DNA from: Legionella cincinnatiensis
GTDB lineage: Bacteria; Pseudomonadota; Gammaproteobacteria; Legionellales; Legionellaceae
Assembly: GCF_900452415.1 (NCBI RefSeq)
Contig: NZ_UGNX01000001.1
Location: 2,666,001-2,730,000 of the forward strand
Length of the DNA stretch: 64,000 nucleotides
Reading direction: 5' to 3'
Shown: in pieces, positions 1-64,000 of the stretch
Layout of the letters: each line of letters begins with the position of its first letter
Numbering within the stretch: position 1 is the first letter of the stretch
The notes under the pieces: generated by a model
Told to the model about the DNA's origin: nothing
The model's input: only the letters and a program-made list of their open reading frames with translations
Database searches by the model: none
Made by a program: the position numbers and the translations under genes

Positions 1-58
1 CACCCTAAAATCCGCTACAGGAATTTTAACCGACGTACCTAACTGATTTCCATTCTTC

Positions 59-143
59 TGTAGCCCGGATTAAGCAAAGCCATAATCCATGGGAAGGCGT
101 GGTACAAAACTCTCAGATTACGACTGTCTAATCTGGGCTACAT
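59..143. repeat. REP-like inverted repeat
   Basis: TGTAGCCCGGATTA near 59-72 pairs with TAATCTGGGCTACA near 130-143 with one mismatch. A second, outer pair is formed by cgtaccta around 34-41 and taggtacg around 161-168. The unit can fold into one long hairpin and lies in the leading intergenic stretch, where I see no gene. It is typical of dispersed non-coding repeats. The family name was not determined. Confidence 0.6.
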
Positions 144-197
144 GTACTATTTCAATCTTTAGGTACGCAGTAAAGCCATCTGATGCCAAATAAAGAA

Positions 198-395
198 TTA
201 TTTATCTAGGACATCCCAATCAAAATCACCGCTTAACTCATCGAAATCATCCTTAAATTCTTCTTTTAAACGTTTGCGTTCAAGCTTTTCTTCAAGCATA
301 CGTCTGACGTTCTTTCGATGACTTATAGATTCAACATCATCATCATAGTTATAATCAGAGAATGATGGGTCATCATAATCTTCGTGAAGTTCCAT
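198..395 (-). CDS. PA3496-like small acidic protein
   Basis: A 65-residue protein with an acidic N-terminal third, a charged central segment (RRMLEEKLERKRLKEEF) and an acidic aromatic tail. The RRxxEExLExxRLKEEF pattern resembles the PA3496 family, annotated as putative envelope-integrity proteins. That family match is from memory and is moderate. The start codon at 395 follows a GGGG Shine-Dalgarno sequence with a 6-base gap. It is transcribed divergently from rlmJ across a 68-bp gap holding a symmetric promoter-like palindrome. There is no signal peptide or membrane segment, so any envelope role is not visible in the sequence. Confidence 0.7.
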   Translation of the reverse strand: MELHEDYDDPSFSDYNYDDDVESISHRKNVRRMLEEKLERKRLKEEFKDDFDELSGDFDWDVLDK

Positions 396-408
396 AACTT
401 TCCCCTTT

Positions 409-431
409 TATACTCTCTTAAAAAGAGTATA
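409..431. promoter_or_regulatory. symmetric divergent promoter palindrome
   Basis: TATACTCT (409-416) and AGAGTATA (424-431) form a perfect 8-bp inverted repeat around a 7-base centre. Each arm gives a TATACT -10-like hexamer on one strand, one pointing to rlmJ (start 464) and one to the small acidic gene (start 395). Transcripts would have short leaders of about 25-45 bases. It could equally be an operator. Inference from sequence only. Confidence 0.35.
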
Positions 432-463
432 GTAGACAATTTAAAAAATGTTTTAGGAACTCT

Positions 464-1294
464 ATGCTTAGTTATCAACACGGATATCATGCAGGCAACT
501 TTGCTGATGTCATCAAACATTTAACCTTAACGCGACTTCTGTGTTATTTAACTCTAAAAGATAAACCATTATTTTATCTTGAAACTCATTCCGGAAAAGG
601 TTTATATGACTTAAAAAACAAACAAGCTGAAAAAACAAAAGAATACCAGCACGGAATTCAACTACTTTGCTCTAATAAACAGCCTCTAAACCCTCTTTTC
701 CAAGATTATCTCGCTCTTGTGAGCCAACTTAACCCTACAAATACATTAAGGTATTATCCAGGTTCACCCTACTTAGCTATTAATATGCTACGCATACAAG
801 ATAGAATGTATTTTTGTGAGTTGCATCCAAGAGAATTTGAGGCCCTTACTCAATTACCTCGTTTTAATAAAAAAGTGCATTTCAGTAAAAGTGATGGCTT
901 AGCAGCAATGAAAGCGCTGCTTCCACCACCAGAAAAGCGAGGATTAATTTTTATTGATCCCTCTTTTGAAATAAAAGAAGAATATAAAGAAATTCCTATT
1001 GCCTTGAAACAAGCCTGGTCGCGTTTTTCTACAGGAGTTTATTGTCTTTGGTATCCTCTTGTGGATAAAAAATTAACCGATAAGTTAAACAGAAGTATGA
1101 AAGATATCAATATAAAAAATACCTTACATATTGAATTTAGCTTAACAGCAGCTCCTACTAATGGCATGTACGGTTGTGGTTTATGGATTATTAATCCACC
1201 ATTTACGTTAGCCGAAGAAATGAAATCTGTATTAACTACTCTTAAGAGCTATTTTAATCCAGAGAGTTTTTTCTCTATTATGGAAACCAATTGA
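464..1294 (+). CDS. rlmJ: 23S rRNA (adenine(2030)-N(6))-methyltransferase RlmJ
   Basis: 276 residues, the normal length for RlmJ (formerly YhiR/ComJ), which methylates N6 of A2030 in 23S rRNA using SAM. The N-terminus [19 protein letters not shown] is the family signature. The catalytic N6-adenine methyltransferase motif appears as FIDPSFE near residue 165, where DPSFE replaces DPPFE. An IESA-like acidic loop and the C-terminal CGLWIINPP segment are also present. The TGA stop overlaps the ATG of gloB by one base (TGATG), so the two are probably translationally coupled. Confidence 0.95.
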
Positions 1295-2058
1295 TGAAAC
1301 TAATTCCTATTTCTGCTTTTTTTGATAATTATATTTGGGCAATTATTGATGAAGAATCAGGGGTCTTTGATTGTGTTGATCCTGGTGATGCAGAACCCGT
1401 ATTACAATTTGCACACTCAAGCCACCTCAAGCTACGTACTATTTTATTAACTCATCATCACCATGATCATATTGGTGGTGTAGGTGAACTCATTAAAGCC
1501 AATCCTTCTTGTACGGTTTATGGTCCTAAAGATCCACGAATTCCCTATGTAAACAATCCGGTAGAAGAACATCAAACCATTCAAGTAGGAGACTGTATTT
1601 TCAATATATTATTTAATCCGGGTCATACCTCCACCCATATTAGCTATTATGAAACCCAACACCAATGGTTATTTTGTGGCGATACACTTTTTTCAGCGGG
1701 TTGCGGACGAGTATTCGACGGTACATTAGAACAATTACATCAATCTTTACATCTTTTTCAAAAATTACCCACAACTACAAAAATATTCTGCGCGCATGAA
1801 TACACACAACAAAATTTGCGCTTTGCACAAACGGTGGAACCTCACAACTTGTCGGTACAAAAACATTTGCAAGAAATACAAGACTCTTCATCCTCTTGCA
1901 CGCTCCCCTCTACTTTAGAATTAGAACAAGCAATTAATCCATTTTTACGCACTGATAAACCAGAGGTACAACAGTACGCATTAAAACATGGTGCAAAATC
2001 GCTTAACTCAATAGAAATATTCCGAATATTACGAGAAGAAAAAAACTCATTTAAGTAA
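1294..2058 (+). CDS. gloB: hydroxyacylglutathione hydrolase (glyoxalase II)
   Basis: 254 residues, metallo-beta-lactamase fold. The binuclear metal site shows as [10 protein letters not shown] near residues 53-62, with further ligands in [21 protein letters not shown] and CAHEYT, and a C-terminal FLRTDKPEV segment that is conserved in GloB. It hydrolyses S-lactoylglutathione to D-lactate and glutathione in methylglyoxal detoxification. A TTG lies just before the ATG; I chose the ATG at 1294 because it overlaps the rlmJ stop and begins at the family N-terminus [15 protein letters not shown]. Gene order rlmJ-gloB-mltD includes the common gloB-mltD proximity, here in one orientation. Confidence 0.95.
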
Positions 2059-2326
2059 GTGCTAATATCCTTATAATTTTTCTATTAAAGAAAATATTTT
2101 TCCAAAGCAATCGTTGCCATCACCTTAATCTTTTGAATTCAAAAATAATGCGATGAAAAATAAAATTTTGTTCCTCAATTAAAGCTCGATATTTAAAGGC
2201 GTAGTGGTTACTTGTATCATATAGGAGTAATTTAATCCCTTATGAGTTAATTGAATACAACCAGGGTTTAATCCCAAAGTAAATTTTAGTAAACTGATGA
2301 GTCATTGTATCCATAGGTAAATTCTA

Positions 2327-3766
2327 TTGAAATTTAACTTTTTCACCATAAAAGTTTTGTTATTCTACACACTCATTTTTTTGGGTATTACTTGTGGATC
2401 CATAGCACACACAGCACCCAATGTATGGGAAGTATTACGATATGAATTTACTTTAAACCATGAAACTTCTCGAGTTGAAGTACAAGATCAAATCCAATGG
2501 TTTATAGCTCATCCCGGTTTTATTACCAAAGTATGTCGTCAATCAGAACCTTATATTTATCATATTATTAACGAAGTTAAGAAAAAAAAATTGCCTGGTG
2601 AGTTAGCACTGTTACCTATGATTGAAAGTGCATTCGATCCTTTTGCCTATTCTGTAGCTGGTGCAGCTGGATTATGGCAATTAATGCCCCTTACTGGCAA
2701 AGATTTAGGATTAACCCAAGATTGGTGGTTTGATGGAAGACGAAGTATTAGCTCGTCTACGGATGCAGCACTTAATTACTTACTTTATCTCAATAATTTT
2801 TTCAGTGGCGATTGGATATTAGCAATAGCTGCTTATGATGCGGGAGCAGGAACAATCGATCGCGCCATAAAAGCAATACCAAAGTCAGGAAATGCGGTAA
2901 GCTTTTGGGAATTATCCGTTCCTCGCGAAACCCAAATTTATGTCCCTCGTTTACTTGCATTAGCAGAAATCATCAGCAATCCCAGCCGATATAAATTAGT
3001 GCTTCCAGAAATTGCTTATCTTCCTTATTTCGAGGAGGTAAATATAGGGAGTCCTATTGATTTAAACCATGCAGCAAAAATGGCAGGGATGAGTTATAAA
3101 GAGCTCATTAAGCTAAATCCTGGATTTAATCGCTGGACCACAGCTCCTAATAAGCCTTTTAAATTGCTCATTCCCACCGAAAAAGTACAACAATTTTATT
3201 TCAATCTTGCTAATCTTCCGGAACAAAAACGTGTCAGCTGGGAAATGTATCAAGTTCAACCCGGGGATAGCTTAGATAACATTGCAATGAAATATCACAC
3301 CACAGTAAATTTTATAAAACAATTAAATCAACTCACTACAAACCATTTAAAACCAAATCAATCTATTCTAATTCCAAGCACTAAAAATACTCCTATTGTT
3401 GTTAAAGAACCAACAGCAACAATCCTCCCACTCAAACATCAAATGCTCGCTTCAAGAGAGCATCGTATCATTCACATTGTACAAGAGAATGACAACTATA
3501 ATACCTTAGTTAGAACCTATGGTATTAGCGCGCAGCAAATACAAATATGGAATAAAATAACAAACAATCAGCCTTTATATAAAGGCCAACAATTAATTAT
3601 CTTTAAAAAAATAAACCAACCCACTTATTATATGGTGAAAAAAGGCGACAGCCTCCGGGATATTGCTCAAAAACACCAAACTCAAATTGAACGCCTGTTA
3701 GCACTTAACCCGGGCCTTACAAGGAATGCGTCCTTATACCTTGGGCAAAAAATATTTATTGGTTAA
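2327..3766 (+). CDS. mltD: membrane-bound lytic murein transglycosylase D, three LysM domains
   Basis: 479 residues. The N-terminus is a signal peptide, with a hydrophobic stretch at residues 9-25 and cleavage probably near AHTA. The SLT catalytic domain spans about 75-230: LPMIESAFDPFAYS carries the catalytic Glu, followed by GLWQLMP and AAYDAGAGTI. Three LysM peptidoglycan-binding repeats follow, at about 312-352, 384-425 and 434-479. It cleaves glycan strands in the periplasm. There is no lipobox cysteine, so it is probably periplasmic or loosely anchored rather than a lipoprotein. The start is TTG at 2327 with AGG nine bases upstream; no better start precedes the signal peptide. Confidence 0.92.
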   Translation: MKFNFFTIKVLLFYTLIFLGITCGSIAHTAPNVWEVLRYEFTLNHETSRVEVQDQIQWFIAHPGFITKVCRQSEPYIYHIINEVKKKKLPGELALLPMIESAFDPFAYSVAGAAGLWQLMPLTGKDLGLTQDWWFDGRRSISSSTDAALNYLLYLNNFFSGDWILAIAAYDAGAGTIDRAIKAIPKSGNAVSFWELSVPRETQIYVPRLLALAEIISNPSRYKLVLPEIAYLPYFEEVNIGSPIDLNHAAKMAGMSYKELIKLNPGFNRWTTAPNKPFKLLIPTEKVQQFYFNLANLPEQKRVSWEMYQVQPGDSLDNIAMKYHTTVNFIKQLNQLTTNHLKPNQSILIPSTKNTPIVVKEPTATILPLKHQMLASREHRIIHIVQENDNYNTLVRTYGISAQQIQIWNKITNNQPLYKGQQLIIFKKINQPTYYMVKKGDSLRDIAQKHQTQIERLLALNPGLTRNASLYLGQKIFIG

Positions 3767-4133
3767 AAATTACCACATCACCAGATTTTGAATATTATAC
3801 TTCTTCATTTTCGCGGCAGCGAAAATCCATTTCTATAGGAACATTATGCCTTCATCAACAACTCAGATTCTTCTTAATCGCTCCTTAAGATTAGTATGGT
3901 AATCTTCTTATAAATTGAAATGCTAACGTTCATTCCTGCTATGAAATGGAAACTATAGAGCTTGACTTAATAAAATGTATGTTTATCTTTAGTAATGAGG
4001 ATCATGAAAATAATTGGAATCTAGCAACTCATAACGTTGCAAACTGATTTCTTTAATAATAATTAAAAGCGTGAATGAGAGCACAAAAACTTGTGTTATA
4101 CTCAAAGTAACATACTTTTTATATTAAGATAAT
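3767..4133. other. intergenic region with hairpin
   Basis: No gene seen. A perfect hairpin ATTTTCGC-GGCA-GCGAAAAT sits at 3807-3826 downstream of mltD; it lacks a clear T-run, so it is only a possible terminator. TATACT at 4097-4102 is a -10-like hexamer about 32 bases before yciB. The rest is plain AT-rich sequence. Confidence 0.4.
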
Positions 4134-4679
4134 ATGAAATTACTCTTTGATTTTTTTCCTATAGTTTTATTTTTTATTGTATACAAATTTTTCGGCATCT
4201 ATACCGCTACTGCCGTTGCGATGATCGCCTCTGTAAGTCAGGTAGCTTTTTATAGATTAAAATTTCAGCATTATGAAAAAATGCATTTAATCAGTTTAGC
4301 CATAATTATGATCCTAGGAGGAGCAACTCTCTTTTTCCATAATCCTTGGTTCATTAAATTAAAACCAACAGGGATTTATTGGCTCTCCGCATTAGTCTTT
4401 TTTGGTTCAGGGTATATAGGTGGTAAGCCTTTGATTCAAAAAATGATGGAAACTAATGTGACATTGCCTAAAAGAATATGGCAACGATTAAATACAGCTT
4501 GGGCATTATTTTTTCTTTTAATGGGCGCTGTCAATATTTATGTAGCGTATAACTTTAATACTGATGCCTGGGTTAACTTTAAATTATTTGGTGGGGTTGG
4601 TCTGACCCTGCTTTTTGTATTAATTCAAGCTTTTTATCTTACAAAGCACATGGATGGAACTGAACTTGAGAAACAGTAG
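4134..4679 (+). CDS. yciB: YciB family inner-membrane septation protein
   Basis: 181 residues, usual length for YciB (IspZ). Five hydrophobic segments cover most of the chain: about 4-34, 50-70, 80-97, 119-138 and 148-170. Family motifs include [13 protein letters not shown] at the start, [10 protein letters not shown] in the middle and [10 protein letters not shown]. YciB is an inner-membrane protein linked to cell-envelope synthesis and septation. It ends 8 bp before pmrA, so it may be co-transcribed with the two-component pair, although a -10-like site lies only upstream of yciB. Confidence 0.92.
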
Positions 4680-4687
4680 GAGCGAGA

Positions 4688-5365
4688 ATGAGACTATTGC
4701 TGGTTGAAGATGATGAACTACTTGGCGACGCTGTAAAAACTGGATTAACCCAGTTTGGTTATATTGTTGATTGGCTTAAAGATGGTGAAGCTGCCCGAGC
4801 CGCTTTAAAATCTGAGTCCTTCGAACTCATTATTCTCGATTTGGGATTACCTAAACTATCTGGACTTGCTTTACTGCAAAGTATTCGTAATGATGGGAAT
4901 CCTACTCCTGTTATTATTTTAACAGCCCGAGAGTCTGTAGAAGATCGTGTGAAAGGCTTAGACAGTGGAGCTGACGACTATCTAGTGAAACCTTTTGACT
5001 TAAATGAACTAAGCGCCAGAATTAGGGCTCTGGTGAGGCGCTCACAAGGTCGTGCTGATGCTGTGTTACAATATCGAAACATTACTCTAGATCCAGCCGC
5101 ACACTCTGTATTTGTTGATGATGTGTTAGTCAATGTCCCACGTAGAGAGTTCGCCCTATTACAAAAACTTCTGGAAAACAGCGGCCAGGTTTTATCTCGC
5201 GAGCAATTGATGCAAAGTATTTATGGTTGGGAAGAAGATGTAGATAGTAATGCATTAGAAGTTCATATTCATAACTTACGCAAAAAACTAAATGCTAATT
5301 TTATTCGAACAATAAGAGGTGTTGGATATATGGCAGAAAAAAATGATGGTATTATTGTATCGTGA
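4688..5365 (+). CDS. pmrA: response regulator PmrA (OmpR family)
   Basis: 225 residues. The receiver domain (1-115) has the acidic pair at residues 7-8 (VEDDELL), the phosphorylatable Asp in IILDLGLPKLSG near residue 51, and Lys in YLVKPFD. The C-terminal winged-helix OmpR domain (about 125-220) ends in IRTIRGVGYMAE. The sequence and its place before a matching kinase fit Legionella PmrA, which activates many Dot/Icm effector genes through a tandem cTTAATatT box (established knowledge). SD TAGGAG precedes the ATG. The stop overlaps the GTG start of pmrB by four bases. Confidence 0.92.
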   Translation: MRLLLVEDDELLGDAVKTGLTQFGYIVDWLKDGEAARAALKSESFELIILDLGLPKLSGLALLQSIRNDGNPTPVIILTARESVEDRVKGLDSGADDYLVKPFDLNELSARIRALVRRSQGRADAVLQYRNITLDPAAHSVFVDDVLVNVPRREFALLQKLLENSGQVLSREQLMQSIYGWEEDVDSNALEVHIHNLRKKLNANFIRTIRGVGYMAEKNDGIIVS

Positions 5366-6774
5366 AATCGTCTATACGTAAGTTTCTCCTTATAAATCTT
5401 TTATTGGCCATTACCATAACGACCACCTTAACTGCTATAGGAAACTATTATCTTGATCAAAAAGATATTCAGGATCACCTAGATACTTTAATGGCTGTTT
5501 CCGCACTATCTTATCAGGCTCTACTCGGTGATGATCTCCATCAACGTCCTCTTACCAAAATTCAAGATGCACTTGAAACAATTCCACAGAAAATTGATAC
5601 CTTCTATAAAAAACGATTTTTAAATGATGAACCTCCAGAAAATTATCTCGACAAATTTAATTTTCAAGTTTGGACTAATGGGGGAAAATTGTTACTTCAT
5701 TCATCAACAGCCCCCAAAATTCCATTAGCTTCCGAAATTGATGGCTTTAGTGACAAAAAAATATCCAATCAAGATTGGCGTGTATTCACTACTTATAATG
5801 ATAAAGCAGGCATACGAACAGTACTTGCGGAACGTTATGATACCCGTAATGAACTAGGACATAGAATTGCTCAAGACGATCTTTATATTATGCTTTTGAC
5901 TTTTCCATTATCTGGTCTATTGATTTGGATAATTATTGGTCGAGGATTAGATAGTTTGGATAAAGTAGCAGAAGAAGTAGCAAACCGAGCACCTACTCAT
6001 CTTGAGCCCGTTGATCTGCATGAAGTACCTGAGGAAATTAAACCTGTCATTGATGAGTTGAATAAATTATTTTTTAGACTTAAAGAAGGATTTGAGCGAG
6101 AAAAACGTTTTGCAGCTGATGCAGCACATGAATTACGTACTCCTCTTGCGGCACTTAAAACACAAGCACAAGTTGCTTTGCATTCCAATGATATAGAAGA
6201 AAAAAATCAAGCATTACAAAAGCTTATTGCCAGTGTTAATCGAAGTACTCATATAGTACAACAGCTTCTAACCATGAGCAGGCTTGTTCCTGAAGCGGCT
6301 CACATGGATGAGAAAGATGAGGTAAATTTAAGCAGATTAACTCGAGAGATACTTGCGATGCTCGCACCAGCAGCAGTGGAAAAACAAATTGATCTTGAGT
6401 TCGAAAGTAATACTGAAAATCTAACTGTTTATGGGAATTCAACCGCATTAGGTATATTGATTCGTAATCTTGTAGATAACTCCATCCGTTACTGCAATGA
6501 ACACGGACGCATTTTAGTACGTCTCTCAAAGCTTCAAAATGAAGTAATGCTCGAAGTAAGTGATAATGGTCCAGGAATTCCAGCGGAATTACAATCTCGT
6601 GTCTTTGAACGCTTTTTCCGTGTCTTGGGAAATAAAAGTCCAGGAAGTGGTCTTGGTTTGGCAATTGTTCAACAAATTGCTGAACTACACGGCGGCAGAT
6701 TATTTTTAGACACCCCTAAAGAAGGTACAGGACTCATTGTACGATTCTTTTTACCTATCCAGGAAAATAGCTAA
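5362..6774 (+). CDS. pmrB: sensor histidine kinase PmrB
   Basis: 470 residues with a GTG start in the 4-base overlap GTGA. Transmembrane helices lie at about 8-28 and 170-192 and bracket a periplasmic sensor region. A HAMP-like linker follows, then a HisKA domain with AADAAHELRTPLAALKTQ carrying the phosphoacceptor His near residue 256. The HATPase domain has N-box NLVDNSIRY, G1 DNGPGIP and G2 GSGLGLAI. It phosphorylates PmrA. In L. pneumophila the PmrAB system regulates effector and stress genes; the direct signal is not evident here. Confidence 0.9.
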   Translation: MKSSIRKFLLINLLLAITITTTLTAIGNYYLDQKDIQDHLDTLMAVSALSYQALLGDDLHQRPLTKIQDALETIPQKIDTFYKKRFLNDEPPENYLDKFNFQVWTNGGKLLLHSSTAPKIPLASEIDGFSDKKISNQDWRVFTTYNDKAGIRTVLAERYDTRNELGHRIAQDDLYIMLLTFPLSGLLIWIIIGRGLDSLDKVAEEVANRAPTHLEPVDLHEVPEEIKPVIDELNKLFFRLKEGFEREKRFAADAAHELRTPLAALKTQAQVALHSNDIEEKNQALQKLIASVNRSTHIVQQLLTMSRLVPEAAHMDEKDEVNLSRLTREILAMLAPAAVEKQIDLEFESNTENLTVYGNSTALGILIRNLVDNSIRYCNEHGRILVRLSKLQNEVMLEVSDNGPGIPAELQSRVFERFFRVLGNKSPGSGLGLAIVQQIAELHGGRLFLDTPKEGTGLIVRFFLPIQENS

Positions 6775-7152
6775 TTATAAAAACATTCTTTCGTGCTGAT
6801 AAAAAAATCATTGTTTTAGTTTCTATGTTTGCTTATTAACACATCACAACTCTCAAAAATTCGTGTTTTTTGAATTATCCCTATTCGCACTCTATGCCCT
6901 TAATTGATTGTTAACAATAACATATTTGTCTTTCTCATATGATATATAAAAACAATCAATTGGATTCATAATACCCTTAATGGTTAAAATTTATACACAA
7001 ATAACGATTAAATTAAAACCTTTGCAAATAATTTCATTGGGTTAAAGCAAGACAGCATAAATTAGCAATTTGCGTGCCAAAACCTCATGATGAAGTGATT
7101 CTTCAATGCAGTCGAGAGGTCCTATTTTTAATCCTAAAATACGTGAGGCACA
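6775..7152. other. intergenic region, no clear element
   Basis: AT-rich 378-bp gap between pmrB and the L,D-transpeptidase gene. TTGATTGTTAACAA near 6903-6916 is a small partial palindrome. No ORF, strong hairpin or RNA gene was recognised. Promoter elements for the downstream gene are presumably here but none stands out. Confidence 0.3.
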
Positions 7153-7848
7153 ATGATTAAACTAATCTCTTTTTTATTCGCTCTAGCAATAGCTACTCAT
7201 TCTCCAACTTCTGACACGCCCACAAATATAGAACAAAAGGTAAGTATCCCCTTTGAGCAGATAGTGTTAGAAAAATTAAGTCAGTCAGCTCCGAAGTTAA
7301 ATAAAGTGGTTATTAAGCTTGCTTTAAGGGCCTATAAAAAAGCCTTTGTTCAAGGTAAAGTTAAAAATCCCATGCTAACCATCATCGACTTTTCTGTTCC
7401 ATCCAACCAACGTCGTATGTGGATTTTTGATATGCAAACATACACATTAGTACTTAAAACTTATGTTGCTCATGGTCGAAATTCAGGCAAAGGCGCTGTA
7501 CCCTATAAATTTTCTAACGATATGTGGAGCAAAGAATCCAGTCTTGGAACCTATATTACTGAAGGTACTTACGTAGGACATAAAGGTTATTCGTTAAATC
7601 TCAAAGGATTAGAGGAAAATTTAAACTCTAATGCCCACGATCGGCGGGTTGTAGTGCATGGAGCTTGGTATGTTGAGCCTTCCTTTATCAAAAAAGCAGG
7701 TCGTGCTGGTTGTTCATGGGGCTGTCCTGCAATTGCTGCAAGTCTAGCAAAACTTATTATCAATACCATTAAAAACGGCTCAGTAATATTCGCTTACTAC
7801 CCAGATAGCTACTTTCTAAGTCACTCTAAATATGCGCTTTTAGAGTGA
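7153..7848 (+). CDS. murein L,D-transpeptidase catalytic domain (YkuD_2, EnhA-like)
   Basis: 231 residues with a short hydrophobic N-terminus (ISFLFALAIATHS) that is probably a signal peptide. The YkuD_2-type catalytic region is at the C-terminus: VVVHGAWYV supplies the conserved His, and AGCSWGCPAI supplies the catalytic Ser-x-Gly-Cys. Such proteins cross-link peptidoglycan or attach proteins to it. Legionella has several paralogues annotated as enhanced-entry protein EnhA; this resembles that group, but I cannot say which one. GAGG four bases upstream of the ATG serves as SD. It converges on ruvA with a 91-bp gap. Confidence 0.85.
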   Translation: MIKLISFLFALAIATHSPTSDTPTNIEQKVSIPFEQIVLEKLSQSAPKLNKVVIKLALRAYKKAFVQGKVKNPMLTIIDFSVPSNQRRMWIFDMQTYTLVLKTYVAHGRNSGKGAVPYKFSNDMWSKESSLGTYITEGTYVGHKGYSLNLKGLEENLNSNAHDRRVVVHGAWYVEPSFIKKAGRAGCSWGCPAIAASLAKLIINTIKNGSVIFAYYPDSYFLSHSKYALLE

Positions 7849-7939
7849 GCTTTGAGAAATTTTGTATTGGGAGCTATGTAGTCTTGAAAATCAAAACAAA
7901 GTTCAATCAGATGATTTTTTATTTCGCTCAGGCTCCTTA

Positions 7940-8536
7940 TTATCGCGCCGCTAACACTTGTAAAGCCTCCCGAATTAACTGTTCACAACTTTTTAAGCCA
8001 TCATTAACCTTATTCACTGCTTTCAAAGCCTCTTGAGGCTTATATCCCAACACTTCCAAAGCGCTCACTGCTTCATCCTGGCCACTTATCCTGTAATCCG
8101 ATTTTAACGACTCAGAGGCAGACCCAGAAAATTGTTTTAGGCTATCACGCATTTCTACTACCAATCGTTCTGCTGTTTTCTTACCTATGCCCGGTAATTT
8201 CATTAAAAAAACAGCATTTTCCTGTTGAATGCATTGAATGAATTCATTAGGAGTAATACTAGAAAGAATGGACATAGCAAGTTTTGGACCTACCCCATTT
8301 ACTTTAATTAATGCTCTAAATAACTCTCTTTCTTGGCGCTCTAAAAAACCATATAAAAGTAAAGCATCTTCTCGAACAATAGTATGTATATGCAAACCTA
8401 CTGAGCCATTTAGAGCATCTAATTTAAAAAAAGTATTTAATGAGGTTTCCACATCATATCCAACTCCATGGACATTAAGAACTAACTTTCCTGGCTGATG
8501 TTTATCAACAATGTGCCCATCCAACCAACCTATCAT
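7940..8536 (-). CDS. ruvA: Holliday junction DNA helicase RuvA
   Basis: 198 residues. The N-terminal OB fold begins [12 protein letters not shown]. Two helix-hairpin-helix motifs follow ([16 protein letters not shown] and [16 protein letters not shown]). The C-terminal domain that contacts RuvB (about 145-198) has the expected [12 protein letters not shown] motif. RuvA binds the four-way junction and loads the RuvB motor. It overlaps ruvC by four bases in a yebC-ruvC-ruvA operon on the minus strand. ruvB is not in the adjacent sequence: the next gene downstream is convergent, so ruvB must be elsewhere. Confidence 0.96.
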
Positions 8537-9051
8537 CTTTTCCTTCTCCTTAATCCTCGCCTACCGATCACAGTTGATAAATGATGACGCATATGGCTAT
8601 GACAAATTGCTATGGCTAATGCATCTGCAGCATCTTTTTGGGGAGCTTTATTTAGCGCAAGCAAACTTACTACCATATGACTTACCTGGACTTTTTCCGC
8701 TGCACCATAACCTACTACTGTTTGTTTGATTTCTCGCGCAGAATACTCACTAACTCGAACACGGTGTGACGCTGCTGCAACCATAGCAACACCCCGTGCA
8801 TGCCCCAGCTTTAAGGCAGAGTTAGGATTTTCATGCATAAATACTTGTTCGATGGCCACTTCTTCAGGCGAATAATGATCCATTAATTGACAAATTCCAT
8901 CATAAATTTGTAACAATTTTTGACTCAACTCACCATCTGGAGTAGTGCGAATACACCCACTATCAATGTATTCAATTTTACGGTCTGATTCTTTTATTAA
9001 ACCATAACCTGTAATCCTTGAACCAGGATCTATCCCTAAAATAATAGTCAT
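8533..9051 (-). CDS. ruvC: Holliday junction resolvase RuvC
   Basis: 172 residues, standard length. Catalytic acidic residues are visible in [13 protein letters not shown] (Asp7), AIEQVFM (Glu) and [13 protein letters not shown] (two Asp). RuvC cuts Holliday junctions symmetrically within the RuvAB complex. The start codon at 9051 shares one base with the end of yebC, and the gene overlaps ruvA by four bases. This yebC-ruvC-ruvA order is the usual gammaproteobacterial arrangement. Confidence 0.96.
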
Positions 9052-9794
9052 TAATTCATTGCGTCTAATAATGTTTCTGAAAACTCGGCATTACTGTATA
9101 CTTCTTGTACATCATCCAAGTCTTCGAGCATATCTATTAATTTCAGTAAACTTTGTGCTGACTCATCATCAATAGGTACTAAAGTTTGGGCACGCATGGT
9201 TAAATGAGATTGTTCAATTTTCAATCCCGCATCTGATAAAGCATTTAATACACTATGATACGCCTCTACAGGTGTAATCACCTCAATCTGTCCCTCTTCA
9301 ACAGAAACATCATTTGCTCCAGCATCAATAGCAATTTCCATTACTTGTTCTTCAGACTGACCCGGCTCCATAAGGATTTCGCCTTGATTTGTAAAAAGAT
9401 AGGACACTGAACCATCTGTACCTAAGTTACCTCCATGCTTTGTGAATGCATGACGGACATCAGATACAGTTCTATTTTTATTGTCAGACAAACAATCTAC
9501 AAGAACAGCAATACCGCCAGGACCATAGCCTTCATAACGCATAGCAACCATTGTCTCTCCATCAAGCCCCCCAACGCCACGTTTAATCGCGTTATCAATG
9601 GTATCACGCTTCATATTCGCATTAAGCGCTTTTTTTACAGCATCTCTTAATCTCGGATTTGATGATTCATCTCCCCCATTAAGACGAGCCGCAACGGTAA
9701 TCTCTCGAATTAATTTAGTGAATATTTTTCCTCGTTTAGCATCTTGCACTCCTTTGCGGAATTTAATATTCGCCCATTTACTGTGACCAGCCAT
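9051..9794 (-). CDS. yebC: YebC/PmpR family regulator, TACO1-like
   Basis: 247 residues from [15 protein letters not shown], the family-defining N-terminus. A TTG lies four codons upstream, but the ATG at 9794 has GAGG six bases before it and is the conserved start. The family was long annotated as transcriptional regulators; more recent work assigns YebC-type proteins a role in translation through difficult peptide motifs. Motifs [14 protein letters not shown] and YEGYGPGG are intact. First gene of the yebC-ruvC-ruvA operon. Confidence 0.95.
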
Positions 9795-10031
9795 ACAATA
9801 CCTCAAAACCTGATTTCAACCTGTCTAAATTATACATATTCTTTTGTTAAAAAGAATAACCGAAGCTGTTTTGGTCTCGACATTTTAAGCTTTTTTAGAC
9901 TATAGTAGCCACCAGTTATTATTTTTTAAGTCATTGTGGTCTAAATGAAGAAAAGTCATACTTTGGAAAAACTTTCCTAAGTAACTGTCTCATCACCATC
10001 AATAAGCCATAAACTCTAAAGGAGAGCAACA

Positions 10032-11288
10032 GTGTATTTGCAAGGATTTGGTAATTATCATCAAACTGAAGCAGTTCCAGGTGCCTTACCCATTAGTCAA
10101 AACTCACCTCAACACTGTAATTTAGGTCTTTATGCAGAGCAGCTAAGTGGCACAGCTTTTACTCGCCCAAGGCATAATAATTTACGCAGCTGGCTTTACC
10201 GTATACTGCCATCTGTAGTACAAGGAACATATCATCCTTATGAAGTAGAACTCTTTAAACCTTATCATGCAGAGCAATCTCCCAATCCATTGCGCTGGTC
10301 ACCTCTTAATTTATTCAAAGAAGAAAACTTTGACTTTGTGGAAGGCCTATTCCATTTAGCAGGAACTCCTCTAGTCAATGCGTACCTCTATCAATGCACT
10401 CGCTCTATGCATGACAAATACTTTGCTAATAACGATGGAGAAATGCTCTTTGTCCCCTACATGGGTGAAGTAAATCTACACACTGAGTTTGGCAAATTAA
10501 ATGTGTGTCCAGGAATGATTGCCGTTATTCCTCGTGGTGTTAAATTCAAAATGGAGCTCCTTAGCCCAGAAGCAAAGGGTTATCTTTGTGAAAATAGCGG
10601 AAGTCCCCTCACGTTACCTCAACTCGGAGTCATTGGCGCGAATGGCTTAGCTCACCCTAGACATTTTCAGTATCCGGTCGCTGCATTTGAACAAAATCAA
10701 GCGAACGTTACGCTTATTTGCAAATATCAAAATAAATTATGGACCGCAAAATGCGATCATTCTCCACTTAATGTAGTGGCTTGGCATGGTAATTACGCCC
10801 CTTACTGTTATGATTTAAGCTTATTTAACACAATTAATACAGTAAGTTTCGATCATCCTGATCCTAGTATTTTTACAGTATTATCTTCAGAAAGCGATAC
10901 ACCAGGTGTAGCCAATTTAGATTTTGTTATTTTTCCTCCTCGATGGATGGTCGCTGAACATACGTTTAGACCTCCTTATTATCACCGTAATTACATGAAT
11001 GAATTAATGGGTCTTGTACATGGTGAATATGATGCCAAAAAAGAAGGATTCTCACCAGGCGGCGTTAGCATTCATAATTGCATGACGCCCCATGGACCTG
11101 ATCACACAAGCTATGAAAAAGCCGTAGCACAAACACTAGAGCCCGAAGCTTATTTGAATACATTAGCCTTTATGTTTGAAACAAGAGATATATGGCAAGT
11201 CACTGAACAAGCAATGCGTATCCCGGAACGGCAGAAAAATTATGCTGATTGCTGGCAAGGAATTAAACCGGGATTTAGTATGGATTAA
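10032..11288 (+). CDS. hmgA: homogentisate 1,2-dioxygenase
   Basis: 418 residues, close to the usual 420-440. It opens the homogentisate ring to maleylacetoacetate in tyrosine catabolism; the non-heme iron ligands are in the C-terminal cupin region, [13 protein letters not shown] (His, Glu) and NCMTPHGPD (His). The N-terminus [13 protein letters not shown] is characteristic. The start is GTG with an excellent AAGGAG six to seven bases upstream. Loss of this enzyme in Legionella leads to homogentisate build-up and pyomelanin. No other tyrosine-catabolism gene is adjacent. Confidence 0.96.
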
Positions 11289-11405
11289 AAGATCGTTATC
11301 TTTTTAAAGACAAATAGAATTCCTGTGCTTCATCCAGGAGCTTTAGATGTGGCCTATGAAGTACAGCGTAGTCCGGATGACCATGAGCGCAGCGAGCTCC
11401 TTAAC

Positions 11406-11608
11406 TTAACGTGAATTTCGGATAAAAAATCTATTTAGATCAAAGTCTCTCTCTGAAGCCGTTCAAGCTGAGAAGACATTTATGCCTCTCGAAGCCTGAG
11501 CACAGAACTTGAAAATTCATGCTAAGGCTTCGAGACAACGCTATGCGCTTCCTCAACCCGAACAATTCGACATAAAGCCACGTTTCACTTATACGAAACT
11601 CACTTTAA
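11406..11608. repeat. 203-bp palindromic MITE-like repeat, copy 1
   Basis: Bounded by TTAACGTGAATT (11406-11417) and AACTCACTTTAA (11597-11608). Its interior holds nested inverted segments, including paired CTCGAAGCCTGA/GCTTCGAGAC arms. It is clearly homologous to 43197-43407 along its length. It fills most of the hmgA-VirK intergenic gap (11289-11616), which has no gene. Confidence 0.8.
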
Positions 11609-11616
11609 CTTATCGC

Positions 11617-12033
11617 TTAAGCAAATGCTTTAAACCCTTTATTTAATGCACAGTCCACTTGAAAAGTATCTATTTTTTGGTAATTAGTAGCATTCATTAT
11701 CGTATTCTTTATAGAGACTTTGCCGTCGGAATTAATATTATATTTAATATATTCAAATGTGGGATTACCGTTTACTGTAGGATTATCCAAAGTAAAGTGT
11801 CTGTCTGAGGCAGTAATCCGATTATTATTAATCACCATAAATGCATTAGGTTTCACTGAACCTACAATTGGACTCGCAGGAAATTTATCAGAAGTACATT
11901 CTTGAAGGTCCATGACCAAAGTAATTTCTTTTCCTTGGGCGACTGCATCAGCGATATCAGCAAATGTTGTTAATTGTTCCGCATAAGTGATTGATGAAAA
12001 TAAAGCTAAAGCGGATAAAGTGATTTTTTGCAT
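11617..12033 (-). CDS. VirK family protein
   Basis: 138 residues with a signal peptide (ITLSALALFSSITYA, cleavage near YAEQ). The mature protein has an LVMDLQECT segment, then an NNNRITASDRHFTLDNPTVNG-type segment, DGKVSIKNTIMNATNY and a C-terminal cysteine in QVDCALNKGF. The order Asp-x-x-x-Cys, SDxHFT, DGxV, ATxY and C-terminal Cys matches the VirK family as I recall it. VirK proteins are secreted or periplasmic and linked to virulence in plant pathogens; their molecular function is unknown. It is followed by the MITE-like repeat and preceded by rpoS on the same strand. Confidence 0.75.
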   Translation of the reverse strand: MQKITLSALALFSSITYAEQLTTFADIADAVAQGKEITLVMDLQECTSDKFPASPIVGSVKPNAFMVINNNRITASDRHFTLDNPTVNGNPTFEYIKYNINSDGKVSIKNTIMNATNYQKIDTFQVDCALNKGFKAFA

Positions 12034-12147
12034 TACAGCGACTCCTTTTTACTGTGTTTTTAGGATAAAAAAATAACCTGAGTAAACAATAAATCTGCGT
12101 GCTTTGCTCACTCAGGCTAACTCTTCTTAAAATTCGTTGCGATAAAA

Positions 12148-13182
12148 TTAAAATAAATCCTCTTGTGTTAAGCCCATTTTTTCCAAAAGGCTTCTTAGAG
12201 TTTTTAATGCTTCAACTTGGATTTGACGAACACGTTCACGGGTTAAGTCAATTTCCTTACCTACATCTTCTAAGGTTGCTTTTTCAAAGCCTCGCAGACC
12301 AAATCTTCTTGCAATAACTTGCTGCTGATTTTCAGTGAGTTTGTCTAATAAGGATTCTATATGTAAACGTAGGTTTTCATTAGTCAATAATTCTGCAGGA
12401 TTAACACTGTTTTCATCGGGAATAGTATCGAGCAACGATTTGTTTTCATCAAAACCTATAGGTGTATCCACAGAAGTTACTTTATCATTCAATCCCAAAA
12501 GCTTTTGCACATCCTCCAAAGGCTTATCAACCATCTCAGCAATTTCTTCAGGAGAAGGCTCATGATCGAGCTTTTGTGTCAGTTGTCTGGCCGCTCTTAA
12601 ATATACATTCAACTCTTTAACCACATGAATAGGCAAACGAATTGTTCGTGTTTGATTCATTATAGCCCGCTCGATTGTTTGTCGAATCCACCAAGTGGCA
12701 TATGTAGAAAATCGAAATCCTCGCTTAGGATCAAACTTTTCTACTGATTTCATCAATCCTAAGTTTCCTTCTTCAATTAAATCAAGTAAAGGCAAACCTC
12801 GATTCAGGTAGCGCCGTGAAATTTTAACCACCAAGCGCAAATTAGATTCAATCATTTTTTTACGAGCCGCAACATCTCCTTTTAAAGCCAGTGTTGCATA
12901 ATGTACCTCTTCCTCAGCACTTAGCAAAGGTGAAAATCCAATTTCACTCAAGTACAATTGCGTTGCATCCATCATTTTAAGCGCATTCTTACCGCGAAAT
13001 GATGGAAATGCATGGTCATCAGAAAAATCTGGAAGATCAGGAAGATCAAAACCTTCCTCCTCGGATTTCTCAATAAACGAATCAAGATCATCCTCTTCAA
13101 TTAAAAGTGACTCATCGTCTGGCTCAGACCACTCTTCATCTTTAATTTCCGGCTCTTTAATTGGCTCATCGTCTTCACGCAT
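12148..13182 (-). CDS. rpoS: RNA polymerase sigma factor RpoS
   Basis: 344 residues from the ATG at 13182. A GTG lies three codons upstream, but AGGTG spaced 5-7 bases favours the ATG. A strongly acidic N-terminus (about residues 5-60) precedes sigma region 1.2 ([16 protein letters not shown]), region 2 ([52 protein letters not shown]), region 3 and region 4.2 ([19 protein letters not shown]). RpoS drives stationary/transmissive-phase transcription, important for Legionella intracellular growth. It lies downstream of nlpD with a repeat in between, as in many gammaproteobacteria where rpoS promoters lie in nlpD. Confidence 0.97.
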
Positions 13183-13225
13183 TATTTTCACCTATAGTAT
13201 TTAGCCATATTTCAAAATTGTTTAT

Positions 13226-13285
13226 TTTGAGTTCAATATAAAACAGTTCGATATAAAATCTTATCTTATATCGAACTCACGTTAA
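13226..13285. repeat. GTTCGATATAAA palindrome with TTAACGTGAG-type end
   Basis: AGTTCGATATAA at 13245-13256 pairs with TTATATCGAACT at 13266-13277 to form a hairpin, followed directly by CTCACGTTAA (13276-13285). The same palindrome recurs at 50513-50550 and in degenerate form at 23484-23517. It lies in the rpoS-nlpD intergenic region, upstream of rpoS. Confidence 0.7.
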
Positions 13286-13321
13286 CTACATTATACTTCA
13301 TCATAGAAAGTATTATCGAAT

Positions 13322-13345
13322 CTCCGCGGCGAGGCCGCGGGGTCC
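13322..13345. repeat. GC-rich REP-like hairpin
   Basis: CTCCGCGGCGAGGCCGCGGGG folds as CCGCGG-CGAG-GCCGCGG in an otherwise AT-rich gap just downstream of nlpD. Similar GC-rich hairpins ending in GGATCC or GGTCCAG-like sequence occur at 20090-20160 and 32447-32472. Confidence 0.55.
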
Positions 13346-13384
13346 AGATTAATCTTCTAAGTTGCTATAACTACAAGTAATCTG

Positions 13385-14119
13385 TCAACCTTTTTGTAGA
13401 TAATTCAATGGATTGACAGGAACACCTGACTTTCTAATTTCAAAATGAACACCTATATATTTATGGTCGATAACACCTGCTTCCGCAATAACCTGGCCTG
13501 CCTTCACATGCTGCCCCTCAGCAACCATAACTCTTGCATTATGACCATAAGCAGTTAAATATCCATAATTATGTTTAATAATAATTAAGTTACCATAACC
13601 TGCCAGCCCACTTCCAGCATAAGCGACTACTCCACTTGCGGCCGCAAGTACTCTTTCACCTTTTTTACATGCAATGTTTATGCCTTTTTTACCTTGATCA
13701 GGGATAAATGTAGTCACTACACGCCCACTTACCGGCCATAACCAGCCTGAAGCAGAACGGGCGTATCGATTAGCAGGCGAATGGATTACGACTGGCCTTG
13801 GCTTTGGAGGAGCATAATAAGGTTTATTATATGCCCTTAAATTGCGCGAAACTTGCTTATGGCGCGGAATATTTCGTAAATTTATGATTTGGCCCACTCT
13901 TAAAGAATAAGGCGGATTAATATGATTTAAACGCGCCAAGGTCTTATAATCAGTATCATAACGAAATGCGATTGAATAAAGTGTCTCCCCACGTTTCACA
14001 ACATGTACTTTTTGAGAATACCAGCGTAACTCACTAACCGGTGCCCAATTCTTTCCACAACCAACCAAAATCAGTGGGAGGAAAAGGCATAAAAGTTTTT
14101 TGAAAAATGAACTTATCAT
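13385..14119 (-). CDS. nlpD: NlpD-type murein hydrolase activator lipoprotein
   Basis: 244 residues. The start is ATG 14119, with GAGG six bases upstream; a TTG is immediately before it. A lipoprotein signal peptide ends in the lipobox LVGC. A LysM domain (about 37-82, [17 protein letters not shown]) is followed by a C-terminal LytM/M23 fold (about 122-240). The zinc ligands are degenerate: the usual HxxxD is KKGINI, and only GVHFEIR remains of HxH. That is as in activators of amidase AmiC rather than active peptidases. Sits in the surE-nlpD-rpoS order. Confidence 0.92.
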
Positions 14120-14225
14120 CAATTACCTCAACTAAAACTTAAATAATTCTGTTGAGCCTTATACAGATTTCTACTATTTCTGAAATCGTTATAGCTACAA
14201 GCGCGACTGCATTGTTCGGGTTAAA

Positions 14226-14327
14226 TTAACGTGAGCTCAACATACAAGGTATAAAAGCCTTTTTGTCGCTACGAACGTTATCCCGTACAATGCACGAATT
14301 GATACGAGATATAGCTCTAACGTTACA
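14226..14327. repeat. TTAACGTGAG-type dispersed repeat between surE and nlpD
   Basis: Begins TTAACGTGAGCT (14226-14237) and contains CGAACGTTATCCCGTACAATGCACGA, which closely resembles the 50453-50484 region of another copy (CGAACATTATCCCGTAAAACGTGCA). It ends near CTCTAACGTTA at the surE stop. In E. coli the gene pcm occupies this place; here there is only repeat sequence. Confidence 0.6.
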
Positions 14328-15089
14328 TTATTCTTCTTGAACATGGATACCATCAAGCCAATGGGCTAACTGATCAAACATTTTATAATTTGTCATATCT
14401 AAATGAAGAGGCGTGACCGAAACATACCCTTCATTAATAGCATAAAAATCAGTTCCAGGCCCGGCATCAGCCTCTGCTCCTGGCAAACCAATCCAGTAAA
14501 TAGGTCGTCCTCTGGGATCAGTATCCTTGACAACAGGCTCTGCACCATGACGTGTTCCTAATCGGGTAACTTGCAAACCCTTTATTTTATCTAAGGGTAA
14601 ATTAGGAATATTAACATTTAAAATAGTCTGTGAGGGCAGCCTGTGTATACTAAGTTGCATCACTAATTGTTTCGTAATAATTGCTGCTGTTTCATAATGT
14701 TGAATATCATGACCAACCATTGAAATTGCAAGCGCCGGCAACCCCAAATAACGACCTTCCATGGCAGCAGCGACTGTACCTGAATAAAGGATATCATCGC
14801 CTAAATTTCCCCCTTCGTTAATTCCAGAAACAACCATATCAATTTCGGAGTTTAAAAATCCAGTTACTGCTAAATGCACACAGTCAGTTGGAGTGCCTTC
14901 AACGCTGTAATACCCATTTTCTAATTTTTTAACTGTGATGGGTTGAGATAATGTTAAAGAATTACTTGCCCCACTTCTATTTCTATCCGGGGCAACTACC
15001 TCAATGTCTACAAAAGTTGAAAGTTCTTTAGCTAAGATATTAATCCCAGGCGCGAAAACTCCATCATCATTACTGATCAATACTCTCAT
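14328..15089 (-). CDS. surE: 5'/3'-nucleotidase SurE
   Basis: 253 residues, full length. The metal-binding N-terminus [15 protein letters not shown] carries the Asp pair. [25 protein letters not shown] and [20 protein letters not shown] are family motifs. SurE dephosphorylates nucleoside monophosphates and is a survival protein. It starts two bases before the stop of the upstream lipoprotein gene region (15092), so the two are probably co-transcribed. Downstream come nlpD and rpoS, but pcm is missing. Confidence 0.96.
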
Positions 15090-15091
15090 GA

Positions 15092-15472
15092 TTAACTCTT
15101 GGGAGATTCAAACCATCTAACCACTGCCAAGTGATCAGCCAAATCTTGTTTCTTCTTCATCAAACTTGCTTCTAAGTTTTCATTATTACGTTCAGTGTTT
15201 AATTGGTTTTGCTCTTTAGCAATAGCTTCTTGCAACGCTATAATTTTTTGGCCAAAGCCTTGGGGACTCATCTGTAATTGATATGCAAGCTCATTCATAC
15301 GAGTAGCAAGAGTTTCCATTTGTTCACAAGTTAATCCTTGAGGTTGTCTTTCCGGACAGGCTTTCAGAGCTTGTTGTAATTCATCAGGATGCGTTTGGTA
15401 ATAATATTCGTTTTTCGCTGAGCAAGAGGCCAATCCCAAAGCAATTAATAGTGCCACCCAACATTTATTCAT
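15092..15472 (-). CDS. EexN-like lipoprotein
   Basis: 126 residues from the ATG at 15472 (AGG about six bases upstream; a TTG two codons earlier is weaker). The signal peptide ends in the lipobox LASC. The mature N-terminus [17 protein letters not shown] followed by [10 protein letters not shown] and a second Cys matches the pattern of EexN (entry exclusion) family lipoproteins as I recall it. The C-terminal half is a charged predicted coiled coil (residues 70-115). Function is unknown. It lies immediately upstream of surE. Confidence 0.65.
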
Positions 15473-15547
15473 ACTCAACCTATTGTAAACTACAAAACAC
15501 CAATATTATCATTAGACAAACTCCAACGCCATCTGTATGAGAGAGCC

Positions 15548-17281
15548 ATGCTTGATTTTAAATTGCAACGTGATCCACAAACTGGTGAACAATATCTTGA
15601 GACTTCTATTTGTGGTAAACCCCTACTAACTACACCACAACTGAATAAAGGCACCGCATTCACTAATGAAGAAAGAAAAGAATTCGGTCTATTAGGCAAA
15701 CTCCCTCATCGAGTTGAAACACTCGATGAGCAAGTGAAACGAGCGTACCTACAATATTCAAGTTATACGACACGATTGCAACAAAATATTTACCTAAATA
15801 ACTTACACGATAAAAATCAAATTCTTTTTTATAAGCTAATTATTAAACATTTAGGTGAAATGTTGCCTACAATTTACACTCCTATTGTAGGAACAGCGGT
15901 AAAACGCTTTAGTCATGAATACAGACAACCTCGAGGCTTATATATTTCTCATTCCGATAAAAATCAAATTGAAGAAATATTAAAAAACCGCTCTAATCCT
16001 GAAATCGACGTGATCGTTGTCACTGATGGTGAGGGTGTCCTAGGCATTGGGGATCAAGGCATCGGTGGCATGGATATTCCAGTTGCTAAATTAATGGTCT
16101 ATTGTTTATGCGGTGGTATTGAACCAACACGAACTTTACCTATATTTCTTGATGTAGGCACCAACAATCAAGATTTGTTAAATGATCCAATGTACTTAGG
16201 GTGTCGTCATCCACGCATTAATCCAGCAGCATATGATGATTTTATTTCTACTTTTGTTCATGAAATTCATAAGCAATTTCCTAATGCCTTTTTACATTGG
16301 GAAGATTTTGGGCGAGGTAATGCACGTCGTATCTTAGAAAAATTTCAAGATCAATTATGTACCTTTAATGATGATATTCAAGGGACGGGTGCCGTAACCT
16401 TAGCTGCCTTATTAGCTGCTTGCGATGTAACACATTCAAAACTACAAGAGCAGCGCATCGTTGTTTTTGGCGCAGGCTCAGCCGGCACTGGAATTAGCGA
16501 CCAAATTGTTGATGCTATGGTACGGGAAGGGATTAGCTCAGAAGAAGCCTATCAACGCTTTTGGTTGATTGACAGACAAGGTTTATTACTTAGTACAGAC
16601 CCAGATCTTACTGAAGCCCAAAAACCTTATACTCGTGATCCTAAAGAAATTGCACAATGGGCAATTAATGAAAAACACCATCCCTCACTTACCGATACTG
16701 TGAGACATGTTAAACCTACCATCCTTATTGGTTGCTCTGCTCAGCCCGGAGCTTTTTCGCAAGACATCATAGAAACGATGTCCACTCATTGTGAGCGCCC
16801 TATTATTTTTCCACTTTCTAATCCAGATGAACGATGTGAAGCAAAACCAGCGGATATATTAACTTGGAGCCAAGGAAAAGCATTGATTGCAACAGGTACT
16901 GCATTCCCACCTGTGGAATTTCATAACCGTATGGTACAAATTGCTCAATGTAATAATGCGTTGGTATTCCCAGGAATAGGCCTTGGAGTGCTTTCTGTAA
17001 ATGCTACCCGACTCACCAAAGATATGATTCTGGCTGCTGCACATGCTCTTTGCAAATTTGCTCCAAGCAAAAAAGAAAGCTACCTTCCTTTACTTCCTTC
17101 CTTGGACGATGCCCAAACGGTTGCTAAAGAAATTGCTATAGCTGTGGCTCGTTGTGCTATTGATTCAGGGTATGCTCAGAAAAATAAAGAGGCTGACTTG
17201 GAAAAATTAGTCATTGATATGTTTTGGGAACCACGATATTTACCGTTTAAATTTATAAAACCTGATATGGTTTCTAGATAA
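15548..17281 (+). CDS. maeA: NAD-dependent malic enzyme
   Basis: 577 residues, the large malic-enzyme class. LPTIYTPIVGTAVKRFSHEY carries the catalytic Tyr region, VIVVTDGEGVLGIGDQGIGG is the NAD/malate signature, and WEDFGRGNARRIL and CTFNDDIQGTGAV contain metal ligands. The Rossmann segment is VVFGAGSAGTGISD. It converts malate to pyruvate and CO2, linking the TCA cycle to pyruvate, which suits amino-acid-fed metabolism. It is divergent from the lipoprotein-surE genes and convergent with the I42 inhibitor gene. The family position of the NAD site suggests NAD rather than NADP preference, but this was not tested. Confidence 0.93.
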   Translation: MLDFKLQRDPQTGEQYLETSICGKPLLTTPQLNKGTAFTNEERKEFGLLGKLPHRVETLDEQVKRAYLQYSSYTTRLQQNIYLNNLHDKNQILFYKLIIKHLGEMLPTIYTPIVGTAVKRFSHEYRQPRGLYISHSDKNQIEEILKNRSNPEIDVIVVTDGEGVLGIGDQGIGGMDIPVAKLMVYCLCGGIEPTRTLPIFLDVGTNNQDLLNDPMYLGCRHPRINPAAYDDFISTFVHEIHKQFPNAFLHWEDFGRGNARRILEKFQDQLCTFNDDIQGTGAVTLAALLAACDVTHSKLQEQRIVVFGAGSAGTGISDQIVDAMVREGISSEEAYQRFWLIDRQGLLLSTDPDLTEAQKPYTRDPKEIAQWAINEKHHPSLTDTVRHVKPTILIGCSAQPGAFSQDIIETMSTHCERPIIFPLSNPDERCEAKPADILTWSQGKALIATGTAFPPVEFHNRMVQIAQCNNALVFPGIGLGVLSVNATRLTKDMILAAAHALCKFAPSKKESYLPLLPSLDDAQTVAKEIAIAVARCAIDSGYAQKNKEADLEKLVIDMFWEPRYLPFKFIKPDMVSR

Positions 17282-17354
17282 AAGCAAAGTATCTGCTGTT
17301 CAGGGGGGTATGCTTGTTCTTGGTGAAAGGCTTGCTTACCAAGCAAAGCTTTAA

Positions 17355-17380
17355 CCTGGTAATAGCACTATATTACCAGG
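17355..17380. terminator. perfect hairpin between convergent genes
   Basis: CCTGGTAATA (17355-17364), loop GCACTA, TATTACCAGG (17371-17380): a perfect 10-bp stem between the 3' ends of maeA and the inhibitor gene. There is no strong T-run on either side, so bidirectional termination is plausible but not certain. Confidence 0.55.
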
Positions 17381-17393
17381 CCACGCTTAGACT

Positions 17394-17771
17394 TTACTTC
17401 TTTCCATCAGCTTTTACAAAATTCACTTTGATATTTCTCGTTGTTGCACTTGAGGGTTCCCAAGAGCGTGCATATTTAAATAGGATATCAGTACTTGCAG
17501 GATAGTTTTTTCCTTTTTGTAAAGTAAAAATAAAATGCATTTGGCCACTAGCACCTATAAGTTTAGTTTTTGGTTGCTCATAATAACTATTGCTTAGGGT
17601 TAATAACTTCTTATTGTAATGAACAACGGACCATTGAAATCCGGTAGTTGGATTTGCAGGTAAAGTGACTTCGAAATTGGGGCTACTTACATTAACATCT
17701 AGAGTTAGCTTATCATTTGCATAAGTCATCATTGAAAAACTAAGAAACAACCAGCCAAGTATTATTTTCAT
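17394..17771 (-). CDS. chagasin-type (I42) cysteine protease inhibitor
   Basis: 125 residues from the ATG at 17771 (AAGGAG seven bases upstream). Signal peptide ILGWLFLSFSMMTYA. The mature domain has the three chagasin loops: NPTTGFQWSV, GASGQMHFIF and KYARSWEP. These loops insert into papain-family active sites. Inhibitors of this family protect bacteria or parasites from cysteine proteases, and a secreted copy in an intracellular pathogen could act on host or amoebal cathepsins; that target is inference. Confidence 0.87.
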   Translation of the reverse strand: MKIILGWLFLSFSMMTYANDKLTLDVNVSSPNFEVTLPANPTTGFQWSVVHYNKKLLTLSNSYYEQPKTKLIGASGQMHFIFTLQKGKNYPASTDILFKYARSWEPSSATTRNIKVNFVKADGKK

Positions 17772-17889
17772 TGACAAGCTCCTTTCGCACTCTCTACCAA
17801 ACAGTGTAGCTTATTTTCCGTATAAAAAATAAATAGTAAACAGAATAGTACGACTGATTTTCTTATCGAATTTTTTATTATGGTGCCCT

Positions 17890-18186
17890 TTATTTTTTGC
17901 TAATTTTTATTCCAGTTAATATCCCTAGCACAAATATCATAATAAACAAACCCATTAAAGGCATAAGCGTATTTGCCCCTCGAAACAGCTCAAAAACGTT
18001 TATTTGTGTCATTTGGGAAACATCTTTAATGCCGTAAATACATAATTCACCAGTGGGTAATGAGCAGAATTTATCCGAAGGGCATGTCTTAAGGATGGTT
18101 TGATTTTCACCAGTACCACATTTAATATGAGCTTCTTTAAGTATTTTAAAAACTATGTCTGGATGTTTAGTAACAATTTCCGGCAT
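17890..18186 (-). CDS. hypothetical tail-anchored-like membrane protein
   Basis: 98 residues, not recognised. The N-terminal 70 residues are soluble and hold five cysteines (in IKCGTG, KTCPSD, KFCSL and ELCIYG), spaced as if for a disulfide-bonded or metal-binding fold. One hydrophobic helix, about 74-93 (LMPLMGLFIMIFVLGILTGI), ends in a basic tail KISKK. There is no signal peptide, so the topology looks like a C-terminal anchor. SD AGGAGATAAC precedes the ATG. It is divergent from the ETF-QO gene. Confidence 0.7.
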   Translation of the reverse strand: MPEIVTKHPDIVFKILKEAHIKCGTGENQTILKTCPSDKFCSLPTGELCIYGIKDVSQMTQINVFELFRGANTLMPLMGLFIMIFVLGILTGIKISKK

Positions 18187-18345
18187 GTTATCTCCTTTTT
18201 AAGAGCAATGAAGATTATCATAACTAAATTTTCGAATTATGTAAGAACCCTATTGCTACTTTTCATTAATTTTAAATATTAATCTTGATCTTAATGCACA
18301 GAAAAGCGATTATTTTATCTTTTTTAATCATTGTTAGGAGTGCGT

Positions 18346-19974
18346 GTGGACTACGAAACCATGGAATTTGATGTCATCATCGTAGGTGCAGGACCAGCGG
18401 GGTTATCTGCTGCGATTAAACTAAAACAGCTTGCTCTCAGCGCACAAAAAGAAATATCTGTTTGTATTTTAGAAAAAGGAGCCCAAGTCGGAGCACATAT
18501 TCTTTCAGGAGCCGTTCTAGAACCGAGAAGCCTTAAAGAATTACTTCCTAGCACTTGGCAAGAAGCTCCTTTAGATACACCTGTAAAAGAAGATTTTTTT
18601 TATTTCCTAACTCAAAACCATTCCTATAAGCTCCCTACACCCAAGCCTATGCACAATGGAGGAAATTATATTATTAGCTTAGGTGAACTTTGTATTTTTC
18701 TTGCAGAACAAGCAGAGGCTTTAGGTTGTGAAATTTATCCCGGTTTTTCCGCAGTAAAAGCACTTTATAATGATCAGAATCAAGTAATTGGAGTGGTAAC
18801 AGGTTGTGTTGGCCTCGATAAAAATAAAGAAAAAACCCATAATTATCAACCTGGAATGCATTTACTTGCCAAACAAACTTTATTAGCTGAAGGTTGCCGT
18901 GGACAACTCAGTCAAAATCTAATGTCGCGTTATCATTTAAGAGATAAAGTCAATCCACAAACCTATGGTTTAGGTATTAAGGAAATATGGCAGGTCACCG
19001 CAGAGCAATATAAACCAGGACAAGTGATTCATACTGTAGGCTGGCCAATGGATCATGCAACTTATGGTGGTTCTTTTGTCTATCATTTATCAAATCAACG
19101 TATTGCTCTTGGTTTTGTAGTGGGTCTTGATTATAAAAATCCATGGTTAAATCCTTTTGCAGAATTCCAACGCTTCAAAACACATCCATTAATCAAGCCT
19201 CTGCTGACAAACGGTGAACGTATCAGTTATGGCGCTCGTGCACTTAATGAAGGGGGATGGCAATCTTTACCAAAGCTGACTTTTCCGGGAGGAGCCTTAA
19301 TTGGTGATGCAGCAGGTTTCCTGAATGTTCCTAAGATTAAAGGAATACACACCGCCATGCAGTCAGGAATGCTTGCGGCAGAAGCATGCTTTGAGACTTT
19401 GCAACAAGAGAATTCTACCCAAGTTGAGCTCACCAATTATACTGAAAAAGTCAGGAGCTCCTGGTTAGATAAAGAACTATATGCTGTACGTAACATAAGA
19501 CCAGGGTTTAAATACGGCCTTTTCCCTGGTTTAATCAATGCTGCTTTTGAAACTTATATTACTCGTGGACATTCTCCTTGGACACTCACTAATCATGCTG
19601 ATCACAAAACTTTAATTCCAGCAAATAAAGCAAAAAAAATAGACTATCCTAAACCTGATGGCGTTATTACCTTTGATAAACTTTCTTCAGTATTCTTAGC
19701 GAATACATATCATGAGGAAAATCAACCCTGTCATCTTGTATTGAAAAATCCACAATTAGCAATTGACATCAATTTCAATGAATATGCTTTTCCAGAGGGT
19801 CGGTACTGCCCTGCTGCAGTATATGAAATAATTGAAGAAGAAAAAGGGCCTAGATTACAAATTAATGCGCAAAACTGCATTCACTGCAAAACTTGTGACA
19901 TTAAAGATCCACGACAAAATATAGTTTGGCATGCACCTGAAGGTGGAGGTGGCCCCAATTATTCTGGCATGTAA
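18346..19974 (+). CDS. electron transfer flavoprotein-ubiquinone oxidoreductase
   Basis: 542 residues. FAD-binding motif FDVIIVGAGPAGLSAAIKL at the start, quinone/FAD domain motifs such as GAHILSGAVLEP and GGALIGDAAGFLNVPKIKG, and a C-terminal 4Fe-4S site NCIHCKTCDIKDPRQNI. It passes electrons from ETF (fatty-acid and amino-acid dehydrogenases) to ubiquinone at the inner membrane. AGGAG at 18336-18340 points to GTG 18346 as start; a TTG five codons upstream overlaps that SD and is less likely. ATG at 18361 is another candidate. Confidence 0.95.
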   Translation: MDYETMEFDVIIVGAGPAGLSAAIKLKQLALSAQKEISVCILEKGAQVGAHILSGAVLEPRSLKELLPSTWQEAPLDTPVKEDFFYFLTQNHSYKLPTPKPMHNGGNYIISLGELCIFLAEQAEALGCEIYPGFSAVKALYNDQNQVIGVVTGCVGLDKNKEKTHNYQPGMHLLAKQTLLAEGCRGQLSQNLMSRYHLRDKVNPQTYGLGIKEIWQVTAEQYKPGQVIHTVGWPMDHATYGGSFVYHLSNQRIALGFVVGLDYKNPWLNPFAEFQRFKTHPLIKPLLTNGERISYGARALNEGGWQSLPKLTFPGGALIGDAAGFLNVPKIKGIHTAMQSGMLAAEACFETLQQENSTQVELTNYTEKVRSSWLDKELYAVRNIRPGFKYGLFPGLINAAFETYITRGHSPWTLTNHADHKTLIPANKAKKIDYPKPDGVITFDKLSSVFLANTYHEENQPCHLVLKNPQLAIDINFNEYAFPEGRYCPAAVYEIIEEEKGPRLQINAQNCIHCKTCDIKDPRQNIVWHAPEGGGGPNYSGM

Positions 19975-20336
19975 TCTTTGTGAAAGTTGCGTTTAACGCT
20001 AAACTGACCATGTTTCTTGCCTAAATTCCCTAAGCGGAATCTGATACACCTCTCTAAAAACCCGGTCTAGCGCTACTCTCCAACGTTTCGCGACTTGTCT
20101 GCGAAATCCAGGGGCACTGCGCTAAAACACTGGACCCCGCGCGGACAAGCCACGGGACGTGGTCAGAGATGTAATCACGATTCAGCCTAATTATAGAGAG
20201 CTCTTTTAAAGTATCCTGTGCTCGCTCTTTTATTTTGCGACAAAACAGATTTTCATCTTACATTTTAATTATTTCTGCTGAAAACCAAGTTTATGTCTGA
20301 TGTCCCCATATGATTATTAATAAACAGGAGATAAAT
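19975..20336. other. intergenic region with GC-rich REP-like repeat
   Basis: No gene seen. Between about 20088 and 20162 is a GC-rich segment with cgcgacttgtctgcgaaatcc and gcgcggacaagccacggga-like arms in inverted orientation, related to the hairpins at 13322 and 32447. The right part is the AT-rich leader of the hydrolase gene. Confidence 0.5.
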
Positions 20337-21359
20337 ATGTTTAGATATGAAGCACCAAATCCTTATAACAATGAAGGCTCGTTTTTTTCATTCTTAAATT
20401 CAAGTTCTATTTCATCAAGCCAGAGTATTGGCAAATTAGTATTACCTGCACAATGGCGGGAACCCCAAAATATAGGGGAAATGACCTTGAATCAATTTGC
20501 TCATGCAAATGACCTTCTTATTCAAGGTGGTTATGTGGGTACACATGATAGTGCTGTTTTAGATACGATTGAATTAAAACCAAAAGCAGAGTCTAACCTC
20601 CCCCTTAGAAACCAGCATTTTATTATTAAATTTAATGGAAATGGGATGTTCTATCAGGATGCATTGCGTGATTTTGCTTATGATGCAAATAAATTAAACG
20701 TAACCGTCATTGGCTTTAACTATCGTGGTGTTGGCAACAGTAAAAAAACACCTGAGACCTTTCAAGATCTGGTGACTGATGGTATCGCGCAAGTGCAACG
20801 TTTGTTAGACAGTGGTGTTGATTCAAAAAAAATAACAATAGATGGCTTATCACTTGGTGGTGGGGTTGCAACAATAGTTGCCAGTCATTTTCATAAATTA
20901 GGCAAACCCGTTTATTTGTGGAATGATCGTTCTTTTGCTTCAATCTCGAAAGCAGCTGCAGGCGTTGTCGCACCCGAAATAGATAATATTTTTGGCGACA
21001 CTTTAGCGACATCTTTTGAATACACATCCTGGAGTTTAATGAAACCAGCTGGATGGGATGTCAATGTTGCTAAAGCCTATAACGCTATCCCAGATGAATA
21101 CAAAAATCACATGTATGTAGCTAAAAAATCCGCTCGCTCTTACGGTGATGGTGTAATTGCTCATCGAGCATCATTGCACGAAGGAGTAAAACAAGATGAG
21201 AAGAAAAAAGGTATTAGGACTGGCCATAAAGTTTATGCCACCCATGGCTTATTTGGTGGCGGTCATAATATGTCCCGAAGTGATTTAGTGAGCGCAGAAA
21301 ATACCTCTCTTAGTGGACAAGATCAGTTTGAAAATTTTATAAGAAATCACCGATTCTAA
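20337..21359 (+). CDS. alpha/beta-hydrolase, possible Dot/Icm effector (SidB/Sdb-like)
   Basis: 340 residues; ATG 20337 has CAGGAG six bases upstream, better than the ATG nine codons earlier. The core has an alpha/beta-hydrolase layout: strand HFIIKFNGNGMFY, VIGFNYRGVGNSKK, then the nucleophile elbow IDGLSLGGGVATIVASHF (Gly-Leu-Ser-Leu-Gly, Ser near residue 180). A catalytic His may be in the C-terminal GGGHNMSRSDL. There is no signal peptide. Cytosolic alpha/beta-hydrolases of this style in Legionella include the SidB/Sdb effector group; I suspect membership but cannot confirm it. It starts the 20-32 kb accessory island. Confidence 0.75.
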   Translation: MFRYEAPNPYNNEGSFFSFLNSSSISSSQSIGKLVLPAQWREPQNIGEMTLNQFAHANDLLIQGGYVGTHDSAVLDTIELKPKAESNLPLRNQHFIIKFNGNGMFYQDALRDFAYDANKLNVTVIGFNYRGVGNSKKTPETFQDLVTDGIAQVQRLLDSGVDSKKITIDGLSLGGGVATIVASHFHKLGKPVYLWNDRSFASISKAAAGVVAPEIDNIFGDTLATSFEYTSWSLMKPAGWDVNVAKAYNAIPDEYKNHMYVAKKSARSYGDGVIAHRASLHEGVKQDEKKKGIRTGHKVYATHGLFGGGHNMSRSDLVSAENTSLSGQDQFENFIRNHRF

Positions 21360-21424
21360 AATTAATAGGGTGTTGCGTTTAATTTGTTGATCACACTTTT
21401 ATCTGAAATTCGAGTCTGTTAATA

Positions 21425-21446
21425 ACGATGGTCGCGCGACCATCGT
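21425..21446. terminator. 22-bp perfect palindrome between convergent genes
   Basis: ACGATGGTCGC directly abuts its reverse complement GCGACCATCGT, so the palindrome is perfect with no unpaired centre. It lies between the stop of the alpha/beta-hydrolase gene and the convergent CaaX gene. In RNA it would form a strong hairpin with no following T-run. It could be a terminator or a protein-binding site. Confidence 0.45.
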
Positions 21447-21614
21447 GAACTAATTGAAACGTTTTTTCACAATGAAAAACACGACATTTGTAGCGCTGTT
21501 CTCCAGGAAGTGATTTGCCATTTTTTTAAATACCCGGATGTCGCCAAACAGCAATTTCCACTGAGCCTGCTTATAACATAAGCAGACACTGGACTTAACT
21601 TATTGTTATTCATT

Positions 21615-22283
21615 TTACATAAGCATGCATCCATAAGAATAGCTATTATCTGTATTTAAGCCAGAATTTTCTTCATCTATTGCAGGCTCTTTAGCCTCCT
21701 TTATAGTCTTAGGGGTTACTTCATTGATAATTTCTTTTTTAGATTGAGGGACCTTATTCTCAAAAATTTGTCTTGCTTTTTGCATTTCTTTTTCATCCTC
21801 TAATGAATACCATGTCAGCTCTGTACCATCCAAAAAGCTAATTTGATAAGTTGCTAAATGATTATGTTCAAAAAATTTCCCTCGATAATTAATTTTTGAT
21901 TTTTCCTCATCATTTATATTTACATGGATCCCTGTGACTGGTTTTCCTTCAAACGCTAATTTCATTTGTTGTTTTAAATCTTCATCAAAAAATATAGAAT
22001 TAGCTTCCTCAATTACTTTTTTATATTTCCCTAAATCATTTTTTATTTTTAGTTGCTTAAATATATTCCATTTAGCATCTAATAGTTTTTCTGATTGATT
22101 CATTTGCCAAGAAAGGTAAGGAGCCATAAGGTTCATCCAACGGGCAACAAGTTTCTCAAGCTTTTTTAAGCAATTCACATGAGTATCAAAACTACTAGAA
22201 TCTTGCTGTTGCTCTTTGATAATGCTTTTAAATTCTTGATTTAAATTAATTAATGTTAATTTTTGAGATTCGGTGAGCTTCAT
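21615..22283 (-). CDS. uncharacterised protein with C-terminal CaaX box (CMLM)
   Basis: 222 residues from ATG 22283 (MKLTESQKL), with AAGGA eight bases upstream; a longer in-frame start 20 codons earlier has no SD. No known domain recognised. The protein is charged and largely helical, with Gln- and Lys-rich helices (residues 10-120), then a beta-looking section containing HLATYQISFLDGTELTWYSL, then a low-complexity Lys/Glu/Pro linker. The last residues are NDNSYSYG-like followed by Cys-Met-Leu-Met, a textbook CaaX box whose final Met favours farnesyltransferase. Bacteria do not prenylate CaaX proteins, but Legionella exports effectors that host enzymes prenylate. A Dot/Icm effector role is inferred. 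Divergent from the ankyrin gene. Confidence 0.75.
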   Translation of the reverse strand: MKLTESQKLTLINLNQEFKSIIKEQQQDSSSFDTHVNCLKKLEKLVARWMNLMAPYLSWQMNQSEKLLDAKWNIFKQLKIKNDLGKYKKVIEEANSIFFDEDLKQQMKLAFEGKPVTGIHVNINDEEKSKINYRGKFFEHNHLATYQISFLDGTELTWYSLEDEKEMQKARQIFENKVPQSKKEIINEVTPKTIKEAKEPAIDEENSGLNTDNSYSYGCMLM

Positions 22284-22507
22284 TTGATACGTCCTTATAT
22301 TCAATTGAGGTCCAATCGTATTAAATATAAAAACTGATTGCAATTAGCCGATAAAAAATTTAATGAGATCAATCTCAATAAAAATATATGCAAAAAATAC
22401 AATGATTGATTGTTAGGCACCTTATTGAAAATTAATAAAAAAAATCTTGGATATAATGCGTTTGATTAGGTAAAATGTGCACTTTTTAAAGTGTAGGAAT
22501 TTATCAC

Positions 22508-23269
22508 ATGAAGTTTAGTCCTAGTACAAATCCAGAGCATTTAGAAGTAATTACCAAACCGACATTAAAGAGATTAGTTTTAAAATCAGATGAAGAACTA
22601 ACAGAAAGCTTAAAATCACTCCCTAAAGAAATAGATTTTGATGTACCCGATGGAGACTTCAACACAGTACTCTATCTTGCTGCTGCAAATAACTACATAA
22701 AAACAGTAAGTTATTTGTTATTGGAAAGAAAAGTGAATCCCAATATTAAAGTATCTGAAGACTTAACTGCTGCCCATATTGCCGCTGCAAATGGACATAT
22801 TGATGTATTAGAGAAATTAGCGAGTTGCGAAGATATTAAGTTTAATGAAAAAGACCAATACGGAGAAACACCTCTATTTCGCGCAATAGGAAATGCTCCG
22901 GATGAAAAGCTTTTAGAAATTGTACGTTTAATTGTTAATAAAGACCCCTCTTCAATTTCAGTGCCTAACGAAGATGGAATTTTCCCTATTGAACTAGCAC
23001 TGCAAAGACAACATCGATCAGTAATTCAATTGCTATTAGAAAATGGCGCTGATGTTAACAAGCGTTGCAGTGAAACTGCAGCAAACATGATGATGTCACA
23101 AAGCGTCCCTAGCAGACAATTTGCTAATGCTTTCGTATTTTTTACGGGTTCAACGGAAAATAATAATTTACGCCAATGCGCTAAGTTAATTATCGAAGCT
23201 TATAACAAACAACATCTCGCAGAGGATGTTCAAGAAATGGCAGCAAACAGTAGCCTCAACAAACTCTAG
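22508..23269 (+). CDS. ankyrin-repeat protein, candidate Dot/Icm effector
   Basis: 253 residues. About four ankyrin repeats are visible between residues 50 and 190: the segments starting DFNTVLYLAAANNYIKTV, DLTAAHIAAANGHIDVL, YGETPLFRAIGNAP and DGIFPIELALQRQHRSVIQLL, the last ending LENGADVN. A non-repeat helical C-terminus follows (about 200-253). There is no signal peptide. Ankyrin proteins are a common eukaryotic-like effector class in Legionella. The specific orthologue was not identified. SD TAGGAA lies upstream. It shares a 224-bp intergenic region with the divergent CaaX gene, so the two could be co-regulated. Confidence 0.85.
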   Translation: MKFSPSTNPEHLEVITKPTLKRLVLKSDEELTESLKSLPKEIDFDVPDGDFNTVLYLAAANNYIKTVSYLLLERKVNPNIKVSEDLTAAHIAAANGHIDVLEKLASCEDIKFNEKDQYGETPLFRAIGNAPDEKLLEIVRLIVNKDPSSISVPNEDGIFPIELALQRQHRSVIQLLLENGADVNKRCSETAANMMMSQSVPSRQFANAFVFFTGSTENNNLRQCAKLIIEAYNKQHLAEDVQEMAANSSLNKL

Positions 23270-23483
23270 TTCATTCTTCACGATATTGTCTCAGCGAATA
23301 GCGGAGACAATATCTTCATTTCTCTAGATTCTGCGCCAATTTATGTCTCAAACGCTAATAAACGTCATTATTAATAATCAAAAAATGTATAGTTTGTAAA
23401 ATTTACGTATATTTTGAAATTTCCTCAAAAACCATCATCAGATTATCGTAGAATGTAATGCTTATTTTAAAGTAGTGTGAGCA

Positions 23484-23517
23484 CGATATAAAAAATCATT
23501 TTATTTTTCATATCGAA
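23484..23517. repeat. degenerate CGATATAAA palindrome, copy 3
   Basis: CGATATAAAAAATCATTTTA...CATATCG is a diverged relative of the palindromes at 13245 and 50513. It lies in the 306-bp gap between the ankyrin and metallophosphoesterase genes, where I see no other element except short AT-rich sequence and an inverted repeat GATATTGTCTC/GAGACAATATC at about 23281-23313 just after the ankyrin stop, which may be a terminator. Confidence 0.5.
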
Positions 23518-23575
23518 TAGGTGTTGTATCGTTAGCTCCGCAGAATTACTAAGAATCAAAGTAATGAGAGAATTA

Positions 23576-24817
23576 ATGATGAATGTCAAAAAACTAACAA
23601 TTGTTTGCACCATAACATTACTTTATCTGACTAGTTTTTCTTCTATAGCCGCAAATACTAGCACTGAGATGGATGTATTTTTAATTTCAGATCCTCATGT
23701 GGATATTACAAAACATCACTCAACGCCTATAAATCCACAACCTAATATTTCTGAAGAATTAGATCCACTAAGTTTCAAATTTTTAATAGCAAAAATTGGT
23801 GAGCAAATCGACTTGCATCAAGAAGCAAATCCTGCTGTTTTATTGCTCGGGGATTTACCTGCTCATAATGCATACAAACGTAAGACAACTCGAGATAATA
23901 TTAATTTAGTTTTTGAGCAACTGTTTGAAAAAATAAATCCCTCCCCCTATTTTTATGTTTTTGGTAATAACGATTCTTTACAAAGAAATTATGGCCCTTT
24001 TACCTATAAAGGCCAATCTGCTTTCGATTTATTACAAAAGGTAACAGGTAATAATGATGGATTTCTCTCTACAGGCTTAAAATGCCCATTTTATGACAAG
24101 CCTTGCATCAGCAATGAAAACAAAAACTACGGTTATTATTCTGCTTATTTAAAGGATCATCTCAAGCTTATTTCATTAAATAGCGTTGTATTTGTATCAA
24201 GACCAAACTTCTCCCCTTCTCGAGAGGGAGCCAAAGAAGAACTTCAATGGTTGGAAAATGAAATTAAAACAAGCAAGGCAAATCATGAGAATGTTTTATT
24301 AGCCATGCATGTTCCACCTCAAAATTGGGAGTCAATCTATAAAGAATCATTCATAAAAATAATAAAAACTTATCCCGAAATCATACTCGGGCTGGTTGCA
24401 GCACATACTCATTTTGATGAAATTCACGCGATTAAAATTGAAAATAAAGATTATGTGATCCCAATCATTTATTCAGCCTCCATTGGTTCCGATCATGGCA
24501 ACGCCTCCTCCTTTAAAATTATAAATTTATCAAGACAAAATGACACTTCTTCATGGCAATTGAAAAACTACGTCACTTATAATTTTATTGGTTCTACCAC
24601 CGAAAAAAGTCAGCTCAATCAATATTATGACTTCAATCACGCATTTTGTTTGAACTCTTCTCCTGAAACTATCAGTAATTGTCTCAAAAAGCATATCAGT
24701 AACAATAAATTTGATAATGCCACAAGCACCTTGATGAGCAACCATTATACAGCAGGTAACCCTAATAATAACCAAAAAATTAACCCCTCTTCAAAATGGC
24801 TCATGATAATAAAGTAA
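23576..24817 (+). CDS. secreted metallophosphoesterase
   Basis: 413 residues from ATG 23576 (GAGAG five bases upstream; ATG 23564 and 23579 are alternatives). Signal peptide through FSSIAANT. Calcineurin-like metal motifs: FLISDPHVD (Asp-x-His), LLGDLPAHN (Gly-Asp), FGNNDS (Gly-Asn-Asn-Asp, matching GNH/D), AMHVPP (His) and AAHTHFDEIH (His-x-His). Layout and secretion resemble acid sphingomyelinase-like phosphodiesterases, but the substrate is unknown. A C-terminal region after about 330 has Cys pairs (FCLNSS, NCLKKH) like the tail domain of that group. Probably exported to the periplasm or by type II secretion. Confidence 0.85.
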   Translation: MMNVKKLTIVCTITLLYLTSFSSIAANTSTEMDVFLISDPHVDITKHHSTPINPQPNISEELDPLSFKFLIAKIGEQIDLHQEANPAVLLLGDLPAHNAYKRKTTRDNINLVFEQLFEKINPSPYFYVFGNNDSLQRNYGPFTYKGQSAFDLLQKVTGNNDGFLSTGLKCPFYDKPCISNENKNYGYYSAYLKDHLKLISLNSVVFVSRPNFSPSREGAKEELQWLENEIKTSKANHENVLLAMHVPPQNWESIYKESFIKIIKTYPEIILGLVAAHTHFDEIHAIKIENKDYVIPIIYSASIGSDHGNASSFKIINLSRQNDTSSWQLKNYVTYNFIGSTTEKSQLNQYYDFNHAFCLNSSPETISNCLKKHISNNKFDNATSTLMSNHYTAGNPNNNQKINPSSKWLMIIK

Positions 24818-24935
24818 CGAATCAATGAAGCATCGCTCTATTCAACACAGTTGCTCACCTGCAGCATTTCTATGAGCCCCGAAAGCGATAACTTCTAATC
24901 AGGCTATAATATGATAAAAATATTTAAGGAAAATC

Positions 24936-25278
24936 ATGACTAATTTCATCAAACGGACAATTGAATTAGCAACAGAGAATGTAAAACAAGGAGGTCGTCC
25001 CTTCGCCTGCATTATTACCCAAAATAATGTAATTGTTGCCGAAGGCACCAATCAGGTTGCACAAACCAAGGATCCAACTGCGCATGCGGAAATTGTAGCC
25101 ATACGTGAAGCAACTGCTAAGTTAAAGACAGAACATTTAACAGATTGTGAGTTTTTTATTTTAGCTCATCCTTGTCCAATGTGTTTAGCAGCAATGTATT
25201 ATTGTAGCCCATTGAAAGTAACCTTTATTACTACAAGAGATGAATACAAAAAATATTACGAGGATCATCGCAAATATT
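24936..25278 (+). pseudogene. guanine-deaminase-like gene, 5' part, split by IS66 element
   Basis: Cytidine-deaminase-fold nucleoside deaminase. The zinc site is intact: HAEIVAIREA (His-Ala-Glu) and HPCPMCLAAMYYC (Pro-Cys-x-x-Cys). GGRPFACII and NQVAQTKDPTAHAE are like bacterial guanine deaminase. The reading frame runs into the IS and stops at 25307 after an IS-encoded tail SEFSAIVRD, giving 123 residues. The rest of the gene is at 29536-29678. Removing the element and one 8-bp target copy restores 486 bp, an uninterrupted 161-residue protein, the expected family length. The truncated product lacks the C-terminal helices that shape the substrate pocket, so it is probably inactive. Confidence 0.92.
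25271..25278. repeat. 8-bp target-site duplication, left copy
   Basis: CAAATATT, repeated at 29528-29535 at the other end of the element. An 8-bp duplication is the IS66-family hallmark. Confidence 0.9.
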
Positions 25279-25358
25279 CTGAGTTTTCGGCAATCGTGCG
25301 TGACTAAAGACAGTTCAGTTGTTTAGCTATATCCTCGAAGAATTTAGGAGGCGACTTA

Positions 25359-25705
25359 ATGATAAATGGCACCAATAAACTAGAAACTGTCAAACAAGCA
25401 TTTAGACACAGGCGAGTTACACGAATAAAACGAGGGCAAATTCCTGATGAGTTATGGGAACAAGTCAAGGGATTATTGGGTGACTATACGCCTTCGAAAA
25501 TTGGCAGTCATTTAGGGATTTAGTCTAATCCAAATCAGGAAAAAATTATTGCCTGTAGAGAAAACGGACCTGCAGTTTGTTGAGATAAAAGGAAAACCTA
25601 CGAGGCTTGATTCAGAGTTTCTATCGAATAGCGATGCGCTTTGTAGTGCTGAACTTCATCGTCCCTGTGGCAGTATACTGAAAATCAATGCAGTACCGAT
25701 GAGTT
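25359..25705 (+). pseudogene. IS66 orfA, degraded left copy
   Basis: Starts MINGTNKLETVKQAFRH and matches the right-hand orfA nearly codon for codon, but an extra T near 25519 (ggatttagtc versus ggattagtcc) shifts the frame into a TAG stop after SHLGI. The matching reading frame resumes at about 25549 with QFVEIKGKPTRLDSEFLSNS. Homology to the right copy ends near GCAGTACCGATGAGT (25688-25702); unrelated GC-rich sequence follows. The SD (AGGAGG) is conserved. Confidence 0.85.
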
Positions 25706-25814
25706 GGCGAGTCGATTTCGGGGACTGGGACGTCCCGGAATCTTTCACGAGGTAGCGCGACCCTTGCAAAGTAGCAGTTAATTTGTTGAACGCTTACGAA
25801 TAAATTTGACTAAT

Positions 25815-26714
25815 TCACAATGGTACAGAGTGTAATAAATATTCTGTTTGATTCGCTAAATCTACTTTATCATTGTGTTTTATGTTTGTCTGTTCAATTT
25901 TTTCTGGACAACTTAAATATTCATACTCGTCTGCTGTAATGGGAAAGGTGAAATAATCATTATAATTATTGAGTATTACTTTTTCAGCAGTAGTTGGATT
26001 ATTGTTTGTATCCAATAAAATATTTTCATGCTCTGCTCTGCTTAGTATGGCAAAACCGAGTTTTCTTAAAAGCTCTTGATAATTAGAGTTAGGTATACCT
26101 GTGCCAGAGATATCTCCTTTTTCTGTAATCCTATAATTATCATTAACACCAAAGTATTGTTTTAATTTAAGTGTTATATTGCTTGGAATAAGTTGTTGGT
26201 TCTTTTTGAAAAAATCAGACAATGCATTAAGAATAGTAGCTTTATCATCATAAAACTCAAAATGTATTTCATCATTTGGATTTGCTAAAGCGATATATTG
26301 TAATTGCGCATAAATCAGGGTGATTTTGAGCTCATCGAATAAGTATGATGCATGTGAACCAACCGTTTTATTAGTATATTCATTGGTAGCACATTCAAAA
26401 GCAGTTCCCATTTTTAAACCATTGTATATATCAGTCATCCAGAATGGAATAAATTCAGCTCCGATTTCTTTAGCAAAACAAGGAATATTCTCAAAAGCAT
26501 AACCATTTATATTTTCATCGGCATTATACTGTTCGGTACCAAAAGATTGACGATTGGAACCAATCAAAACGTATGCTTTATCATAATTGCGGTTTTTGTT
26601 TATGAGTAATTGCTGCAAATCTTCGTTAATTTGAAGAAAGTCATCCGGATCTATAGCGAAACGGACGGGATTTAAACAGCCATCATAATCGAAGGAATAA
26701 ACAATTTTAGTCAT
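25815..26714 (-). CDS. HAD-superfamily-like protein, IS66 passenger
   Basis: 299 residues; SD TAGGA seven bases before the ATG. The N-terminus YSFDYDGCLNPV gives a HAD motif I (Asp-x-Asp-Gly); YVLIGSNRQSF fits motif II (Ser after a hydrophobic strand), and HFEFYDDKATIL fits the motif IV Asp pair. A Lys for motif III is uncertain. The fold suggests a phosphatase or phosphotransferase. There is no signal peptide or membrane segment. I recall Legionella effector-like proteins opening with SFDFDGCL, but no specific family is claimed. Its position inside the IS66-derived element, with its own SD and AT-rich composition, marks it as cargo rather than a transposition gene. Confidence 0.75.
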   Translation of the reverse strand: MTKIVYSFDYDGCLNPVRFAIDPDDFLQINEDLQQLLINKNRNYDKAYVLIGSNRQSFGTEQYNADENINGYAFENIPCFAKEIGAEFIPFWMTDIYNGLKMGTAFECATNEYTNKTVGSHASYLFDELKITLIYAQLQYIALANPNDEIHFEFYDDKATILNALSDFFKKNQQLIPSNITLKLKQYFGVNDNYRITEKGDISGTGIPNSNYQELLRKLGFAILSRAEHENILLDTNNNPTTAEKVILNNYNDYFTFPITADEYEYLSCPEKIEQTNIKHNDKVDLANQTEYLLHSVPL

Positions 26715-26864
26715 ACTTTTTCCTAATTAATTTATTAATAAAGTTAGTCCAGAGTTTTTAGAGCTATTGCACAACTCTGAGGCGAATATTATTAAATAAA
26801 AATTCTTAAGTCTTACTTAATAAGTTATGAAATTTGTAAATAACTCCATATACATTTTGGAATA

Positions 26865-26962
26865 TCATGGTTATAGCGCTAGAGCATAAATGATTTAAAT
26901 TTGCGCATAAAGATTCATCGCGATATGCAAATTTATAACCATGACGGTTTTGTTTAAATCAT
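26865..26962. repeat. long imperfect inverted repeat inside the IS66 element
   Basis: TCATGGTTATA (26865-26875) pairs perfectly with TATAACCATGA (26934-26944). An inner TAAATTTGCGCAT/ATGCAAATTTA pair extends the stem with a small bulge, and ATGATTTAAA (about 26890) can alternatively pair with TTTAAATCAT (26953-26962). It lies in the 346-bp non-coding gap between the divergent HAD-like and tnpC genes. It could be a relic IS end, an operator or a structured leader. Confidence 0.6.
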
Positions 26963-27081
26963 ATTTATCAAGACGTAACTCCATAGATAACGTGACTTTG
27001 CAACAAAAATCATTGATTTTCAGCACAACCTATTGATTTTATTACGACTGCTAGCTAATCTTGCTGCCATTAAGAGGAGCA

Positions 27082-28716
27082 ATGTTGCTAATGACACCAG
27101 CAAAAGAATTACCTATTGTCATTGAGAAATCACAGGAAGAAGTTGATCAGATCGTTGCATTAGTGCACTCATCAAACCTACCTGAGTGCACAAAACCGTT
27201 TGTCATTGGGTGTATTAACCTGGCTTCTTGGATCCCGAGGGCACTGATCGAGCATAAAATCACTGTATCCAATTTAAAGCGGCTTATCTTTGACAAGACT
27301 ACTAAACATCACGACAAATCTTTAAAGGTAGAACAAAATAACACTGCCGCAGAAGAACCTGCGCCCAGCCAATCAAATGATGAGAGCAATGAGCCCAAAG
27401 AACCCACAGGACATGGACGCCTTCCACATACTGCCTACATCAATGCACAGGAACACACCATTGCCTTAGAGTCCCTAAGTGCTGGACAACTATGCCCACA
27501 TCACTGTGGTGGCAGGCTTTATTCCATCAATCCTGGCATCCTCATTAATATAAAAGGACAAAATCTAGCATCCGTTAATAAATATTGGATTGAGAAGCTG
27601 CGATGTGCTTTATGCAATGAGATATTTTCAGCTAATATTCCGGCTCATGTCCACCAGGAAAAATATCATCCAAGTTTTAAAGCCATGTTAGCCTTACAAA
27701 AATACTACATGGCCATGCCTTTTCATCGACAAGAATATTTTCAATCGCTCATTGGCTTTCCCATTCCCTCCTCTACCCAATGGCAACTCATGGAAGAATT
27801 AGCTGGATGTGCATTGTTAGTATTCCCTGCTTTAGAGGAACTCGCAGCGAATGGCTCTTTAATTCACAATGACGATACGGTGCTTCGAATTGTAGATACG
27901 ATTCGGCACAACAGACTAAACCCTGATAAAAAACGAACTGGCATGTACACCACAGGAATATTGGCACAAAACGGCGCCCATAAAATAGCACTCTTTTATA
28001 ACAGCCAACGTCACTCTGGCGAAAACATGGAGCGCCTTCTTAATAAGCGCCATAAGAATAATGGCAAGGTCATCCAAATGTGTGATGCACTAAGTCATAA
28101 TATCCCAGTGACCCATGACACCATTGTATGTAACTGCTTGTCTCATGGCTTTCGTAAGTTTGAAGAGTTACAAACATTTTACCCGGAACACTGTTTGCCT
28201 ATCATGAAATGGCTTTCTATTCCATTTAAGATGGATGAGGAATCAAAACAACTTGGACATGATGAACAACAGCGTCTAGTCTACCACCAGAAGTACAGCA
28301 AAACTGCAATGCTTGAAGCCCGAGCGTACATGGAGAAACTGCTGTCATCCAAACAAGTCGAGCCTAATGATTCCTTAGGCAAAGCCATAAAATATATGCT
28401 GAAGCATTGGGAGAGACTCACCCGTTTTCTACAAATTCCTGGTGCGCCCATCCACAACAATGACTTGGAGCGAGGGTTAAAAATCCCTATCCGAGGACGT
28501 AACACCTGGTTCTTTTATAAAACCGAATACGGCGCTATGGTAGGTGGCGTACTCACCAGCATTATTTATACCTGTGAGTTATCCGGCATTAATCCCTTTG
28601 AATACCTGGTTGCACTGCAGGTTTACAAAGACCAAATTGTTAAAGAACCTCAAGCCTGGCTTCCCTGGAATTACGAAAACACGTTGGCTTCATTAGAATC
28701 ATCACTGGCCGCATAA
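27082..28716 (+). CDS. IS66 family transposase (TnpC)
   Basis: About 544 residues, intact. N-terminal leucine-rich region, zinc-finger-like CPHHCGG...CALC (about 138-188), then the IS66 DDE core: LIHNDDTVLRI, VIQMCDALSHN and the Glu in HNNDLERGLKIPIRGRNTWFF. The C-terminal domain ends in NPFEYLVALQVYKDQIV-type sequence. The start is uncertain (ATG 27082, TTG 27085 or ATG 27091), all served by AGAGGAG at 27074-27079. It points opposite to tnpA and tnpB, and its last 46 bases overlap the end of tnpB antisense, which is abnormal for IS66. Confidence 0.92.
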   Translation: MLLMTPAKELPIVIEKSQEEVDQIVALVHSSNLPECTKPFVIGCINLASWIPRALIEHKITVSNLKRLIFDKTTKHHDKSLKVEQNNTAAEEPAPSQSNDESNEPKEPTGHGRLPHTAYINAQEHTIALESLSAGQLCPHHCGGRLYSINPGILINIKGQNLASVNKYWIEKLRCALCNEIFSANIPAHVHQEKYHPSFKAMLALQKYYMAMPFHRQEYFQSLIGFPIPSSTQWQLMEELAGCALLVFPALEELAANGSLIHNDDTVLRIVDTIRHNRLNPDKKRTGMYTTGILAQNGAHKIALFYNSQRHSGENMERLLNKRHKNNGKVIQMCDALSHNIPVTHDTIVCNCLSHGFRKFEELQTFYPEHCLPIMKWLSIPFKMDEESKQLGHDEQQRLVYHQKYSKTAMLEARAYMEKLLSSKQVEPNDSLGKAIKYMLKHWERLTRFLQIPGAPIHNNDLERGLKIPIRGRNTWFFYKTEYGAMVGGVLTSIIYTCELSGINPFEYLVALQVYKDQIVKEPQAWLPWNYENTLASLESSLAA

Positions 28717-29063
28717 GCCATAGAACGCCAATCGTCTGGAAGGCTTGCTTTTATGGGATGGCCTTGGGCAAGCAGTATCAATAACTCACTGGAGCGTAAT
28801 TGAACAGAGGGACCCAATCCACTAGGCCACCAAGCCAGCTTGCCTCGACTGAACCGTTTCTGGCATAGCCAAAAACCACTCGCATCATACACTAATAGTT
28901 TCACTGAGGTACGCATGCGATTGGTAAAAACAAATACGGTACCGCTGAATGGGTCATCAAGTAGCTTTTGTCGGCATAAGGCTTTTAAGCCATCGATGCC
29001 TTTTCTAAAATCAACGGGTTCAACAGCAAGTAACAACCGATGTTGTGGGGTAATCTGCAGCAT
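28671..29063 (-). CDS. IS66 accessory protein TnpB
   Basis: 130 residues of the IS66 Orf2 family: LAVEPVDFRKGIDGLKALCRQKL, FVFTNRMRTSVKLLVYDASGFWLCQKRF and KLAWWPSGLG are family motifs. Required with TnpC for transposition of IS66-type elements. It begins two bases after the orfA stop. The last dozen or so residues (from about AASDDSNEANVFS) are encoded on the antisense strand of the tnpC 3' end, so the native C-terminus was probably replaced when the element rearranged. Confidence 0.9.
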   Translation of the reverse strand: MLQITPQHRLLLAVEPVDFRKGIDGLKALCRQKLLDDPFSGTVFVFTNRMRTSVKLLVYDASGFWLCQKRFSRGKLAWWPSGLGPSVQLRSSELLILLAQGHPIKASLPDDWRSMAYAASDDSNEANVFS

Positions 29064-29065
29064 CG

Positions 29066-29446
29066 TTACCCCATAAAATCCAGCATGAGTTTTGATATCC
29101 TACTCATCGGTACTGCGTTGATTTTCAGTATACTGCCACAGGGGCGATGAAGTTCAACACTACAAGGCGCATCGCTATTTGATAGAAACTCTGAATCAAG
29201 CCTCGTAGGTTTTCCTTTTACCTCAACAAACTGCGGACTAGTATTCTGGACAGGTACTAATTTTTTCCTGATTTGGATTGGACTAATCCCTAAATGACTG
29301 CCGATTTTCGAAGGAGTATAATCAACCAATAGTCCCTTGACCTGCTCCCATAACTCATCGGGGATTTGCCCGCGTTTTGTTCTTGTGGATCGCCAGTGTC
29401 TAAAGGCTTGTTTGACAGTTTCTAGTTTATTGGTGCCATTTATCAT
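29066..29446 (-). CDS. IS66 orfA/TnpA-like protein, intact right copy
   Basis: 126 residues from ATG 29446 (AGGAGG seven bases upstream; the longer in-frame start lacks an SD). MINGTNKLETVKQAFRHWRS, RGQIPDELWEQVKGLL and YTPSKIGSHLGISPIQI contain a helix-turn-helix-like segment expected of this accessory protein. It is followed two bases later by tnpB. The frameshifted twin is at 25359-25705 in inverted orientation. Confidence 0.85.
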   Translation of the reverse strand: MINGTNKLETVKQAFRHWRSTRTKRGQIPDELWEQVKGLLVDYTPSKIGSHLGISPIQIRKKLVPVQNTSPQFVEVKGKPTRLDSEFLSNSDAPCSVELHRPCGSILKINAVPMSRISKLMLDFMG

Positions 29447-29527
29447 TGAGTCGCCTCCTAAAATCATTGAGGCTATAGGCTAAACAACAACTCTGTCTTT
29501 AGTCACGCTCGCTTGCCGAAAACTCAG

Positions 29528-29535
29528 CAAATATT
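29528..29535. repeat. 8-bp target-site duplication, right copy
   Basis: CAAATATT, identical to 25271-25278. Confidence 0.9.
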
Positions 29536-29678
29536 TTACTCTCGATAATTTCTATGGGGAATTTGCTAAATCATGGCAAGAACGTAACCTGCCTATGGAA
29601 CATCACAGCGATCCAGAGGGTATTGAGGTGTATAAACTTTGGCAAAAAATGAACCTGAACGCCAACCCTAAACGTTGA
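29536..29678 (+). pseudogene. guanine-deaminase-like gene, 3' part
   Basis: Continues the frame of 24936-25278. After joining across the duplication it reads RKYFTLDNFYGEFAKSW, then QERNLPMEHHSDPEG and a C-terminus KMNLNANPKR before TGA at 29676-29678. This is the typical C-terminal segment of bacterial guanine deaminases. No start codon or SD makes it translatable on its own. Confidence 0.9.
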
Positions 29679-29711
29679 ATGGCGAAAAATATGGCGATGC
29701 AATGTCCTTAT

Positions 29712-30389
29712 TTACCAAATGAATGGTATAAGCCGAGTCCGAACTTTTTTTTGATATTTTGCATACCCGGGTAAATCCCGCACAAGTATTTTCTCCTCAT
29801 TCAAGATACGGGCAACTAGAATTGAGAGTAAAACGGGGATCAAAAGCAGTGTCCACCACGATCCGAGCGCAAGCGAGGTGCCTATAAATAGAAATATGGC
29901 ACCCAAATACATCGGGTGACGAATAAATCTGTAGGGGCCGACGGTAATCACTTTTTGTCCTTCCTCAACGCGAATATTGGCGGCAGCATAAGTATTCACT
30001 TTCGAGACGAGATAAAACATATAGAATGAGAAAACAACGAGCATATCGCCTATGATCGAGATGTACCATGGTACTAACGACCAACCGCGGCGCACATCAA
30101 GCGAAGACAGAATAATAAGAGCAATACAGGTGGCAAAGAGAAAAAAGATAATGATTTTCTGAGCTGGTTCCTTTTCATACGATATGCCCGCTTCAGTACG
30201 ACGCTTAAGAAGAGCTGGATCATGTTTTGCCAAGTACATGCTGTATGCTGCAGATGCAATAATAAACACTATCACATAAACCCAACCTTGCCAGTATCTT
30301 AGGGTGCCTGCAGGAATAAAAAGGAGAGACAATAAAATAATCGTCCCCAACACTGAAGATCTAATGAGCTGTTTATAGAGCAAGTCCAT
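29712..30389 (-). CDS. isoprenylcysteine carboxyl methyltransferase (ICMT) family membrane protein
   Basis: 225 residues from ATG 30389 (GGA five bases upstream; TTG 30398 is an alternative). Five or six hydrophobic helices fill the chain (about 10-30, 36-55, 80-98, 108-130, 165-195). The C-terminal ICMT/PEMT SAM-binding motif is visible: YAAANIRVEEGQ, GPYRFIRHPMYLGAI and NEEKILVRDLPGYAKY. Bacterial members methylate unknown, probably lipid-like, substrates at the inner membrane; despite the name there is no evidence for action on prenylated proteins. It begins just after the disrupted deaminase and converges on it. Confidence 0.85.
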   Translation of the reverse strand: MDLLYKQLIRSSVLGTIILLSLLFIPAGTLRYWQGWVYVIVFIIASAAYSMYLAKHDPALLKRRTEAGISYEKEPAQKIIIFFLFATCIALIILSSLDVRRGWSLVPWYISIIGDMLVVFSFYMFYLVSKVNTYAAANIRVEEGQKVITVGPYRFIRHPMYLGAIFLFIGTSLALGSWWTLLLIPVLLSILVARILNEEKILVRDLPGYAKYQKKVRTRLIPFIW

Positions 30390-30641
30390 ATTATCCAACT
30401 ATTCTTTTTACTTTTTTCTTCAAAACACATCTCCATGCTCTTTCAAGCATCGAAACTGCTTCGGGTATTAACTTCAACGATCTAATTATAGAACGAATTA
30501 AAAACACTTTTTAGTCTAAATCTCGTGAAGTTCTCTCAAGCCTTGAGCGTGACATATAAACAGTAGGAACCAATGGAAGCGAATAAAAATAAATCATTAT
30601 TGCATTCGAGATGATGGTGTTTGGACTTATTGAAAATTACA

Positions 30642-31070
30642 TTAAAATATTATGATTTCTTTAGTAGATTGATATTTAGCTTCTTTCAAAAGCCCATAAG
30701 ATGCGTTTATCGATAAAAAATCTTTTATAGTATTGATAATTCTATCGATAAATGATCGAATTAACCCGTCATGAACCATATGTTGTTTTATGCCCTCTGA
30801 ATTTCTATATTGTTTTATTTGCTCTTGAAAAGTGATAATTACTATTTTTGCTCCCTCATCGCCATTCAAATTATTTTGTCTGGCATTTTTCATAATTTGA
30901 ATAAGCATTTCAGGAAGGTAATTAATAATTTCTTTTCTTTTTTGTAAATTGGTTAATGTATTATTGTCAGGATAGAGCCATTTCGTCCATATATGTTTTA
31001 ATTCTTTATGAATCTTATCTTGTTCCTTGATTAAATCATCAAATATCTCATTTAATAATTTTTTGCTCAT
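30642..31070 (-). CDS. hypothetical helical protein
   Basis: 142 residues from ATG 31070 (MSKKLLNEIF), with only a weak AAGTG as SD; a start at 31091 is possible. Not recognised. Sequence is charged and helical (EQDKIHKELKHIWTKWL, IVIITFQEQIKQYRN, RSFIDRIINTIKDFL), with no signal peptide or membrane helix. AT-rich and located in the accessory island next to a multi-pass protein gene, which makes an effector or immunity-like role possible but unsupported. Confidence 0.6.
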   Translation of the reverse strand: MSKKLLNEIFDDLIKEQDKIHKELKHIWTKWLYPDNNTLTNLQKRKEIINYLPEMLIQIMKNARQNNLNGDEGAKIVIITFQEQIKQYRNSEGIKQHMVHDGLIRSFIDRIINTIKDFLSINASYGLLKEAKYQSTKEIIIF

Positions 31071-31206
31071 GATATACGCACTTATAATCAACTATTATGC
31101 TACTAATTTAACCAAATGAGTAAATTAAGTCCAATTGATTATATTCGTATGTTATATAATTTTTTTAAATATCAGCTAATCACTAAATAATCATTTATAA
31201 ATATTC

Positions 31207-32295
31207 CTATGAACAAGAAATCATTCCTAGTGATGTCCTAATTCCGTCGTTTTGATACTTATTCTGAAGCACAAGTACTGCATCAAATAATTGCTCCACC
31301 TCCCCTTTTTCTGCCCAAAAGCTTTGAAAAGCTAAAGGATGCATTGCAATTATATTCTTTTTAGAAATTTCAACAGGATTCTCTATTACATTTAATAGCG
31401 TTTTTAAAAGGACAACTTTATCCTTAGATTTTTCATTTTGCACACTGACATTTTTTTCAAATGTATCTAATTTATGCTGAATCAGTGCTGATAAATAATT
31501 TTTAGCTTCATTCACCTCCATCTTTCTAATCACAGCACTGTAATCACAACGGGTAAACATTCTATGATGTGGAGGTTCTTTTTCAACATTCGTGATGTTT
31601 GCATGCATTTTACTCTGTTTTTGATTCACCGTAGCATCTTGTTCTAAATCTGGTTCATTTATATAAAACCATTCTTTTATTCTTTGTTTTTTATTCTGAG
31701 GCATCACTTGCCATAAGATATCCAAAGCAGTTAGGGCTACTGCTGTTATTGCAAAAGCTGAACCAGCGGCAGGAGCAATGGTAGGGAAAAGCATCACAAA
31801 AATAACTGCTCCTAAAACAGTCGTTAATAGACTCAGAACAAATGCATTATTTAAAGTAGCCTGAATGTAATGGGCGTGTTGGATGCTTCCTTTAGGTGAC
31901 TCAGAAGCTCTATATAAATTTACTCCTAACATCCCTAATTGACTGGCTAAACCGACAATTAAACTGCTAAAAAAAAACCAGGGACCTGCTGCAAAAGTAA
32001 AACTTAGAATTTCAGATAAGGCCGCCCCATAAAGCGAAATACTTGCTAAAGCAGCACAAATCATCGAAGTAATAAAAAAAAACCATCGATCAAAATTTTT
32101 ATTATTAGCTTTTGCAAGCTGATATCCATTGGCTATGGCATTTAGCGTTAATAAGAAGCCTATAAAAGGCAACATGATATAAAATAAAGGGGATGTACGA
32201 AAAGTTGCTGATAATCTTGCATCTGCCATAGTGGCAAATAAAGCCATCTCTTGTGTTTCTCGAATGTACGTAATTGCTTTTTGGAAGTAAGTCAC
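31207..32295 (-). CDS. multi-pass membrane protein, candidate effector
   Basis: 362 residues; GTG start at 32295 with a strong AGGAGG eight bases upstream. The N-terminal half has about six hydrophobic segments (35-58, 70-92, 98-122, 148-172, 174-192 and a shorter one near 105), in hairpin-like pairs. The C-terminal 160 residues are soluble, charged and helical, ending in GMISCS. There is no signal peptide. Paired hydrophobic helices followed by a cytosolic tail are common in Legionella effectors that insert in host membranes. No family recognised. Confidence 0.65.
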   Translation of the reverse strand: MTYFQKAITYIRETQEMALFATMADARLSATFRTSPLFYIMLPFIGFLLTLNAIANGYQLAKANNKNFDRWFFFITSMICAALASISLYGAALSEILSFTFAAGPWFFFSSLIVGLASQLGMLGVNLYRASESPKGSIQHAHYIQATLNNAFVLSLLTTVLGAVIFVMLFPTIAPAAGSAFAITAVALTALDILWQVMPQNKKQRIKEWFYINEPDLEQDATVNQKQSKMHANITNVEKEPPHHRMFTRCDYSAVIRKMEVNEAKNYLSALIQHKLDTFEKNVSVQNEKSKDKVVLLKTLLNVIENPVEISKKNIIAMHPLAFQSFWAEKGEVEQLFDAVLVLQNKYQNDGIRTSLGMISCS

Positions 32296-32446
32296 AAATA
32301 AATCCTCCTGATAATTTTATTATTAGTCCTTTAAAATTAAACCACGTGGCTTTATTACTCTATTATTTTCGCCCAAGGAGCTTGTGTAGAAAAAATCGTG
32401 TTGGTGTTGATCCTTCAATGGCACTACTCAAACCTCTTCAATCGAC

Positions 32447-32472
32447 GTCCCGCGGCTTGTCCGCGGGATCCA
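32447..32472. repeat. GC-rich REP-like hairpin
   Basis: TCCCGCGG-CTTGT-CCGCGGGA is a perfect 8-bp stem in the AT-rich 250-bp gap between the multi-pass gene and lysS. Related hairpins are at 13322 and about 20090-20160. Confidence 0.65.
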
Positions 32473-32545
32473 ATGATAGGAGCGTAGGAATAAAGATTGA
32501 TTCCTTAAATCAGCTCCTCAGCCAGAACTCAAAAAGTTTAATAAG

Positions 32546-34039
32546 TCATTGTCGCAAATGAGGAAACAGAATTACATCCCTAATTGATTGTGAATTGGTA
32601 AATAACATCACTAATCGATCAATGCCTATCCCCTCTCCTGCAGTAGGAGGCAATCCATATTCTAAGGCCTCGATATAATCACTATCAAAATGCATCGCCT
32701 CCATATCTCCCGCATCCTTTTCTGCAACTTGCTTACGAAAACGTTCGGCCTGATCCTCTGCATCATTTAACTCAGAAAAACCATTAGCAATTTCACGACC
32801 CGCAATAAAAAATTCGAAACGATCGGTCAATTCCGGATCCTGATCACTGCGGCGCGCCAATGGTGATATTTCTGTAGGATAACCTGTTATAAACGTAGGC
32901 TGAAATAACTGGTGTTCAACGGTTTCTTCAAACAAAATAATTTGCAATTTCCCTATCCCATCAGTTTCCTTAAAGGGTAATTTTTTTGCTTCCAATAAAG
33001 CCCGACAAGCAACTACACTTTCTAACTGCTTCACGTTAATTTCGGGATGGTAATGTAAAATGGCCTCTTTTACAGTCATTCGTGCAAATGGCTTATCAAA
33101 ATCGAGAACTTGACCTTGATATTCTACTTGACGTCTTTCTAATACAGAATCACAAAGATAACGTACCATTTCTTCGGTAAAATTCATCAAATCCTTATAG
33201 TCTGCATAAGCTTGATAAAACTCAACCATTGTGAACTCAGGATTATGGCGTGTTGAAATACCTTCATTACGGAAATTACGATTTATTTCATAAACACGCT
33301 CAAAACCACCTACCACCAGGCGCTTTAAATAAAGCTCAGGAGCAATACGCAAGTACATGGTCATATCTAAGGTATGATGATGAGTGACAAAAGGACGCGC
33401 TAAAGCGCCGCCAGGAATAGGATGCATCATTGGAGTTTCAACTTCCAAGAAAAAATTCTTGTCCATAAATTGTCTAAGGGCTTGAATTAATCGTGATCTT
33501 ATTAAGAAAGTTAAGCGACTTTCATCATTAGCAATTAAATCCACATAACGTTTGCGATATCTCATTTCTTGATCAGCTAAGCCATGAAACTTATCCGGTA
33601 AAGGTCGCAATGACTTAGTTAATAGTTCAATCCCCTCTGCATTTACAGTAAGCTCACCGGTATTTGTTTTAAACAATTCGCCGTTGACACCAACGATATC
33701 TCCCAAATCCCAATGTTTAAACTGTTCATAGTGTTCTGGAAGATCATTAGCACGAATATATACTTGGATGCGTCCAGAAAAATCTTGAATATGAAAGAAG
33801 CTGGCCTTACCCATAATACGTCTTAATACGATACGACCTGCTACAGTAACTTTAATACGTTTCTCTGCTAAAGTTTCTTTGTCGAATGAGTCATACTCGT
33901 TAATAAGCTCTTGAGCTAAATTTTCACGACGAAATTGATTTGGAAAATTAAAACCTTGTGTTCTTAATTCCGCTAATTTTTGCTTACGAATGTGATAAAC
34001 TTCACTTTCATCTAAATGTTCTACTTGTTCTTCAGTCAT
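32546..34039 (-). CDS. lysS: lysine--tRNA ligase, class II
   Basis: 497 residues. The N-terminal OB anticodon-binding domain (about 60-150, [18 protein letters not shown]) is followed by the class II catalytic core: motif 1 around [21 protein letters not shown], motif 2 [24 protein letters not shown] and motif 3 [16 protein letters not shown]. It charges tRNA-Lys. The start codon overlaps the end of prfB by eight bases, the usual prfB-lysS pairing, so the two form an operon. Confidence 0.97.
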
Positions 34040-35142
34040 ACTGCCCTACTCCTGCCTTTAAACTGGCTTCAATAAATTGATCTAATGCACCATCCAAAAC
34101 AGCCTGGGTATTACTTGTTTCAACTCCGGTACGCAGATCTTTAATACGAGACTGATCCAAAACATAAGATCGAATCTGAGATCCCCACCCTATATCAGAT
34201 TTACTAGCTTCCAACATTTGCTGCTCTGCATTTTTCTTTTGCATTTCCAATTCATACAACTTGGCACGCAATTGCTTCATGGCCTGATCTTTATTGCGAT
34301 GCTGGCTTCGATCAGTCTGACATTGAACCACAATGCCACTTGGTGCATGCGTTATTCTTACTGCAGAATCAGTTCGGTTAACATGCTGCCCCCCTGCCCC
34401 AGAAGCCCGATATGTATCAATACGTAAATCAGCTGGATTAATTTCTATATCAATATCATCATCTATTTCAGGTGAAACAAAAACCGCAGCAAAAGAAGTA
34501 TGACGTCTATTTCCTGAATCAAAAGGCGATTTTCGTACTAAACGATGCACCCCTGTTTCAGTACGCAACCACCCAAACGCATACTCACCCTGAAAATAAA
34601 TAGTAGCACTTTTAATGCCAGCAACATCTCCAGGCGAACATTCTATTAGTTCCGTAGTAAATCCATGTTGCTCACCCCAACGCAAATACATACGCAATAA
34701 CATTTCAGCCCAATCTTGTGCCTCAGTACCCCCAGATCCTGATTGAATGTCTAAATAAGCATTGGAGTCATCCATTTTCCCTGAAAACATACGCCGAAAC
34801 TCTAAATCAGCCACTTTTTTTTCTATAATCTGTAACTCTTCACTAATTTCATTGATCGCTTGCTCATCACTTTCTTCACGCGCCATTTCAAACAACTCGT
34901 TTAAATCAGTAATGGATTGGCCTAGTTGAGTGAGGCTAGAAACAAGAGCTTCGAGCTGAGTTTGCTCACGCCCTAATGCTTGAGCCACTTCGGGATTATT
35001 CCAAATCGTAGATGATTCTAACTCACGAACGACTTCTTCCAAACGCTCACGTTTAGTATCAAAGTCAAAGATACCCCCTAAGCGCTACTACTCGCTTATC
35101 TAGATCCACCAGATTAAGACTAATTTGGTTTACTTCTAACAT
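34032..35142 (-). CDS. prfB: peptide chain release factor 2, programmed +1 frameshift
   Basis: Two frames must be joined. Translation starts at ATG 35142 ([20 protein letters not shown]) and reaches codon 26, an in-frame TGA at 35067-35065, in the context CTT TGA C. An internal SD, AGGGGG (35079-35074), lies three bases before that CTT. A +1 slip gives a 369-residue RF2. GGQ peptidyl-hydrolysis motif [18 protein letters not shown] and the stop-codon-reading [13 protein letters not shown] region are intact. RF2 ends translation at UGA and UAA; frameshift efficiency falls as RF2 rises, giving autoregulation. Overlaps lysS by eight bases. Confidence 0.97.
35065..35079 (-). promoter_or_regulatory. 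prfB recoding site
   Basis: On the minus strand AGGGGGTATCTTTGAC: SD-like AGGGGG, TAT spacer, slippery CTT and the TGA stop followed by C. This is the canonical RF2 frameshift cassette. Confidence 0.97.
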
Positions 35143-35364
35143 AAATATCTCTTAAAAAATAATAATTAGGTTAATACCCGTAGTGTAGCTAATGTCATGA
35201 CATCAAACTTAGAAACTCAGTTCATTACATACACTCTACGATTTCATATGAGTATAACCAAAGGTAAACTTACGATTTTACCGTGAAAACAGGCAAAAAA
35301 ACAGCTATGTTGTTTTCTCTAGAATTAAACTTAAAACAAAACTAGCTCATAAGAAACTTTTACC

Positions 35365-36681
35365 TTATTGCCACAAACAATACTTTGGATGCCTTAATTC
35401 ATTTACTTCTTCAGTTTCAGGATTTCTCGTTTGTCCATGAGAAAAAAAGCCAACCATACTGCTAATTACATGTGCTGGTACTCTTTTTTTTCTTTCTTCT
35501 ACTACTGCTAAGGCATCTTCAGTTAAAGTGTTGCAAGAAGCAGTATAGAAATTTTTAATCAAATTATGCTGAGATACTTTGATGAGTTGTAGCAAAGATG
35601 ATTGATTCATTTCTGTAATGGCATCATTAATAATCTTTTTTAATAAGTCACTAGTACGCGCATATTTTGTCATGAGCCGCTGAATTTCACTTTGAGATTT
35701 TCCCTGTACTTCTGCTGTCATCGGGTACTCTATAAATTCATCATTTTTCTGTAACATCAACATAGCAATTGTTGGTAATAATTCTGTCTCAAGAACATTA
35801 TTAGGAGAGAGCTCCTTTGTAATCGGATCAACATGCCGATCAAAACGCTCAAAACCTTCTTCCGCTAATTGATCACATAATTTCAGCAGCTTTAAATTAG
35901 TAATGGCCATGTTGATTGCATCTTGATGCTCTTCTTCCGTGTACTTTTGCGCTTCGACCGCCAGCTCATGATCCGCTTCTATATCTTGCGCTTTTTCATA
36001 AAAAATAGAGTTTTCGTGGTGACGCTCAGAGGTATGAGCTAGCGTCATCGTTATCCCTATATAAGGAGAAAGATTAGTATCGACTTTATGAGGAATTTCA
36101 ATGGGATAATGTACTAAATCACCTTGTTGATACAACTCATCGCTGATTTCTTTTATATGTGTTTTTCCTTCTAATACAGCCTGCCTAAAAAATTTCTCTC
36201 CAGATACGCCATCCTTGCTGGTAGGAACTAAATTAAAACAATTAAATAAAGGGCCGTCTTCAGTTTTAACATACTGATGATTTCTAAAACCACCCATCAA
36301 AAATCGAGAGGCAAGTTGCCAACTATGTTCATGAATATGATTCTCATCATCCCTTATTTTTCGATTCAAATTACTAATTACATAACCAGGTTCATCACTT
36401 TGAACAACCATATTATATATATGCAATCTTAAAACCCATTCATGAGGTGCAACTCCTTTCATGAGGATTAACTTATCAAATAAATCACTTCTTCTCGATA
36501 AAGAAATAGATAATTTGATTAATTCTGGGTTATCTTTGATTTCTTCTAATAAATGGATAACATCATCAAGAGTAAGGTCTTTAATATCTTCAGCCAACGC
36601 ATTAGACGAAAAGTCATTCAAGTAATATAACCGATAGCGCTGTGTTATTTGGGCGTGTATTTCTTTATAATTTTTAGGCAT
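35365..36681 (-). CDS. uncharacterised protein with cupin-like motif, candidate effector
   Basis: 438 residues from ATG 36681 (AAGG eight bases upstream; GTG 36690 and ATG 36687 are nearer to the SD). An N-terminal helical part (1-110) is followed by a metal-binding-looking section: NHIHEHSWQLASRFLMGGF (His-x-His), then GDLVHYPIEIPHKVDT. These fit the two conserved motifs of a cupin. The C-terminal half is helical. There is no signal peptide or membrane segment. The last residues are KYCLWQ, so a CaaX-like CLWQ end exists, although Trp is unfavourable for prenyltransferases. Not recognised as a specific family. Confidence 0.7.
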   Translation of the reverse strand: MPKNYKEIHAQITQRYRLYYLNDFSSNALAEDIKDLTLDDVIHLLEEIKDNPELIKLSISLSRRSDLFDKLILMKGVAPHEWVLRLHIYNMVVQSDEPGYVISNLNRKIRDDENHIHEHSWQLASRFLMGGFRNHQYVKTEDGPLFNCFNLVPTSKDGVSGEKFFRQAVLEGKTHIKEISDELYQQGDLVHYPIEIPHKVDTNLSPYIGITMTLAHTSERHHENSIFYEKAQDIEADHELAVEAQKYTEEEHQDAINMAITNLKLLKLCDQLAEEGFERFDRHVDPITKELSPNNVLETELLPTIAMLMLQKNDEFIEYPMTAEVQGKSQSEIQRLMTKYARTSDLLKKIINDAITEMNQSSLLQLIKVSQHNLIKNFYTASCNTLTEDALAVVEERKKRVPAHVISSMVGFFSHGQTRNPETEEVNELRHPKYCLWQ

Positions 36682-36849
36682 CAACATCACCTTCTATTAT
36701 TGTATAAACTCAGTTTTAATCTAAAACCATTTACAAAGTGCTAATTATATAGGCTTATTGAAAAAAATTGAATCCAAAAATAAAGGTGACTTACAAATCA
36801 TGTGTATTAATTGAATTAAAAATTCACAGCGAAGATCTGTCTTTTTTAT

Positions 36850-37566
36850 TTATTCCGGTAAACGTGATTTAATGCGGTGTGTTGCTTGGCTAAGAATTTG
36901 TGAAACACGAGATTCACTAACCCCTATGACCTCGCCAATTTCTTTTAAGTTTAAATCATGTTCATAATATAAAGATAAAACCATTCTCTCTTTATGGGGT
37001 AATCCGCGTATCACTTCTGATAAACGCCTCATTAAATCATTATGAAACACATTGACATGAGGCTCAGTAGAAGCACATTCATTATCCATTTGCAGTGCAT
37101 CATCAGTAACGCCTAAATCATCAAAACCATATAAATGACTACTGACGGAATCTTGCAGCATTTCATGATATTCTGTAAGCGATACACCAAGCTCAGTAGC
37201 AATCTCTGAATCCTTAGCCTCTCTTCCCAACCTATGCTCCACATATTTAACTGCTTCAGAAATCAGCCGTGAATTTCGATGTACTGAACGTGGCACCCAA
37301 TCATTACGTCTTACCTCATCAAGCATATAGCCTCTTATACGAATTCCTGCATAAGTTTCAAATGAAGCACCCTTTGAGGAATCGTAATGCCTTGCTGCCT
37401 CCAATAAGCCGAGCATCCCAGCTTGGATTAAATCATCGAGTTGTATCCCTTGAGGCAAACGCCCTAATAAATGGTGAGCAATGCGCTTAACCAACAAGGC
37501 ATGATTTTTTACCAGCGTTTCTTGGATTTGCTGGTTGACTTTGCTATAAGCAGCCAAAGCATCCAC
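36850..37566 (-). CDS. fliA: RNA polymerase sigma factor FliA (sigma-28)
   Basis: 238 residues when started at GTG 37566, preceded by AAGGAG at six bases; the longer in-frame GTG at 37587 would use codons that contain this SD. Sigma region 2 (DDLIQAGMLGLLEAARHYD, FETYAGIRIRGYMLDEVR), region 3 (WVPRSVHRNSR) and region 4 (LKEIGEVIGVSESRVSQILSQ) are present. In motile Legionella FliA drives flagellin and some virulence-related genes. Here it follows fleN by ten bases and no motA, motB or other flagellar gene is next to it. Confidence 0.95.
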   Translation of the reverse strand: MDALAAYSKVNQQIQETLVKNHALLVKRIAHHLLGRLPQGIQLDDLIQAGMLGLLEAARHYDSSKGASFETYAGIRIRGYMLDEVRRNDWVPRSVHRNSRLISEAVKYVEHRLGREAKDSEIATELGVSLTEYHEMLQDSVSSHLYGFDDLGVTDDALQMDNECASTEPHVNVFHNDLMRRLSEVIRGLPHKERMVLSLYYEHDLNLKEIGEVIGVSESRVSQILSQATHRIKSRLPE

Positions 37567-37576
37567 GATAATCTCC

Positions 37577-38446
37577 TTAAAGTTCACCCGCGACTAAACG
37601 CTCTAAAAAGAAACTGGTATTACCACCTAATAAAGAACTAGGTGACCATTCAGATATCTCTTCCGCTAACCTTTTTAATGATAATGCAGAAATAGATTCA
37701 GGATAAGCAATTAATACCGGTCTTTGTATTTTTACCGCCCTATGTACATGCTCATCAAATGGAACCCCCCCTAAATAGTCTAGCTGAACCTCCAGAAATT
37801 GCTCAGAGACTTTAAACAATTTATTAAATAATTCTCGTCCTTCTTTCTCATTTTCCACCATATTAGCCAGAATATGAAAACGAGTCCATTCATAACGTTT
37901 ATTCATCACTTTAATTAAAGCATATGCATCGGTTAAAGAGGTGGGCTCATCACAAACAATTACAATTAATTCTTGTGAAGAGCGAATAAAACTTAATACT
38001 GTCTCAGAAATTCCTGCAGCAGTATCGATAATCATATAATCTAAGTCATCAGTCAGTTCATTAAATGCATCAATAATCCCTGCTAGTTCTGGAGAAGAAA
38101 GTTGGGTCATAAACTCTGTGCCTGAAGCTGCAGGAATAACACTAAGACCATAAGGTCCAGGTAAGATCACATCACTTAAATGACAAGCTCCTTGAATCAC
38201 ATGCGATAAATTATATTTAACATGCAATCCCAGCATAATATCAATATTTGCCAATCCTAGATCAGCATCAAGCAACATTACTTTTTTATTTAGTTGAGCT
38301 AATCCAACAGCTAAATTAACAGCTACATTGCTCTTACCTACTCCCCCTTTACCGGCAGAAACTGCTATGACCTGAATAGGTTTTGTATGTGATAAATTTC
38401 TCAGGCCAGAAGCTTCATCACCGATGTTTTGCTTCTCTTTAGACAT
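37577..38446 (-). CDS. fleN: MinD-like ATPase FleN/FlhG
   Basis: 289 residues from ATG 38446 (GGAG nine bases upstream; the 18-codon longer ORF has no SD). Deviant Walker A AVSAGKGGVGKSNVAVNLA, Walker A' LLDADLGLANIDIMLGL and Walker B YMIIDTAAGISETV are intact. FleN limits flagellar number and represses FleQ-type regulators. In motile relatives flhF lies immediately upstream; here the upstream sequence is non-coding and then a broken small gene, so flhF is missing from this locus. Confidence 0.95.
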   Translation of the reverse strand: MSKEKQNIGDEASGLRNLSHTKPIQVIAVSAGKGGVGKSNVAVNLAVGLAQLNKKVMLLDADLGLANIDIMLGLHVKYNLSHVIQGACHLSDVILPGPYGLSVIPAASGTEFMTQLSSPELAGIIDAFNELTDDLDYMIIDTAAGISETVLSFIRSSQELIVIVCDEPTSLTDAYALIKVMNKRYEWTRFHILANMVENEKEGRELFNKLFKVSEQFLEVQLDYLGGVPFDEHVHRAVKIQRPVLIAYPESISALSLKRLAEEISEWSPSSLLGGNTSFFLERLVAGEL

Positions 38447-38704
38447 GATATTCTCTCCTAGTACGTTATCGTACTTTTTACACACACTATTTCCGATCAA
38501 ATTTACTACACTCTAAAGCATATCTTGCAATAATTATTCCAACTCTAATTTTTTCATGATTATTATTTATTCTTCGAGTTATTTACCAGGTTAAAGCAAC
38601 TCTAGACTGGTTTATAAAAATAAAAATGTCCTAGATTTTGACGTAACTTCGTCAAATTTTCGACTGTGCTTCTTGTTAAAGCCTATGAGAACACAATTAC
38701 TCAT

Positions 38705-38923
38705 TCATTTGTTGCTGGCATTTTCTTGCGCCATTTTTTGACAATTATCCTGGTAATCAGTCTAATCTGATGTCATGCATTGTGCATTAACACAATCTTG
38801 AGTAGTATTGCTAATACATTGTAATCTATCATATTTTTGTGCACCTAAACTCTCTCTAAGAATAACCGCAGCAAAAACAGAACAAGAAAAAATGAAGCTC
38901 AAAAAGACAATCAGAATTTTCAT
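38705..38923 (-). pseudogene. small secreted Cys-containing protein, in-frame amber
   Basis: ATG 38923 with AGAG about eight bases upstream opens a 53-residue ORF: signal peptide MKILIVFLSFIFSCSVFAA, then a mature part with cysteines in LQCISN, DCVNAQC and a TAG at 38764-38762. The same frame continues for 18 codons (TDYQDNCQKMAQENASNK) to TGA at 38707-38705, and adds another Cys in matching style. This suggests an originally 72-residue secreted protein shortened by a stop, or a true 53-residue product. Not recognised. Confidence 0.6.
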
Positions 38924-38997
38924 AACAATTCTCTTTTCAATAGCTTTCTAAATGAATTATAGTCTTAAATGTCGAGATTAATTTGCGGACATTAAAA

Positions 38998-40284
38998 ATG
39001 AACAGCAAAAAACAAATTCTCTCTAATTTCAGCCGTGCAAAAAGCCAATCTTTTTGCTTACGTCCTGATAATGAAGAACAGCTTGCTCATTATATTGCTC
39101 ATAATCCGCAACAAAACCTGCTCATGCGTGGTTCAGGGTTAAGCTATAATGACAGTTGCTTTAATACTAATGGTTATGTTCTCGACAGTGAACGATTGAA
39201 TCATTTTATTGATTTTGATTCTCAAACTGGTATTGTTACCTGTCAAGGTGGAGTACTGCTTAAAGACTTATTTTTATTAAATCCCGATTTCATTCCTCCA
39301 GTTCTTCCTGGTACCGTACACGCCACTGTTGCAGGAGGGATCGCTCACGATGTTCATGGTAAAAATAATCATAAAGAAGGTAGTTTTGGACATCATCTTA
39401 TTAGCTTTGATTTGTTAATTGGCCATAAAAAAATCCATTGCAACCGCCATACAAATAGTGATTTATTTCATGCCACAATCGCCGGTTTAGGGCTTACTGG
39501 AGTTATTACTCGTGCCACCCTGAGACTTAAAAAAGCCTCCCGGTTTATTTTAGCAAAACACATGCAATTTCAATCATTACAAGAGCTTATCGAATTTATG
39601 TTAACTCATGGAGTCCATTATGATTATCAAGTCGCGTGGCTTGACTTATTAAACCCAAAGCCATGCGCCATCCTTTCTATAGCGAATCACTGTGAGCCTT
39701 TAAATATTAAAGAATATAAACCGTATACCATACCCAAAATTCCTTTTTCTTTAATTAAACCTTGGAACATGAAATTATTTAATCGCTATTTTTTTAAAAG
39801 TAAAAAGGAAGAAGAAAAACTCACACTCGAACAATTTAATAATCCACTCGATAAGATAAAACACTGGAATAGGCTTTATGGTCCTAAAGGATTGGTTCAA
39901 TTTCAAGCAGTCTTTGATACAGCTAATGCGATAACCATTTTAGATCATTTAATCCAGATCATGCGAACATCCAACGCAACACCTACACTTGCCGTATTAA
40001 AACTATTTAGTCGCTCAGGAGACGGTTTACTGTCTTTCTGCAAACCAGGTTTTACCCTAGCAGTAGATTTCATTCATAATTCAGCCGCCAAGCAAGCAAT
40101 TTCTTCAATGAATCAATTAATCATCGAGCTAAATGGTCGAGTTTATTTAGCCAAAGACTCACTTTTAAATGAAGAGCAATATAAAAAAATGTATGAAAAC
40201 CATGCCCAGTTTTCTGAAATATTAAAACACCATGCATGCACTATGCATTCTGATCTTGCAACACGATTAGGGATAACAAAATGA
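38998..40284 (+). CDS. FAD-linked oxidase, DprE1-like
   Basis: 428 residues from ATG 38998 (a TTG 15 bases upstream is possible). The VAO-type FAD-binding domain is clear: NLLMRGSGLSYNDSCF, VTCQGGVLLKDLF, PPVLPGTVHATVAGGIAHDVHGKNNH and GLGLTGVITRATL. The PGT-x-x-x-T-x-GG-x-x-x-x-x-HGKN pattern matches decaprenylphosphoryl-ribose oxidase DprE1 and arabinono-lactone oxidases. The next gene is a short-chain dehydrogenase starting within the last four bases, as in DprE1/DprE2 pairs that epimerise polyprenyl-phospho-pentoses. Use in a Legionella glycan is inference. Confidence 0.82.
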   Translation: MNSKKQILSNFSRAKSQSFCLRPDNEEQLAHYIAHNPQQNLLMRGSGLSYNDSCFNTNGYVLDSERLNHFIDFDSQTGIVTCQGGVLLKDLFLLNPDFIPPVLPGTVHATVAGGIAHDVHGKNNHKEGSFGHHLISFDLLIGHKKIHCNRHTNSDLFHATIAGLGLTGVITRATLRLKKASRFILAKHMQFQSLQELIEFMLTHGVHYDYQVAWLDLLNPKPCAILSIANHCEPLNIKEYKPYTIPKIPFSLIKPWNMKLFNRYFFKSKKEEEKLTLEQFNNPLDKIKHWNRLYGPKGLVQFQAVFDTANAITILDHLIQIMRTSNATPTLAVLKLFSRSGDGLLSFCKPGFTLAVDFIHNSAAKQAISSMNQLIIELNGRVYLAKDSLLNEEQYKKMYENHAQFSEILKHHACTMHSDLATRLGITK

Positions 40285-41003
40285 GACAACGAACGTGGCT
40301 TATTCTAGGTGCTTCCTCTATTATTGCGGAAAAATTTGCTCATATTGTAGCTCAATCAGGGCATCAATTATTACTCGTGGGACGCCAAGCGAATCAGCTC
40401 GATATCATTGCAAAGGATATTAGCCTTCGATATCAAGTTAACTGTGAGGTAATCCTTGTCGATCTAGCAAACCAAACTGATAAATTACTTACTATTCTGC
40501 AACATGATACGCGTGAACTCAATGTATTTATTGCTCATAGTGATTTCACAGACAACTTACATTTGAATGCAGAAACAATTACTCAACTTATAAAAATAAA
40601 TATTCTAACTACTACTTTGCTTATCCATTCTTACTTCAATCGCCCCCAAAAAGAATATCATTTATTATTTTTAAGCTCTGTGGCTGCATGTCGTGGTCGT
40701 GCCAAAAACAGTCTGTACGGGGCAAGTAAAGCAAACATTGAAATTTACCTACAGGGCTTACAACAGGCCGCACCCAAGAATCAACACATTACTATAGTTC
40801 GTCTTGGCTTTATTGATACAAAACAAACCTATGGCGTACCTGGGGTTTTTTATGCTGCCCCTCCCTATTCTTGTGCAAAAGCATGCTTAAAAGCGCTCAA
40901 TCACCAAAAAAGAATGATCTATTATCCCTTCTTCTGGCAAGCAATTATGGCAATCATTACTCGCTTACCTTTTTTTCTCTATAAGAAAATAGGCAGCATG
41001 TAA
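40281..41003 (+). CDS. short-chain dehydrogenase, DprE2-like
   Basis: 240 residues; ATGA overlap with the oxidase gene. N-terminal nucleotide-binding motif TWLILGASSIIAEKFA (a GxSSxIAE form rather than GxxxGxG, as in DprE2). The catalytic Ser and Tyr-x-x-x-Lys appear in LLFLSSVAACRGRAKNSLYGASKANIEIYL. The C-terminus carries a hydrophobic segment (FFWQAIMAIITRLPFFLY) that may touch the membrane, fitting a lipid-linked sugar substrate. With its partner it would reduce the keto-sugar produced by the oxidase. Confidence 0.82.
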   Translation: MRQRTWLILGASSIIAEKFAHIVAQSGHQLLLVGRQANQLDIIAKDISLRYQVNCEVILVDLANQTDKLLTILQHDTRELNVFIAHSDFTDNLHLNAETITQLIKINILTTTLLIHSYFNRPQKEYHLLFLSSVAACRGRAKNSLYGASKANIEIYLQGLQQAAPKNQHITIVRLGFIDTKQTYGVPGVFYAAPPYSCAKACLKALNHQKRMIYYPFFWQAIMAIITRLPFFLYKKIGSM

Positions 41004-41086
41004 ATAAGGTTGGGACCACAAAATATTATTAGACACAATTGCCCTGAAATCTATATCAGGGCATATATCGTTGGAATACTAGAATC

Positions 41087-42853
41087 TTATGAATTAAAAG
41101 AAAAACGTTCGTCTTGCTCTTCACAGGGATCAACGCATGCACCAGGTCTTACTGCCGCTTTAAAGTTATTTTTAAAATCTAAGAATTTTTCACTTTGAGC
41201 CGTAAGATCGTGCATTTTCGAAATAGTCTCCCTCAAATCAGTATTTGGGTTTAAAAACTCAAGACTGTTCTTAACCAACTTGCAAATAGACGATTCTGTT
41301 TTTATTGATTGACTTATTTCTTGATAATGCTCTAATTTTTCTTTTAATTCCTTTCTTTTTTCCTCACTCAAAAATGGATTAAGTTGTTGGGTTTTCATAT
41401 TAATTATTTCTTTTTGAAGATATAATTTTGTTACATTTAAAAGAAAGTTCCCTATAACTTTCACATGAGAGTCATTTTTTGAGTCGTCTACGATGGGGGA
41501 TAACCTTCCATTGGCATTTCTATATTCTTCTAATGATACTGGTTTCGGTCCTTCAATCTTATTTTCTGTACAAACTTGTGCGCGCTCTTGATGTGCAACC
41601 CACTTATCATAAATTCGGTCTGAAACTATCAATTTTTTTCCATTCTCTGTTTTAAGAGATAAATCATTGTTTAATACGTAGCTAAGAGGATCATCTTGAT
41701 ACACAGTAAATATATATTGAGCAATTTTTGAACCTAAATCCCCCCAAATGAAACCTGCCGCATTATAACGTTTATGCTCTTTGTCGCTCTTGACATTAGG
41801 ATCAATACATTTATCACTGGAATTATATTCAGGTTCAGACTTATCCTTATAAGCCCTATTGGCCCCCATAAACGCAACCGCATCTTTTTTTGCTTCAACG
41901 CGCCCAAATACCATAATACGATTAGGGGTAGTTAGCATTGTTAGATATTTCTCCATGAAGTTAATACTAAAGATGTTGGAATATGTTTCAGGAATCGCTA
42001 TATTTAAGTTGTCTTCTGCAAAGGCTACCTTTTCTAATTTATTTTTTGCACCATCCAATATGTTGCTTGCCTTCTGTAAGTCTACAGTTCCACTATATCC
42101 CTTTTTTTCAACACACGTGGCAGTAATTGATCTCATTTGAGATACTTCTCGTGCTAACGCCCCATCAAGGATAGTACAATAATGTTTTTCTTGACCTTCT
42201 GAATTATCTTTTAAGCCTTGATTTTCCAATACTTCATCGACTAGCATTTTTAATGCTGAGGTTTTTCCACTCCCAGAGACTCCTCCAAGAAAGGCTAGAA
42301 GTTTTTTATCTCCTTTTGGACCATCAATTTCATTAATCGATCGATTAAATAAAGCATTTCGATATTCCCTAGAGTTCATTTCCTCTTCTAAAGCTAACTT
42401 ATATAATTCCTCCAATTGTTTATCGCCTAGAAAATGTCGTAGCTTTGTTCCTGCTTTTTCAAGTTTATTGCTCTCGAAGTATTTTTTCTTTTTTGGATCA
42501 ATATAATTATCTTGTGCCTGAAAAGCTTTGTTAATCTGATCCCAATAAAGTTCTCTAAAATATTTGGGATTATCAAAACTAATATTTGCCCCGTAACCAT
42601 CTATTTTCTTAAAAAATTCTTCTGCTTTTTGTCTATGAGTTTGCTCATACTCATTAATACCCTCATGAAGAAGATTTTTTTGCTTTTCGGTTAATAACTT
42701 ATCTACATAATTTTCTAATTCATAATAAGGGGAATTTTCATCTTTTTTAAATTTATATGTTCCAATATCTCCTTTCACCTGTCCTGGATCTACACGTCGC
42801 TCTTTATCTTCTTTCGCATTTCCTGGATCTACACATCGCTCTTTATCTTTCAT
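41087..42853 (-). CDS. P-loop protein with recurring CVDP motifs, candidate effector
   Basis: 588 residues; AGGTG six bases before the ATG. Two tandem N-terminal repeats, KDKERCVDPGNAKE and DKERRVDPGQVKGD, start the protein; related motifs recur at DKCIDPNVKSD (about residue 345) and ACVDPCEEQDERF near the C-terminus. A P-loop lies near residue 190, AFLGGVSGSGKTSALKML, followed by a kinase-like spread of motifs, including FGRVEAKKD after a strand. Fold resembles zeta-toxin or gluconate-kinase-type P-loop kinases, but this is a guess. There is no signal peptide, and it is charged and Lys/Glu rich. Effector role is inferred from style and context. The gap downstream on the minus strand reaches the convergent SDR gene. 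Confidence 0.75.
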   Translation of the reverse strand: MKDKERCVDPGNAKEDKERRVDPGQVKGDIGTYKFKKDENSPYYELENYVDKLLTEKQKNLLHEGINEYEQTHRQKAEEFFKKIDGYGANISFDNPKYFRELYWDQINKAFQAQDNYIDPKKKKYFESNKLEKAGTKLRHFLGDKQLEELYKLALEEEMNSREYRNALFNRSINEIDGPKGDKKLLAFLGGVSGSGKTSALKMLVDEVLENQGLKDNSEGQEKHYCTILDGALAREVSQMRSITATCVEKKGYSGTVDLQKASNILDGAKNKLEKVAFAEDNLNIAIPETYSNIFSINFMEKYLTMLTTPNRIMVFGRVEAKKDAVAFMGANRAYKDKSEPEYNSSDKCIDPNVKSDKEHKRYNAAGFIWGDLGSKIAQYIFTVYQDDPLSYVLNNDLSLKTENGKKLIVSDRIYDKWVAHQERAQVCTENKIEGPKPVSLEEYRNANGRLSPIVDDSKNDSHVKVIGNFLLNVTKLYLQKEIINMKTQQLNPFLSEEKRKELKEKLEHYQEISQSIKTESSICKLVKNSLEFLNPNTDLRETISKMHDLTAQSEKFLDFKNNFKAAVRPGACVDPCEEQDERFSFNS

Positions 42854-43196
42854 TTGTTCACCTCACACTTATTTAATCAACCCCAAAGACCATAACTATT
42901 AATAGTTATCCATTGAATTTATTTGTTGATTTTATTTAACCATTTTATTCAATACTTAACCAATTTATTATATTGATATATCATATAAAATTTATAAATA
43001 ATTTATTTTTTTCATTAAGTTAGGTAACGTACTAAAGTTTTTTATTTTGATGATGCAGAAAATTTATTTGTATTAAAATACTTGGATAGGTAAACTTGAA
43101 TAGCGTGAGGTAGGATTATATCTAATAAAAACTTTTATCCCCAATCAAGGTAAGGGACAACAATAGCTTCCATACTGATTAAAAACCTATTTTAAA
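42854..43196. other. very AT-rich intergenic stretch
   Basis: Upstream of the P-loop gene. TATTAATAGTTAT-like and TTGATATATCATATAAA runs make several weak promoter-like sites; a small palindrome ATAACTATTAATAGTTAT lies at about 42891-42908. No gene seen. The MITE-like repeat begins at 43197. Confidence 0.4.
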
Positions 43197-43407
43197 TTAA
43201 CGTGAGTTTCGGATAAAGAATCTATTTAGATCCAGTCTCCATTTCGGCCCGTTTGGGCTGAGGAGGCATATATGCCGTCTCGAAGCCTGAACACAGATCT
43301 TGAAAATTCGTGCTAAAGCTTCGAGACAGCGCTACGTGCTTCCTCAGCCCGAACGGATCGTGATAGAGAATCGTTATAATTATATCCTTATCCATAACTC
43401 ACGTTAA
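43197..43407. repeat. 211-bp palindromic MITE-like repeat, copy 2
   Basis: Terminal TTAACGTGAGTT (43197-43208) and AACTCACGTTAA (43396-43407) are a perfect 12-bp inverted repeat, extending imperfectly to about 25 bp through GGATAA-type sequence. Interior arms CCGTTTGGGCTGAGGAGGC and CTTCCTCAGCCCGAACGG pair, as do GTCTCGAAGCCTGA and GCTTCGAGAC. Homologous to 11406-11608. Its right end supplies the stop codon of the GATase gene. Confidence 0.85.
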
Positions 43408-44496
43408 ATTAAGCAGTTTTTCTGGGTCATTGCTAGGAGAATCATCGACTTGTGATCGTGTATCTCGAAACATGGTATATAAATCTAACGCAGAAGTTGC
43501 TTTTGGACTCTCTATTTTTTTCTCTGGAAGCATACTTTCTGAATGTTCTTTTAGTCCAAACAATTCTTCTGTATTCTTAATAAAAAGAGATTTTTTCAGA
43601 TGAAAAGTTATCATCGCTTGTTTAAATGCCGCAAATATTTTTGAGTTAGTTATAATATCTTGAGAAGTTTCTGCTTGATAACTGATTGCTTTATACAATT
43701 GCGAGTACATCCCTTTGGCACCTACTTCAGGGTGAAATTGCATGCTGTATAATGGAGAACCATATTTTGATTCAAATCCTTCAATTGTATAATTTGAATC
43801 ATCAGCAATTGCCACTGTAGAAATCATTTGATCTTTATTAGCCAATTCTTTATGAGCGAGCTTTTCAATGGCATGCTTATGAGCTCCAAAAAATTGATGC
43901 GAATAAACCTGTGTTTGCTGCAACTGATCCCTATTTTCTTGAGTTTCAAAAAATATTTTTGCAAGCTCTGTTTTTGGATTAAATCCAACTAGAGAGTAAC
44001 ACATGTATCCCTGAGCATCTATGTCTTCCTCACTAAGGACTTTAAGTGTTCCTCCCAGATAAACATTGATAATTTGATGACCACCACAAATGCCTAAAAT
44101 AGGAATCCCACGCTGCATTGCAACATGCACTTGGGCTAATTCTGCTATGGAGCGTGCTAAATCAATTCTATCAGGATGCTCTGTTAATGGTTCACTATAA
44201 AGTCTTGGATCAATTCTAGCATCACTTCCGGGAATAATGAGGCCATCTAACTCTTTCAGTAAGAGCGTTGCTTGTGTTTTAGCATGATTAAGTATTTCAA
44301 GAAATTTATCTTGATTTTCAAAAATACTGTCTAAATTACTTATGGTAGGAATAATAGCTCTATAATCAGTTTCAATTAAGTTTAAATTTTGTTCTAAAAT
44401 AATATGTTTTATGGAATCAGCAGTAGCCCCTCCATTTTTTTTATTGTAGCTAATACCCACATTTACTTGTTTATAAGAATCAAATTTTGCCTTCAT
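43399..44496 (-). CDS. class I glutamine amidotransferase-like (PuuD/gamma-glutamyl hydrolase type) with C-terminal extension
   Basis: 365 residues from ATG 44496 (TTG just before; SD weak). The peptidase C26-like core covers about 1-265: DGLIIPGSDARIDPRLY, the nucleophile elbow PILGICGGHQIINVYLGG with its Cys, and SMQFHPEVGA with the catalytic His and Glu. Such enzymes hydrolyse gamma-glutamyl bonds. About 100 residues follow the core, Lys/Ser/Glu rich, which is unusual and effector-like. The last three residues and stop (NLT, TGA) are encoded by the terminal repeat of the adjacent MITE-like element. No pathway partner is adjacent; a separate GATase is in the amine cluster at 50.9 kb. Confidence 0.8.
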   Translation of the reverse strand: MKAKFDSYKQVNVGISYNKKNGGATADSIKHIILEQNLNLIETDYRAIIPTISNLDSIFENQDKFLEILNHAKTQATLLLKELDGLIIPGSDARIDPRLYSEPLTEHPDRIDLARSIAELAQVHVAMQRGIPILGICGGHQIINVYLGGTLKVLSEEDIDAQGYMCYSLVGFNPKTELAKIFFETQENRDQLQQTQVYSHQFFGAHKHAIEKLAHKELANKDQMISTVAIADDSNYTIEGFESKYGSPLYSMQFHPEVGAKGMYSQLYKAISYQAETSQDIITNSKIFAAFKQAMITFHLKKSLFIKNTEELFGLKEHSESMLPEKKIESPKATSALDLYTMFRDTRSQVDDSPSNDPEKLLNLT

Positions 44497-44675
44497 CAAT
44501 TAACTTTTGTTTAAAAAATAAACGATTCTAGCATTAACATCATTATGGATTTATTAACAGAAGGAAAAACTGGATAATAATAAAATCCAGAAGTACAGAA
44601 CAAACAGTGCTCATCCAAAATAAATGATTTCTATTCTGGCGTTGTTAAAGAATACTTGCCACCAAACTAGTCTAT

Positions 44676-44873
44676 TTATTTTAAAATTCTAATCATGGGT
44701 AATATTGTTTTGATCAAACCAAAAAACTGTAAAATATAAATAACCAAAATAATGAGCACTAATACATTTAACAAACTTTTAATGGATGGCGGCATAGGAA
44801 TAAATGTATCGATTAACCATAAAACCACCCCAAAGACAACAATCACGGCAATTAAATTGAATAACCCAGTCAT
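44676..44873 (-). CDS. Thivi_2564 family small membrane protein
   Basis: 65 residues from ATG 44873 (AGGG six bases upstream; an in-frame TTG 11 codons earlier is less likely). Two hydrophobic helices (about 4-22 and 34-55) flank a short loop with IDTFIPMPPSIKSLLN, matching the WLIxxxIPM pattern of Thivi_2564 family proteins. It probably sits in the inner membrane; function unknown. Confidence 0.75.
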   Translation of the reverse strand: MTGLFNLIAVIVVFGVVLWLIDTFIPMPPSIKSLLNVLVLIILVIYILQFFGLIKTILPMIRILK

Positions 44874-44991
44874 AATAATCCCTATTAATGTCTTCTTCTT
44901 GATCAAATTATAGTCTATTTCCCAAGGACTTAGGGTAATTCATAAGTGCTTTTCGCAATTAATTCAAAACTTATTCATTTGGGAAGCATCT

Positions 44992-45381
44992 TTAACGATG
45001 TTCTATTTTCGTTTTGTCTTTCAATAAATCACGAATTTCAGCTAATAACAGTTCTTCTCTTGATAAAGGTTTTTCCTTTTTTTCTTCTTTCTTTTTCAAG
45101 AATGAAAAAACCTTTATGACTATAAAAATTGAAAAAGCAATAATAGTAAAATCGATGATTGTTTGCAAAAACTCTCCCCACTTAACTACTGCATCTCCCA
45201 CCGTAAATGCTTTATTGGCAATATTAATGCCACCTAATAATAAACCAATAAGTGGCATAATGATGCCACTCACTAAAGCACTGGTTATTTTACCAAAAGC
45301 ACCTCCAACAACCACTGCAACAGCCAAATCTATAACATTTCCTCTGATCGCAAATTCTTTAAACTCTTGTAAAAAACTCAT
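44992..45381 (-). CDS. mscL: large-conductance mechanosensitive channel MscL
   Basis: 129 residues. MSFLQEFKEFAIRGNVIDLAVAVVVGGAFGKI contains the amphipathic N-terminal helix and TM1 with the tight-packed gate; TM2 is about 75-97 (FLQTIIDFTIIAFSIFIVIKVF). A charged C-terminal helix follows (KKKEEKKEK...). Forms a pentameric emergency pressure valve in the inner membrane. SD AAGGAG-like AGGAGATAAT precedes the ATG. Confidence 0.97.
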   Translation of the reverse strand: MSFLQEFKEFAIRGNVIDLAVAVVVGGAFGKITSALVSGIIMPLIGLLLGGINIANKAFTVGDAVVKWGEFLQTIIDFTIIAFSIFIVIKVFSFLKKKEEKKEKPLSREELLLAEIRDLLKDKTKIEHR

Positions 45382-45439
45382 ATTATCTCCTTATCTATGG
45401 TTATTTTACAAAATGATAACTTTGAAGCCTAAAAGTAGA

Positions 45440-45459
45440 GAACATCCCAAAGGATGCTC
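45440..45459 (-). terminator. probable alaS terminator
   Basis: On the minus strand GAGCATCC-TTTG-GGATGTTC forms an 8-bp stem (one G-T pair), followed by TCTACTTTT. It lies 29 bases downstream of the alaS stop codon. Confidence 0.5.
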
Positions 45460-45487
45460 CACTATGTTTATCGAAGAAAAATCTGTA

Positions 45488-48070
45488 CTATGAATGCCTT
45501 ACCATTTCCTTAATTTCCTTGAGTTTACTCTCGAAGTCAGCCGGCACCTCTCCTCCACCTTGAGCCATATCATCACGTCCTCCACCTTTGCCACACAGAT
45601 GTCTGACCAAAGTAGCAGCAGTAGGCACTTTGCCTAAGATGCTTTTGCTTACCCCTGCAATCACATTCATTTTATTTTGATCCAGAGTAAATAAAACAAT
45701 TACCGCATCTTCAAGTCTTGATTTCAGCTGATCTAAAGTAGTTCTTAGAGTTTGATTATCTACGCCCTCTAATTGCTTGATAAGCAAACTGACTCCATTG
45801 ACTTTTTCTACTTCATTTGCCAGATCTGCACCTGATTTTTGCACTTTCTCACTTTGTAACTTCGCAACCTCTTTTTCCAGGCTTTTATTTTCGGCAAGAA
45901 GCTGACCTACCTTATCAGGTAGATTATTTGTTGTTGTTTTTAATAAAGAAGCTAATTCATTTAAAAGAGCTTGTTGCTCATTAACCCAGGCTAAAGCATA
46001 ACGCCCCGTTACCATCTCGATGCGTCTTACACCACTGGCAATTCCATATTCAGCAATAATTTTAAATAACCCTATATCGCCTGTTCGTCGAGCATGAGTT
46101 CCGCCACACAGTTCTTTAGAAAATTCCCCCATAGATAATACGCGTACCTCATCAGCATACTTTTCCCCAAAAAGAGCGACCGCCCCACTTTTTTTAGCTG
46201 ATTCAATATCCATTACTCGAGTTACTACCTCATTATTGGCACGAATTTGCTCATTAACTAAGCACTCAATTTCCTGAATTTGTTCAGCAGTCAATGATTC
46301 AAAATGAGAAAAATCAAAACGCGCACGCTCTGCATCAACTAAAGAGCCTTTTTGCTGGACTTGCGAACCAACTACAGTTTTTAAAGCAGCATGCAATAAA
46401 TGGGTTGCTGTGTGATTTAAACGGATCGCTTCACGCCGCTCATTATCAATTTGCGCATGAACAAATTGATTCAAAGCAGCTGTACCATCCAGTATTTCTC
46501 CGTAATGTACTATTGCTTGACCTTTTTTTTGTGTGTCGTCGACTCGAAATCGAAAATCGGTGCTTGTCAGCATTCCCTTATCACCAACCTGACCCCCGCT
46601 TTCTGCATAAAACGGTGTATGGTCAAGAACCACAGCTCCTTTCATCCCTTGCTTTAAAACTTGAACTTCAACTCCATCTTGCAGCAATGCAATAATTTTT
46701 GCCTCTACTTCTTTCTTTTCATAACCATGAAAATCAGATTGGTAATCTAATTGAGTGTTTGCATTATAATCTACACTAAATTGGCTGGCTGCCTGGGATT
46801 GCTCTCTTTGCTGTTGCATCAATTGATTAAAGCCATTCATATCCACATATAAGCCTTGCTCGCGAGCAATATCAGCAGTTAAATCAATAGGAAAACCGTA
46901 AGTATCGTATAATTTAAATGCTATTTGTCCAGAAATTTCATAGCCACCCAGTGAATGCATTTGTTCTTGTAATAAACGTAAACCTTGCTCTAAGGTACGA
47001 GCGAATTGATTTTCTTCTTGATTAAGAACTTTTTCTATATGGGTTTTGGATTGAATCAATTCAGGGTAAGCATCCCCCATCACTGTAATTAAGGACTCGA
47101 CTAACTGTGAAAAAAATGGAGTTGGCAATCCTAACTTATTACCATGTCTTATTGCTCGCCTAATAATTCTTCTTAAAACATAACCCCGTCCTTCATTCCC
47201 TGGGAGTACTCCGTCAGCAATTAAAAAAGCACTCGAACGAATATGGTCTGCAATTACTTTTAAAGAAGTCAGGCTTAAATCAGTCACATTTCCAAGTTTT
47301 GCAATAGATTGAATTAAGTATTGAAATGTATCAATTTCATAATTGCTATGAACTCCTTGAACTACGGCAGCCAAGCGCTCCAGTCCCATACCTGTATCAA
47401 CGGAAGGTTTAGGCAATGGATGTAAATGACCTTCTTTATCTCGATTAAATTGCATAAATACCAAATTCCAAATCTCGATATAGCGATCACCATCCTCATC
47501 AGGACTTCCAGGAGGCCCCCCAGGAATTTCAGGGCCATGATCATAAAAAATTTCGGTGCATGGTCCACAAGGCCCTGTGTCACCCATGGACCAGAAATTA
47601 TCTTTTTCACCACATCGCGAAAAACGTGCTGCTGAAACGTTCATTTCTTTTAGCCAAATATCCTCTGCTTCCTGGTCTTCTTTATAAACCGTAACCCACA
47701 AACGCTCCTCGGGTAAACGCATCACTTGAGTTAAAAACTCCCAAGCAAACTTTATTGCCTCACGCTTGAAATAATCGCCAAAACTAAAATTACCTAACAT
47801 CTCAAAAAAAGTATGGTGTCGTGCCGTGTAACCGACATTTTCTAAATCATTATGTTTACCACCAGCACGAACACATCGCTGTGCGGTAACTGCGCGTTGA
47901 TAAGATCGAGCTTCAACCCCTAAAAATACATCTTTAAATTGCACCATACCTGCATTAGTAAATAATAAAGTAGGATCATTAGCTGGAATTAAGGAGCTAG
48001 ACTCCACTAATTGATGACCATGTTTTGTGAAATAATCAAAAAATGCTTGTCTAATTTCAGAACTTTTCAT
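45488..48070 (-). CDS. alaS: alanine--tRNA ligase
   Basis: 860 residues, normal for bacterial AlaRS. N-terminal class II core ([50 protein letters not shown]), editing domain with zinc-binding [13 protein letters not shown] and [15 protein letters not shown], and a C-terminal coiled coil plus DHHA1 domain ([15 protein letters not shown]). Charges tRNA-Ala and clears mis-charged Ser and Gly. On the minus strand downstream of recA-recX, the common recA-recX-alaS order, with a palindromic repeat in the recX-alaS gap. Confidence 0.98.
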
Positions 48071-48133
48071 TTGCGAACCAATACCAATTTGAGTTAATTT
48101 TAATCTTCAACCATAACCCAGATGCAGCGCAAC

Positions 48134-48219
48134 GCCATTAATTTAAGGAACCTATCTTTATCCTACGCCCCGCACCTTGTCCTCAAAACGTCGATTGACG
48201 GGGCTCTTAAGTTAATGGC
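48134..48219. repeat. inverted repeat between recX and alaS
   Basis: GCCATTAATTTAAG (48134-48147) pairs with CTTAAGTTAATGGC (48206-48219) with a single mismatch. A GC-rich inner part carries CGCCCCGC and GACGGGGC-like arms. It is the only notable structure in the 174-bp intergenic gap. Confidence 0.65.
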
Positions 48220-48244
48220 AGTGTCTCTTCGCCCTGTACCCAGA

Positions 48245-48715
48245 CTATGATTCTTCTCCAGCATGGAGAAAAGATGTGCCTTTTAATTCTTTTTTTACCT
48301 GAGCAATAACATCCATACTAAATCCACGATAAAGCAAAAAACGCTGCTGTTTTTGCAATTCATCAAAAGACAAATTAAGTTGTCCTTTACTTTTTTTCTG
48401 CCAGACATTTAGAGCGTATTGCAACCAATTATCTTGCTCTTGCTGCAAAAACTGATGAATTAATTCCTTATCAATTCCTTTATTGCTTAATTCTTGACTT
48501 ATTTTTAAAGGTCCGTATCCCTGACGAATGCGCAAGTGACTGTATGCCTCTACAAAACGACCATCATTTTGCAAACTCATGCGTTGACATGCATCTAAGG
48601 CCTCTTTGATTTCTATCGAGCTATATCCTTTCTGTTTTAATTTATCATAAAGCTCTAACGCGCTGTGCTCGCGCCTGGCTAACAAGCGCACAGCACTATC
48701 AAATGCCTTAGTCAT
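48245..48715 (-). CDS. recX: regulatory protein RecX
   Basis: 156 residues from ATG 48715, which lies inside the end of recA (8-base overlap); the longer frame reads through recA antisense-independent sequence with no SD. Three-helix repeats typical of RecX are visible: [40 protein letters not shown] and [14 protein letters not shown]. RecX inhibits RecA filament extension. Translationally coupled to recA. Confidence 0.93.
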
Positions 48716-49751
48716 CAACAGTCTCAAATTCGTCTTGGGTAGCTGCAAGCATAGGTAGCTTTTTCTCTAGGAGCTCGGTACGAATTTGCTGCTCAAGAGT
48801 TGCAGCAACTTGAGAATGATCTTTCAAATACAAACGTACATTATCTTTACCTTGGCCAATTTTCTCTCCTTTATAACTGTACCAAGCACCTGACTTTTCA
48901 ATAAGATTGAGTTGCACAGCCAGATTGATAATTTCACTCTCACGAGAAATACCTTCATTATATAAAATATCAAATTCTGTCACTTTAAAAGGTGGCGCTA
49001 CTTTATTCTTAACTACTTTAACTCGGGTTTCACTTCCTAAAATCTCTTCACCTTTCTTTATTGAACCAATACGTCGTATATCCAGACGAACAGAGGCGTA
49101 GAACTTTAATGCATTACCACCAGTAGTTGTTTCGGGACTACCAAACATAACACCAATTTTCATACGAATTTGGTTAATAAAAATCACCAAAGTATTAGAA
49201 CGTTTAATATTAGCAGTTAATTTGCGTAATGCTTGCGACATTAATCGCGCTTGTAAGCCAACATGTGAATCACCCATTTCCCCTTCAATTTCTGCTTTTG
49301 GAGTAAGTGCAGCAACAGAGTCAACAATGATTACATCTACAGCCCCAGAACGTACCAACATGTCGGTGATCTCTAAGGCTTGTTCTCCTGTATCGGGTTG
49401 CGAAACCAACAACTCATCAACATTAACCCCCAGTTTTTGGGCATAGCTTGGATCTAATGCATGTTCTGCATCAATAAATGCAGCCGTACCACCAACTTTT
49501 TGACACTCAGCAATAACCTGTAAAGTTAAAGTAGTTTTACCAGAAGATTCAGGACCATAAATTTCAACAATACGCCCTTTAGGTAAGCCACCAATTCCTA
49601 ATGCTATATCTAATCCTAAAGAGCCTGTTGAAATTGCTTCTATATCACGAGCTACAGTGCTGTCACCCATACGCATCACTGATCCCTTACCAAATTGACG
49701 CTCAATTTGCGACAGGGCAGCTGATAATGCTTTTTGTTTATTTTCTTCCAT
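48708..49751 (-). CDS. recA: recombinase RecA
   Basis: 347 residues from ATG 49751 ([19 protein letters not shown]), with GGA about seven bases upstream; ATG 49754 directly before it is also possible, and the 20-codon longer ORF begins with an implausible hydrophobic stretch. Walker [11 protein letters not shown], Walker [14 protein letters not shown]1/L2 DNA loops ([21 protein letters not shown] and the [25 protein letters not shown] region) are intact. Homologous recombination and natural transformation. Legionella is known to lack LexA, and I see no LexA-box consensus in the 144-bp upstream gap. Confidence 0.98.
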
Positions 49752-49895
49752 CATGTCATCCAGGTAGTTACGCAAGATTAAAATTATCACACAGATAAGA
49801 ATCAGCAGCAAATTGATTCATGAAGTTAGCCATGGTTTTTCTGAGCAGGAAGAATAAAACGAATAAAAGGAGTAGCATCATGAGATTTTTCGGAA

Positions 49896-50390
49896 CTACC
49901 CATAGTCACTGTTCAGATAGGAAAGAATACCTGATAAGGCTTCCTGGCACGCAGCCAAACGTACCTCTTGTCTGTTACCAGGGTACTGTTTTATTAATGT
50001 CTTAGGTGCCACGCCCAAAGCCGCCCAACCAAAACACACTGTTCCTACAGGTTTTTCAATACTGCCGCCGTCGGGACCAGCTATACCTGTAACTGCCACT
50101 GCAATATGCCCCACACTATGTTGTAGCGCGCCAGTCGCCATAGCTTGAGCGACAGGTTCGCTTACTGCACCATATTTATCAATCAACCATTTGGGGACAG
50201 AAAGCTGCTCTTCTTTAGCTAAATTACTATATGTGACAAACCCTCGCTCAAACCAATCTGAACTCCCAGGAGTTTCAGTAAGGTAACTTGCGATAAGTCC
50301 GCCAGTACATGATTCTGCTGTAACTAATTGCCAATTATTTTTTTTTAAGATCGAAGCAATTCCTTTGATTAACTTATCAAAAGAGCTCAT
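49896..50390 (-). CDS. pncC: CinA C-terminal-domain nicotinamide-nucleotide amidohydrolase
   Basis: 164 residues, the stand-alone CinA C-terminal domain. Key motifs: LVTAESCTGGLIAS with the Ser/Cys near residues 26-28, GGFVTYSN-like RGFVTYSNLAKEEQL, and AVTGIAGPDGGSIEKPVGTV. It deamidates nicotinamide mononucleotide to nicotinate mononucleotide. Position just upstream of recA on the same strand is the usual pncC-recA link. The start at 50390 lies 14 bases from a MITE-like repeat. Confidence 0.95.
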   Translation of the reverse strand: MSSFDKLIKGIASILKKNNWQLVTAESCTGGLIASYLTETPGSSDWFERGFVTYSNLAKEEQLSVPKWLIDKYGAVSEPVAQAMATGALQHSVGHIAVAVTGIAGPDGGSIEKPVGTVCFGWAALGVAPKTLIKQYPGNRQEVRLAACQEALSGILSYLNSDYG

Positions 50391-50403
50391 AAATATACCT
50401 AAA

Positions 50404-50558
50404 TTAACGTGAGTTTGCCATAAAAGGCATTTCTATGTCTTTTATGCTGCTAAACGAACATTATCCCGTAAAACGTGCAGTATTTATACAGGATCCAGTT
50501 CTAAATAAAACCGGTTCGATATAAAAAATCACTTTATTTTATATCGAACTGACATTAA
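50404..50558. repeat. 155-bp TTAACGTGAG-type element with palindrome
   Basis: Bounded by TTAACGTGAGTT (50404-50415) and AACTGACATTAA (50547-50558). It contains the CGAACATTATCCCGTAAAACGTGCA segment shared with 14226-14327, and the GGTTCGATATAAA/TTTATATCGAACT palindrome (50513-50550) shared with 13245-13277. So it links two repeat subfamilies in one unit. Confidence 0.75.
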
Positions 50559-50572
50559 ATTACCCTGGGTTA

Positions 50573-50596
50573 TGGCTTAAAGCCTTCACCCAGGTT
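50573..50596. terminator. stem-loop after the small lipoprotein gene
   Basis: CCTGGGT (about 50573-50579) pairs with ACCCAGG (about 50588-50594), with an inner GGCTTAAAGCC able to stack. On the minus strand it lies 10-30 bases past the lipoprotein stop. No strong T-run. Possible terminator. Confidence 0.5.
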
Positions 50597-50603
50597 AAAG
50601 AAT

Positions 50604-50765
50604 TTAGTGATTTTGATCACCAGCTGGTTGATTTTGTGCTGGTGGTGGTGTTGTTGTAGTAGCATTATTTTCTCCTGCTGTTGGCTGCTTATTGTCGTGC
50701 CCACCACATGCAGTTAATGCTAATGCCAAAAAACCTGTTGCAGCAATTAAAGCTAAACGGTTCAT
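50604..50765 (-). CDS. small lipoprotein with Thr/Pro-rich tail
   Basis: 53 residues; SD GGGAG six bases before ATG 50765. Signal peptide MNRLALIAATGFLALALTAC ends in the lipobox LTAC, predicting a 34-residue mature lipoprotein rich in Asn, Gln, Thr and Pro (TTTTPPPAQNQPAGDQNH) with a GGHDN start. No domain. Resembles the tiny low-complexity lipoproteins found in many Legionella genomes; role unknown. Confidence 0.75.
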   Translation of the reverse strand: MNRLALIAATGFLALALTACGGHDNKQPTAGENNATTTTPPPAQNQPAGDQNH

Positions 50766-50874
50766 ATCATTCTCCCTATAAGTTTAATATTTTTTTTGAA
50801 TCCCTTTTGATTTTAGCAAATAAATTTAAATTCAACCATGACCTGTTGATATTTCAACAAAAATAGTAAAAAAA

Positions 50875-51594
50875 TTATGAAGCTCTCTTGTATTTTCCGC
50901 TTAAAAAATTAACAATCCAACCAGCAAATACTCTGTCATCACATTTTAATTGGAGTGACTTTAATCCTTGCTCGTATAATTTCTTACCAAATTTTTGTTT
51001 TCGAATCTCAAGTAATGATTGAAAATAATTTTTACTAAATTCAGGGTGACCCTGCACTGTAAAAAAATTATCACCGATCTGCAGCATATAAAAAGGACAA
51101 AAATCACTAGTAGCCAATACCTCTGTCTCTGAAGGAGTCACTATAACCTGATCTTGATGACTCATAATTAGATTAAGCTTTTCTAAAGTGGGAAACATCC
51201 AAGGTTTATGTTGAGTTATTTGGTTGACTGACATTCCTATTCCCCAGCCTCTAGGGGATTTTATAACTTTCCCCCCTAATGCTTTAACAATCAGTTGATG
51301 ACCAAAACAAACTCCTATTACTTTTTTTCGTGCATCATGAAGACACCGAGTAAATTCTTCCAGTGAGTAAATCCAAGGAAAATCATCGTTGACACCATGA
51401 CGACTACCCGTAATGAGATATGCATCTGCTGCATCAATACTTTTGGGAAGCTCATTATTGCGCACATCATAGACTGTAAAATTCAAATCAGGAGCAACCT
51501 GATGCAGCAGTGTCTTATACATGTCGGGGTAAGTACCATGTACAGCAAGTAAGCCTGGATCAACCTGATCACATTGTAGTATGCCAATATTCAT
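50875..51594 (-). CDS. type 1 glutamine amidotransferase (GMP-synthase-like)
   Basis: 239 residues. Class I GATase triad: KKVIGVCFGHQLIVKALGG (nucleophile Cys near residue 95), FFTVQGHPEFSKNYF (His and Glu). AYLITGSRHGVNDDFPWI gives the oxyanion turn. It resembles stand-alone gamma-glutamyl hydrolase/PuuD-like or YfeJ-type proteins. It follows the Fe-ADH, ALDH and GS-like genes on the same strand, so a role in releasing glutamate from a gamma-glutamyl intermediate is a reasonable inference. A 110-bp gap separates it from the ADH gene. Confidence 0.88.
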   Translation of the reverse strand: MNIGILQCDQVDPGLLAVHGTYPDMYKTLLHQVAPDLNFTVYDVRNNELPKSIDAADAYLITGSRHGVNDDFPWIYSLEEFTRCLHDARKKVIGVCFGHQLIVKALGGKVIKSPRGWGIGMSVNQITQHKPWMFPTLEKLNLIMSHQDQVIVTPSETEVLATSDFCPFYMLQIGDNFFTVQGHPEFSKNYFQSLLEIRKQKFGKKLYEQGLKSLQLKCDDRVFAGWIVNFLSGKYKRAS

Positions 51595-51704
51595 GATGAC
51601 TCCTTAACAAGCTGAATCCTCTACATCACTACCGAAAAGCCAAATTTGGTACCTTTTCATTCACCCTACACTTAAAGCTGGCTTTCTCCTAAGACTTTTA
51701 ATTT

Positions 51705-52913
51705 TTAAGGAGCTGCTGCTAATCCAACAGCTATAGTCTCCAAATGACGTTCATCCCCATTTATTGCTGCCATAAGAATAGTTCTATATTGTGATTCACT
51801 AAAAATAAGAGGATTACTTTGAGCCGAAGGATCTTCTGTTGCCATTACTGCGATACGCGTTACATGTTGTGAATCAATTCCTATTTCAGCTAAGCTATGC
51901 TCAATACCGAGCTTTCTACGTAATTGTATTACCCAATCGATAAATCCATTAAACCCATCGTCCAGGTGTAAATATGTAGCCAAACGCGCAATTTTATGTT
52001 CAATTTGAGACCGATTCGCTCGTAATACATAAGGCATCAAGATAGCATTTAGCCGTCCATGATGGGCATCATAAATTGCACCTAGTGGATGGGCAAGTGC
52101 ATGCATTGCCCCTAATCCGCGCTGAAAAGCAGTAGCGCCCATCAAAGAAGCGACAAGCATGTGTGTTCTCGAGTTTATGTCATTACCATCTTGCATCACT
52201 CGCGGTAAATGCTCCTTTATTAATCGTATACCTTCTAGTGCTATTCCTTCTGCCATTGGATGGTAAGCTGGGGCAGAATAAGCTTCTAAACAATGTGATA
52301 ATGCATCCATCCCCGTTGCTGCAGTAATATTAGAAGGTAATGTTAGCGTAAGCTCAGGATCAATAATGACTATGCTGGGCAACATCTTAGGATGAAAAAT
52401 TATCTTTTTTTGATGTTGCTGAGTATCAACAATCACAGAGGCACGTCCAACTTCTGATCCTGTCCCTGCGGTAGTCGGCACAGCAATAATAGGTGCTATT
52501 CTTGCAATGTTTACTTGTTTCCAATTATCCCCTATATCTTCAAAATCCCATAAAGGACGATTTTGCCCTACCATTAAGGCAATAGCTTTACCGGTATCTA
52601 AAGCAGATCCACCTCCCAAAGCGATCACTCCATCATGTTGTCCCTTCATGTAAACTGAAACTCCTGTCATCACATTGTCACCTGTAGGGTTAGCTTTTAT
52701 GTCTGAAAATAAGGCAACCTGTAAACCTGACTCTCTACAATGCACTAGTGCTGATTCTACGATAGATAATTGAGCAAGATAACTATCTGTAACTAACAAC
52801 GGAGATGTAATGCCTAATAAATGACAAGCCTCAGAAAGTTCACGTATGCGCCCTGCCCCTACGCGAATTGAAGTGGGATAATTCCAATTAGCGGTCAATG
52901 ATAATGAACTCAT
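51705..52913 (-). CDS. iron-containing alcohol dehydrogenase
   Basis: 402 residues, group III ADH. NAD-binding GGGSALDTGKAIALM and PTTAGTGSEVGRASVI; metal ligands lie in GMDALSHCLEAYSAP and AMHALAHPLGAIYDAHHG (the conserved Asp and three His). N-terminal NWNYPTSIRVGAGRI fits the family. It oxidises an alcohol to an aldehyde or the reverse, using NAD(P). It lies 14 bases after the ALDH stop, so the pair is co-transcribed; this fits oxidation of an alcohol to the acid in two steps. Confidence 0.93.
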   Translation of the reverse strand: MSSLSLTANWNYPTSIRVGAGRIRELSEACHLLGITSPLLVTDSYLAQLSIVESALVHCRESGLQVALFSDIKANPTGDNVMTGVSVYMKGQHDGVIALGGGSALDTGKAIALMVGQNRPLWDFEDIGDNWKQVNIARIAPIIAVPTTAGTGSEVGRASVIVDTQQHQKKIIFHPKMLPSIVIIDPELTLTLPSNITAATGMDALSHCLEAYSAPAYHPMAEGIALEGIRLIKEHLPRVMQDGNDINSRTHMLVASLMGATAFQRGLGAMHALAHPLGAIYDAHHGRLNAILMPYVLRANRSQIEHKIARLATYLHLDDGFNGFIDWVIQLRRKLGIEHSLAEIGIDSQHVTRIAVMATEDPSAQSNPLIFSESQYRTILMAAINGDERHLETIAVGLAAAP

Positions 52914-52927
52914 TTGTTGATTCCTTT

Positions 52928-54316
52928 CTAAAAACTTGTCTTTATATGAAATGATTTGGGCCTGGTAAGTAAATCATAGCCAAGCGAAGATAACGTACAC
53001 CCACGCCCAGAATTTTTGACTCCAGTCCAGGCTAAAGCAGGATCTAAATAATCACAACGATTGATAAAAAATGTTCCCGTTTGCAATTGTTCCCCAAGAA
53101 CAATCCCTTGTTCCATGTTTTTAGTGAACACTGTTGCTGTTAGCCCATAAATACTATCATTCATTAAGGCAATAGCTTCCTCATCACTATCAACAGACAT
53201 AATTCCAACAACTGGCCCAAATGTCTCTTCTGTCATGACACGCATTTTATGGTTTACTTCAGTTAAAATTTGAGGAGCCATATAAGCAGAGCCCGGCTTA
53301 TCCATAGCAAAATTTCGACTGTCAATATGTGCTACTGCTCCTTGTTTAAGCGCCTTTTGAATTTGTGTACGAACAAATTCTGCAGCAGAAGGACGTACGA
53401 GCGGACCTAGGGTTGTTTCCGGATCATCTGGACGTCCAAGTTTATATCGATTCACAAATGTTACAGCTTTATTAACAAAATGATGATAAACTTCTTTATG
53501 GACATAAATACGCTCAATACCACAGCACGATTGACCAGAATTAAAAAATGCGCCATCCATAAGTATCTCGACCGCATGATCAATATCTGCATCAAAACGC
53601 ACATAGGCAGGGTCTTTTCCCCCTAACTCCAAACCTACTTGAATAAAGCGCCCAGCGGTTACACGTTCTACCATCTCGCCTCCAGTAACAGAACCTGTGA
53701 AAGCAACATGGTTGATCACTGGATGACGCAATATCTTTTCCGTATCTGCATGCGTCAAATGTAAATATTGAAAAACTCCTTCAGGAAGAGTTGATGCTTC
53801 AAAAGCTTGAGCAAATCGCTCAGCCACAAGTGGTGTTTGTGCGGAATGTTTGAGTATCACCACATTACCTGCCATAAGAGCAGGGATAATTGCATTCACA
53901 GCAGTAAGGTAAGGATAGTTCCAAGGAGCAATAACCAAGGAAACGCCCAGAGATTCACGTTTAATATAGCGAATGAATCCTGACTTTTCAGGTAATGTAA
54001 TTGGAGCAAGTGCAGTACTTGCTGCTGTAATCATATAGCGTGCGCGCTCCTCCAAACCATTAATTTCCCCTACAGCATAGCGGATTGGTCTGCCCATTTG
54101 CCAACAAATTTCGCGAGCAATCTCTTCCTTATTTGCAACTAAAAAATCGACAGCAGCATTACAATACTTTTCACGCTCAGCAAATGTTGTAGCAGCCCAC
54201 CTTGTTTTTACATTTAATGCCTTATCAAGAACATATTGAATTTCATTGTCACTTGCAAAAGTTCGTTCTACATATAGAGAATTATCTATGGGAGAAAATG
54301 TTTTCAGTGTATCCAT
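52928..54316 (-). CDS. NAD(P)-dependent aldehyde dehydrogenase
   Basis: 462 residues from ATG 54316 (AAGGGA nine bases upstream; the longer ORF lacks an SD). Family motifs: PWNYPYLTAVNAIIPALMAGNVVILKHS, FTGSVTGGEMV, the catalytic Glu in VGLELGGKDPAYV and the Cys in FFNSGQSCCGIERIYV. C-terminal GRGCTLSSLGYD. Resembles succinate-semialdehyde or gamma-glutamyl-aminoaldehyde dehydrogenases. Between the GS-like ligase and the alcohol dehydrogenase on the same strand. Confidence 0.93.
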   Translation of the reverse strand: MDTLKTFSPIDNSLYVERTFASDNEIQYVLDKALNVKTRWAATTFAEREKYCNAAVDFLVANKEEIAREICWQMGRPIRYAVGEINGLEERARYMITAASTALAPITLPEKSGFIRYIKRESLGVSLVIAPWNYPYLTAVNAIIPALMAGNVVILKHSAQTPLVAERFAQAFEASTLPEGVFQYLHLTHADTEKILRHPVINHVAFTGSVTGGEMVERVTAGRFIQVGLELGGKDPAYVRFDADIDHAVEILMDGAFFNSGQSCCGIERIYVHKEVYHHFVNKAVTFVNRYKLGRPDDPETTLGPLVRPSAAEFVRTQIQKALKQGAVAHIDSRNFAMDKPGSAYMAPQILTEVNHKMRVMTEETFGPVVGIMSVDSDEEAIALMNDSIYGLTATVFTKNMEQGIVLGEQLQTGTFFINRCDYLDPALAWTGVKNSGRGCTLSSLGYDLLTRPKSFHIKTSF

Positions 54317-54494
54317 GCTGATCGATCCCTTAAATAACAAACATGAGCTCAACATAAAAAATTATATTAATAGTGAACCACATTAAGTTCTATGCATCAT
54401 TGCAAGTTCGCTCGGCTCAGTCATTTACTTAATTTACCTCACTTTACTTGCGCCTTATCTAGAACTTAGTGGATGGCGCTCTATCAATTCATAT

Positions 54495-55865
54495 TTAAAT
54501 AATTTCAAAATAACGATCTAATTCCCAGTCAGTAATGTGGCGACGAAATTCTCGCTCCTCCCATTCTCGAGTAGCCGCAAAATGCTCCACAAACGGATCT
54601 CCAAACAAGGAACGAGCAACGGTTGATTCTTTAAGACGGATAGAAGCTTCCCCAACGGTTTGCGGTAAAGTCTGTTCTTCTTGATAACTTTGTACATACG
54701 AATTGCCTCTAACTTCCGCATTAAGTTCTAACTCCTGTTCAATACCATATAAGCCAGAACCTAAGGCTACCGCCAAGGCCAAATAAGGATTGGCGTCTGC
54801 AGAACCCAAGCGATATTCAATGCGCTGTGATTTATCATTTCCTGGGATAACTCTTAATGCTGCAGTTCTATTTTCTATACCCCAAGTAGCATTTGTGGGG
54901 GCCCAAAAACCAGGGATCAGACGCGTAAAACTATTCACTGTGGGAGAAACCATTGCCAGTAACTCCGGTATTAGTTTTTGCTGTCCGGCGATAAAATGGC
55001 GCTGGAGTTTGCTCATATTGTGAGGCCTAGATGGATCATAAAAAGCACTCCCCCCCTCTTTATGTCGTAAAGAAAGATGTATGTGCCCACTTTGTCCGGG
55101 ATATTGGGGAGACCATTTGGCCATAAAAGTCGCCATTTTATGGTTACGCTGCGCCAAAACCTTCATAAAGGTTTTAAATAATGCTGCCTTATCCCCAGCA
55201 ACCCCAATCTTATCTACCGTGATAGCGGCCTCTATTACTCCAGGACCTGATTCTGCATGCAAACTTTCAATGGGGAAATTCATGACCTCCCCCATCTCAA
55301 GGATTTGATGATATAAATCGGCATGGACACTATTACGAAGCATAGAATAACCGAAAAAATCAGGGGTGATGGGTTTTAAATCACGAAAACCTTTAGCACG
55401 GATACTCTCAGGTGTTTCATCGAACATAAAAAATTCATACTCTAATGCTGCATAAGCCTCAAACCCCATGGCAGCAGCCTTCTGAATTACTCGTCGAAGT
55501 AAAGCTCGCGGACATATGACTTCTGCATCACCCGCAAATTCAGCCATGAATAAAAGTTGATTTTCCTCAAAAATAAGATCACGACACGTTTCGGGCAAAA
55601 TACGTACTAAAGTATCCGGATAACCTGTGTCCCAACCAGTGTATGTCCCATTATCATAGAGTTTATCTTTGGAATCCCAGCCTAAAATTACATTACAAAA
55701 AGAAAAACCATTATCAAGTGCGGAAAAGAACTTATCTCGACTCATGTACTTACCACGCATTATGCCATCCACATCAAATAAGCCAACTTTGACATGAGAA
55801 AGATCACGTTCCTTAACTATTTGCTTTGCTGCCTCAATGGTTTTAATATCCTTTGGAGTTAACAT
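54495..55865 (-). CDS. glutamine-synthetase-like gamma-glutamyl ligase (PuuA type)
   Basis: 456 residues. The GS catalytic domain is complete: EYEFFMFDE, ESGPGVIEAAI, MAKWSPQYPGQSGHIHLSL, NATWGIENRTAALRV and YRLGSADANPYLALA. The N-terminal GLFDVDGIMRGKYMSRDKF segment is like PuuA (glutamate-putrescine ligase) and other amine ligases. The Tyr adenylylation loop of GlnA is not seen, so this is not the main glutamine synthetase. It would join glutamate to an amine using ATP. First gene of the GS-ALDH-ADH-GATase run; a 178-bp gap separates it from the ALDH. Confidence 0.9.
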   Translation of the reverse strand: MLTPKDIKTIEAAKQIVKERDLSHVKVGLFDVDGIMRGKYMSRDKFFSALDNGFSFCNVILGWDSKDKLYDNGTYTGWDTGYPDTLVRILPETCRDLIFEENQLLFMAEFAGDAEVICPRALLRRVIQKAAAMGFEAYAALEYEFFMFDETPESIRAKGFRDLKPITPDFFGYSMLRNSVHADLYHQILEMGEVMNFPIESLHAESGPGVIEAAITVDKIGVAGDKAALFKTFMKVLAQRNHKMATFMAKWSPQYPGQSGHIHLSLRHKEGGSAFYDPSRPHNMSKLQRHFIAGQQKLIPELLAMVSPTVNSFTRLIPGFWAPTNATWGIENRTAALRVIPGNDKSQRIEYRLGSADANPYLALAVALGSGLYGIEQELELNAEVRGNSYVQSYQEEQTLPQTVGEASIRLKESTVARSLFGDPFVEHFAATREWEEREFRRHITDWELDRYFEII

Positions 55866-56051
55866 GACATGTCCTTTGCCTGTAAACTATATTTACCGAT
55901 AATAGCTTAGATTATGTTATTGAATCCAGAGTTATTTTTTCTAACTTTTTAGGAATTTTAAAGCAGTCAATAATTGCGTAACTATTGCGCATACGGTATT
56001 ATCTCCTCATTCGAATTAATCATAACGCAATCACTAACGAAAAATAAAATT

Positions 56052-56768
56052 ATGTCAAATCATATAATTACTGATGCACCTGAATCCCTAGACCAATTTC
56101 TTCATCAAGTAGATTTGAAGTATCGGCAATCTCTTACTTCAATTCCTTTATTCAACCCACAAAAAACAGGGGCATGGAATAAAGAGCAAAAGAAAATTTT
56201 TGCTTCAGTTTTTTATCATTTAAGAGGCCACTTTATCAATTTTCTTTGGTATATTGCTAATTTTTCCAATAACGAATTAACAAAAAAAATCATCCTTGAA
56301 AATATTCATGAAGAATTAGGAATGGGGAGTTGTTTTTCGCATGAGATGCTTTACGAACGTTTTGCTAAAGAATGTGGTGTAGACATTCATGATGAAATAG
56401 TTAATGAAACTCACTATATCGCTTTTGCGAAAAATTTTAATAAATCTCATCTGCAATGGTTATCAGTACATGATGAAGACGAAAGAATCTCTGCTTTTGC
56501 CGCCTACGAGCGGCTTGATAATATAGACTATCCTTATTTAATGAAAATGGCTGACTCAATTCAATTAAGTCAGCATGCAAAAACATTTTTTAGAATACAT
56601 ACTCATGTAACACACTTTGATTCGACACTTAGCTTAATTCTACCTATTTGGGAAAAAACACCTGATAAAATAGTCACATCATTTGACTTCATCTACAATC
56701 ACCAACAACAGATGTGGAATAATTTATCCAATTATATGTGCTCCTTAGCTTCATTAGAGGCCATTTAG
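56052..56768 (+). CDS. heme-oxygenase-like diiron/iron redox enzyme family protein
   Basis: 238 residues from ATG 56052 (MSNHIITDAPES), though no strong SD is visible; the frame stays open 26 codons further upstream. All-helical, TenA/PqqC-like fold. Candidate iron ligands: ILENIHEELGMGSCFSHEMLY (Glu, His, Glu, His) near residues 94-114, and the C-terminal FFRIHTHVTHFDST. Family members include CADD, UndA and SznF-type oxidases; the substrate cannot be told. It is divergent from the GS-like gene, so an amine-related role is possible but speculative. Confidence 0.75.
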   Translation: MSNHIITDAPESLDQFLHQVDLKYRQSLTSIPLFNPQKTGAWNKEQKKIFASVFYHLRGHFINFLWYIANFSNNELTKKIILENIHEELGMGSCFSHEMLYERFAKECGVDIHDEIVNETHYIAFAKNFNKSHLQWLSVHDEDERISAFAAYERLDNIDYPYLMKMADSIQLSQHAKTFFRIHTHVTHFDSTLSLILPIWEKTPDKIVTSFDFIYNHQQQMWNNLSNYMCSLASLEAI

Positions 56769-56786
56769 AAGAGATGGTTGAGAGGA

Positions 56787-56819
56787 GGTGACGTCTCTTT
56801 ATAGGCAAATAACGTCACC
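56787..56819. terminator. hairpin after the diiron-protein gene
   Basis: GGTGACGT (56787-56794) pairs with ACGTCACC (56812-56819) around a 17-base loop, 19 bases after the stop codon. No T-run follows. A second small GGGG/CCCC hairpin is at 56918-56933, before the histidine-kinase 3' end. Either could end transcription. Confidence 0.4.
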
Positions 56820-56985
56820 CTCTGCATAAGCAGGGAGCTTCTTGAAGGTATACTGCAAAGTGAAGTTTCGAACGAGATTTATTGCTTTTTAGGTAAGAGG
56901 GTAAATCTGGACTGAGTGGGGCTTTTAGACCCCGTTTTCGTGGAAAGTGACGCTTAGGTAGTGAGGTATAGGAAGAGCGACGAGC

Positions 56986-58245
56986 CTAATCAATTTTAGG
57001 GAATTTTACAGTAAAATGAGCAAATTCGTTTAATTTTCCCTTACAAAAAATATCACCGCCTGCCTCTTGCATCAGTAACTTACAATAAGCTAGTCCTAAA
57101 CCCGTACCATTGTGACGTTCAGAATAGAAGCGTCCAAATATTTTTTCGAAATTTTTAGAGTATATTCCTCGAGCTGTATCCTTAACGTGAAGATAATTGA
57201 AATTATCTTTTCCTATACCAACTTCCAACCAAATAGAAATAATACCTTTACCTGTTTCTTCAATGTATTCAAGACTATTTTTTAATAAATTCCATAGGAG
57301 ATTCTTAAACGCTAACTCTTCTAACCAAATGGAGAAGTTATTCTCATAATTAACATGAATGAGCGATTTTTGAGTTTCTTTTAATGGGTAATCCTCAACA
57401 GCTCTTTCAATTAAATTATGGATTGGATAAATATTAAAATTACTTGTATTGAACTTATTATGACGTATATTACTTAACTGCATACTAATGATACGATTAC
57501 TTGTTTCTATCCCACGGGTAATCTTATTTAAACTTTCTTGTAAATCTTTTCGTATCTCTGAATTTTTAATTTTATTCAAAATAATTCCCTGTAATTCGGC
57601 TTGCAAATAAATACTGGCTAATGGGGTACGCAGATCATGTGCAATACTACTCGCCAACATCCGCATTCCTGAAAGACGACCTGCAATAATAATTTCTCTA
57701 TCCCGCGCGAACAAAACACCAATCACGACTGCGGCAATGCATGTCATCGATAGACTAAATAATGAAATAGTACCTGGTATATATTCCATAACGCGATGGG
57801 TTAGAGAATAAGAAAAAAATGCAAGCCCGCATCCTCCAAAAATGAGAATAAGAGATCCTAAAGCACTCGTTACCAATAAAAGAAAAAAAATAGCAGAAAC
57901 ACAATTCATTAACCACAACGTAGAACAATGATTGATAAGTGTTAAATAGCAAAAGAAATAAGGCAAACAAAATAATAAAACGAGATACCAAAAAATAGGT
58001 AACCATTTCAATAAGGAACGCGGCCAAAATCGATTTACAGCCAAACAGGCACAAAGAAAAGTAGCAATAAGCCGCAAGCAAAACTCTTCACTCAGTTGAA
58101 AACTTTCAAATTTCCAAAAAACACCAAATAACGGATAGTTGATCATCATCACAATGCCAAATAATGTAATTTGGTGACTTGCATCTTCTGTTTGTTTCGC
58201 CAGATATCGATAAACAATAAGTAAACTCTTTTTTAACCGCTTCAT
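56986..58245 (-). CDS. LqsS/CqsS-like sensor histidine kinase
   Basis: 419 residues. The N-terminal half has six hydrophobic segments (about 27-43, 56-70, 80-105, 110-128, 130-150 and 160-177), with LFGIVMMINYPLFGVFWKFES and CLPYFFCYLTLINHCSTLWLMN patterns like CqsS of Vibrio and LqsS/LqsT of Legionella. The kinase part has ASSIAHDLRTPLASIYLQA (phosphoacceptor His), NLLWNLLKNSLEY (N box), VKDTARGIYSKN (G1) and GTGLGLAYC (G2). It lacks a receiver domain. Alpha-hydroxyketone sensing is inferred from family likeness. No lqsA or lqsR is adjacent, so it looks orphan, as LqsT is. Confidence 0.78.
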   Translation of the reverse strand: MKRLKKSLLIVYRYLAKQTEDASHQITLFGIVMMINYPLFGVFWKFESFQLSEEFCLRLIATFLCACLAVNRFWPRSLLKWLPIFWYLVLLFCLPYFFCYLTLINHCSTLWLMNCVSAIFFLLLVTSALGSLILIFGGCGLAFFSYSLTHRVMEYIPGTISLFSLSMTCIAAVVIGVLFARDREIIIAGRLSGMRMLASSIAHDLRTPLASIYLQAELQGIILNKIKNSEIRKDLQESLNKITRGIETSNRIISMQLSNIRHNKFNTSNFNIYPIHNLIERAVEDYPLKETQKSLIHVNYENNFSIWLEELAFKNLLWNLLKNSLEYIEETGKGIISIWLEVGIGKDNFNYLHVKDTARGIYSKNFEKIFGRFYSERHNGTGLGLAYCKLLMQEAGGDIFCKGKLNEFAHFTVKFPKID

Positions 58246-58406
58246 CCATTACACTCATCTTTTTAACCCACTAAGAATAACATACTTCAGTTCCTTTTCT
58301 ATTCGCTTTTTATAGATGTAATTCATTTCTTCAAAATAAAAACACCCCTACTCTATCTCACATGATTTTGTTAAACTCACCATACTTTAATTAAAGCAAA
58401 ATGTTT

Positions 58407-60944
58407 ATGGCAACTTCTCATACCCCCATGATGCAGCAGTATTTACGCATCAAATCAGAATATCCAGATATGCTTTTACTTTATCGTATGGGGGATTTTT
58501 ATGAACTTTTTTTTGATGATGCGAAACGCGCCTCCCAGTTATTAGATCTTACTTTAACTCATCGTGGTCAATCTGCAGACAAGCCTATTCCTATGGCAGG
58601 TGTTCCTTATCATGCAATAGAGAACTATTTAGCCAGGCTCATCAAAAAGGGAGAATCAGTCGCCATTTGCGAACAAATAGGCGACCCAGCAACAAGTAAA
58701 GGACCTGTTGAACGACAAGTTACTCGTATTATTACTCCTGGTACAGTCGTTGATGAAGCCCTTTTAGATGCTAAGAAAGATAACTTACTTTTAGCGGTTC
58801 ATCAGCAAAAACAAAAAATTGGTCTAGCATGGGTAGATCTAAGTGGTGGTCGCTTTCATTTATTAGAACTCACTCAAAGTAATCAGCTTAGTGCGGAACT
58901 GACAAGACTACAACCCGCAGAATTGCTTTTACAAGAGAACTCTCCCTTAGAAGAATATTGTTCTAATTTTCCGGTTAAATTAAGGCCTGGTTGGGAGTTT
59001 CAATTTGAGAGTGCCAAAAAACTCTTATGCGAGCAATTTTCAGTAAATGATCTTTCTGCTTTTGGTGAGCACGACTACCCTACCGCTTTAGTAGCAGCAG
59101 GAACTTTATTGTCTTATTTGCACACCACACAAAAACAAGCTCTGCCTCACCTAACAACGATTACGCTTGAAAATACCCATGATTATTTACAACTCGATGC
59201 CGCAACACAAAAACATTTAGAATTATTTGAAAATATCAGCGGCAGTCAGGAAAACAGTTTAATTTCTATCTTAGATAAAACAGCCTGTTCCATGGGCAGT
59301 CGTTTACTAAAGCGCTGGCTTGGAAGACCGCTCAAACAACATGAACTTATCCAAGAACGCCAACAAGCTATTGAAGAAATTATTAAGTTACAACAAACCC
59401 CTGTATTCAATCATTTACTCAAGCAAATTTGTGATGTAGAACGAATTGTCTCCCGTATTGCTTTAAAATCGGCTCGTCCTCGTGATTTATTTGTCTTAAA
59501 TAACACTTTAGCGTTACTGCCAGAGCTTAGTACGGCGCTAGCAAACAACCAGAGTACACTTATAACCCAATTAAAAAAATATTTAAGGCCATTACCAGAG
59601 CTGCAAGAATTACTCTCCTCAGCAATCATTGAAAATCCACCCGTGTTAATTCGTGATGGTGGAGTCATTGCCGCAGGTTTTGATGAAGAACTCGATGAAT
59701 TAAGAATGTTAAGCACACGTGCTAATGAAAAATTAATTCATTTAGAACAACAAGAAAAACAGCAGACTGGTTTATCTACTTTGAAATTTGGTTTTAATAA
59801 CGTCCAGGGTTATTACATTGAGCTTTCTAAAACTCAAGCAGAAAAAGTGCCCCCACATTATCACCGAAAACAAACTTTAAAGAATGTAGAACGATATATC
59901 ACTCCAGAATTAAAACAATTTGAAGAAAAAGTATTATCAGCACAAGTTAAAGCATTAGCACGCGAAAAATGGCTTTATGAGCATTTACTCTTAGAAATTC
60001 AAAAAAATATCAATGAGCTAAGCCATCTAGCACAAACGTTAGCACAACTGGATGTACTGACAACGCTTGCCGAACGAGCACAAAGCTTCAATTGGTCTTG
60101 CCCAAAACTTATACCTAAATCACAAATTTCCATTAAGGCAGGTCGCCATCCTGTGATCGAATATTTGTTGCAAGAACGCTTTATTGCGAATGATTTATAT
60201 CTTGATCCATCACAAAACATCTTATTGATTACAGGGCCTAATATGGGGGGCAAATCAACCTATATGCGTCAAACTGCCCTAATTGTTCTTTTAGCACATA
60301 TCGGTAGTTTCGTCTCTGCTGCAGCTGTAACTTTAGGTCCAATAGACAGAATTTTTACACGTATTGGCGCAAGTGATGATTTAGCATCGGGGCACTCTAC
60401 ATTTATGGTAGAAATGACGGAAACAGCACAAATTTTGAGACAGGCTACACATCAAAGCTTAGTGCTAATTGATGAAATTGGCCGTGGCACAAGTACTTAT
60501 GATGGTATGGCTCTAGCTTATGCCAGTTGTACTTATCTGGCGACAACCATAAAAGCTTATACTTTATTTTCCACCCATTACTTTGAATTAACCAATCTAC
60601 CACAACAATGGCCTTGTATTCGCAATGTTCACTTACAGGCATCATTAGATACTGGACGTATTGTTTTTTTATATCGTGTTGAACCTGGTTATGCAAATCG
60701 AAGTTATGGCTTAGAAGTAGCAGAGCTTGCAGGCATACCTACTGAAGTTTTAAAAATTGCTCATGCACATCTCAAACAGATGCAAACAGACCTCCCCGCC
60801 TCTCAAGCACAACCAAAAATCCAAATGCATCCTCGCCCACCTATTCTACAAGAGCTCGCCCAACTTGATCCGGATCGTCTGACTGCTCGAGAAGCCCTTG
60901 ATTTAATTTACCGATTCAAAAACATGGAAACAATTGACATATAG
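58407..60944 (+). CDS. mutS: DNA mismatch repair protein MutS
   Basis: About 845 residues from ATG 58407; ATG 58401 (two codons earlier) is also possible, and no strong SD distinguishes them. Mismatch-binding Phe-x-Glu is in [14 protein letters not shown]. The C-terminal ATPase has [15 protein letters not shown] (Walker A), SHSTFMVEM-like [31 protein letters not shown] (Walker B) and [10 protein letters not shown]. Recognises base mismatches and recruits MutL. Not followed by recA here; recA is 9 kb away on the other strand. Confidence 0.98.
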
Positions 60945-61010
60945 CTGTATATTCTTAGATTTTGTCTGCAAATTGGAGATATTTTTGGTGAAACAGGTAC
61001 CGAGACTATC

Positions 61011-62702
61011 GTGAAAAAACTCATCTCTCTGATACTCCTCATGACTTGTTTTGTACTCTTTGCCAAAGATAGTAGTGATCCAATATCTATTACACTTCAT
61101 GGGGTTTCCGGAAAAGTAGAGGCTAATGTTGAAAAACGTTTGCAGGAATTACAGAAATTAAAACCCCTTGCTCAATTCAGCTTAGAAGATTTACGAGAGC
61201 AAGTTCTACAAGCAATCCAACCCTTTGGCTATTTTAAGGCAGATGTTGTTATTCAAAGACCAACTGCACAAAATTTGATAGTTACCATCCATCCTGGCCC
61301 GCAAATCATGATTTCAAAAATCAGGATCGAGCTGGTAGGCGAAGGAGCACAAAATCCAGCACTACGTGAAGTAATAAAAAATGTACCTTTAATGCAGCAT
61401 ACTCCTCTTTTCACAGAACAATATGAACAAACTAAACTAAAGCTTATTGATACAGCAGAAAATCAGGGCTATTTACATGCCCGTTTTCAGAAAAATGAAA
61501 TTTTAATTGATGAAGAAAATTACACAGCAGAAATTACTCTGATTCTTGATACGGGCCAGCTTTATTATTTTGGACAAGTTCAATTTGATCCTACCTATAT
61601 TAATCCTAAGTTATTACATCGTTTTGTGCCTTTTCATCCAGGCCAAGTGTATTCAGCGGATCAGATACTTCAATTAAATAACGAGTTATCCAACAGTGGC
61701 TATTTTAGCTCTGTACTCGTGAAACCACAGATTTCAGAAAACTCCTCCGTTCCTATTCAAATCCATACTGAACCCGTGTCTAAATATTCTTATACTTTAG
61801 GTGCAGGCTATGGAACTGATACTGGTGTCCGTGGTCGAGCTGCTTTGCATGTAGTTCCAGTAAATCGCCAGGGACATAAATTTAATCTGTTAGCTCAGGG
61901 ATCTTTTGTACAAAATGCATTGCAAGCTCAATATGTTATTCCCGGCCAAAATCCTGTAACGGATCAATATACGCTTACCGGTAATTTTTCAAATTTAAAC
62001 TACAGTGCAGGTTATAGTAATTCATTTCTTGTATCACTTGCACAACAACATCGTGTAAAAAACTATCAACGTACTTTATCGCTCAACACCTTATACGAAG
62101 GTTTCCATTACGCCTTACAACATGATACAAAGCAATTTTTATTTTATCCTAAAGCAACTTTGACCTTTAGCAAAACAAAAGATCTTCTCTTTTCTCCTTC
62201 GGGTTATAACATCACCATTAACGGTCTTGCCGCTAATAAAATTGCTTTATCTACAATTAATTACGCTCAAACGTCATTGGATGCAAAGGCTGCGATACGA
62301 ATAGAACCCTGGCGTTTACGACTTTATGGGCATGCCATTCAAGGCTTTATTGCAATCAACAACATCGAGCAACAACCTTTATCGCTTGCATTACTTTTGG
62401 GGGGAACTGATAATTTAAAAGCCTATAGCTTTAACTCAATAGGACCAAGTAGAATAATTAGCTACGCGGGTTTTGAGATTCAAAAAGAAACGAAAAAAAA
62501 TTGGTATCTTGTTGTTTTTTATGATGCTGGTGCCATTTATAATCCGAATCCAATGAAAAGTTATTATGATGCAGGTGGTGGTTTGATGTGGGTTTCTCCC
62601 ATAGGCCCAATTAAAGTGGGGTTAGCTCAAGCCATCAATCATCGATGGCAACGTGATAGTAATAGTCCTCGATTAGTGATTAGTATGGGGCCCGATTTAT
62701 GA
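61011..62702 (+). CDS. tamA: autotransporter assembly outer-membrane protein TamA
   Basis: 563 residues; GTG start at 61011. Signal peptide LISLILLMTCFVLFA. Three N-terminal POTRA domains (about 25-255) precede a BamA/Omp85 beta-barrel (about 260-563), with the C-terminal signature GGGLMWVSPIGPIKVGLAQ and a final aromatic-poor MGPDL. Inserts beta-barrel proteins with TamB, or helps move lipids to the outer membrane. Overlaps tamB by four bases (ATGA), a strong sign they form one complex. Confidence 0.95.
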   Translation: MKKLISLILLMTCFVLFAKDSSDPISITLHGVSGKVEANVEKRLQELQKLKPLAQFSLEDLREQVLQAIQPFGYFKADVVIQRPTAQNLIVTIHPGPQIMISKIRIELVGEGAQNPALREVIKNVPLMQHTPLFTEQYEQTKLKLIDTAENQGYLHARFQKNEILIDEENYTAEITLILDTGQLYYFGQVQFDPTYINPKLLHRFVPFHPGQVYSADQILQLNNELSNSGYFSSVLVKPQISENSSVPIQIHTEPVSKYSYTLGAGYGTDTGVRGRAALHVVPVNRQGHKFNLLAQGSFVQNALQAQYVIPGQNPVTDQYTLTGNFSNLNYSAGYSNSFLVSLAQQHRVKNYQRTLSLNTLYEGFHYALQHDTKQFLFYPKATLTFSKTKDLLFSPSGYNITINGLAANKIALSTINYAQTSLDAKAAIRIEPWRLRLYGHAIQGFIAINNIEQQPLSLALLLGGTDNLKAYSFNSIGPSRIISYAGFEIQKETKKNWYLVVFYDAGAIYNPNPMKSYYDAGGGLMWVSPIGPIKVGLAQAINHRWQRDSNSPRLVISMGPDL

Positions 62703-64000
62703 TCCGAGTGCTCGTAAAAACATTAAATTTTACTCTTTCACTACTCCTCATACTGGGTTTAATTGTTGTTTTTTTATTTGCTACTACGCCAGGTTTAATA
62801 TGTATGATTCAATTAAGCCGCTTTTACATCCCCGGCACCCTGAAAATGCAACATGTTGAAGGCAGCCTAATCAATAATTTTACGGTAGGGGAAATCGAGT
62901 ATCAAAATAATTCGCTTAAAATAACAATAAAACAATTAAATGTTCAATGGAATCCTCATTCCTTGCAAGAAAATCAACGACTCACTGCTCAATGGCATGA
63001 TTTACAATGGGAAAATGAAAAAAAACCCCTAATAAAAAGCAAAAAAGGAACAGTAATTGCGACAGGGATCTTACCTAATCTACAAATGAATTTGAATGCC
63101 AAAGTTATGACAGCATTGAAGAGTGATTGGACCATGGACGCGAAAATTAACGGCACTATCCCCTGGCAATGGACTTTTGATGCGAGCCTAACACAACCTC
63201 AACCTTCATTATCTCAAGATATTGTTTTATACACCAACCTATCCACTAAAGGTAAAATCACAGCTAAAAATCAAGGGAATTTATTACTCACTATAAGCCC
63301 AGGTTTTTATCATGAACCGAATAACAACACTATTCCTGTACTTCACTTCAAAGGAGGAACAATAAAAGTCACACTTTCTCCTGCAAAACTTGAAGGCACA
63401 GGGATTTTAGTTGTTGATGAACATAAAAACTTAAACATGGAATTTCAATTACCTAAATTTGCTCTTAATACTGGCCTCTCTGATAATCAACCTATAAATG
63501 GCAAATTATCATTAGATATAAATTCATTAGACTTTTTAAACAAAATAAGTCCTGAAATGAATAAACTAAAGGGGCAATTGACCCTTGCATTAAACGTAAA
63601 AGGTACAGTGAAGAAAAGACAAATCGAAAGTCAATTAATACTTAGCAAAGCAAGTTTTTCTTTACCTAAGTTCGGACTCAACTTGGATACCTTAGAACTT
63701 AATGTTCATGGTACAGAAAAATCTTGGGAAGCCACTGGATCCATCATATCTGCTGGCCATCATCTAGCCCTTGCAGGAAAAGGTACATTAAGCAGTCAGT
63801 TTACCGGAGAGCTTACCCTAGAAGGTAATGATTTCCCCCTTATTAATACCAGTGAATATCAAATTCATATTTCTCCAAAACTTAGTCTTCATGTAACACC
63901 CACGATACGCGCACTCTCTGGCACTGTTCTAATTCCTTATGCTGAGATTAAGCCGCGAACTTTTCACAACAGTATTTCATTACCCGATGATGTAGTTTAT
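62699..64000 (+). CDS. tamB: translocation and assembly module protein TamB, N-terminal part
   Basis: 434 codons are seen and the frame is open at the window edge; full TamB proteins are over 1,000 residues. The N-terminus has one signal-anchor helix (TLSLLLILGLIVVFLFAT, with FATTPGL after it), then the characteristic PGTLKMQHVEGSLINNF segment. The last visible part carries LSGTVLIPYAEIKPR. Spans from the inner membrane to TamA in the outer membrane as a long beta-taco thought to transport phospholipids. Start ATG 62699 overlaps the tamA stop. Partial at the 3' end. Confidence 0.93.
   Translation, partial: MIRVLVKTLNFTLSLLLILGLIVVFLFATTPGLICMIQLSRFYIPGTLKMQHVEGSLINNFTVGEIEYQNNSLKITIKQLNVQWNPHSLQENQRLTAQWHDLQWENEKKPLIKSKKGTVIATGILPNLQMNLNAKVMTALKSDWTMDAKINGTIPWQWTFDASLTQPQPSLSQDIVLYTNLSTKGKITAKNQGNLLLTISPGFYHEPNNNTIPVLHFKGGTIKVTLSPAKLEGTGILVVDEHKNLNMEFQLPKFALNTGLSDNQPINGKLSLDINSLDFLNKISPEMNKLKGQLTLALNVKGTVKKRQIESQLILSKASFSLPKFGLNLDTLELNVHGTEKSWEATGSIISAGHHLALAGKGTLSSQFTGELTLEGNDFPLINTSEYQIHISPKLSLHVTPTIRALSGTVLIPYAEIKPRTFHNSISLPDDVVY

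What the first reader, a model, noticed from the sequence alone, without database searches (positions are those of the whole stretch)
25279..29527. Rearranged IS66 element with inverted 425-bp ends and a passenger gene
Seen: perfect CTGAGTTTTCGGCAA inverted termini and a perfect 8-bp duplication (CAAATATT) mark one 4249-bp insertion. Inside, the left 425 bp is an inverted copy of the right end, orfA occurs twice (one frameshifted), and a HAD-like gene is carried. Known: IS66 elements are normally about 2.5 kb with co-directional tnpA-tnpB-tnpC. Inference: the element inserted or evolved as a unit bounded by two like ends, so it may mobilise cargo as a small transposon.
Basis: partly seen in the sequence, partly recalled or inferred. 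Interest (0 to 1): 0.75.

Follow-up and report, generated by a model that had tools for sequence, protein, structure and literature searches.

The report
Small jumping gene carrying a passenger
A 4.2-kb jumping DNA element in a Legionella genome, bounded by two matching ends from different IS copies, carries an unrelated enzyme-like gene and is present as one identical piece at three places; similar elements in related bacteria carry other genes in the same position.

Summary
It moves as a unit: the genome holds three copies (this one included) with zero differences, each with its own 8-bp duplication, and two related species have the uninterrupted site with one CAAATATT. "Rearranged" is half right: tnpC facing tnpB-tnpA is the usual order of a clade of IS66-like elements in Legionellaceae and a few others. 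Special here is a second, inverted, truncated tnpA-end (429 bp, 89% identical, nearest to another lineage), which gives a matching left end outside a HAD-like passenger gene. Elements with 8-bp duplications in relatives carry other genes in the same slot: PAS-GAF-HD-GYP (L115), leucine-rich repeat (L111), unknown (L225), and kinases (L117, duplication ambiguous); one such element is bare (L128). I file it as a pseudo-composite, IS66-like passenger transposon: a new variant of a known kind. Activity and cargo function are inferred.

The parts
24936..25278 (+). 5' part of the interrupted nucleoside-deaminase gene; the 3' part lies at about 29536-29678 (end read from the sequence)
   Evidence: PF00383 1.6e-19 for the frame 24936-25307; 10 orthologs of 75% identity or more in other genomes, flanks contiguous
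25271..25278 (.). left copy of the 8-bp target-site duplication CAAATATT
   Evidence: single in L182 and L183
25279..25293 (+). left terminal inverted repeat CTGAGTTTTCGGCAA
25279..25707 (+). left arm: inverted, truncated tnpA-end of a second IS copy, with a broken tnpA frame (25359-25523 and on)
   Evidence: 89.3% to the right arm, 92.2% to the L. santicrucis copy L110
25703..25766 (.). end fragment of a dispersed Legionella repeat abutting the left arm
   Evidence: 100% in G036 (two places), 97% in G027, 95% in G019
25815..26714 (-). passenger gene, 299-aa HAD-like protein
26992..27006 (+). degenerate inner tnpC-side IS end (GTGACTTTGCAACAA), limits approximate
   Evidence: compared by eye with the same place in L004, L107, L108, L109
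27091..28716 (+). tnpC, DDE transposase; the open frame reaches back to 27061 but close relatives have a stop just before this ATG
   Evidence: PF03050 4.7e-38
28671..29063 (-). tnpB, 3' end overlaps tnpC
   Evidence: PF05717 2.7e-25
29066..29467 (-). tnpA (orfA), open frame of 133 aa
   Evidence: 98% to the L. longbeachae copy (L019/L079)
29099..29527 (-). right arm, counterpart of the left arm
   Evidence: 97.2% to L. longbeachae L108
29513..29527 (-). right terminal inverted repeat, 15/15 with the left one
29528..29535 (.). right copy of the target-site duplication CAAATATT

Best explanation
A pseudo-composite transposon of an IS66-like clade whose usual gene order is convergent (tnpC facing tnpB-tnpA). 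One complete IS copy (about 26992-29527) and the outer tnpA-end of a second, diverged copy in inverted orientation enclose a HAD-like gene. The outer left tnpA-end matches the right end perfectly over 15 bp, while the complete copy's own tnpC-side end is degenerate. TnpC, with TnpA and TnpB, most likely acts on the two outer ends, carries everything between them and makes 8-bp duplications. Shown: unit structure, three identical copies, three duplications, the empty site, and arms with different nearest relatives. Inferred: that TnpC of this element does the work, the use of the outer rather than the inner end, the order of assembly, and any function of the cargo.
For: Three 4249-bp copies, 0 differences, duplications CAAATATT, GAAAGAAC, GATTGTCT. 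Empty site with one CAAATATT in L182 and L183, flanks contiguous in 10 of 10 orthologs examined. Right part alone (IS without this cargo) colinear in G010, G013, G021 and elsewhere in G000. Left arm closest to L110 (92.2%), right arm to L108 (97.2%), to each other 89.3% (12 other arms). TnpC, TnpB and TnpA frames open, TnpC with the IS66 DDE domain. Other elements of the clade with 8-bp duplications and a different gene in the same slot: L115, L111, L225, and L117 with an ambiguous duplication; 0 of 682 mismatched end pairs gave a duplication (L225 was found later, without its own control).
Against: No transposition was observed. The native tnpC-side end of this subgroup rests on shared junctions only: the complete copies L004, L019, L021 and L107 showed no 8-base duplication at their two ends (L020 runs off its contig), and no outer left end was found for L108, L109, L110, L113. 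Identical copies could reflect gene conversion, though conversion does not create three different duplications. TnpC scores 166.6 bits, below NCBIfam's IS66 cut-off of 180.
Confidence: 0.88

Rival explanations
1. A unitary tIS66-type transposon, in which the passenger slot is a native part of the element and the left arm is simply its own left end, not a second IS copy.
For: L115, L225 and L111 have a gene in the same slot with short left ends (77% over 75 bp with the right end in L115, a short palindromic end in L111 and L225) and 8-bp duplications.
Against: In the window the left arm holds 429 bp including most of a tnpA gene, nearest to another species' copy, and the complete IS keeps a recognisable inner end. 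This fits a second IS copy better.
Confidence: 0.25
2. The inverted arms arose by intramolecular replicative transposition of one IS copy into DNA on its tnpC side, followed by truncation of the new copy.
For: It would give inverted copies with tnpA-ends outward; six other loci have an extra tnpA-end upstream of tnpC in this inverted orientation (L114, L117, L118, L119, L124, L144).
Against: The arms differ by about 11% and have different nearest relatives, so the left arm is not a recent copy of the right one. The orientation is not without exception: L216 has a 46% tnpA piece the other way round upstream of tnpC, and weak reverse end-motif matches lie there in L111 and L124 (24 of 37) and L116 (22 of 37).
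Confidence: 0.12
3. Segmental duplication by homologous recombination, or an assembly artefact, multiplied the 4.2-kb unit.
For: The three copies are identical, which collapsed repeats can mimic; reads were not available.
Against: The boundaries fall exactly at the terminal repeats, and the flanks differ and carry different 8-bp duplications. The window site is empty in relatives.
Confidence: 0.03

Closest known systems
tIS66, for example ISPa75-fosZ of Pseudomonas (PMC12888890; passages from a find)
   Same: IS66-type tnpA, tnpB and DDE transposase plus one passenger gene between the terminal repeats, target-site duplications, several insertion sites.
   Different: According to the passages the passenger lies downstream of the DDE transposase and the quoted terminal repeats begin GTAA; here it lies on the 5' side of tnpC, tnpC faces tnpB-tnpA, the ends begin CTGAG, and the left end is a 429-bp inverted tnpA-end.
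Classical IS66-family insertion sequences
   Same: TnpC with PF03050, TnpB with PF05717, 8-bp duplication.
   Different: Convergent instead of co-directional gene order; TnpC below the NCBIfam IS66 cut-off.
Composite and pseudo-composite transposons (recalled, no call)
   Same: Cargo between two IS-derived ends in inverted orientation, moving as a unit.
   Different: Only one side is a complete IS; the other is a 429-bp end nearest to a different lineage.

Membership tests
IS66 family | DDE transposase TnpC with IS66 domain | tested here: met
   PF03050 4.7e-38, 131.7 bits against cut-off 23.1; NCBIfam NF033517 8.9e-49 but 166.6 bits, under its cut-off of 180
IS66 family | TnpB accessory protein | tested here: met
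   PF05717 88.6 bits, NF033819 88.1 bits, both above cut-off
IS66 family | 8-bp target duplication (recalled as the family's length) | tested here: met
   three copies, three duplications
IS66 family | co-directional tnpA-tnpB-tnpC | tested here: not met
   tnpC opposes tnpB-tnpA; convergent also in 15 of 16 Legionellaceae loci with both genes found (exception L117, rearranged); co-directional in the Thiodictyon, Vibrio, Shewanella, Sphingobium and Rhizobium records. So it is filed as an IS66-like convergent clade, not as a classical IS66
IS66 family | terminal repeats beginning GTAA (as quoted for ISPsko1 and ISPa75 in PMC12888890) | tested here: not met
   ends begin CTGAG; relatives begin GTGA, CTGA or similar
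tIS66 (IS66 with passenger gene) | passenger gene inside the terminal repeats | tested here: met
   HAD-like gene in 3 of 3 copies
Composite transposon | two complete IS copies at the flanks | tested here: not met
   left side is 429 bp with a broken, truncated tnpA
HAD superfamily (passenger) | four sequence motifs | tested here: met
   D9, D11; S53; K130; D156, D157 invariant in 12 of the 30 sequences on hand that I aligned. That these are the HAD motifs is recalled
HAD superfamily (passenger) | fold | tested here: inconclusive
   single-sequence model pLDDT 34; profile against solved structures: two irrelevant matches at E 3.3 and 6.8

The most novel reading that the evidence does not exclude
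Legionellaceae hold a distinct transposon lineage, an IS66-like clade with convergent tnpC, whose tnpC-side slot repeatedly captures and spreads single genes, several of them resembling host-directed proteins (LegK1-like kinase, leucine-rich-repeat protein, HAD-like family). It would be a small vehicle for reshuffling such genes between and within genomes. The resemblances are partial and below curated cut-offs, and bare elements of the clade exist.
Probability: 0.4. Interest if true: 0.72.

Novelty: new variant of a known kind. Interest (0 to 1): 0.5.

Why it matters
It is a clean, apparently recent case of a one-gene transposon built from two unlike IS copies, with relatives of both copies and an empty site at hand. 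The convergent gene order of the clade and the recurrent cargo slot suggest a route, testable in existing genomes, by which Legionellaceae exchange single genes. In the listings (open-access library; titles and starts of abstracts, those papers not opened) nothing describes it.

Tried and rejected
Rejected: that the tnp order is a rearrangement of this copy. It is shared by relatives down to 33-34% TnpC identity.

Led nowhere: viral-contig scan with the TnpC alignment, 600 pattern stretches and no relative; the element against the plasmid collection, one record with a 4% hit; Rfam on 25000-29800, no match; structure model of the passenger, pLDDT 34; PDB by sequence and by profile; PHROGs, only weak hits, best 0.098; Pfam on six relatives of the passenger, no match; promoter scan, 10 sites against 12.8 expected, and terminator scan, 3 against 2.7.

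Dropped before counts: from the tree, loci with only fragments of tnpC and L110, L111, L113, L116 (22 rows kept), six looser 7/8 pairs (one in L132, three in L134, two in L130). One of these, L130 2404-7397, does enclose the tnp genes but ends 1.8 kb past tnpA and beyond a better right-end match at 5723.

Paper searches: (no paper), 43, 47, 66, 67, 70: listings with starts of abstracts. Passages were seen from PMC12888890 and PMC7371123 (the passenger genes described there are in Tn3-family transposons).

Full report
Observation. The insertion is as described: 4249 bp, 15/15 inverted termini and CAAATATT on both sides. It splits a nucleoside-deaminase gene (PF00383). Inside, reading along the + strand: left arm 25279-25707, an end fragment of a dispersed repeat, the passenger on the minus strand, tnpC on the plus strand, then tnpB and tnpA on the minus strand and the right arm.

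It moves as a unit. A search of the window's own genome found three full copies, this one included. All are 4249 bp with no difference, flanked by CAAATATT, GAAAGAAC and GATTGTCT respectively. The second copy splits a reading frame that looks like a phage-type integrase (judged by eye from the translation); the third lies near small frames. For the window site, 44 of 45 genus genomes have some match to the deaminase, many only distant. I examined the 10 best loci outside the own genome, 75% identity or more (L182-L191). In 10 of 10 the two flanks, searched separately, meet with an 8-base overlap, allowing for alignments that start or stop one or two bases short. L182 (G020) and L183 (G009), the two printed, show a single CAAATATT.

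Gene order. The right part without this cargo is colinear in G010, G013, G021 and at another place in G000. In one search, 16 Legionellaceae loci had both tnpC and tnpB. Fifteen are convergent; the sixteenth, L117, is rearranged. Seven further family loci (L208, L213, L214, L218, L224, L225, L226) and a fragment (L221) are convergent. Outside Legionellaceae, a Gammaproteobacteria MAG, a Xanthobacteraceae MAG and a Megaera plasmid are convergent; Thiodictyon, Vibrio, Shewanella, Sphingobium, Rhizobium and five MAG loci (L120, L121, L122, L125, L127) are co-directional. In a 22-row TnpC tree, 11 of the 12 convergent rows form one group (support 88/97, not starred) and the Xanthobacteraceae row stands apart. 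The label needs 2 changes against a shuffled mean of 7.5, reached by 0 of 500 shuffles; only 3% of bootstrap trees need a single change. The Megaera row is a long branch and its place is unsure.

Origin of the two arms. The left arm is 89.3% identical to the right arm, 92.2% to L. santicrucis L110 and 91.7% to L025 (326 columns only); the right arm is 97.2% identical to L. longbeachae L108 (12 other arms compared). The arms therefore most likely descend from different copies. The complete IS still shows a degenerate tnpC-side end 85-99 bp before tnpC, at the place where bare copies in other genomes begin. Those copies (L004, L019, L021, L107) showed no 8-base duplication at their ends, and no outer left end was found for L108, L109, L110 and L113, which leaves their exact left end unproven.

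Passenger. At 100% the gene was found only in the three copies; 35 of 45 genomes hold some match, and the ten next best by score have 33-41% identity. Of 29 related proteins, 21 are 400-550 aa long. Residues expected of the four HAD motifs are invariant in 12 of these 30 sequences that I aligned. No Pfam, NCBIfam or solved-structure match was found for the window protein. Of the 12 aligned members, 3 match the NCBIfam model LegK1 and 1 the model AnkF at 0.1 or better. L049 does so with its C-terminal part, far under the cut-off, while L060 and L065 gave nothing at 0.001; the window protein matches neither model. G+C is 31.2% for the passenger against 42.7% for tnpC.

Other cargo. I scanned 22 loci for end pairs with an 8/8 duplication. 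Hits were L115 (4324 bp, GGTGATCA), L128 (2676 bp, bare, GATTAAAC), L111 (3357 bp, AATTAAAT), L117 (5325 bp) and the own copy L002; 682 mismatched left-right pairs gave 0. L225 (4328 bp, GTATGAAA) was found among the four loci, without a control of its own. A further scan of 27 loci at 7/8 or better added no new element that I accept: L204 and L227 are the L111 locus, L212 repeats L128, and six looser pairs in L132, L134 and L130 were dropped. L117 is ambiguous: by eye its duplication is GATCATAT inside a longer shared string, and its left end has lost about 10 bases. The left ends of L111 and L225 are weak matches (15 and 16 of 21) and palindromic. The genes in the slot are a PAS-GAF-HD-GYP protein in L115 (the name HD-GYP is my reading of HD_5), a 150-aa leucine-rich-repeat protein in L111, a 487-aa protein without a family in L225, and in L117 a kinase with a partial LegK1 match, 85.7 bits against a cut-off of 550, plus a second kinase and a cyclic-nucleotide-binding protein. 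In L115, L111 and L225, as in the window, the gene is transcribed away from tnpC; L117 holds genes of both directions. Decayed loci L114, L118, L119, L124 and L144 also have an inverted tnpA-end and genes before tnpC, without a duplication; L119 and L124 have plus-strand genes there. Against a general slot: besides L128, L134, L136 and L224 have end matches close to tnpC on the left and thus no room for cargo, though without a duplication.

Conclusion. The best reading is a pseudo-composite, IS66-like passenger transposon. The kind is known (tIS66); the convergent clade, the left end from another copy and the recurrent slot make it a new variant. Activity, the choice of ends and the function of the cargo are inference.

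Noticed in passing
L147 (NZ_CP082851.1, 1-2647): A 2647-bp linear 'plasmid' record of L. longbeachae consists of little but a bare convergent IS66-like element; it is probably a repeat contig filed as a plasmid.
   Followed up: partly
window 25703-25766; L015, L016, L037, L040, L041, L046: End of a dispersed, apparently non-coding Legionella repeat; the sequence after ...GACCCTTG or ...CACGCTTG differs between loci.
   Followed up: partly
L002 1150-1548 and 5830-6648: The second copy of the transposon splits a gene that reads like a phage-type integrase, with duplication GAAAGAAC.
   Followed up: no
L111 about 2902-2935; L225 about 2317-2350: Left ends of two relatives are palindromes, an end facing an inverted copy of itself.
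   Followed up: no
L004 about 4042-4294 (G000:C1, near 2203049-2203316): A decayed copy of the IS in the same genome sits next to a second, 75-76% identical tnpA-end.
   Followed up: no
L196 (AP017965.1): A plasmid of Candidatus Megaera (Rickettsiales) carries the same convergent tnp order.
   Followed up: partly
L049:898-2163, residues 300-404 of the protein: A relative of the passenger protein matches the C-terminal part of the NCBIfam model LegK1, below cut-off.
   Followed up: no
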